Virus record (IMG/VR): IMGVR_UViG_3300046462_000434
Coordinates: 1-28,298 of that record
Direction: 5' to 3' (one strand)
Origin: a virus
Length of the DNA: 28,298 nt
How positions within the stretch are numbered: position 1 is the first letter of the stretch; each line of letters begins with the position of its first letter. The translations under genes were made by a program, and so were the position numbers. Under the pieces are notes generated by a model. It searched no databases, was not told where the DNA came from, and saw only the letters and a list, made by a program, of their open reading frames with translations. Below, one piece after another: positions 1-28,298 of this stretch.

Positions 1-832
1 AGAAAAATTCGTCAAAGTAGAAATTGCCGTGATAGCCCTGGGCTGTTCTCGCATTGGTGCCCAGGAAATACAGGTGCGCGCCGTTTGGCAGCACAATTGG
101 GTCGCCAGACAATTCCACGCCTGCCGCTTCCTTGGCAAACTGCACGATGTACTGCTTGAATACGTGCGCCTGCGCCTTCGATGCCGACAGAAAAATCTGA
201 TTGCGGCCAGTCGCCAGCGCATCGGCCAGCGCTTCGCGGGCGAAGTACCAGGTCGCCCCGATCTGGCGCGATTTCAGAATGACCCGCGTGCGCTCATGGC
301 CGTTGCGATACCAGACCTTTTGGTAGTCGAACAGGGAATCGCGGAAAGCGTCGAGCAGCTGGCTTTGCTGTTCTTCGCTGAAATCGTTGCGGGTCGGCTT
401 TTTCTTCGGGCCAGCATTTCTCTTGTCCAGGTTCGGATTGAGATCCGCCTCGTTTCCGCCGCCGTCATAGCGGCGCTTGCGCGACATCTGCACCAGGGAG
501 CGCGTCAATAAATCGATTTCCTTGAAATCACTGCCGGTCTTGACCTCTTTACTTACCAGCTGGACCATGCGCGCTTCGATCTGCCCTTCCACGCGATCTA
601 TCGCCGTCGACAAATGCCACTTGTCGCGCTCCTTCCAGCTGGCGACCGTGCTGCGCTTGATCTTTAGATGTTTGGCAATCGAGGAAATGCGCCAGCCTTG
701 CCAGTACAGGCTGCGGGCGGCGTCGCGCATGGCGGCCGGATCATCGACAACGGCGGTGAACTTTGCGGGTATGCCTGGCGCGCGCGTGGCGCTGCGTTTG
801 GCTGATTTGGATTGGACGGGCTTGATTAACAT
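1..832 (-). CDS. P: Terminase large (ATPase) subunit, gpP-like, 3' end off window
   Basis: Packaging motor ATPase that, with gpM, cuts and packages phage DNA into the prohead. Translating the minus strand from the ATG at 832 gives 277 codons with no stop before the window edge. Residues about 34-72 look like a helix-turn-helix (WRISSIAKHLKIKRSTVASW), as in P2 gpP. A Walker A-like motif is seen near residues 186-194 (LKSRQIGAT) and a Walker B-like motif at 271-275 (FYFDE). The nuclease domain lies beyond position 1. The gene diverges from O, as in P2, with 137 bases between the two starts. The ribosome binding site is weak (GGCGGC). The start was chosen because it gives the usual N-terminus. 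Family assignment is secure. Confidence 0.93.
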   Translation of the reverse strand, partial: MLIKPVQSKSAKRSATRAPGIPAKFTAVVDDPAAMRDAARSLYWQGWRISSIAKHLKIKRSTVASWKERDKWHLSTAIDRVEGQIEARMVQLVSKEVKTGSDFKEIDLLTRSLVQMSRKRRYDGGGNEADLNPNLDKRNAGPKKKPTRNDFSEEQQSQLLDAFRDSLFDYQKVWYRNGHERTRVILKSRQIGATWYFAREALADALATGRNQIFLSASKAQAHVFKQYIVQFAKEAAGVELSGDPIVLPNGAHLYFLGTNARTAQGYHGNFYFDEFF

Positions 833-877
833 GCCGCCAGCGTAGAGGGCAACGCTGGTAAAAGCCCTTGTCAGGAA

Positions 878-927
878 GTCGGTAAGACAGTTATCAACCC
901 GCTGCCGATTGTTGAGCGGCGCAACAA
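878..927. promoter_or_regulatory. Divergent late promoter region P/O with Ogr-like inverted repeat
   Basis: Between the starts of P and O lies TTGTTG, 7 bases, CAACAA (909-927). This resembles the dyad bound by P2 Ogr/Delta, usually described as TGT-N12-ACA, although the outer spacing here is 11. Immediately left of it, 878-906 matches 23 of 29 bases of a second element at 8953-8981 in front of V; both contain TATCAACCCGCT followed by one base and CC, with the base before TATC shared as T or A differing upstream. The location fits the P2 late promoters PP and PO. The binding role is inferred. Confidence 0.5.
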
Positions 928-969
928 ACCGGACCATGGCGGTATTCGAACTCTTTCACTTTCGCCACC

Positions 970-1830
970 ATGTCCACACCGACCGCCAAGCCCGCAGCAA
1001 GTAAGCAATCCAAATTCTTCCGCGTCGCCGTCGAAGGCGCCACCACCGATGGCCGCGTGATAGATCGCAGTTTTATCGAGCAAATGGCCACTACCTTCAA
1101 TCGACAGCTCTACGGCGCCCGCGTCTGGCTGGAACACCTGCGCAGCACTTTGCCGGACGGCCCGTTTAAAGCCTATGGCGATGTACTGGCGGTGAAGGCC
1201 GAAGAGGTGGTACTCAATGGCGCCAAGAAGCTGGCGCTGTTCGCGCAGATCTCCCCTACCCCTGAACTGGTCGCCATGAACCAGGCGCGCCAGAAGATCT
1301 ATACCAGCATCGAGATCAATCCGAAGTTTGCCGACACCGGCGAGGCTTACCTGGTCGGCCTAGCCGTCACCGACAGTCCCGCCAGCCTAGGCACGGAAAT
1401 GCTGTCCTTCGCCGCGCAGCACCCCGACAGCAATCCGCTTGCCAGCCGCAAGCAAGACCCCGACAACCTGTTTACGGCAGCGGTGGAAACCGCGCTGGAA
1501 TTCGAGGACATCCCCCCACCTGAACCCGAAGGAATCAAATTGTCCGACACCATCAAAAATATGTTGAAACGCTTTTCCACAAAGACCGCCGGCGACGATG
1601 CGCGTTTCGGTGAACTGGTCGACGCCGTCGAGACCCTGGCAACGCATGCGAATCTGAGCGCGGACGAATTTGCCGAAGAAAAGAAGCGCGTCGACACCCT
1701 GGAAGCCGCGTTGCAAAAGACGAACGATGAATTCGCGGCATTCCGCCAACAGGTCGAAACCACCGACGCGAACCCGACGCACCGCCCGGCTGCGACTGGT
1801 GGCGCCGGCGACCTGGAAACCGAATTCTAA
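970..1830 (+). CDS. O: Capsid scaffolding protein/protease, gpO-like
   Basis: Internal scaffold and maturation protease of the P2-type prohead. It guides gpN assembly and cleaves itself and the capsid protein. The protein is 286 aa (P2 gpO is about 284). The N-terminal protease half is visible: Asp27 (TTDGR) and His56 (WLEH) are spaced exactly like the P2 catalytic pair Asp19/His48. Ser113 in TSIEIN is the likely nucleophile. The family signature LAVTDSPASLG follows at about 131-141. The C-terminal third (about 200-265) is charged and likely a helical coiled coil, which is the scaffolding part. It lies directly upstream of N. No clear Shine-Dalgarno is seen before the ATG. Catalytic assignments come from spacing and are not tested. 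Confidence 0.95.
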   Translation: MSTPTAKPAASKQSKFFRVAVEGATTDGRVIDRSFIEQMATTFNRQLYGARVWLEHLRSTLPDGPFKAYGDVLAVKAEEVVLNGAKKLALFAQISPTPELVAMNQARQKIYTSIEINPKFADTGEAYLVGLAVTDSPASLGTEMLSFAAQHPDSNPLASRKQDPDNLFTAAVETALEFEDIPPPEPEGIKLSDTIKNMLKRFSTKTAGDDARFGELVDAVETLATHANLSADEFAEEKKRVDTLEAALQKTNDEFAAFRQQVETTDANPTHRPAATGGAGDLETEF

Positions 1831-1884
1831 GCGCGCCGCCGTCCCTCACGATCACAGACCCCATATAGCCAGGAGTAACCCCGC

Positions 1885-2889
1885 ATGAAAAAACATACCC
1901 GCTTAGCCTTCGATAAATACGCCCAGCGCCTGGCGCAACTGAACGACACCGCCAGCGTCGCCCAAACCTTCGGCGTCGACCCGAGCATCCAGCAGAAGCT
2001 GGAAACCAAGATCCAGGAATCGAGCGAGTTCCTGGGCAAGATCAACGTCATTGGCGTCACCGAGCAGGAAGGCGACAAGCTGGGCCTGGGCATCTCCGGC
2101 CCGATTGCCGGTCGCACCAATACCGACAAGGGCGACCGCAAGACCCGCGATTTGGCGTCCCTGGACGACCAGCGCTACCGCTGCGAAAAAACCAACTTCG
2201 ACACCCACATCAAATATCAGACTCTGGACGCCTGGGCCAAATTCCCCGATTTCCAGCAGCGTATCGCCAATGTGATCCTGCAACGCCAGGCGCTGGACCG
2301 CATGGTGATCGGCTTTCATGGCACGAGCGTTGCCGCCGATACCGACATCATCAAGTACCCCATGCTGGAAGACGTCAATATCGGTTGGCTGGAACACTAC
2401 CGCCGGCAGGCGCCGCAGCGCGTGCTGCATGAAGGTAAGACGGCCGGCAAGGTGGTCATCGGCGCCGGCGGCGACTATGCCAACCTGGACGCGACCGTGT
2501 TCGACGCCCTCAACCTGCTCGATCCCTGGTATCAAAAAGATGCCGGCTTGGTCGCCATCGTTGGCCGGGCACTGTTGCACGACAAATATTTTCCATTGGT
2601 GAACACCAAGCAGGCGCCGACCGAGACGCTGGCCGCAGACATCGTCATCAGCCAGAAACGCATCGGCGGCTTGCAGGCGGTAACTGTCCCGTATTTCCCC
2701 GACAACACCATCCTGATCACCCGTTTCGACAACTTGTCGATCTATTGGCAGGAATCGGCGCGCCGGCGCCGGGTAGTCGATGAAGCCAAGCGCGACCGTA
2801 TCGAAAACTACGAATCGTCCAATGATGCGTATGTAATCGAAGACTACGGCCTGGGCGCCATGATTGAAAACATCGAACTGGTGGCCTGA
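1885..2889 (+). CDS. N: Major capsid protein, gpN-like
   Basis: Shell subunit of the icosahedral head, 334 aa (P2 gpN is about 357). It begins with the P2-style N-terminus (TRLAFDKYAQRLAQLN, then FGVDPSIQQKLETKIQES). This leader region is normally removed by gpO during maturation. The start has a good ribosome binding site (AGGAG at 1871-1875). The C-terminus (DAYVIEDYGLGAMIENIEL) is typical of the family. It lies between O and M, with the M start 1 base after its stop, so N and M are probably translationally coupled. No anomalies were seen. Confidence 0.96.
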   Translation: MKKHTRLAFDKYAQRLAQLNDTASVAQTFGVDPSIQQKLETKIQESSEFLGKINVIGVTEQEGDKLGLGISGPIAGRTNTDKGDRKTRDLASLDDQRYRCEKTNFDTHIKYQTLDAWAKFPDFQQRIANVILQRQALDRMVIGFHGTSVAADTDIIKYPMLEDVNIGWLEHYRRQAPQRVLHEGKTAGKVVIGAGGDYANLDATVFDALNLLDPWYQKDAGLVAIVGRALLHDKYFPLVNTKQAPTETLAADIVISQKRIGGLQAVTVPYFPDNTILITRFDNLSIYWQESARRRRVVDEAKRDRIENYESSNDAYVIEDYGLGAMIENIELVA

Positions 2890-2890
2890 C

Positions 2891-3604
2891 ATGGCGGAAC
2901 TCTCTCCCGCCCAGCGCCACAAGGCCCGCGTCCTGGCCGAACGCGCTGCCGCCGACTCCCAGCCGGGCGGTATGACCGGCGGCACCGCCTACGAAATGAT
3001 GCTTTATAAACTGGCGAACGACTGCCACAGCCTGGGCAGCATCCAGTCGGTGGCGCGCAAGATCGAAGTCAAGGCCAAGCTGCTGCCGGAGTACCAGGAC
3101 TGGATTGACGCGGTGCTGTCCGCCGGCAAGGGCGGCCAGGACGATGTCTTTACGACGCTCCTGGTCTGGCATATCGACACTGGCGACTATGCGCGGGCGG
3201 TCGAGATGGCGCGCTATGCGATCCAGCACAAGCTGGCCCTGCCGGATCAGTACAGCCGCGACATTCCGACCATGTTGCTAGACGAATTCTCTACAGCGTA
3301 TGCCAGCGGCAAGTTGGCCGAGGATCCGACGCTGGCTATCGACATCCTGGCCCAGGTTCAGCAGTTGACGGAACACTGCGACGCGCCGGACCAGGCGCGG
3401 GCCAAGCTGTTTAAGGCCGCCGCCTACGCCATGATCGCCGTCCTCGACCAGGCCGGCAACGAGCTGTTGACAGCTTCCCAGCTGCCGCAGGCGGAAGCGG
3501 CCCATCAGCTGATGGAGCGCGCTGTCGCGTTGTTCCCTGGCGTGGGCGTGAAACAGGTCATGGACCGGCTGCGCACGCGCATAGTAAAAGCCGTACCTGG
3601 CTAA
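2891..3604 (+). CDS. M: Terminase small (endonuclease) subunit, gpM-like
   Basis: Partner of gpP in DNA cutting and packaging. In P2, gpM is the subunit linked to cos recognition and cleavage. The ATG at 2891 gives 237 aa (P2 gpM about 247) and begins MAELSPAQRHKARVLAERAA, a normal gpM opening. An in-frame upstream start at 2864 would overlap N and adds nothing family-like. The middle (WHIDTGDYARAVEMARYAIQHKLALP) is strongly characteristic. It starts 1 base after the N stop. A 96-base gap separates it from L; I see only a weak GC-rich repeat followed by ATTTTT there and no gene. Confidence 0.94.
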   Translation: MAELSPAQRHKARVLAERAAADSQPGGMTGGTAYEMMLYKLANDCHSLGSIQSVARKIEVKAKLLPEYQDWIDAVLSAGKGGQDDVFTTLLVWHIDTGDYARAVEMARYAIQHKLALPDQYSRDIPTMLLDEFSTAYASGKLAEDPTLAIDILAQVQQLTEHCDAPDQARAKLFKAAAYAMIAVLDQAGNELLTASQLPQAEAAHQLMERAVALFPGVGVKQVMDRLRTRIVKAVPG

Positions 3605-3700
3605 ACGAGCACCCCTGGCGCACGGCGGCGCGGGTCGATGAACAAATCATTGCGATGTCGTTCTGACGCCCGCCCACCGCCGATTTTTAAGAAATGACTT

Positions 3701-4192
3701 ATGAGCTTTCTAGCCGTCGAACCGTCGACACCCATTCATCCGCCCTCGCCCAATGCCGCCATTGTCGAAAACGATGGTTTCTACGTGGACATCCAGCTAT
3801 CCCAGATGCGCGACGCGGAACGCCTGGACGGCACCGTGACCGATGTACGGCTGCGGCAAGCGGTCGTGGCCGCCGTCCTGCACGTCAACAACGAGCTGCG
3901 CGACTGGAAGCTGGAGCAAGTCGCCGCCGGTTATGCCTCGCTGGCAGCCGTGCCGGCGGATCGGATCGACCGGGAAAGCATTCTCATTGCCCACTACCGG
4001 CGCGCCGTCTATTGCTGGGCCAAGGCGGATCTGACCGAGAGATATCGCGATTTCGACAGCACCGCGTCATCGCTGAACGACAAGAAGACCATGGAAGCGC
4101 TGGACATGGCGCCAAGCGATCAGCGCCGTAACGCCCATTGGGCCATAGCTGACATCATTGGCCGGCCTCGTGTCACGGTGGAGCTGATCTGA
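3701..4192 (+). CDS. L: Head completion/stabilization protein, gpL-like
   Basis: Protein that closes the filled head at the connector before tail joining. It is 163 aa, close to P2 gpL (about 169). The start MSFLAVEP and the internal DGFYVDIQLSQMRDAERLDGTVTDVRLRQAVVAAVLHVNNEL region match the family. The last base of its TGA region overlaps the ATG of X (4192), a typical coupling arrangement. The order M-L-X is conserved in P2-like phages. Confidence 0.93.
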   Translation: MSFLAVEPSTPIHPPSPNAAIVENDGFYVDIQLSQMRDAERLDGTVTDVRLRQAVVAAVLHVNNELRDWKLEQVAAGYASLAAVPADRIDRESILIAHYRRAVYCWAKADLTERYRDFDSTASSLNDKKTMEALDMAPSDQRRNAHWAIADIIGRPRVTVELI

Positions 4193-4401
4193 TGCAAGTA
4201 CGCGCTCAACAGCATGACACGCTGGATCTGCTGTGCTGGCGTCACCTGGGCGCCACCGCCAATGTGGTCGAGGCGGCCCTGGAACTCAATCCCGGCCTGG
4301 CCGACTACGGGCCGGTCCTGCCGCACGGCCTCCTGGTCACCCTACCCGAGCCTACCGCAACCCCTACTAAAACCGCCCAGGTCATCAACCTGTGGGACTA
4401 A
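4192..4401 (+). CDS. X: Tail protein X (LysM-like), gpX
   Basis: Small 69-aa tail protein needed for tail assembly in P2. It has a LysM-like fold often found at the baseplate hub. The sequence (QQHDTLDLLCWRHLG, then VVEAALELNPGLADYGPVLPHGLLVTLP) is a classic gpX with the short LysM-like pattern. The start overlaps the L stop. The stop at 4401 is followed 14 bases later by the first holin-like gene. Confidence 0.94.
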   Translation: MQVRAQQHDTLDLLCWRHLGATANVVEAALELNPGLADYGPVLPHGLLVTLPEPTATPTKTAQVINLWD

Positions 4402-4415
4402 CCGGAGCATCCCCT

Positions 4416-4772
4416 ATGGCAGAACCCAGCACCACCACCCTCGTCGTCACCACCGCCGCCGGCATTGGTCTGTCGTCGCTGTTTCCCGGCATCGACGGCA
4501 ATGCGCTGATCGGCGCCTTTGCCGGCGCCACCCTGGTGGCGATCTCCAGCAAGAATTTACCTGTTCTGCAACGCCTGGCGTATATGGCGATCTCGCTGGC
4601 TATCGGCTACCTGGCCGCGCCCGAGGTCATCAATAACACACCGTTGAAACAATCGGGCGTGGCCGCTTTCTTCGCGTCGGCGGCGGCCATCGCCTTGACC
4701 CTGCACGGCATCGACCTGATCAAGACCATCGAGCTGCCGGCCTGGATCCGCAAGGGAGGTGATCATGACTAA
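4416..4772 (+). CDS. Putative holin-like membrane protein (3 TM)
   Basis: Small 118-aa membrane protein in the lysis block. Hydrophobic segments are visible at about 29-46, 53-69 and 80-98. The charged C-terminus ends PAWIRKGGDHD. I prefer the ATG at 4416 (MAEPSTT) over the upstream in-frame ATG at 4392, which lies inside the end of X. P2 has a single holin (Y) here. Betaproteobacterial P2 relatives commonly carry two small membrane genes before the endolysin, as seen here. It may be the holin or an antiholin; the sequence does not decide. Its last 8 bases overlap the next gene. Confidence 0.7.
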   Translation: MAEPSTTTLVVTTAAGIGLSSLFPGIDGNALIGAFAGATLVAISSKNLPVLQRLAYMAISLAIGYLAAPEVINNTPLKQSGVAAFFASAAAIALTLHGIDLIKTIELPAWIRKGGDHD

Positions 4773-5034
4773 CACCCTGACCATGCTGGCGCTGTTTTCC
4801 TACGCCAGCTCCTGCCTGCGGCTGCTGTGCTATCGGCGCGGCCTGGCAAATCACCGTTTGCATATTTCCCTGGTGGCTTGGCTGCTGATTGTGGCGACTG
4901 GCACCAGCGCCCTGGAAATTTTGCTTGACCATGGCCGCGCCTCCTTTGGCGAGGCCGGCATCGCCTTGACCCTGTGTTACCTGGTACATCGCGCCCAGGG
5001 TAACGTCGCCAATATCATCAGGAACATGCAATGA
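4765..5034 (+). CDS. Putative holin, 3-TM phage holin family
   Basis: 89-aa membrane protein with hydrophobic stretches at about 5-22, 35-50 and 63-75. It resembles the putative 3-TM holin family of P2-like phages. The start at ATG 4765 is supported by a strong ribosome binding site (GGGAGGT at 4754-4760). A GTG at 4759 is also in frame but would bury that site. It overlaps the preceding membrane gene by 8 bases and the endolysin by 4, so lysis proteins are translationally linked. Its likely role is timing membrane permeabilization and endolysin release. Confidence 0.72.
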   Translation: MTNTLTMLALFSYASSCLRLLCYRRGLANHRLHISLVAWLLIVATGTSALEILLDHGRASFGEAGIALTLCYLVHRAQGNVANIIRNMQ

Positions 5035-5495
5035 CTGTATCGACGCCACTTACCGAGCATTTCACTTTGGAAGAATTCACCCGCAGCGACAAGGCGAAAC
5101 TGCTGGGCATCGTCAACACGCCGGCGCCGGCCATCATTACCAACTTGCGGCGCCTGGCGAAATTTAACGAACTGGTCCGTCTGGAGCTGGGCGGCGCGGC
5201 GATGGTGATTTCCAGCGGCTACCGCTGCCCTGCGCTGAACCGGGCAGTCGGCGGCGCGGCCAATAGCGCGCACCTGGATGGCCTGGCGTGCGACTTCAAG
5301 GCGCCGGCATTCGGCACGCCACTGGCGATCTGCCAGGCACTCGAAAAGTCTTACTTGCAATTCGACCAGCTGATTTTTGAGCGGGTCGGCGGCGCTGTGT
5401 GGGTCCACCTCGGTATTGCCGCAGAGGGCAAGACACCGCGCCGCCAGGTCTTGACTATCGACAGCCGCGGCACTCGGATCGGCCTATGGAACTGA
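5031..5495 (+). CDS. Endolysin, peptidase M15-type (D,D-/L,D-carboxypeptidase-like)
   Basis: Predicted zinc peptidase that cuts peptidoglycan peptides for lysis, taking the place of P2 gpK (a glycosidase-type lysozyme). The 154-aa protein has an M15_3 signature: SSGYRCPALNRAVGG at 61-75, then SAHLDGLACD at 79-88 supplying His81 and Asp88, and WVHLG at 124-128 supplying His126 as the third metal ligand. Glu117 is a possible catalytic acid. No signal peptide is visible, so export would depend on the holin. It sits between the holin-like genes and the spanins, overlapping both. Confidence 0.9.
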   Translation: MTVSTPLTEHFTLEEFTRSDKAKLLGIVNTPAPAIITNLRRLAKFNELVRLELGGAAMVISSGYRCPALNRAVGGAANSAHLDGLACDFKAPAFGTPLAICQALEKSYLQFDQLIFERVGGAVWVHLGIAAEGKTPRRQVLTIDSRGTRIGLWN

Positions 5496-5908
5496 TCGTC
5501 AAAAGTGTCATTGCGGCCTTGCTCGTCGCCGTGCTGGGCCTGGTGATCACTGTGCAGCGCAGCAGCCTGATCGCCGCCCAGGAGCGCGTCGAGCGTGCCG
5601 AACAGGCCACCCGTGACCGCGACGACACCATCAAGACGCTGACGGACACGGCGGCTAGGAACAGACTAGCCACCGCCAAGCTGCAGGGCGACCGCGACCG
5701 CATCGCCGCCACACTCAACGAACGAGAAAACCTGATTGAAAGTCTCCAACATGACAACCCAATTATCCGCAGCTGGGCTGAGTCTCCTTTGCCTGACGCT
5801 ATTGCCAGGTTGCGGGACCGTCCCGCCGCCACCGGCGCCGACAATCTCCGTCAACGCCTGCCCGGTAGTGACGCGCTGCCAGCTGCCGGCGGCAGCGCCC
5901 AGGACTAA
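5486..5908 (+). CDS. lysB: Inner-membrane spanin subunit, Rz/LysB-like
   Basis: 140-aa i-spanin. The N-terminal signal anchor (MELIVKSVIAALLVAVLGLVI) is followed by a long charged coiled-coil-like region (about 27-95, rich in R, E, D, Q) that would cross the periplasm and meet the o-spanin. I chose the ATG at 5486, which overlaps the endolysin stop by 10 bases and puts the membrane anchor at the N-terminus. The 3' half contains the start of the o-spanin gene in another frame, the standard Rz/Rz1 architecture. Function: fuses inner and outer membranes in the last lysis step. Confidence 0.85.
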   Translation: MELIVKSVIAALLVAVLGLVITVQRSSLIAAQERVERAEQATRDRDDTIKTLTDTAARNRLATAKLQGDRDRIAATLNERENLIESLQHDNPIIRSWAESPLPDAIARLRDRPAATGADNLRQRLPGSDALPAAGGSAQD

Positions 5909-6026
5909 CGGCGCGTTGAACCTCACCCTGGAACGCACAGAGGCCGCCTGGAAAACCTGCGCCGCCGAAGTCGACATGATTTACTTTTGCCAGCAGGCCG
6001 CCGATGTACAAGCCAAAAAGCCTTAG
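5751..6026 (+). CDS. lysC: Outer-membrane spanin lipoprotein, Rz1/LysC-like
   Basis: 91-aa lipoprotein from the ATG at 5751, out of frame with and starting inside the i-spanin gene. The signal peptide MTTQLSAAGLSLLCLTLLPGC ends in a lipobox (LLPGC), followed by a proline-rich start of the mature protein (TVPPPPAP). Both are typical of o-spanins. An in-frame TTG at 5736 is a less likely start. Unlike lambda Rz1 it is not fully embedded: it runs 118 bases past the i-spanin stop and overlaps the start of R. Partner of LysB in the envelope-spanning complex. Confidence 0.86.
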   Translation: MTTQLSAAGLSLLCLTLLPGCGTVPPPPAPTISVNACPVVTRCQLPAAAPRTNGALNLTLERTEAAWKTCAAEVDMIYFCQQAADVQAKKP

Positions 6027-6492
6027 AGCGCATCTCAAGGTCGCCATTTCCGACTTGGCGCAGAACCCCGACAAGCTGCTGGTGTTCGCCGATGAAGGCA
6101 ATACGGTGGCCACCGGCACCGGCTCCCTGTCGTTTGAGTATCGGTATAAATTGAATATCATCATTACCGACTATAGCGGCGATGCCGACGCCATCATGGT
6201 GGCGCTACTGGCCTGGGTAGAAGTCCACCAGCGCGATTTATTGGACAACGCGGATCTGCGAAAAACCGGCATTGGCTTTGATGTCGATTTCAACAATCAC
6301 CAAACGATCGATCTGTCGATCAAGCTGGCGCTGACCGAGCGCGTAGTCGTCAAGCGAGGTAACGGTGGCCGGCTGGACGTGCGGCACCCTGCGGAGCCGC
6401 AGCTCACCCCAATCTATGCGGATCAATTCTGGCAAGCCTATGCGGGGGATTCGTTGATCGCTGAATGGCACACGCCGGCAGATCCGCAATGA
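6004..6492 (+). CDS. R: Tail completion protein, gpR-like
   Basis: 162-aa tail completion/terminator protein (P2 gpR about 155 aa). It opens MYKPKSLRAHLKVAISDLAQNPDKLLVFADEG, a strongly conserved gpR N-terminus. In P2, gpR and gpS are needed to finish the tail end that joins the head. It overlaps the o-spanin by 23 bases and S by 4 bases (ATGA). Confidence 0.93.
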   Translation: MYKPKSLRAHLKVAISDLAQNPDKLLVFADEGNTVATGTGSLSFEYRYKLNIIITDYSGDADAIMVALLAWVEVHQRDLLDNADLRKTGIGFDVDFNNHQTIDLSIKLALTERVVVKRGNGGRLDVRHPAEPQLTPIYADQFWQAYAGDSLIAEWHTPADPQ

Positions 6493-6953
6493 GTGACGAT
6501 CTGCGTGCCATCGAACAATGGGCCGGGGCAATGCTGGCCCAGCTCCAGCCTAGCCAGCGCCGTGTCATCACGCACAAGATTGCCCAAGACTTGCGTCGTA
6601 GCCAGGCGCAACGTATCGCGAGCCAGAAGACGCCGGACGGTGCGCCCTACACGGCACGCAAGCAGCGCAAAAACCTGCGTGGGAAGACCGGGAGAATCAA
6701 ACGGCAGAAAGTCGCAATGTTCGAAAAAATCCGTCTGCAAAAGAATCTCAAAACCGAACAGGACGAAAATCAACTTTCGGTTGGATTCTTTGGACGCGTG
6801 GCACGCATTGCCCGCGTACACCAGGAAGGATTGGCAGACAAGGTCGACAAAAAAAGAGGGCCGGAGTATCGCTATCCGGCCCGGCCTTTACTCGGGTTCA
6901 ATGCTGTCGATCAAGCACAAATTCGAGATTCACTATTGCGTCACTTGACTTGA
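6489..6953 (+). CDS. S: Tail completion protein, gpS-like (phage virion morphogenesis)
   Basis: 154-aa partner of gpR in tail completion (P2 gpS about 150 aa). It begins MSDDLRAIEQWAGAMLAQLQPSQRR. The basic middle (KTPDGAPYTARKQRK) and the C-terminal YPARPLLGF region are family hallmarks. The start ATG overlaps the R stop. Its 3' end carries a stem-loop (6858-6882) that reads as a terminator on the other strand. Its last 13 bases overlap the convergent DUF5677-like gene. Confidence 0.93.
   Translation: MSDDLRAIEQWAGAMLAQLQPSQRRVITHKIAQDLRRSQAQRIASQKTPDGAPYTARKQRKNLRGKTGRIKRQKVAMFEKIRLQKNLKTEQDENQLSVGFFGRVARIARVHQEGLADKVDKKRGPEYRYPARPLLGFNAVDQAQIRDSLLRHLT
6849..6882 (-). terminator. Minus-strand rho-independent terminator inside the 3' end of S
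   Basis: Read on the minus strand: GGGCCGGA, a 9-base loop, TCCGGCCC, then TC and seven T. The perfect 8-bp GC-rich stem is at 6858-6865/6875-6882 and the T run corresponds to A 6849-6855. It lies 59 bases past the stop of the DUF5677-like gene, so it would end the com-methylase-DUF5677 transcript. The hairpin is also inside the S reading frame, where it codes for RGPEYRYPARP. Confidence 0.8.
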
Positions 6954-7756
6954 TTCGTCTCATACTGCGCCTGCAGCAATTTCCATTTGGGCAGAAAATC
7001 GACCACGATACGCTCAAATTCAGGCTTCTTAAATACTTCAGAAATTGGCATAAGCGTATGTAGTAAAGTACTAGTCGCCATAGACAAGGTATGCGGCAAA
7101 TCTTCTTGCACTGGTTCAAATCTGAGATCGCAAATTTCGCCAGCCTCATCCTGATAAATATGCCGCGTCAATGCCCCAATCGTAGGATGCGCAGCATCGC
7201 CAGAAATACCACGAAAAACCGTATCATATAGGCCAATCAGTCCGACATCAGTAGCAACATTTTTTAGGATGTAGCTGTTCGGCTGTCCGTTTGGGAAAAG
7301 CTCGTCAACGCTGTCCATCACTCGTTGCAATGACGCCAGCGTAAAAGGTGAAAGTTCCGTAGCCGCATCTGGATTGGTACTAAGTGCCTTGGCTAATTGC
7401 GATGAATGCTTTTGATGAGACTCGACTAATTTCAGAACAAAACTAGCATCTTTCCCCACCGCAGCCAGAACAATTGCTGTTTCCGCACAATTTCTGACCA
7501 ATGTACGCGCCTCCGAAATCATACCTCGTTCGGCCAATAAAACTGCGCCTTGAAACGACTGGACTGCTCGGCTAAAGAGTAAAGCAGCAGTCAACTGCTG
7601 TTTGTTGTCTTTCAGCGGATGTAAGTTAGTGAGAGCTTGAAATACAGTTTTGTTTAAATTCGCAACCAGTTCAAACCATTCCCTGAAATCAATATGACTT
7701 TGATTGATGAAAATATGTAAATCGCCAGATAGAAATCCATCTGTTTGAAATGTCAT
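6941..7756 (-). CDS. DUF5677-like protein, minus-strand cargo (moron) gene
   Basis: 271-aa, mainly helical, cytosolic-looking protein of unknown function. It resembles the DUF5677 family: a helical core LLFSRAVQSFQGAVLLAERGMISEARTLVRN with ETAIVL (about 58-95), and later GISGDAAHPTIGALTRHI (about 183-200) with conserved-looking His. The start ATG 7756 has a good ribosome binding site (AGGGGGA). Base composition is visibly more AT-rich than the structural genes around it, which suggests separate acquisition. It lies antisense to the late genes, 55 bases after the methylase stop, and has its own terminator. P2 carries the non-essential orf30 between S and V. Role unknown; a host-takeover, exclusion or defence role is possible but not shown. 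Confidence 0.65.
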   Translation of the reverse strand: MTFQTDGFLSGDLHIFINQSHIDFREWFELVANLNKTVFQALTNLHPLKDNKQQLTAALLFSRAVQSFQGAVLLAERGMISEARTLVRNCAETAIVLAAVGKDASFVLKLVESHQKHSSQLAKALSTNPDAATELSPFTLASLQRVMDSVDELFPNGQPNSYILKNVATDVGLIGLYDTVFRGISGDAAHPTIGALTRHIYQDEAGEICDLRFEPVQEDLPHTLSMATSTLLHTLMPISEVFKKPEFERIVVDFLPKWKLLQAQYETNQVK

Positions 7757-7811
7757 TTTCTTCCCCCTGTTTTACCCTCGTCGAGCTATTAATAATACTC
7801 GTCAATCCGAC

Positions 7812-8606
7812 TTAGAAAAGCTGTGTCACCACATCTGCATCCCAATTGGTAATAACCAGTTCTTTGCTAGTCCCCGGCTGGCCATGTGTACTGCCGATGC
7901 TGTATTTGATATCCAGTCCCATCATCGTAAAACCGTCGAACACGCGGCGGATATCCGGGTGATCGTTGATGCTGACCATCACCTGGCCCTTGCAGGTCCG
8001 CATGAATTCGGCCATTTGTTCGTATTGCTCAATCCCGAAGTCCACGCCGTAACCCTCCGTTTGCCAATATGGCGGATCGGCATACTGAAATGTATGAGGC
8101 CGGTCGTAGCGTTGCATGCATTCCAGCCAAGGTAAATTTTCAACATAGGTGCCGGCCAGGCGCTGGCGGGCCGCCTTCAGGTTGTCTTCTATCCTGGTGA
8201 GATCGATGGCCGGCCCGGTGGTGGCCGTACCGAAATGTTGTCCGGTCACCTTGCCGCTGAAAGCGTGCTGCTGCAAATAATAGAACCGGGCGGCGCGCTG
8301 AATATCGGTCAAGGTTTCCAGGCGCGCATCCTGGTGCGACTTGAATAGCTGCCGGCTATTGGTCCACCATTCGAACTGCCGTACAAATTCGGCCATATGG
8401 TGCTGTACAACGCGGTACAGATTGACCAGTTCGCCATTGATGTCGTTGATGACCTCGGTGCGCGCCGGCACTGGCCGCAGGAAATACAGCGCGGCGCCAC
8501 CGCAGAACACCTCGACGTAACATTCGTGCGGCGGGAATATGGGAATGAGTTTATCGGCCAGGCGGCGTTTGCCACCCATCCAGGGAATGATCGGACTTGC
8601 TTGCAC
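7812..8606 (-). CDS. DNA adenine methylase, D12 class (Dam-like)
   Basis: 264-aa N6-adenine methyltransferase of the D12 class. The N-terminal PWMGGKRRLADKLIPIFP (8-25) and VEVFCGGAALYF (31-42) form the SAM-binding motifs. The catalytic DPPY is at 177-180 (YADPPYWQTEGYG). No restriction endonuclease is adjacent, so it is an orphan methylase, likely protecting phage DNA or altering host methylation. It starts at GTG 8606 with GGAG 6 bases upstream. The start lies inside com, overlapping by 56 bases in a different frame, as expected if Com controls its translation. The target sequence cannot be read from the protein. Confidence 0.88.
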   Translation of the reverse strand: MQASPIIPWMGGKRRLADKLIPIFPPHECYVEVFCGGAALYFLRPVPARTEVINDINGELVNLYRVVQHHMAEFVRQFEWWTNSRQLFKSHQDARLETLTDIQRAARFYYLQQHAFSGKVTGQHFGTATTGPAIDLTRIEDNLKAARQRLAGTYVENLPWLECMQRYDRPHTFQYADPPYWQTEGYGVDFGIEQYEQMAEFMRTCKGQVMVSINDHPDIRRVFDGFTMMGLDIKYSIGSTHGQPGTSKELVITNWDADVVTQLF

Positions 8607-8763
8607 GTGCTGCTCCAGTGTCAGATGCTCGACGGCATGCTGGTGCGGGGCGCGTGGCTCTCAGGTGGTTCAATGTGCCGCAACGCGGGCACTTGATGGA
8701 CAAAGTGACGTATTCACCTTCCCCTAGTTTTCGGGAACAATTCCCACATCGGATGTCCTGCAT
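8551..8763 (-). CDS. com: Com family zinc-finger translational regulator
   Basis: 70-aa protein resembling phage Mu Com, an mRNA-binding zinc-finger protein that opens the mom ribosome binding site. It begins MQDIRCGNCSRKL. A CxxC pair at 6/9 and a second at 25/28 (IKCPRCGTLNH) form the zinc ligands. It overlaps the following methylase, so it probably activates that gene rather than mom. The reading frame stays open upstream to an ATG at 8943, but that 60-residue extension is low in family signal, so I use the ATG at 8763. No strong ribosome binding site is seen. Confidence 0.8.
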   Translation of the reverse strand: MQDIRCGNCSRKLGEGEYVTLSIKCPRCGTLNHLRATRPAPACRRASDTGAARASKSDHSLDGWQTPPGR

Positions 8764-8798
8764 TTGGGTATACCTGCGTAAATATGCTAGCCTTCGGC

Positions 8799-8814
8799 CC
8801 ACCTGTACAGGTGG
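8799..8814. promoter_or_regulatory. 16-bp perfect palindrome upstream of com
   Basis: CCACCTGTACAGGTGG is a perfect 16-bp palindrome starting 36 bases upstream of the com start. A dimeric regulator could bind it, or it could form a hairpin in a com leader RNA. It also lies inside the optional N-terminal extension of com. No binder is identified. Confidence 0.45.
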
Positions 8815-8952
8815 CGCGGCCTTGGCCTTGCTTGCAGCCGTATTCTGCTGGCACGGTGACGTGATAGGTGTTGACGCACCCGGCACGTCGCCGCGTTCTT
8901 TTTCCAGGCCAGCACTGTAGTACGCCACCTCACAACAAAACATCTCTTGGCA

Positions 8953-8981
8953 GTCAGTAACGCGGATATCAACCCGCTACC
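8953..8981 (+). promoter_or_regulatory. Late promoter element before V, shared with P/O region
   Basis: 29-base element matching 878-906 at 23 positions, with GTAA near its left end and TATCAACCCGCT near its right end. It stands 29 bases before the V start and between the divergent genes com and V. P2 has a late promoter PV at this place that needs Ogr. The region 8764-9010 otherwise holds only the palindrome above; I see no further gene in it. Confidence 0.45.
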
Positions 8982-9010
8982 AGGTGCGCCAATTGCGGCA
9001 ACCCGGCAAC

Positions 9011-9685
9011 ATGCAACGCATGACTGCTGACACCTCCGAACTGCTGCGCTTACTCCTGAATCTGATCCGGTTCGGCACCATTGCCGACATCGATCACGAC
9101 ATCCAGCGCGTGCGTGTTCAGGTCGGCAAGAACATGACCACCTGGCGCCCCTGGGTCACGTTACGGGCCGGCGACGCGCAAACCTGGTTTCCGCCCTCTC
9201 TGGGCGAACAGGTCATCGTGTTGTCGCCTGAAGGTGATTTCACCCAGGCCGCGATCCTTCCGGCGATCTATTCCGATAAATTCATCTCGCCATCGACCAA
9301 CCCGGCGCACCACACCACACGCTACGCCGATGGCGCCGTGGTCCAATACGACCGCGACAGCCACACCTTGAACGCCACGCTGCCGGACGGCACCAGCGTC
9401 ATCGTCGCTCCTGGCAAAGTCACCTCTAACGCGGAAGATACCGAATGCACCGGCAACCTGCTGGTGCAAAAGAACCTGGTCGTCAATCAGAATTTAACGG
9501 TCAACGGCATGTCGGCCCTGAATGGCGGCATGAACGTCCAGGCCGGCAAGGATGGCGGTCCGGCGGCGATGATCCAGGGCATCATGCGCGCCACCGTCGA
9601 CGTGATCGCCGCCGGCATCAGCCTGGTGAAGCACCCGCACGGTGGTATTAAAAAGGGCGACGAAGATTCCGGGGCGCCGAAATGA
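9011..9685 (+). CDS. V: Baseplate assembly protein (spike), gpV-like
   Basis: Tail spike tip that punctures the outer membrane, 224 aa from the ATG at 9011. A start three codons on at 9020 (MTADTSELLRLLLNLIRFG) is equally possible; neither has a clear ribosome binding site. The N-terminal OB-like region contains the P2 gpV pattern (ADIDHDIQRVRVQVG, WRPWVTLRAGDAQTWFPPSLGEQVIVLSPEGDFTQAAILPAIYS). The C-terminus ends LVKHPHGGIKKGDEDSGAPK; the H-x-H type iron-binding tip of P2 gpV is reduced to KHPHGG here. The stop overlaps the W start. Confidence 0.93.
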   Translation: MQRMTADTSELLRLLLNLIRFGTIADIDHDIQRVRVQVGKNMTTWRPWVTLRAGDAQTWFPPSLGEQVIVLSPEGDFTQAAILPAIYSDKFISPSTNPAHHTTRYADGAVVQYDRDSHTLNATLPDGTSVIVAPGKVTSNAEDTECTGNLLVQKNLVVNQNLTVNGMSALNGGMNVQAGKDGGPAAMIQGIMRATVDVIAAGISLVKHPHGGIKKGDEDSGAPK

Positions 9686-10026
9686 TGAACGCCCGCACTG
9701 GCCGCGCCTTATCAACCCTGGCCCATATTCGCCAGTCCCTGGCCGACATCCTCACTACGCCTATCGGCAGCCGCGTCATGCGCCGAAATTACGGTTCGGA
9801 AGTGCCGGAGCTGATCGACCAGCCGTTACACGGCGCGACCGTCCTGCGCATCTATGCTGCGACCGCCCACGCCGTCCTATTGTGGGAACCGCGTATTTCC
9901 CTCACCGGCCTGCAACTGGAACGCGGCCAGGACGGATCCGCCACGCTGATCCTGGACGGCGTCACCAGCGAGCAAGCAGTCCAGCTGGCGGTGCCGGTCG
10001 GCAGCACGGCAGGGGTAGCAGCATGA
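9682..10026 (+). CDS. W: Baseplate wedge protein, gpW-like (gp25 family)
   Basis: 114-aa baseplate protein of the T4 gp25/P2 gpW family (P2 115 aa). The signature ADILTTPIGSRVMRRNYGSEVPELIDQP at residues 21-48 is near-invariant in this family. The start at ATG 9682 overlaps the V stop; a second ATG follows at once at 9685. The stop overlaps the J start (ATGA). Confidence 0.95.
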   Translation: MMNARTGRALSTLAHIRQSLADILTTPIGSRVMRRNYGSEVPELIDQPLHGATVLRIYAATAHAVLLWEPRISLTGLQLERGQDGSATLILDGVTSEQAVQLAVPVGSTAGVAA

Positions 10027-10904
10027 GCGGCATTGATTTATCGCGCCTACCGGCACCCAATGTCATCGAGCCGCTGGATTTCGAGACGATCCTGGCCGAG
10101 CAGTTGGCCGACCTGGAGGAACGCGATACCGAATTCGTCGGCTTGCAGGAATCCGATCCGGCCATGAAGGTGCTGCAGGTCACCGCCTACCGCGAGTTAA
10201 AAGTGCGGCAACGCATCAATGAAGCGGCACGCGCCGTGATGCTGGCCTATGCCCTGGATGCCGACCTGGATCACCTGGGCGCACTGATGGACGTGCCGCG
10301 CCTGCAAATCTGGCCGGCGGATCCCGACAAAGGGACCGCCGCCGTCATGGAAGAGAACGAGGATTACCGCCGGCGCATCCAGTTGGCGCCGCAGGGCTTG
10401 TCCGTCGCCGGTCCTGAAGGCGCGTACATTTTCCATGCCCTAAGCGCGGACGGTCGCGTGCGCAATGCCACGGCAACCAGCCCCGCGCCCGGTCATGTCG
10501 TGGTCACGATCCTGTCGCATGAGGGCGACGGCACCCCCTCCCAGGAGCTGCTGGACATAGTTGCTTCGTACCTGGCGCAAGACGGCATTCGTCCCCTGAC
10601 CGACTATGTTCTGGTGCGGGCGGCGCAGATCGAGCGCTACCAGGTGAAGGCTACCCTTTTCAGTTTTTCCGGACCGGATTCAACCGTGGTGGTGGCCGAA
10701 GCCGAGAAGCGCATGCGGCAATACGCCAAGGATGCGCACCAGCTGGGTCGTGTGCCGACCCATTCCGGCATCGAGGCCGCATTGCATGTGTCAGGTGTGG
10801 AACGCGTCGTACTGGCCACCCCGACCAGCGATCCCGATATTTCGAAGCTGCGGGCGTACTACTGCGATGACATCGCCATTACCTATGGCGGCGTGCATGA
10901 GTAA
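10023..10904 (+). CDS. J: Baseplate J protein, gpJ-like
   Basis: 293-aa baseplate edge component (P2 gpJ 302 aa). The N-terminus MSGIDLSRLPAPNVIEPLDFETILAEQLADL and the central ENEDYRRRIQLAPQGLSVAGPEGAYIFHALSADGRV region are typical. It forms part of the ring between W and the fibre-bearing I. The start overlaps W by 4 bases and the stop overlaps I by 8 bases. Confidence 0.95.
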   Translation: MSGIDLSRLPAPNVIEPLDFETILAEQLADLEERDTEFVGLQESDPAMKVLQVTAYRELKVRQRINEAARAVMLAYALDADLDHLGALMDVPRLQIWPADPDKGTAAVMEENEDYRRRIQLAPQGLSVAGPEGAYIFHALSADGRVRNATATSPAPGHVVVTILSHEGDGTPSQELLDIVASYLAQDGIRPLTDYVLVRAAQIERYQVKATLFSFSGPDSTVVVAEAEKRMRQYAKDAHQLGRVPTHSGIEAALHVSGVERVVLATPTSDPDISKLRAYYCDDIAITYGGVHE

Positions 10905-11451
10905 GCCGGTGCGCTCCCTGCTGCCGCCGAATACCACGCCCCAAGAGCGGGCGCTGGAAGCGACCTTGTCCCGCATCTCGGACGTAGCCGTGCCGCTACG
11001 TGCACTCTACCGGCCAGGTGAGATACCGCTCGATCAGCTGCCTTGGTTGGCCTGGCAACTGTCGGTCGAGAGCTGGAAACCTTACTGGACCGAAGAGGTG
11101 CGGCGCGCCCGCGTGCGCAATGCCATGAAGATCCACCGCCAAAAGGGCACCGCCAAGGCGGTCAAGGATGTGGTGGCAGCGTTCGGCGGCGCCATTCTGC
11201 TACGTGAGTGGTGGCAAAAGGCCCCCATGGGCGAGCCACACACCTTCGACCTGGTCATGACCCTGACCGGCGCCGGCGGCCAGTCTGCGACGGCTGAATT
11301 TGTGGACGATGTGATTGCCGAGGTCAATCGCACAAAACCCGTTCGTAGCCACTTTACGTTTACCCAGGGGATCGAGACGCAAGCGGCCATTGCCGTAGTG
11401 ACCGTCGTGCGCCCTGTGACTTATGCCCGCTTAAATCTGACTGAAGCCTAA
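10897..11451 (+). CDS. I: Phage tail protein I, gpI-like
   Basis: 184-aa baseplate protein linking the tail fibre to J (P2 gpI 176 aa). Hallmarks are SLLPPNTTPQERALEATLSRISDVAVPLRALYRPGEIPLDQLPWLAWQLSVE and the following KIHRQKGTAKAVKDVVAAFGG. I use the ATG at 10897, inside the end of J, because it gives the family N-terminus; the longer in-frame reading upstream is J in another frame. Confidence 0.94.
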   Translation: MSKPVRSLLPPNTTPQERALEATLSRISDVAVPLRALYRPGEIPLDQLPWLAWQLSVESWKPYWTEEVRRARVRNAMKIHRQKGTAKAVKDVVAAFGGAILLREWWQKAPMGEPHTFDLVMTLTGAGGQSATAEFVDDVIAEVNRTKPVRSHFTFTQGIETQAAIAVVTVVRPVTYARLNLTEA

Positions 11452-11455
11452 CCCT

Positions 11456-12985
11456 ATGCCTGGACTCCAAATCATTATCACCAAGGCCGGACGCGCCGCC
11501 CTGGTCAACGCCGAACACAATGGCACGGCGCCGCTCAAAATTGCCGAGATCGGCATTACGGCCGCCGTGTTTTCAGCCAATGAGGACACACTTGCCCTGC
11601 CGGGTGAGATCAAGCGTATCAAGACCATTTCCGGCGAGGTTGTGGCCCCCGATACGATGCACGTCACGATCCGCGATGAAAGCAGCGACACCTATACGGT
11701 GCGCGGTATTGGCTATTGGCTCGGTAACGGCGTGCTGCTGGGCGTCTATAGTCAGCCGGATCCAATACTGCAAAAGTCCACGCAGTCGATGATGCTGCTG
11801 GCGGCCGACACCGTATTTACAACGATTGCCGCCACGTCGCTGACCTTCGGCGATGCCAATTTCACGAACCCGCCGGCCACTACCCTGCGCCAGGGCGTGG
11901 TCGAACTGGCGACCGCTGATGAAACGGTCGCCGGCAAGGATGCCACCCGCGCCGTGACGCCGGCAGGATTGGCGCCTGCCTTAGTCAACGCTATCAATAG
12001 CCACAAGGCCGAAGCGGATCCGCACCAGGCGTACCTCACTGCCGACCGCGCCAATGCGCTGTACTTCTGCAAGCTCCCCGCTGTGACCAGCAGCGATACC
12101 GACTGCGACACTCTGCTGGAAACAGGCGTGCGCGATGTCTCTGTCGCCAATGATCGCGGCGTCATCGGCGCCACCAAGCTGCCTGTGGGCGCCGACGGTT
12201 TCGGCACCTTGACCACCGAGAACGGCGGCCAGTTCGTCCACCAGGTCTATACAGAAGCGACCATTGCGCACCGCACCTGGCAGCGCTCCGGTTATCTGGG
12301 TGCGAATAAACCGTTTGAGGGGCACGACTGGAAGCTGCTCTGGGATTCCGCGACCTTTGATCCTGGCGCGAAGCAGGACAAGCTCGCCTACATCCCGGTC
12401 CAGCAAGGCACCGGCATCGGACAAACACCCAATACCGTCAAGATCGGCTGGAGCAACGGCAGCGGCGTGAAGGTGACGGTGGATGCTACCGACATAGGGT
12501 CGGTCGCTTTTGCTTCACATCGCACTAGATTGAATTGGAATGGCATCGGCGGCCAACCTCCATGGATTTATGGCGGAACGACACCGGATGACGTCAATGT
12601 CTACAACCCGTCTAATTTCAACGTCAACTATGCCAATAGCGCCGGCAACGCCAATACCTGGAACGGTTTTCCATTACGATTTGCGGAGAACCCTGCCGGC
12701 AATTTGCCGTATTACCTACTAGGCGTCGAAGCTGGCCGTAGCGATATCTCCATCTACAACCGCACGGCCCTGTCGGTTGGTTCCGCCATGACCGCCGTCT
12801 ACGCCGGGCAGTTGACCGGTCCGGGGCTGCAAAACCAAAGCATCGGCGGCTACTTGTTGAACAAGAATTACACCAACCCCGAAGCCGCTGGCTCGTGGCA
12901 ATTGCGCGGCTTCGCCTATGACTTCGCGTCGGGCGGCGATGGCGGTATCGGTACACGAACAGCTTTATGGCAAAGGGTAGCGTAA
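11456..12985 (+). CDS. H: Tail fibre protein, gpH-like
   Basis: 509-aa receptor-binding fibre, shorter than P2 gpH (669 aa). The N-terminal 160 residues match the phage tail-collar fibre domain that docks on gpI (ITKAGRAALVNAEHNGTAPLKIAEIGI). A fibre repeat GVVELATADETVAGKDATRAVTPAGLAPAL follows at about 144-175. The C-terminal half shows fibre-type repeats (PPWIYGGTTPDDVNVYNPSNFNVNYANSAGNANT) and a Gly-rich tip ending TALWQRVA. The tip is likely the host-range determinant. It is followed at once by its chaperone gene (TAATG overlap). No second fibre or invertase was seen. Confidence 0.88.
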   Translation: MPGLQIIITKAGRAALVNAEHNGTAPLKIAEIGITAAVFSANEDTLALPGEIKRIKTISGEVVAPDTMHVTIRDESSDTYTVRGIGYWLGNGVLLGVYSQPDPILQKSTQSMMLLAADTVFTTIAATSLTFGDANFTNPPATTLRQGVVELATADETVAGKDATRAVTPAGLAPALVNAINSHKAEADPHQAYLTADRANALYFCKLPAVTSSDTDCDTLLETGVRDVSVANDRGVIGATKLPVGADGFGTLTTENGGQFVHQVYTEATIAHRTWQRSGYLGANKPFEGHDWKLLWDSATFDPGAKQDKLAYIPVQQGTGIGQTPNTVKIGWSNGSGVKVTVDATDIGSVAFASHRTRLNWNGIGGQPPWIYGGTTPDDVNVYNPSNFNVNYANSAGNANTWNGFPLRFAENPAGNLPYYLLGVEAGRSDISIYNRTALSVGSAMTAVYAGQLTGPGLQNQSIGGYLLNKNYTNPEAAGSWQLRGFAYDFASGGDGGIGTRTALWQRVA

Positions 12986-13548
12986 TGACAAAGACTAATA
13001 GTAATGAATCAAGCGACCAGGAGCTGCGGCCACTTATCGATCCGGCGCCGATTCCGCCGGCGCCGCTGGTGTTTCCGCAATTATTGCGCAAGGCAACGCC
13101 GGCGGAAGAAGAGATCAAGCCGGTTGATCCATACGCCTATACCGACATCCGGGACATCGTGCGCGTGCCGGCTGGCTTTACGTGTTCAGTTAAATTTGTG
13201 CACCGCGACGATTATCTAGCGTTCATGGCCTGTCTGGACGACGTGGAAGCGCATGGCCGTGCCATCCACGCGGACTGCGCTGCCCGGACGGAAGTGCCGA
13301 ATTATTTCCCGACCGACGCCGAGCTGGTGGAAGCCGCGCAGGAACGCATGGCCCGTGAACTGCGCCGCGCCAACAGCGCCGTCACCAAGTACCAGGACCG
13401 CGTCGACGTGGACGACGCCAGCGAGGCCGATATCGGCTTGCTGTTGGCTTGGAAAAAATACCGCGTTGCCTTGAACCGCATCCCTGACCAGGCCGGCTAT
13501 CCGCACGCCATCACCTGGCCGGTCGCACCCGATATCCCAGCTATCTAA
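12985..13548 (+). CDS. Tail fibre assembly chaperone
   Basis: 187-aa chaperone for folding or trimerizing the fibre, in the place of P2 gpG. The C-terminus has the tail-fibre assembly signature LLLAWKKYRVALNRIPDQAGYPHAITWPVAPDI. The N-terminal part is proline-rich and variable. The start at ATG 12985 shares bases with the fibre stop (TAATG); an earlier in-frame ATG at 12967 would extend into the fibre gene. Confidence 0.85.
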   Translation: MTKTNSNESSDQELRPLIDPAPIPPAPLVFPQLLRKATPAEEEIKPVDPYAYTDIRDIVRVPAGFTCSVKFVHRDDYLAFMACLDDVEAHGRAIHADCAARTEVPNYFPTDAELVEAAQERMARELRRANSAVTKYQDRVDVDDASEADIGLLLAWKKYRVALNRIPDQAGYPHAITWPVAPDIPAI

Positions 13549-13579
13549 TTTTTAACCCATTTACCGACAGGAGCTTATT

Positions 13580-14752
13580 TTGCCTACCGATTATCACCAT
13601 GGCGTGCGCGTCATTGAAAAGAACGAGGGCACCCGCCCGATCCGTACTGTCAGCACCGCCGTCATCGGCCTGATCGCTACCGCCGAGGATGCCGACCCGG
13701 CCGTGTTCCCGCTCGACACGCCGGTCCTGCTGACCAATGTGGTCGCCGCCCAAGGTAAGGCTGGCGTCAAGGGCACGCTGCGCCGCTGCCTGGAAGCCAT
13801 CGCCTTGCAGACCAAGCCCATGACCATCGTGGTGCGAGTAGCCGAAGGCAAGGACGAAGCTGAGACGACCTCCAACGTGATCGGCACCACGACCGCCGCC
13901 GGCAAATATACCGGGATTAAGGCGCTGCTGGCAGCGCAGGCCCGGCTCGGGATCAAGCCGCGGATCCTGGGCGCGCCTGGTCTGGACACCAAGCCGGTCG
14001 CCAATGCCCTGGCAAGCCTTGGGCAGCAGTTGCGGGCCTTTGCTTATGTGTCAGCGCACGGCTGCATGACCAAGGAAGAAGCGACCGCCTACCGCAAGGA
14101 TTTCGGCCAGCGCGAACTGATGGTGATCTGGCCGGATTTCGTGAATTGGGACACGGCCACTAATGCCGACGCCAGCATGTCGGCAGTGGCCTATGCCCTG
14201 GGTCTGCGCGCCAAGATCGACGAAGAGATCGGCTGGCATAAAACGATTTCCAATATGGTGGTCAACGGCCCGACCGGCATCTCCTCTGACGTGTTCTGGG
14301 ATCTTCAGGATCCGGCCACCGATGCCGGTTACCTGAACAGCAAGGAAGTCACCACCCTGATCAACAGCAACGGTTTTAGGTTCTGGGGTTCGCGCACCTG
14401 CGAAGCCGGCGGCTACTTTTACTTTGAAAACTACACCCGCACCGCCCAGGTGGTGGCCGACACCATCGCCGAAGCACATATGGCCTATGTCGACGTGCCG
14501 ATGCATCCGGCCTTAGTGAAAGATCTGATCGAGAGCATCAATGCCAAATTCCGCGACCTGATCCGGGGCGGCTATCTGCTGGGCGGCAGTGCCTGGTTCG
14601 ATCCTGAGTACAACAGCAAGGAAAATCTCAAGGACGGCAAGCTGGCAATCGATTACGACTACACGCCAGTGCCCCCTCTGGAAAACCTACTCTTCCAGCA
14701 GCGCATCACAGACCGCTACCTGGCCGAGTTCGCCGCCGCCGTCAACGCCTAA
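13580..14752 (+). CDS. FI: Tail sheath protein, gpFI-like
   Basis: 390-aa contractile sheath subunit, nearly the same length as P2 gpFI (396) and clearly collinear: DYHHGVRVIEKNEGTRPIRTVSTAVIGLIATAEDAD at the start, KPRILGAPGLDTKPVA, QRELMVIWPDF, FWGSRTC, ENYTRTAQVVADTIAEAHM, and IDYDYTPVPPLENLLFQQRITDRYLAEF at the end. The start codon is TTG at 13580, supported by GGAG 6 bases upstream; no ATG fits the N-terminus. This is the first gene of the tail-tube transcript in P2 (promoter PF). Confidence 0.96.
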   Translation: MPTDYHHGVRVIEKNEGTRPIRTVSTAVIGLIATAEDADPAVFPLDTPVLLTNVVAAQGKAGVKGTLRRCLEAIALQTKPMTIVVRVAEGKDEAETTSNVIGTTTAAGKYTGIKALLAAQARLGIKPRILGAPGLDTKPVANALASLGQQLRAFAYVSAHGCMTKEEATAYRKDFGQRELMVIWPDFVNWDTATNADASMSAVAYALGLRAKIDEEIGWHKTISNMVVNGPTGISSDVFWDLQDPATDAGYLNSKEVTTLINSNGFRFWGSRTCEAGGYFYFENYTRTAQVVADTIAEAHMAYVDVPMHPALVKDLIESINAKFRDLIRGGYLLGGSAWFDPEYNSKENLKDGKLAIDYDYTPVPPLENLLFQQRITDRYLAEFAAAVNA

Positions 14753-14783
14753 CCCGTTATTTACATAGAAAGCACAGCACACC

Positions 14784-15293
14784 ATGGGCATGCCTAAGAA
14801 ACTCAAAGATTTTATTCTATTCGATAGCGGCAATTCCTATCGCGGCCAGGTGACGGAAATCACCTTGCCGAAACTCTCCCGCAAGATGGAAGAGTACCGC
14901 GCCGGCGGCATGACCGGCCCGGTATCGGTCGATCTGGGCAATGAGGCCATCACCCTGGAATGGACTGCCGGCGGCCTGCTCCTGGAAGCCCTGCTGCAGT
15001 ACGGCGCCCGCAGCCATAACGCCACGCAATTGCGCTTCGCCGGCGCGTACGAGAATGACGACGACGGCACCGTGTCGGCCGTCGAGGTGGTGGTGCGCGG
15101 TCGGCACAAGGAAATCGACATGGGCAACGCCAAGTCCGCCGAGGACACCAGCCAGAAATACACCACCGCGTGCAGCTATTACAAGCTGACCATCGATAAC
15201 CGGCCCATCTTTGAATTCGATTTCATCAACGCCATCGAGAAGATCGGCGGCGAAGACCGCAACGCGTCTATTCGTAGCGCTATCGGCCTGTAA
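14784..15293 (+). CDS. FII: Tail tube protein, gpFII-like
   Basis: 169-aa major tail tube protein (P2 gpFII 172 aa). It begins MGMPKKLKDFILFDSGNSYRGQVTEITLPKLSRKMEEYRAGGMTGPV, the typical family opening, and ends near the conserved IDNRPIFEFDFINA. It polymerizes inside the sheath around the tape measure. It is placed 31 bases after FI. The ribosome binding site is weak. Confidence 0.95.
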   Translation: MGMPKKLKDFILFDSGNSYRGQVTEITLPKLSRKMEEYRAGGMTGPVSVDLGNEAITLEWTAGGLLLEALLQYGARSHNATQLRFAGAYENDDDGTVSAVEVVVRGRHKEIDMGNAKSAEDTSQKYTTACSYYKLTIDNRPIFEFDFINAIEKIGGEDRNASIRSAIGL

Positions 15294-15358
15294 GGCAGGT
15301 CAAGAACAACACCAACCCCTTTTTTTATTTCACTTGCAACACCTTACTGAAAGCCCTC

Positions 15359-15715
15359 ATGAAAACCACTTCTCCGACTTCCGCCACCATCGCCGCCGCT
15401 GCTGCATCGGCTACTACCTCCAGCCTGTATAAAACCGTCATCCTGGACGAACCGCTGACCCGTGGCGATACCGTCATCACCTCCGTGCAGGTCCGCAAGC
15501 CCCTGTCGGGCGAACTGCGCGGGGTCTCCCTGATGGAGCTGGGCAATATGGATGTCGCCTCCCTGCAGCGCGTCCTGCCGCGTATCACGCAGCCGACCCT
15601 GGCCCCACACGATGTGGCAAACCTGGATCCGGCGGACCTGATGGCCTTGGGCGCCGAGGTGGCCATTTTTTTGCTGAAGAAAGCAGATCGTCCGGTGGTC
15701 TACCCGACCGCGTAG
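15359..15715 (+). CDS. E: Tail assembly chaperone, gpE-like
   Basis: 118-aa tail assembly protein (P2 gpE 91 aa). The hydrophobic core LYKTVILDEPLTRGDTVITSVQVRKPLSGELRGVSLMELGNMDVASLQRVLPRITQPTLAP is typical, and the N-terminal 20 residues are low-complexity Ala/Ser/Thr. Near its 3' end the slippery run T TTT TTG at 15667-15673 sits in the zero frame and opens access to E', as in P2. It acts with E' on the tape measure T before tube polymerization. Confidence 0.92.
   Translation: MKTTSPTSATIAAAAASATTSSLYKTVILDEPLTRGDTVITSVQVRKPLSGELRGVSLMELGNMDVASLQRVLPRITQPTLAPHDVANLDPADLMALGAEVAIFLLKKADRPVVYPTA
15667..15673 (+). promoter_or_regulatory. Programmed -1 frameshift site of E/E'
   Basis: Heptamer T TTT TTG with the codons TTT TTG in the E frame. 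Slipping one base back gives TTT TTT, and reading continues in the -1 frame to the stop at 15840, producing a 160-aa E+E' protein (105 residues of E plus 55). P2 uses a T-run of the same type at the same place. Confidence 0.85.
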
Positions 15716-15723
15716 AGGATCCC

Positions 15724-15840
15724 ATGGCCGATATTGCGGTGGTGTTTCACTGGCCGCCGCAGGCCATGGACGAATTGGACATTACGGACTTGATGGCCTG
15801 GCGCGAACGCGCCAGGGTGCGCAGCGGCGCGGACGAATAG
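15724..15840 (+). CDS. E': gpE' C-terminal extension (GpE family), made by -1 frameshift
   Basis: Conserved 38-residue segment MADIAVVFHWPPQAMDELDITDLMAWRERARVRSGADE, matching the P2 gpE' family (FHWPP and WREKA-type motifs). It is often annotated as a free small gene from the ATG at 15724. It is in the -1 frame relative to E, and the frame is open from the slippery site at 15667-15673 through 15840, so the real product is most likely the E+E' fusion. Like lambda G/GT, the ratio of the two products matters for tail length control. It lies 13 bases before T. Confidence 0.9.
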   Translation: MADIAVVFHWPPQAMDELDITDLMAWRERARVRSGADE

Positions 15841-15853
15841 GATTATTGTAAAA

Positions 15854-18574
15854 ATGAGCGACAAGCAATTGCGATTACAGGTGGTGTTTGCAGCATTGGA
15901 TAAGCTGACCGGGCCGCTCAAGAAAATCACCGGCGAATCGTCCGCCCTGGGTAAAGCCATCAAGGCCAATAACGACCGCTTGAAGGAGTTGAACGCCCAG
16001 CAAAAGGATGTCGGGCGTTTCCGCGAGCTGCATGCCGGCCTGGATGCCAGCTCCAGCAAATTGCGCGAGGTGCAGCAGCATGTCGCCGGCCTGGCGCAGA
16101 AGATGCAGCAGACCGCCCAGCCGACGCGCGCGATGACGCGGGAATTCAACGCCGCCGTGAAATCCGCCGGCGCCTTGAAACAAGAAAGTCAGCAACAAAG
16201 TATGCAATTGCAAATTCTGCGCGACCGCCTGTCCGGCGCCGGCATCGGCACCAGCCGCCTGGCGCAGCATGAGCGCAGCTTACGGGGAGACATTGCCGCC
16301 ACCAATACCCAGCTGGCCGAACAGCAGAAGAGATTAACGGCGATTGCCGGTCACCAGCAAAAAGTCGGCGCGGCCCGCCAGCATGCCGACAAGTTGCGCT
16401 CCACCGCCGGCAATGTCGCTGCCGCCGGCATCGGCGCCACGGTCGCCGGTGGCGCGGTCGGTGCGCCCCTGGTCAGCGGGTTGAAGGACGCGAAACACTA
16501 CCAGGTCGAAAAAGCCCGTGTTACTGCCCTGGGCTTGGGTCCCAAGGTCAGCTTTGATGCCGAGAAATACGCCCGCAGCATGAAGACTTACGGCACCAGC
16601 CACGCCGAGAACCTGGAGTTAGTCAGGGACAGCATGTCGGTGTTCGGCGATCTGCCGCATGCGCAGATGGTCGCGCCCATGCTGGCGAAGATGAAGTTTG
16701 CGAATAAGGCGTTTTATGGCGAGGAAGCCGGCGGCGAGAATGAACGCAAGTTCATGGACATGTTGAAAGTGATCGAGGTACGCGGCGGCACTGCCAGTTC
16801 CGAGAAATTCCACGAGCAGGCAAATATGGTGCAGAAAGTCATTTCCGCCACCGGCGGGCGGGTCGGCCCGACTGAGTGGTTGAACCTCATTAAGACCGGC
16901 GGGATTGCGGCCAAGGGCATGGACGAAAAGTCCTTTTACTACGAGCTGGAACCGCTGGTGCAAGAGCTGGGTGGCTTCGGTGTCGGTAACGGCCTGATGT
17001 CGAGCTATAACAATCTGTACCAGGGCCGCACCAGCAAGCGGGCCGCGATGAACCTGGACAAGCTGGGCCTGATTGGCGACCACACCAAAGTGAAACATGA
17101 CAAGGTCGGCCAGACCGCCCAGCTGGATCCTGGCGCGCTGCTCGGGTCGGACCTGTTCAAGAAAAGCCAGTTCGAGTGGATGGAAACGATCTTGTTGCCG
17201 CAGCTGGCGAAGAACGGTATTACGAAGCCAACCCAGGTCCTGGACACCATCGGCAGCCTGTTCACCAACCGCAAGGCCGGAGATTTGATGGCGAACATGT
17301 ATTTACAGCGCGCCCAGATCCACAAGAACCGGAAGCTGAACGAAGGCGCTTACGATGTGGACCAGCTCGAACCGCTGGCACGGGAACAGGCTGCCGGCAA
17401 GGAGATGGAAACCTTGGCGAAGCTGGCCGATTTGAAGCTGACCATGGGCGAGAAGATCTTGCCGCTGTATTCCCGCGCCATCGAGTCGGTGACGAGCGCC
17501 CTGGACGGTCTAAACGGCTTCATGGAACGTAACCCTCTATTGAGCAAGGTCATGATTGTGGGCTTTGGCAGCCTGGCGGCCATCCTGGTGGTGCTGGGTC
17601 CGCTGATGCTAGGCCTGGCTGCCTTGATCGGTCCCTATGCGATGCTGCATGTGCTGTTCGCCAAGATGGGCATTGCCGGCGGTGTGCTGACGCCGATCCT
17701 GCGCGGTGCTGCTTCCGCCTTCCTATGGCTGGGCCGCGCTCTGCTATTTGTCGGTCGGGCTTTCCTGATGAACCCCATCGGCCTGGTGATTACCGCCATT
17801 GCCCTGGCGGCTTACCTGATCTACCAGTACTGGGAACCGATCAAGGGCTTTTTTACCGACCTGTGGAACACTGTCGGCAATGCGTTTAGCCGCGCCTGGG
17901 CCAGCATCAAGGCGTTTGCGGGAGGCCTATGGGCCGATGTGCAGCAAGCCTTCGCCGGCGGCATCGGCGGCGTGACGGCCCTAGTGTTGAACTGGTCCCC
18001 GCTCGGCTTGTTCTACCAGGTGTTTGCCGGCGTGCTGCGCTGGTTCGGTATCGACCTGCCGGCGAAATTTAGCGATTTCGGGTTGAACATCATGCAGGGC
18101 CTGGCGAACGGGATCACTGGCGCCCTGGGGACGGTCCGCACCGCGATTGCCGGCGCCAGTGACAGCGTGGTTGGCTGGTTCAAGGAAAAGCTGGGCATCC
18201 ATAGCCCAAGTCGGGTATTTGCCGAGCTGGGGGACTTCACGATGCAGGGCCTGGCGCTCGGCTTGCAGCGCAGCCAGGGTGATCCGCTCGACCAAGTCGG
18301 CGGCCTCGCCAAGCGTTTGACCCAGCTGGGCGCCGGCATTGCCATCGGTGCAGCGACCATGCCGGCGCTGGCCTTCGATACGCGCCCGCCGATTTCTCCG
18401 CGTGCCGCCGGCGCCGGCACGGTGATCCAGGGCGACACTATCACGATCAGCATTACTGCTGCGCCAGGCATGGATGAGCAGGCCATTGCCCGCGCTGTGG
18501 CGCAAGCGCTGAATCAGCGCGACCGGGAAAAAGCTGCGCGGATCCGCTCCAGCCTGTCCGACTACGACTATTAA
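15854..18574 (+). CDS. T: Tape measure protein, gpT-like
   Basis: 906-aa tail length determinant (P2 gpT 815 aa). The N-terminal 200 residues are predicted coiled coil (KITGESSALGKAIKANNDRLKELNAQQKDV, then many Q/E/K heptads). A Gly/Ala-rich hydrophobic stretch follows at about 191-205. Strong hydrophobic segments lie at about 567-660 (MIVGFGSLAAILVVLGPLMLGLAALIGPY and FLMNPIGLVITAIALAAYLIYQYW). The latter are typical of tape measures that enter the host membrane during ejection. The KLGIHSPSRVFAELGDFTMQGLALGL motif near 777-800 is a family signature. It follows E' and precedes U. Confidence 0.94.
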   Translation: MSDKQLRLQVVFAALDKLTGPLKKITGESSALGKAIKANNDRLKELNAQQKDVGRFRELHAGLDASSSKLREVQQHVAGLAQKMQQTAQPTRAMTREFNAAVKSAGALKQESQQQSMQLQILRDRLSGAGIGTSRLAQHERSLRGDIAATNTQLAEQQKRLTAIAGHQQKVGAARQHADKLRSTAGNVAAAGIGATVAGGAVGAPLVSGLKDAKHYQVEKARVTALGLGPKVSFDAEKYARSMKTYGTSHAENLELVRDSMSVFGDLPHAQMVAPMLAKMKFANKAFYGEEAGGENERKFMDMLKVIEVRGGTASSEKFHEQANMVQKVISATGGRVGPTEWLNLIKTGGIAAKGMDEKSFYYELEPLVQELGGFGVGNGLMSSYNNLYQGRTSKRAAMNLDKLGLIGDHTKVKHDKVGQTAQLDPGALLGSDLFKKSQFEWMETILLPQLAKNGITKPTQVLDTIGSLFTNRKAGDLMANMYLQRAQIHKNRKLNEGAYDVDQLEPLAREQAAGKEMETLAKLADLKLTMGEKILPLYSRAIESVTSALDGLNGFMERNPLLSKVMIVGFGSLAAILVVLGPLMLGLAALIGPYAMLHVLFAKMGIAGGVLTPILRGAASAFLWLGRALLFVGRAFLMNPIGLVITAIALAAYLIYQYWEPIKGFFTDLWNTVGNAFSRAWASIKAFAGGLWADVQQAFAGGIGGVTALVLNWSPLGLFYQVFAGVLRWFGIDLPAKFSDFGLNIMQGLANGITGALGTVRTAIAGASDSVVGWFKEKLGIHSPSRVFAELGDFTMQGLALGLQRSQGDPLDQVGGLAKRLTQLGAGIAIGAATMPALAFDTRPPISPRAAGAGTVIQGDTITISITAAPGMDEQAIARAVAQALNQRDREKAARIRSSLSDYDY

Positions 18575-18589
18575 GAGGAAATATTCACG

Positions 18590-19084
18590 ATGATGATGGT
18601 CTTGGGCATGTTTGTCTTTAGCCTGCCGACCCTGGCCTACCAGGAGCTGCAGCGCAAAACCGACTGGAAGCACCCGAGCACGTCCCGGGTCGGCGCCAGC
18701 AACGCCCGCCAGTTCACCGGCAAGGGCGACGACACCATTACCCTATCCGGCTGGATCGCGCCGGAGCTGACCGGCAGCGTCTATTCGCTGGATGCCTTGC
18801 GCCTGATGGGCGATACAGGCAAGTCCTGGATCCTGATTGCCGGTACAGGTCGGATTTATGGTTCGTTCGTCATTACCGGCATGACCGAAGGGCGTACTGT
18901 CCTGGGGCAGGATGGCGATGCCGGCAAGATTGATTTTACGATCACCCTGGAGCGCACCGACGAATCGGTGCTGGGCTTATTAAACACCTTGGGCGACCTG
19001 GGCAGCATCAAGAACATGCTCAGCCTGGAAGGGATCAGCAATAGCGTGAGCAGCTTTGCCAGTGACGTGCGGAGTACGTTCTGA
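18590..19084 (+). CDS. U: Tail protein, gpU-like
   Basis: 164-aa tail protein (P2 gpU 159 aa) beginning MMMVLGMFVFSLPTLAYQELQRKTDWKHPSTSRVGASNARQFTG. The family motif LSGWIAPELTGSVYSLDALRLMG is at about 47-69. Three consecutive ATG codons (18590, 18593, 18596) follow an AGAGGAA ribosome binding site, so the exact start is uncertain by two residues. The stop overlaps the D start. Confidence 0.94.
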   Translation: MMMVLGMFVFSLPTLAYQELQRKTDWKHPSTSRVGASNARQFTGKGDDTITLSGWIAPELTGSVYSLDALRLMGDTGKSWILIAGTGRIYGSFVITGMTEGRTVLGQDGDAGKIDFTITLERTDESVLGLLNTLGDLGSIKNMLSLEGISNSVSSFASDVRSTF

Positions 19085-20310
19085 TGGCCTATCCGATTCC
19101 GGCGTTTAAGATCACCCTGGACGGTCGGGACTTGACTGCCAAGTTAGCGCCGCGCCTGGTCAACCTGAGTTTGACGGAATGCCGTGGCGATAACGCCGAC
19201 GAGCTGCGCCTGACCTTGTCCGATGCAGACGGCCAGCTGACGCTGCCGACCAAGGGCGCCAGGATCAATGTGCAAATCGGCTGGGCCGACTCCGGCCTGG
19301 TCGACAAAGGCGTGTTTACAGTCGATGAGATCGAGCATAGCGGCGCGCCGGATGTGCTGACTTTGCGCGCCAGGACGGCCAGCCTGATCGACACGTTCCG
19401 ACAGCCAGTAGAACGCAGTTTCCACGATACCACCCTGGGCGCGGTGATCGAGGTGATCGCGTTTCAACAGGAATTGAAAGCAGGTGTTGCCGACGCGTTG
19501 CGCAATGTGCCGGTGAAGCACCTGGACCAGACCAGGGAGAGCGATGCGGCATTCCTGCGCCGGCTGGGCAGGAAATACGATGCCGCCGCGACCGTGAAAA
19601 ACGACACCCTGCTATTCATGCCGGCAGGCCGCAGCAAGACCGCGTCAGGCCGCGACTTGCCTGTGATCCAGATCACGCGCAATCTGGGTGACCGGCACCG
19701 CTATCACAGCGCCGAGCGCGACAGCTACAGCGGCGTGCGGGTGTTCTGGCATGATGATCGGCACAGCTTGCGCCGTAGTGTCGTGGCCGGTGTACCAGGC
19801 AACAGCAAGCGACTGCGCACGACCTACGCCAGCGAGGCCGATGCCCGCGCTGCGGCCGTCGCAGAGTGGCAGCGCATCCAGCGCGGCGCCGCGACCTTGG
19901 AGTTGTCGCTGGCCATTGGCGACCCGGCGCTGATGCCGCAATCGCCCGTGAACGTGACAGGCTTTAAAACTGAGATCGATCACCAGGATTGGCTGGCGGC
20001 GAAGGTCACCCACAACATCAGCGACGCTGGATTTACGTCAGAGATCGAATGCGAGACACGCACCGAGGAGGCCGACGTCGAGCGCGAAGACGAGATCGAC
20101 CCGGATCCAGGTGTGACAGGTGTCATCGCCAAATGGCGAGACAAGGTCAGCAAGAAACAAGGGGAACAGCTTGCAGGATCTCGCAGTAATCCCAAAGCAC
20201 TAATGCGTATTTATGCAAGCAAACAAACGGCGGCGCGTGCAGCAAAACTTGAGTGGGAAAAAATTCGAGAGCGGCGCGACATCATCAAGGAAAACAGCGA
20301 TAGTCGATAG
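19084..20310 (+). CDS. D: Tail hub protein, gpD-like (late control D family)
   Basis: 408-aa baseplate hub protein (P2 gpD 387 aa) of the gp27/VgrG-like fold that sits above gpV. The N-terminus AYPIPAFKITLDGRDLTAKLAPRLVNLSLTECRGDNADELRLTLSDADGQLTLP is diagnostic. The last about 70 residues (EEADVEREDEIDPDPGVTG onward) are charged and less conserved, with the repeated pattern YAS-K/E-A-D/TARAA seen at about 251-258 and again at about 375-383. Last gene of the late tail block. Unlike P2, ogr does not follow directly. Confidence 0.94.
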   Translation: MAYPIPAFKITLDGRDLTAKLAPRLVNLSLTECRGDNADELRLTLSDADGQLTLPTKGARINVQIGWADSGLVDKGVFTVDEIEHSGAPDVLTLRARTASLIDTFRQPVERSFHDTTLGAVIEVIAFQQELKAGVADALRNVPVKHLDQTRESDAAFLRRLGRKYDAAATVKNDTLLFMPAGRSKTASGRDLPVIQITRNLGDRHRYHSAERDSYSGVRVFWHDDRHSLRRSVVAGVPGNSKRLRTTYASEADARAAAVAEWQRIQRGAATLELSLAIGDPALMPQSPVNVTGFKTEIDHQDWLAAKVTHNISDAGFTSEIECETRTEEADVEREDEIDPDPGVTGVIAKWRDKVSKKQGEQLAGSRSNPKALMRIYASKQTAARAAKLEWEKIRERRDIIKENSDSR

Positions 20311-20345
20311 CGCCGATCATGCCGGCTTTAATATGTGGCGTGGCG

Positions 20346-20759
20346 TTACATCGGCGCTGCTGAACGTGAATGAGGGCGGGAGGCTTCGCCCCAATAGGCA
20401 GCTGTGTCGTGGTCATCTATAAAGCATTCCTGATAACTGCCATCTTCGATTTTTATTTTAGCTCCAGCAGAATAGGTGCCGGCATCCCAGTGGCAATATC
20501 TTTCCATCATCGTCGGTTCGGTCTCCGCTGCAGCATTAGCGCGATCATCGACTAAGGCAAAGCCGCCAACGCTCAACACAACGAGTAGCGCCGCCGTGCC
20601 GAGGTGTCGACGCTGTTGTGAAAGGTCGGTTGCTGAGCTGTGTCGCACATATTCTGGGCTGTTGATTGTCGGTCGCCAATAGTAGGACGGCGTTCCGTTT
20701 TCTGATACCGACTTTACCTGCTGAGTTTTTGTGCTGGCGCCATTATAAAAATTACCCAT
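20346..20759 (-). CDS. Membrane-anchored protein downstream of the repressor
   Basis: 137-aa protein I do not recognise with certainty. It has a polar N-terminal region (1-50), one membrane segment at about 53-70 (LGTAALLVVLSVGGFALV), and a small C-terminal domain (86-125) with two Cys (89 and 112) and the pattern ERYCHWDAGTYSAGAKIKIEDGSYQEC, which is reminiscent of DUF1496-type domains. The start ATG is only 2 bases after the repressor stop, so it is very likely co-transcribed with the repressor and expressed in the lysogen. That position suits a lysogenic-conversion or superinfection-exclusion protein; this is inference. Moderate confidence that it is a real gene. Confidence 0.68.
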   Translation of the reverse strand: MGNFYNGASTKTQQVKSVSENGTPSYYWRPTINSPEYVRHSSATDLSQQRRHLGTAALLVVLSVGGFALVDDRANAAAETEPTMMERYCHWDAGTYSAGAKIKIEDGSYQECFIDDHDTAAYWGEASRPHSRSAAPM

Positions 20760-20761
20760 GA

Positions 20762-21283
20762 TTACTTGTCCGATTGCGAACGAGATTGTTGTTTCTTTTC
20801 TGGTCCACCATTTGCGTCTTGTCCCTCCAGAGATTTCTTCTTTTTTTTATCGTTGGCCTGGAAATTTAAGTCGCCATGAACAGTTTGACTACCTTCAATC
20901 ACTTGTTTGACCGGGGCGGCGTATTTTATGCCGTAGGTTTCTTGCGGCGCTTTCTTCTTTGGCTTTTCTGGAGGGGCAGTGCCGACAACATCAAGCATAC
21001 CCAGCATACTCACTTTGCCTCGTAAATCCATCTTACGAAAACCGGTAAGCAATTCTTTTTCTTCAGCGGTGAGAGGTGTATTTGCAGTTTCACCAATAAG
21101 CAAAAATAGAACATCAACTCCTGCAAGCCCGATAGCAGCTAAATAGGATGAATCAGGTTTGCGCGATCCATTTTCATAGTTCATCTGTGTGTCGCGTGTA
21201 ACCCCCCCAAGGGCCGAAAATTTCTCTTGGCTCAATCCAAGTCTCTTACGTTCTTGTCGTAGTCGCTTATAAAATTCTTCCAT
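20762..21283 (-). CDS. XRE-type helix-turn-helix repressor (C/CI-like)
   Basis: 173-aa transcriptional repressor. The N-terminal XRE helix-turn-helix (FYKRLRQERKRLGLSQEKFSALGGVTRDTQMNYENGSRKPDSSYLAAIGLAGVDVLFLLIG, about 4-66) would bind operators. There is no visible S24 autopeptidase domain; instead the tail is linker-like and very polar or basic (about 125-173, KKKKKSLEGQ, EKKQQSRSQSDK). The ATG at 21283 is preferred over an in-frame TTG at 21298. It reads away from the early promoter at 21302-21330, whose spacer holds a perfect inverted repeat, the best candidate operator. Likely the master lysogeny repressor, probably not cleaved by RecA. Confidence 0.85.
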   Translation of the reverse strand: MEEFYKRLRQERKRLGLSQEKFSALGGVTRDTQMNYENGSRKPDSSYLAAIGLAGVDVLFLLIGETANTPLTAEEKELLTGFRKMDLRGKVSMLGMLDVVGTAPPEKPKKKAPQETYGIKYAAPVKQVIEGSQTVHGDLNFQANDKKKKKSLEGQDANGGPEKKQQSRSQSDK

Positions 21284-21301
21284 TTGCCCGCAATTCAATG
21301 T

Positions 21302-21330
21302 TTGACATGCGGTCGTTTGACCGCTATATT
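21302..21330 (+). promoter_or_regulatory. Early rightward sigma70 promoter with operator in its spacer
   Basis: TTGACA at 21302-21307, exactly 17 bases, then TATATT at 21325-21330. This is close to the sigma70 consensus. The spacer contains GCGGTC-GTTT-GACCGC (21309-21324), a perfect 6-bp inverted repeat ending directly against the -10 box. A repressor bound there would block RNA polymerase. It reads toward the RHH gene, ogr and the replication genes. Confidence 0.82.
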
Positions 21331-21332
21331 TG

Positions 21333-21350
21333 CATCATTCTTTGATGATG
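21333..21350. repeat. Inverted repeat at the early transcription start
   Basis: CATCAT, 6 bases, ATGATG, a perfect 6-bp inverted repeat just after the -10 box, about where transcription should start. It could be a second operator for another regulator (for example a Cox-type protein) or a 5'-end hairpin. It differs in sequence from the spacer operator. Confidence 0.4.
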
Positions 21351-21367
21351 TCTCCAAATGATACCTT

Positions 21368-21565
21368 ATGGCACCAAACACAATACTCCCACGCGATCCC
21401 AAAAAAGCCAATGCCAAGCGCTTGCTGGTACGACTAGCTCCCCAAGAGGTGCAAAAGTTCGAGAGATTTGCCGTCAATGACGGGCGCTCAATGTCAGCAT
21501 TTATGCGCCGCATGTGCATCCTGGGCTTGGAGCAGCACGAACGCGACCAAGCGGCCAAACAGTAA
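21368..21565 (+). CDS. Ribbon-helix-helix-like early regulator
   Basis: 65-aa basic protein, first gene of the rightward early transcript. RLLVRLAPQEVQKFERFAVNDGRSMSAFMRRMCILGLEQHE (about 19-59) fits the ribbon-helix-helix pattern: a beta strand, two helices and an R-S-x-S-x-F/L turn, as in Arc/CopG-type DNA-binding proteins. Position suggests a Cox-like antirepressor or excision factor opposing the repressor, but P2 Cox is a different fold, so this is inference. No ribosome binding site is visible before the ATG; the short leader may start close to the gene. Confidence 0.68.
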   Translation: MAPNTILPRDPKKANAKRLLVRLAPQEVQKFERFAVNDGRSMSAFMRRMCILGLEQHERDQAAKQ

Positions 21566-21600
21566 CTGCCCGCCTTATCCCTAGCCGACCGGAAGCCCCA

Positions 21601-21852
21601 ATGAGAGTTATCAGCATTCCTTGTCCACATTGCCATCATCGTGTGCGTGCCGCCAAGAGCCGCACCATGTCAGACATGATGAAAGAGATCACCTACATGT
21701 GCCAGAACCCGGATTGCGGTCACGTTTTCGTCGCCAGCCTGGAGGTGTTGCGTACCTTGTCTATGTCGGCTATCCCGAACCCTGATGTACGTATCCATGT
21801 GTCGCAGCATGTCCGCAACGCCTGCGCCAGCCAATTAGCACTGACCTTGTGA
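21601..21852 (+). CDS. ogr: Late gene activator, Ogr/Delta zinc-finger family
   Basis: 83-aa zinc-finger activator that recruits RNA polymerase to P2 late promoters. Ligands CPHC (Cys8, Cys11) and CQNPDC (Cys34, Cys39) have the exact P2 Ogr spacing CX2C-X22-CX4C, and the region between (AAKSRTMSDMMKEITYMCQNPDCGHVF) is the family signature. In P2, ogr lies next to D. Here it is the second gene of the early operon, so late activation should follow early transcription directly. Expected targets are the P/O and V promoter regions. Confidence 0.92.
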   Translation: MRVISIPCPHCHHRVRAAKSRTMSDMMKEITYMCQNPDCGHVFVASLEVLRTLSMSAIPNPDVRIHVSQHVRNACASQLALTL

Positions 21853-21934
21853 GCTGCCCATGACGACACCTCACAATCTAGCGCCGCCGTAATCCGCCGC
21901 TAGTTCGTTTTACTTCCTCCCGTTGTTCCCTGCA

Positions 21935-21952
21935 ATGCCTGTTTTCAGGCAT
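21935..21952. repeat. Hairpin between ogr and the next early gene
   Basis: ATGCCTG-TTTT-CAGGCAT, a perfect 7-bp stem with a 4-base loop in the 132-base gap after ogr. No T run follows, so it is not a classical terminator. It could slow transcription, stabilize an mRNA end or be a binding site. Nothing else is seen in the gap. Confidence 0.5.
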
Positions 21953-21984
21953 GCGGGATTCGCTCACCCTGAAGAAAGGTAACC

Positions 21985-22203
21985 ATGTCGGCAGAAACAG
22001 TTTTTATCAGTATCAAAGACATTCTTATCAAGCCGGTACAAACGATACGGCATCTCAATCCCAATAACGGCACGTTTTCCGTACAGGCAATCGTCGTCCG
22101 TTTTGAAGATGGCTCAACCCATAACCTGACGTTTCATCATCAGCCCGGCGGGAACGCGCTTGCCCTTGGCGAACTGATCCCCAATGAACAGGTGACCGCA
22201 TGA
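21985..22203 (+). CDS. Small hypothetical early protein
   Basis: 72-aa protein, MSAETVFISIKDILIKPVQTIRHLNPNNGTFSVQAIVVRFEDGSTHNLTFHHQPGGNALALGELIPNEQVTA. Not recognised. It looks like a small beta-rich cytosolic protein with no membrane segment. A good ribosome binding site (AAAGGT) precedes the ATG, and the stop overlaps the start of the next small gene, so translation is real. It belongs to the block of small early genes before A. Confidence 0.75.
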   Translation: MSAETVFISIKDILIKPVQTIRHLNPNNGTFSVQAIVVRFEDGSTHNLTFHHQPGGNALALGELIPNEQVTA

Positions 22204-22307
22204 AAAAAATCAAACAAGCCCTTCTTGACCTGTGCGTAATCGCGTTCGGCTGCTTGCTGATGATGGCAGGTCCGTTGCTGCAAGCCACTGGCATCATTGG
22301 AGGGTAA
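22200..22307 (+). CDS. 35-aa single-span membrane peptide
   Basis: MKKIKQALLDLCVIAFGCLLMMAGPLLQATGIIGG, a lysine-rich N-terminus followed by one hydrophobic segment. Its start overlaps the preceding stop (ATGA) and its stop is 3 bases before the next ATG, so it fills the space between two genes exactly. Function unknown. Confidence 0.6.
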   Translation: MKKIKQALLDLCVIAFGCLLMMAGPLLQATGIIGG

Positions 22308-22310
22308 GCC

Positions 22311-22649
22311 ATGTCGGGACAATCCCAACAAGCGCACCAGGACATTGCGCAAACACACCTTCACTACGCCTATGTTGTCCTGGGCGGGGATAAAGAAAGC
22401 GTCCGCGCAGGCTATTGGAAGCGAGTCACGCCACGCGGCCGCAAGATGATCTTATGGGCAGCCGGCTTGGATGCCAACAAGAGCGAGGGAACCTTGCAAT
22501 CCTTCGACGCCATGGAGCGCGGTCAGATGCATTGCGCCGCCCGCCGCATCATCAAGGAAATGGAACTCATCTTGCGTTGCGCCCAGGGCGGTGAACTGCC
22601 AAGCCGGTTCCCGCCGGCCTGCCACGAATCGGACGGCATTGCAGCATGA
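22311..22649 (+). CDS. Hypothetical early protein before gpA
   Basis: 112-aa soluble protein, MSGQSQQAHQDIAQTHLHYAYVVLGGDKESVRAGYWKRVTPRGRKMILWAAGL onward, with an amphipathic helical C-terminal half (SFDAMERGQMHCAARRIIKEMELILRCAQ). Not assigned to a family. A GGAGG ribosome binding site lies 8 bases upstream, inside the end of the membrane peptide gene. The stop overlaps the A start. Proteins of this size commonly sit just before A in betaproteobacterial P2-like prophages; function unknown. Confidence 0.78.
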   Translation: MSGQSQQAHQDIAQTHLHYAYVVLGGDKESVRAGYWKRVTPRGRKMILWAAGLDANKSEGTLQSFDAMERGQMHCAARRIIKEMELILRCAQGGELPSRFPPACHESDGIAA

Positions 22650-24610
22650 GTTACCGTTTCTATTCCTCCGAGGCCATCACCGGCCTGCCTAAGCGCATGG
22701 GCCGCGCCCTGCGTGCACTGTTCGAGCGCGACGGCATGGACAAGCACGAACACAAGATCGATGTCATCGACGAAATCTGGTCTGACGATCACCTGCCGCC
22801 GCTCGACGCCTCCGATGAAGCGCTGTACCGTGCCGCCGACACTGCCGCCCGCGAGTGCTATCAGTTCTGCGCCGACTTGCAATCCCTGGACGCGATTGTG
22901 TCCGCCATTCGCAACCATTGCGACCACCATGGCGTCGCCGCACCGGCAGGCGAAGAAGAAAGCGAAATCATCCGCCGGGCGGTCGATAAAGCGTGGTGGC
23001 TGCGCGGAATCCGCAAGGCGCATGCGCGCCGCTGCGAGCATATGGCGATCCGCCTGGGTTTTACGCATTTCAAGGCCGGCGCCTATGTCAGCAACGAAAC
23101 CGCCTTTCGCCAGCTTCGCCGCAACAAGCAGAATGCCAAACTGCTGGCGTCGATAGAGCTGCAAAATGAAAACGGTCAAACCTACAGCCTGGAAGCGCTG
23201 GCCGCCCTAGGTACGGCCAATAAATCCATTCGACGCGATGAGCTGATGACGCGGATCCGGGGCTTCGAAGAAATCGCCTTTGACCTGGGGCATGTCGGTG
23301 TCTTTGCCACCATCACCGCGCCGAGTAAATATCATGCCGTCCTGAGCAAGAACGGCGAACCGAACCCGAAATACATGGCGTTCGGCGAACCGACACCACG
23401 CGCCGCCCAGGCATACCTATGCGACGTCTGGAAGCGGATCCGCTCCAAGCTGCACCGCGACGGTATCCAGGCGTACGGCTTTCGCATTGCCGAACCACAC
23501 CACGATGGCTGCCCACATTGGCACATGCTGATGTTCGTGCCGCCTGAGCACCTGAAGCGCTACGAGGCGGTCATCACTGCCTACGCCATGGCTGAAGACG
23601 GCGACGAACGCGGCGCCGATAAGAACCGGGTCAAGCTGGTGCGTATGGAAGCTGGCAAAGGTACGGCCGCCGGCTACATCATCAAATATATCGTCAAGAA
23701 CGTGGATGGCAAGAATCTGGGCGACCATCACATGTTCGAAGACGGTCAAACGCATATTGTGATGGATGACCTGGTCGGCGATGAACTGATCACGCCGAGC
23801 CAGCGCGTGTGCTATTGGGCGCAGACCTGGGGTATCCGGCAATTCCAGCAGGTCGGCGGCGCGCCTGTCGGTCCCTGGCGCGAATTACGGCGTGTCAAAA
23901 GCGAAACCATCCACAAGGCGCCCGAGGCGGTCAAAGCTGCCTGGCAGGCCGCGCAGAGCATTAAGGCGACGGAAATCAATGTTGTCGACGGCAAGCGTAT
24001 TAAAACCGTCAAGACGATCAAACAAGCTTCCTACCGCGATTACCTCCTGGCCCAGGGTGGTCCCCTGGTCGGTCGTAAGGGTCTGGTCAAGATCGCTACG
24101 CGCACTACGATGATCGAGGGCAAGTACGCGACCTATGAGGCGGATAAGCCATGCGGGATTTATCACGTATGGAATCCGCACGCCGTGTACGAATCGGTCC
24201 GTTATCAATGGACGGTCGTCGGCAAGGCCAAGGCTGTGGCTTTTGACTTTCCTTGGACTGGTGTAAATAACTGTACGCAAAAATCCAAAAAGAAAGTTTC
24301 CACTTCTGTTTTAACGCCGGAAGAAATAGCAGCCACCGCCGTCCGGCTTGCTGATTTCATCAAAAAAAATCCGCAACCGGCCTATCAGCCGACCGACTGG
24401 TCGGCGATAGAGAAAAAATCCAAAGACCTGGAGCTGGAAACCAAGAAATTTGCAGATGCAATGAACCTGCAATGCGAACACACGCGCCGGCAGGAAGTGG
24501 CCGCGTATGACAACAACGACATGGCAGCACGCAAGCGCCTTGTCGCCACCTGGGCCGCTCTCGGCGCCTGCCCTTACCCACGAATTTTTATTACTGAAAG
24601 CGACTTATGA
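22646..24610 (+). CDS. A: Replication initiation endonuclease, gpA-like (HUH, rolling circle)
   Basis: 654-aa initiator that nicks the origin and starts rolling-circle replication (P2 gpA 761 aa). The HUH metal-binding motif is at 285-293 (HHDGCPHWH; His291 and His293). The two catalytic tyrosines are Tyr344 and Tyr348 in GYIIKYIVKNVDG, the YxxxY pattern of P2 Tyr450/Tyr454. The N-terminal domain (1-200) includes a basic helical region. The C-terminal about 110 residues, after WTGVNNCTQKSKKKVS (about 540), are lysine-rich, more AT-rich in DNA and probably divergent. In P2 the origin lies inside A; I could not place it here. Confidence 0.94.
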   Translation: MSYRFYSSEAITGLPKRMGRALRALFERDGMDKHEHKIDVIDEIWSDDHLPPLDASDEALYRAADTAARECYQFCADLQSLDAIVSAIRNHCDHHGVAAPAGEEESEIIRRAVDKAWWLRGIRKAHARRCEHMAIRLGFTHFKAGAYVSNETAFRQLRRNKQNAKLLASIELQNENGQTYSLEALAALGTANKSIRRDELMTRIRGFEEIAFDLGHVGVFATITAPSKYHAVLSKNGEPNPKYMAFGEPTPRAAQAYLCDVWKRIRSKLHRDGIQAYGFRIAEPHHDGCPHWHMLMFVPPEHLKRYEAVITAYAMAEDGDERGADKNRVKLVRMEAGKGTAAGYIIKYIVKNVDGKNLGDHHMFEDGQTHIVMDDLVGDELITPSQRVCYWAQTWGIRQFQQVGGAPVGPWRELRRVKSETIHKAPEAVKAAWQAAQSIKATEINVVDGKRIKTVKTIKQASYRDYLLAQGGPLVGRKGLVKIATRTTMIEGKYATYEADKPCGIYHVWNPHAVYESVRYQWTVVGKAKAVAFDFPWTGVNNCTQKSKKKVSTSVLTPEEIAATAVRLADFIKKNPQPAYQPTDWSAIEKKSKDLELETKKFADAMNLQCEHTRRQEVAAYDNNDMAARKRLVATWAALGACPYPRIFITESDL

Positions 24611-24780
24611 AAATCTCAATGTATCTGTGTCTGTCCATTTTGTTGATCTGTGCGTTTGGTGGCCTTGGCAGGTCGATCCACCTAATTTTTCGAACTTCAT
24701 TAGCAGCGACCATCGGATGGGCGGCGGTTGTATTTGTCGCCTTGATGCACGGCATGCTGCAAGGGGCTTTCCATGGCTGA
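24607..24780 (+). CDS. 57-aa two-span membrane protein
   Basis: MKISMYLCLSILLICAFGGLGRSIHLIF then RTSLAATIGWAAVVFVALMHGMLQGAFHG. Two hydrophobic segments are joined by a short basic loop. The start overlaps the A stop (ATGA) and the stop overlaps the next gene by 8 bases, which argues for a translated gene. Function unknown. Confidence 0.6.
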   Translation: MKISMYLCLSILLICAFGGLGRSIHLIFRTSLAATIGWAAVVFVALMHGMLQGAFHG

Positions 24781-25444
24781 GAGCATCACCATCAAAGTGC
24801 GCAACCGCGTCACCTTCAACACCGACGAAGGCATTCAGGCCGGCTACGTCAGCGACCTGCGGCGCGATCTTAGCAACGGCGAGCTGCACGCATGGATCGA
24901 GCTGGAAAATCATTTGCCTGGCTGCTTTCGCGCCGTCCCGGCATCGGCCATTTTGACTTCCGACCAGGTCGGCCCGCCTTCGACCATTTACACCGACACC
25001 GCCTGGACGAAATTCGAGAAAGTCACAGCCGCATCCGTGCGGACCGATGACATGGCGCAGCGCCTGGCACGCGCAGAGCGTGCATTGTTTGCCCACGGAT
25101 TCATCGACCGCGGCGGCGACGAATGGGAGCCACCAGTCGATTATCGGCCGATTGAAATTGTTGACGCGGAAGAATATTTTTTCGCCCATCAGTCCGGCCT
25201 GGACGATGCACGGCGCGGCGAACACGAATTATTTCCAGACGAAAATCACCCGCTGGACGGCATTGAAGGCGACAAACCGTTTTGCCGCTTCCACTTCTAT
25301 GCCGATAACGGCGATCCGTCCGTTGGCGAACCAGGGCGCGCTTACTGGGCGTTGTCTGCCGATCAAAACGGGACGGAGCTTGCGCAAATACTGGCCTCCA
25401 GCGCGTCGATTGTGACGAACTCTCTAACCGAAAGCGATATATGA
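24773..25444 (+). CDS. Hypothetical protein between A and integrase genes
   Basis: 223-aa acidic, soluble protein not assigned to a known family. The N-terminal about 65 residues (MAESITIKVRNRVTFNTDEGIQAGYVSDLRRDLSNGELHAWIELENHLPGCFRAVPASAIL) look like a small beta-barrel. The remainder is rich in D and E with aromatic clusters (FFAHQSGLDDARRGEHELFPDENHPLDG, RFHFYADNGDPSVGEPGRAYWALS). No catalytic motif is obvious. Overlaps with both neighbours suggest one transcript with A and the DUF4224 gene. It could be a phage-specific replication accessory or anti-host protein. Confidence 0.72.
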   Translation: MAESITIKVRNRVTFNTDEGIQAGYVSDLRRDLSNGELHAWIELENHLPGCFRAVPASAILTSDQVGPPSTIYTDTAWTKFEKVTAASVRTDDMAQRLARAERALFAHGFIDRGGDEWEPPVDYRPIEIVDAEEYFFAHQSGLDDARRGEHELFPDENHPLDGIEGDKPFCRFHFYADNGDPSVGEPGRAYWALSADQNGTELAQILASSASIVTNSLTESDI

Positions 25445-25695
25445 CCGATGTAATTAGCCCACTATTTCTGAGCGAAGCACAGGTTGATGAACTAACAGGC
25501 ATTCGGCGCGGTGATACGTCAAAGGGAATCAAGCGAACAAAATTTCAGCTTCAAATTTCATTTCTTCGACTAAGTGGCATTGCGTTTATCGAAAATGCGC
25601 GTGGCAAGCCGATGATTACTCTGTCAGCGATTGAGGGTGGAAAAACAAAGTCCCCGACTAGAAAATCATGGCAGCCACAGGCAATAGGAGCATAA
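25441..25695 (+). CDS. DUF4224 family small protein (excisionase-like)
   Basis: 84-aa protein with the DUF4224 pattern: LFLSEAQVDELTGIRRGDTSKGIKRTKFQLQISFLRLSGIAFIENARGKPMITLSAIEGG (about 8-68). DUF4224 genes typically sit directly upstream of tyrosine integrases in prophages and are suspected winged-helix DNA-binding or excision factors; that role is not proven. It starts in the preceding stop (ATGA) and ends 3 bases before the integrase ATG. This gene marks the change to more AT-rich DNA. Confidence 0.8.
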   Translation: MTDVISPLFLSEAQVDELTGIRRGDTSKGIKRTKFQLQISFLRLSGIAFIENARGKPMITLSAIEGGKTKSPTRKSWQPQAIGA

Positions 25696-25698
25696 GAC

Positions 25699-26814
25699 AT
25701 GGGAAGAATTCCAAGTAAAAACAAAAATCTTCCACCACATATGCGCGCACGTACACAGCGAAGTGGTCGAACTTTTTATTATTACGATACTGGTGCCAAG
25801 CCACGCGTCGAAATCCCTTTGGGCGATGACTATGTACTCGCGGTTAAGAAGTGGTCAGAATTAGAATCTGAAAAAAGCACTCGATTCGCAAAACTCGTCA
25901 CTTTTCGATATGTCGCTGAGCGATATATGCGCGAGATTATTCCGACCAAAGCGCCGAGAACACAACGTGATAATTTAATCGAGCTGGAATTTCTTTTTTC
26001 TTTTTTTGACGAGCCCCCCGCCCCAATTGCTGAGATAGAGCCTGTACATATTCGCCATTACATGGATTGGCGAGTAAAAAAATCAGCGGCACAGCTTCAC
26101 GAAAAAAATAGGATTCGGACGGAAAAAAATTTACCACCATTGGAAATCACAGGCAAAGAAGGACAGGTACGAGCGAATAGAGAAAAGGCATTGTTTTCTC
26201 ACATTTTTAATATGGCGCGAAATTGGGGATTAACGACTGCACAAAATCCCTGCGCAGGTATTACTGGTTATTCCGAAATAGGACGAGACATTTATGTTGA
26301 GGACATTGAATATAAAAAGGTATGGGAAGCAGCAGATCAGCCAACACGAGACGCGATGGATTTAGCTTATTTAACCGGCCAGCGCCCTTCTGATACATTG
26401 GGCTATGACGAAACTGATATCCGAGATGGTTTTCTTATCGTACAGCAAGGAAAAACCAGAAAGAAACTCCGTATTACTATCACAGGAGAATTGGCAATAT
26501 TAATCGAACGGATATTGGCAAGAAAACGCTCATATGAAAGCAAAGTCGTTTTCACTCAACTCATAGTTAACGAACGGGGCGGTCGACTCACACTTCATGC
26601 GTTACAACAGCGCTTCGATAAGGCACGTGAGCTTGCCGGTGTAGATAAATCTACTTTTCAGTTTCGTGATTTGCGCGCCAAGGCCGGAACCGACAAAACA
26701 GACAGTAGCGGGGACATTCGTCAGGCACAAAAACAGCTTGGCCATCGCAGCTTAACGATGACTGAAACCTATGTGCGAAATCGCAAGGGCGATAAGGTAG
26801 GACCTACAAAGTAG
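25699..26814 (+). CDS. int: Tyrosine-type site-specific integrase
   Basis: 371-aa recombinase that inserts and excises the prophage at the adjacent tRNA site. The N-terminal arm-binding/core-binding part spans 1-195. The catalytic domain has Arg229 (TGQRPSD), Lys252 (QQGKTRKK), Arg326 in FRDLRAKAGTD, His349 (LGHRS) and Tyr358 (TETYVRN) as nucleophile. The box II histidine of the usual HxxR is an arginine (Arg323). A good GGAG precedes the start. Markedly AT-rich compared with the structural genes. It reads toward the attachment site 120 bases downstream. Confidence 0.95.
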   Translation: MGRIPSKNKNLPPHMRARTQRSGRTFYYYDTGAKPRVEIPLGDDYVLAVKKWSELESEKSTRFAKLVTFRYVAERYMREIIPTKAPRTQRDNLIELEFLFSFFDEPPAPIAEIEPVHIRHYMDWRVKKSAAQLHEKNRIRTEKNLPPLEITGKEGQVRANREKALFSHIFNMARNWGLTTAQNPCAGITGYSEIGRDIYVEDIEYKKVWEAADQPTRDAMDLAYLTGQRPSDTLGYDETDIRDGFLIVQQGKTRKKLRITITGELAILIERILARKRSYESKVVFTQLIVNERGGRLTLHALQQRFDKARELAGVDKSTFQFRDLRAKAGTDKTDSSGDIRQAQKQLGHRSLTMTETYVRNRKGDKVGPTK

Positions 26815-26819
26815 CAACT

Positions 26820-26928
26820 TTTTTTGCTCCGCAAATGTTTTATGGTCCGCGTGAATGTTGAGTTTCAAGCCTGCATAATTTCGCTGTTTGCGGAGCAGAA
26901 AACGCTGAAAACCCGCATGAACATTCAC
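26820..26928. repeat. Two interleaved inverted repeats in the attachment region
   Basis: Between int and the tRNA fragment: repeat 1 is 26820-26835 and, inverted, 26887-26902 (15 of 16 match; core TGCTCCGCAAA perfect over 11). Repeat 2 is GTGAATGTT at 26851-26859 and, inverted, AACATTCAC at 26920-26928. The arms alternate 1-2-1'-2' rather than nest, so they are unlikely to be a terminator and more likely paired binding sites for integrase arm domains or an excision factor. Confidence 0.7.
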
Positions 26929-26935
26929 TTCAGGA

Positions 26936-26985
26936 TTGGACTCATAATCCGTTGGTGCCCAGTTCGACTCTGGGGGGGCCCACCA
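26936..26985 (+). tRNA. 3' part of a tRNA (anticodon CAT, Met-like): prophage attachment site
   Basis: Anticodon loop CTCATAA (26941-26947, anticodon CAT 26943-26945), following stem strand TCCGT, variable loop, T arm CCCAG-TTCGACT-CTGGG (26958-26974), acceptor strand GGGGCCC (26975-26981) and encoded ACCA end. The 5' half, D arm and acceptor partner are missing upstream; the 5' anticodon strand TTGGA pairs at four of five positions, so identity to the true tRNA probably starts near 26937. This is the leftover 3' end expected at one prophage border. The intact gene should be at the other border, outside the window. A partial copy, not a working tRNA. Confidence 0.85.
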
Positions 26986-26991
26986 AGACTG

Positions 26992-27033
26992 ATGCGGGCT
27001 GCATGATATTTCATGCAGCCCGCATTTTCTTTT
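26992..27033 (+). terminator. Rho-independent terminator of the host tRNA
   Basis: Perfect 15-bp stem ATGCGGGCTGCATGA (26992-27006), loop TATT, reverse strand 27011-27025, then TTTCTTTT. It lies 6 bases after the tRNA end, so it is the original tRNA terminator, now cut off from its gene by the prophage. It marks the return to host DNA. Confidence 0.93.
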
Positions 27034-27414
27034 GGTGGGGATTTTTTTGACCAATTCAGTCAATTGCCGACCTTAAGGACACTATTGCCAGGTGCGCGTA
27101 ACCGCTCAGGAAGCGGTTACGGTGGCATGGAACATCCCTGACTGGGCATCCAGCAGCCTTGTCCGGGCCGTGGGCGCGACCGTCGCCAGCGTTGTCCAAT
27201 GGCTGAATCGGCGCGCGCCCGACAATCTGGCACGCCGTTTTCTTGTGGGTCTAAAAGGTGGTATCCAGAACAAGGCCGATCCAAAGGTAGTCGCGATCAA
27301 TGACGAACCGGTGCGTCTTAAGCCAGCAAAGTGAGCAATGGTCTGGCTTGTAGGCGACGGCACCGCCGCATGGCTTAGGTTACCAGGAAAAATCCAAATG
27401 AGCACCACCGCTCG
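27034..27414. other. Host intergenic stretch with no convincing gene
   Basis: 381 bases of host-side DNA. There is a perfect 8-bp inverted repeat GTAACCGC / GCGGTTAC at 27098-27120 with a 7-base spacer. An open frame from GTG 27092 to 27334 (80 codons) has no ribosome binding site and no recognisable domain; I do not call it a gene. A degraded gene or mobile remnant is possible. Confidence 0.4.
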
Positions 27415-28298
27415 CTACCCGTAGTTCATGCAAGCGCCGTATCGGGACAGCTCGCTTTTGACAATGTTTAAGACGATTTCCGACTGTTTCGCGCGCGTCT
27501 CTTCTTCGATGGCGGCCGCAAGTTCGGGCGCGATCTGCATCTGAGCCAATACCGCCAAGGCGCGCACCTTTGGATTGGGATGCGTCGATGCGACTTCGGC
27601 GAGGACCTGCAAATCGTCGTGGCCCCCGATCAGGCCGGCGATGCGGACTGCCGCGTCTGAACCCGCGAAATCGAGATAGCGGAGAATCTTCCCGTTCGCT
27701 TCGTCGACCTCGAATTGAATGTCCTGCTGGTGCTCGGTCCGTGGAATCAGATTTAACGAGATCGACATCTGGGGAGGCGGAAGCTGGATATGGATATCGT
27801 GCTTGGCACGATAGATAGCGATCTTTCCCACGGAAAGATTGAAAACTGCTGAATTATGAAGAGTGAGGCATTCGCCCAACGCGCCGACATGTGCGCTCTT
27901 ATCATATTCAAATGTGAGACTTTCGTATCCCGGACCAAAATATCCGATCGTCAGGATATGAAAATTATGGTCATGGCAAATATCGTAGCGAAATCCCGGT
28001 ATCCTGGTAAACACTTCTTGGCGCGGCATCCAGATATTCGCTCGCAGGAAGAAAGCTGGTTCGCTATGCAGAACGAATACTTCCGGTCCATAAGCATTGT
28101 TGAATTGAAAATTCAGATTCTGGCGCAGCTGGTCAGTCAGGAAGTCGAAAAGAAAATCCTTGTTGTTCCCGAGCTTCTTTAACAACGGCGCCGACGCCGT
28201 CAGTCCCTCGATCGTCGAGAGGTCATACCGCCCCGCGTGCAGGCGATGCAGATATTCCGCGAGCGAGATCGCCTCGCCGTCTTCAGGAGGGCAAATCT
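27415..28298 (-). CDS. Host hypothetical protein with cupin-like and HEAT-like parts, 5' end off window
   Basis: The frame is open from the right edge to the stop at 27415, 293 codons seen; a TTG at 28185 is only internal. Not recognised. The middle contains FRYDICHDHNFHILTIGYFGPGYESLTFEYD, then GECLTLHNSAVFNLSVGKIAIYRAKHDIHIQLPPPQMSISLNLIP. This His-rich beta pattern is suggestive of a cupin/dioxygenase-type fold. The C-terminal about 90 residues (AVRIAGLIGGHDDLQVLAEVASTHPNPKVRALAVLAQMQIAPELAAAI) look like a HEAT-type helical repeat. It lies in host chromosome beyond the prophage border. Enzymatic function is speculative. Confidence 0.75.
   Translation of the reverse strand, partial: ICPPEDGEAISLAEYLHRLHAGRYDLSTIEGLTASAPLLKKLGNNKDFLFDFLTDQLRQNLNFQFNNAYGPEVFVLHSEPAFFLRANIWMPRQEVFTRIPGFRYDICHDHNFHILTIGYFGPGYESLTFEYDKSAHVGALGECLTLHNSAVFNLSVGKIAIYRAKHDIHIQLPPPQMSISLNLIPRTEHQQDIQFEVDEANGKILRYLDFAGSDAAVRIAGLIGGHDDLQVLAEVASTHPNPKVRALAVLAQMQIAPELAAAIEEETRAKQSEIVLNIVKSELSRYGACMNYG

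Follow-up and report, generated by a model that had tools for sequence, protein, structure and literature searches.

A com–methylase unit with a two-hairpin Com operator and an interchangeable third gene in the S–V slot of a P2-like phage

In the gap between the late genes S and V of a P2-like phage, com and a DNA methyltransferase gene make up a unit that includes a conserved RNA operator of the Com type, a feature that the original prediction missed, and the DUF5677 gene that follows them is, judging from comparison with related loci, one of many interchangeable cargo genes rather than a fixed partner. We consider it probable, with good overall confidence, that com and the methylase constitute a Mu-type translational switch kept through exchange of the enzyme, and that DUF5677 is a separate passenger. 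The window, meaning the whole 28.3-kb virus record analysed here (IMGVR_UViG_3300046462_000434), carries the P2-like late genes R, S, V, and W on its plus strand.

Gene content and module borders of the S–V slot

The slot is walled on the left by S (tail completion; 6465-6953, plus strand; PF05069) and on the right by V (baseplate spike; 8984-9685, plus strand; PF04717 and PF18946), with R identified by a PF06891 match. The three antisense genes predicted between these walls are all supported, each scoring over its Pfam cut-off. The first, com (8551-8763, minus strand, ATG at 8763), encodes a 70-aa zinc-ribbon translational regulator of the Mu Com family (phrog_6417), matching PF10122, the Com zinc ribbon (CxxC...CPxC), at 60.9 bits against a cut-off of 22.9. 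It is followed by a D12 N6-adenine DNA methyltransferase gene (7812-8606, minus strand, 264 aa, GTG start), which scores 88.5 bits with PF02086 (cut-off 22) and 313 bits with the PADLOC MTase_II model, carries the DPPY motif (YADPPYW), and has the Dam and DpnII methylases as its relatives in the PDB. The last, the DUF5677 gene (6941-7756, minus strand, 271 aa), matches PF18928 at 69.6 bits (cut-off 27.1) and is AT-rich as first noticed, with about 43-46% GC against about 57-64% in its flanks. The overlap between com and the methylase start measures 56 nt, the methylase and DUF5677 genes are separated by 55 nt on the same strand, and the stops of DUF5677 and S overlap tail-to-tail by 13 nt.

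A strongly conserved leader lies 5' of com (8764-8983, minus strand; alignment of 15 sister loci), containing a perfect palindrome, CCACCTGTACAGGTGG, and an AT-rich element, CATATTTA. The leader may hold the promoter, and the stretch separating com from V could act as a divergent promoter or as an operator; no P2 Ogr-type TGT-N12-ACA sites were found near com or V.

Borders were mapped by DNA comparison of the window with 22 sister loci. On the left, homology stops at 6943-6949, the S stop, in most sisters, and slightly earlier, at 6898-6931, in some (e.g., L009, L012, L090, L097). On the right, how far the match reaches depends on the gene content of the relative: to 7809-7816, the methylase stop, in most relatives with the same D12 methylase (7834-7839 in L014 and L015), only to 8620-8640, the Com operator, in those with another methylase, and only to about 8950-8965 in most relatives lacking com (8894 in L093). 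The stretch without homology thus runs from the S stop to the methylase stop, marking DUF5677 as swappable cargo, and methylase swaps, as read from these alignments, break within the Com operator. The order S-plus-terminator, cargo, methylase, com-plus-operator, V accordingly describes a set of nested modules, whose swap borders show cargo exchange without disturbance of the late genes. In one locus (L170:8560-10215), C-terminal fragments of S and of methylase are scattered through the slot like scars of repeated cargo exchange, and S fragments also occur inside the slots of L090, L093, and L129; these remnants support, at the level of sequence, exchange near the conserved ends.

The S–V gap had been proposed as the P2 orf30 cargo position, and this holds, since non-core genes lie between S and V, where orf30 marks a site of acquired genes (PMC3091744). 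Across 79 distinct S–V gaps from viral and bacterial contigs, the window's own included, slot length ranged from 582 to 6494 bp (the extracted stretch including S), and the 176 slot ORFs fell into 141 clusters, with families of the AriA, AbiTii, AbiLi, Old, PtuA, GajA, PDC-M01, CAP12-TIR, AbiJ, and RelA/SpoT types among them. In the close sister slots the third genes are mostly unknown, the single clear defence gene being the OLD gene of L097. There, a minus-strand OLD-family gene (L097:4139-5899; PADLOC Old, 262 bits) stands in place of com and the methylase. The slots of a distant clade (L128, L129, and others) carry mostly plus-strand cargo, including a protein of up to 1388 aa, so that cargo direction differs between clades. 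Loci found with the methylase as query inflate com–methylase counts, and frequencies were therefore read from the 13 sister slots found with V, which are unbiased for the methylase and contained com in nine cases, a D12 enzyme in five, a C5 enzyme in three, an N6_N4-type enzyme in one, and DUF5677 in none.

The strong minus-strand terminator predicted in the coding end of S is also borne out, as an intrinsic-terminator-like hairpin and T-run at 6849-6882 on the minus strand, composed of GGGCCGGA (6882-6875), a 9-nt loop, TCCGGCCC (6865-6858), and TCTTTTTTT (6857-6849), giving an 8-bp GC-rich stem followed by a run of seven T. A consensus terminator scan with a loop limit of 8 missed this hairpin because of its 9-nt loop, and the 71-nt fold around it is not unusually stable (z -1.2). 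Because the codons that make up the hairpin encode a motif conserved in S (KKGPEYRYPARP), a protein-level cause had to be checked. Among 18 sister S genes, synonymous diversity in the hairpin and A-run codons had an observed/expected ratio of 0.30 vs 0.63 elsewhere, the second-lowest value among 141 windows. A more distant clade encodes a similar S motif with other codons and no hairpin, and slot genes there run mostly along the late genes. The pattern is what one would expect if a minus-strand terminator, as part of the slot wall and not of the cargo, were under selection.

The two-hairpin Com operator

Across 41 com–methylase junctions, the alignment revealed a pair of hairpins with a 9-nt spacing; they lie towards the 3' end of com, immediately ahead of the methylase Shine-Dalgarno sequence. 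In the window, hairpin 1 (8648-8660, minus strand, inside com), identified by covariation and motif count, has 4 bp and a 5-nt loop, and is degenerate in this clade, with one A-C mismatch and CCACGCG in place of CCNNGAG. Hairpin 2 (8625-8638, minus strand), upstream of the methylase start, has an AUGC/GCAU stem around a CGUCGA loop and holds CCGUCGAG, of the CC(N)2-3GAG type; its stem and loop type are those of the Mu Com site (GAAUGCCUGCGAGCAUC), and it matches the Mu site as read from NC_000929. The whole operator is matched by our covariance model R1 at 8600-8666 (minus strand) with 73.5 bits, the window's own copy being part of the model, and the match spans the Shine-Dalgarno GGAG (8613-8616) and the GTG start (8604-8606).

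Covariation in the two stems is strong. At the 41 junctions, 94.2% of cells were paired and seven of the eight operator pairs had changed on both sides (53 cells), with a covariation of 0.510 vs 0.243 ± 0.018 in shuffled alignments; slid controls did not exceed 0.131. When the set was thinned to less than 75% identity (20 sequences), 28 double-sided changes persisted, and none of 1000 shuffles reached the observed values. Com selects CC(N)2-3GAG in vitro by SELEX, with GA in the loop (PMC6483171), and this motif was present in every leader, occurring in hairpin 1 in 27 of the 41 and in hairpin 2 in 34; both hairpins carried it in 20 leaders, hairpin 2 alone in 14, which include the window and the D12 sisters of the set, and hairpin 1 alone in seven. 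The window leader as such shows no unusual degree of structure (z +0.5 to +1.6), no conserved start-codon stem of the Mu TIS type was found across the aligned leaders, and Rfam returned no relevant family on this stretch, its one weak match, to a microRNA model below the gathering score, being taken as chance.

The operator follows com across methylase families. R1 finds it at com loci with D12, C5 (L090, L099, L102), and N6_N4-class (KS5, AP3) enzymes, as well as in phage B3. Among 399 genomes of the same order, 22 contained it (29 sites), and 26 of the 29 sites were preceded by a com zinc ribbon; the ten downstream ORFs that were scanned comprised five N6_N4, three C5, and two D12 methylases, and most of the remaining ones share 59-75% identity with the D12 sequence heading alignment A5. 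Conversely, a pattern screen detected neither a com zinc ribbon nor an operator pair 5' of 116 D12 loci lacking com, in which a single stray hairpin-like match occurred, and R1 gave no match over the many of these loci on which it was run. The two-hairpin model gives no match on the full Mu genome, as would fit a single site in Mu.

A second operator is present in one locus, and a marginal candidate for one in another. In L090 (4708-4777, minus strand), a second Com operator stands before a second methylase (PF01555) and lacks a com ORF of its own, only a com remnant without zinc ribbon accompanying it, an arrangement in which, going by operator positions, one Com may serve two messages. In L309 (G077:C67:5196-5256, minus strand), a weak second operator (E 6e-4) lies downstream of a com–C5 methylase pair, near a gene resembling an ABC-type ATPase with a GNAT-like end; the L309 and L303 matches are marginal and were not relied on.

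On balance, we favour the view that Com and its two-site RNA operator act as a general, portable translation switch before unrelated methylases (D12, N6_N4, C5), the operator being kept as the recombination junction and one Com being able to serve two operators, as in L090. As part of the same joint reading, the upstream hairpin would be decaying in the window and the downstream, Mu-like hairpin would be kept.

Alternative readings and a proposed mechanism

The position of the operator wholly within com in nearly all loci raises the question of whether hairpin conservation only reflects the conserved C-terminal protein sequence of Com (PxPERxRAS). We regard this as very improbable, since double-sided stem changes far exceed both the shuffled and the slid controls, the motif equals the experimentally defined Com RNA site, and L090 has its second operator where the zinc ribbon is missing. 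Protein constraint may still account for a part of the conservation, though the double-sided changes and the L090 operator that has no com ORF speak against this as well. Greater, though still limited, weight can be given to autoregulation, in which binding of Com to the hairpins would halt com translation and free the methylase start from com ribosomes. The location of the operator inside com, the frequent reading of com past the methylase start (by 56 nt here), and the lack of a detectable conserved start-codon stem would all suit such a model. Yet in several loci (L027, L041, L178) the com frame does not extend beyond the methylase start, so that a ribosome clash cannot be general, and the published account of Mu Com is of an activator melting start-codon structure (PMC6483171); autoregulation is therefore an unlikely account of the operator.

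The original prediction took com, the methylase, and DUF5677 as one functional module, which could be read as a regulated anti-restriction or anti-phage system where methylation shields self DNA and DUF5677 attacks unmethylated invaders. The three genes do share a strand, a 55-nt gap, and a common downstream terminator; DUF5677 elsewhere can adjoin Shedu and Gabija genes, and a few of its scanned neighbours match models of methyl-directed restriction and other defence. Against this, DUF5677 was absent from all 78 other S–V slots, and neither com nor a D12 gene stood beside it in any of 31 loci in other genomes and plasmids, so that the trio is no conserved unit and its predicted co-occurrence in related S–V gaps did not appear in the data searched. 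Moreover, the com–methylase pair keeps other third genes or none, the recombination border falls exactly between the methylase and DUF5677, and DUF5677 has its own strong Shine-Dalgarno sequence (AGGGGGAA). A three-gene module consequently has little to recommend it, and we think it highly unlikely.

DUF5677 itself belongs clearly to its family, the whole PF18928 domain lying over the cut-off with the R, E, YR, S, and AH positions common to the window protein, and ten aligned relatives conserve R88, E92, Y177, R182, S185, A189, and H190. Plasmids of Burkholderiales, a number of which are conjugative, carry relatives at 25-30% identity. None was detected in viral contigs by single-protein and alignment searches, in 50,697 phage records even at E = 1, or in the PDB by sequence and profile, and an AlphaFold model from the single sequence had a mean pLDDT of 40, too low for use. 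The gene has no PADLOC match, with the slot and some neighbours being defence-rich, and no function for DUF5677 was found in the literature. An Agrobacterium plasmid island (L280), where DUF5677 is flanked by Shedu and Gabija-type genes, offers a lead for its function. From location, our best guess, a tentative one, would be a single-gene role in phage competition or defence.

Setting these alternatives aside in favour of the com–methylase switch, we propose the following sequence of events. Com would be made from the same antisense mRNA as the methylase and would bind either or both of the hairpins near the 3' end of com, and by homology to Mu this binding would turn on translation of the overlapping methylase. 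Energetically, the isolated hairpins are unfavourable by about 5 kcal/mol. In 33 of 41 leaders, forcing them made the start region easier to open (mean energy 6.7 to 5.1 kcal/mol) in a calculation run without a control, so that an easing of start opening by hairpin formation is only suggested. The phage DNA would then be methylated in a timed way, and the methylase would most likely protect it, presumably allowing escape from host restriction. Protection of DNA is established for Mom and is a known role of phage orphan methylases. Over evolutionary exchange, phages would keep com and its two-hairpin operator and replace the methylase behind them. DUF5677 would sit as a passenger between the 3' ends of the methylase and S, possibly co-transcribed with com and the methylase, in a transcript ended by the terminator inside S.

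Novelty and comparison with known systems

Com–mom control, cargo in the P2 orf30 slot, and com–dam pairs are already known. No earlier description seems to exist of an operator with two sites, of its persistence when the enzyme is exchanged, or of loci in which one com accompanies two operators; in the open-access literature, no tandem Com operator outside Mu was found. Work on com and mom has so far treated them chiefly as peculiar to Mu. If one Com-operator class does serve three methylase families in Burkholderiales prophages, it would provide a predictable RNA rule for the timing of phage DNA modification. The Com hairpin is in use as a tool aptamer, and such a class of operators would also offer natural variants of this widely used RNA-protein pair. 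The putative antisense terminator lies inside S and goes with the slot wall, not with the cargo.

The Mu com/mom system (PMC6483171) shares with the window a zinc-ribbon Com, an overlapping downstream DNA-modification gene, and a CC(N)2-3GAG-loop hairpin just upstream of the start. It differs in having one described hairpin vs two in tandem here and Mom rather than a D12 methylase, and no conserved start-codon stem was found here. In Pseudomonas phage B3 (NC_006548), com overlaps a D12 methylase gene (com–dam) and carries the same two-hairpin operator; however, B3 is a Mu-like phage in which the pair adjoins the tape-measure gene, on the same strand as its neighbours and with no third gene. 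The Burkholderia P2-like phages KS5, AP3, and Mana likewise have com followed by a methylase with the same operator, but between G and FI and co-directional with the late genes, the methylase of KS5 and AP3 being of the N6_N4 class. Burkholderia phage KL3 has a DNA methylase, gene 28, antisense between V and S, but of the N6_N4 class and with no com listed beside it (PMC3091744). The slot itself occupies the same S–V position as the acquired-gene locus of P2 orf30 (PMC3091744), and defence genes are likewise cargo of P2-like phages at the P2/P4 defence hotspots (PMC9122126), of which that of P2 sits between Q and A, on the cos side, unlike the S–V slot described here.
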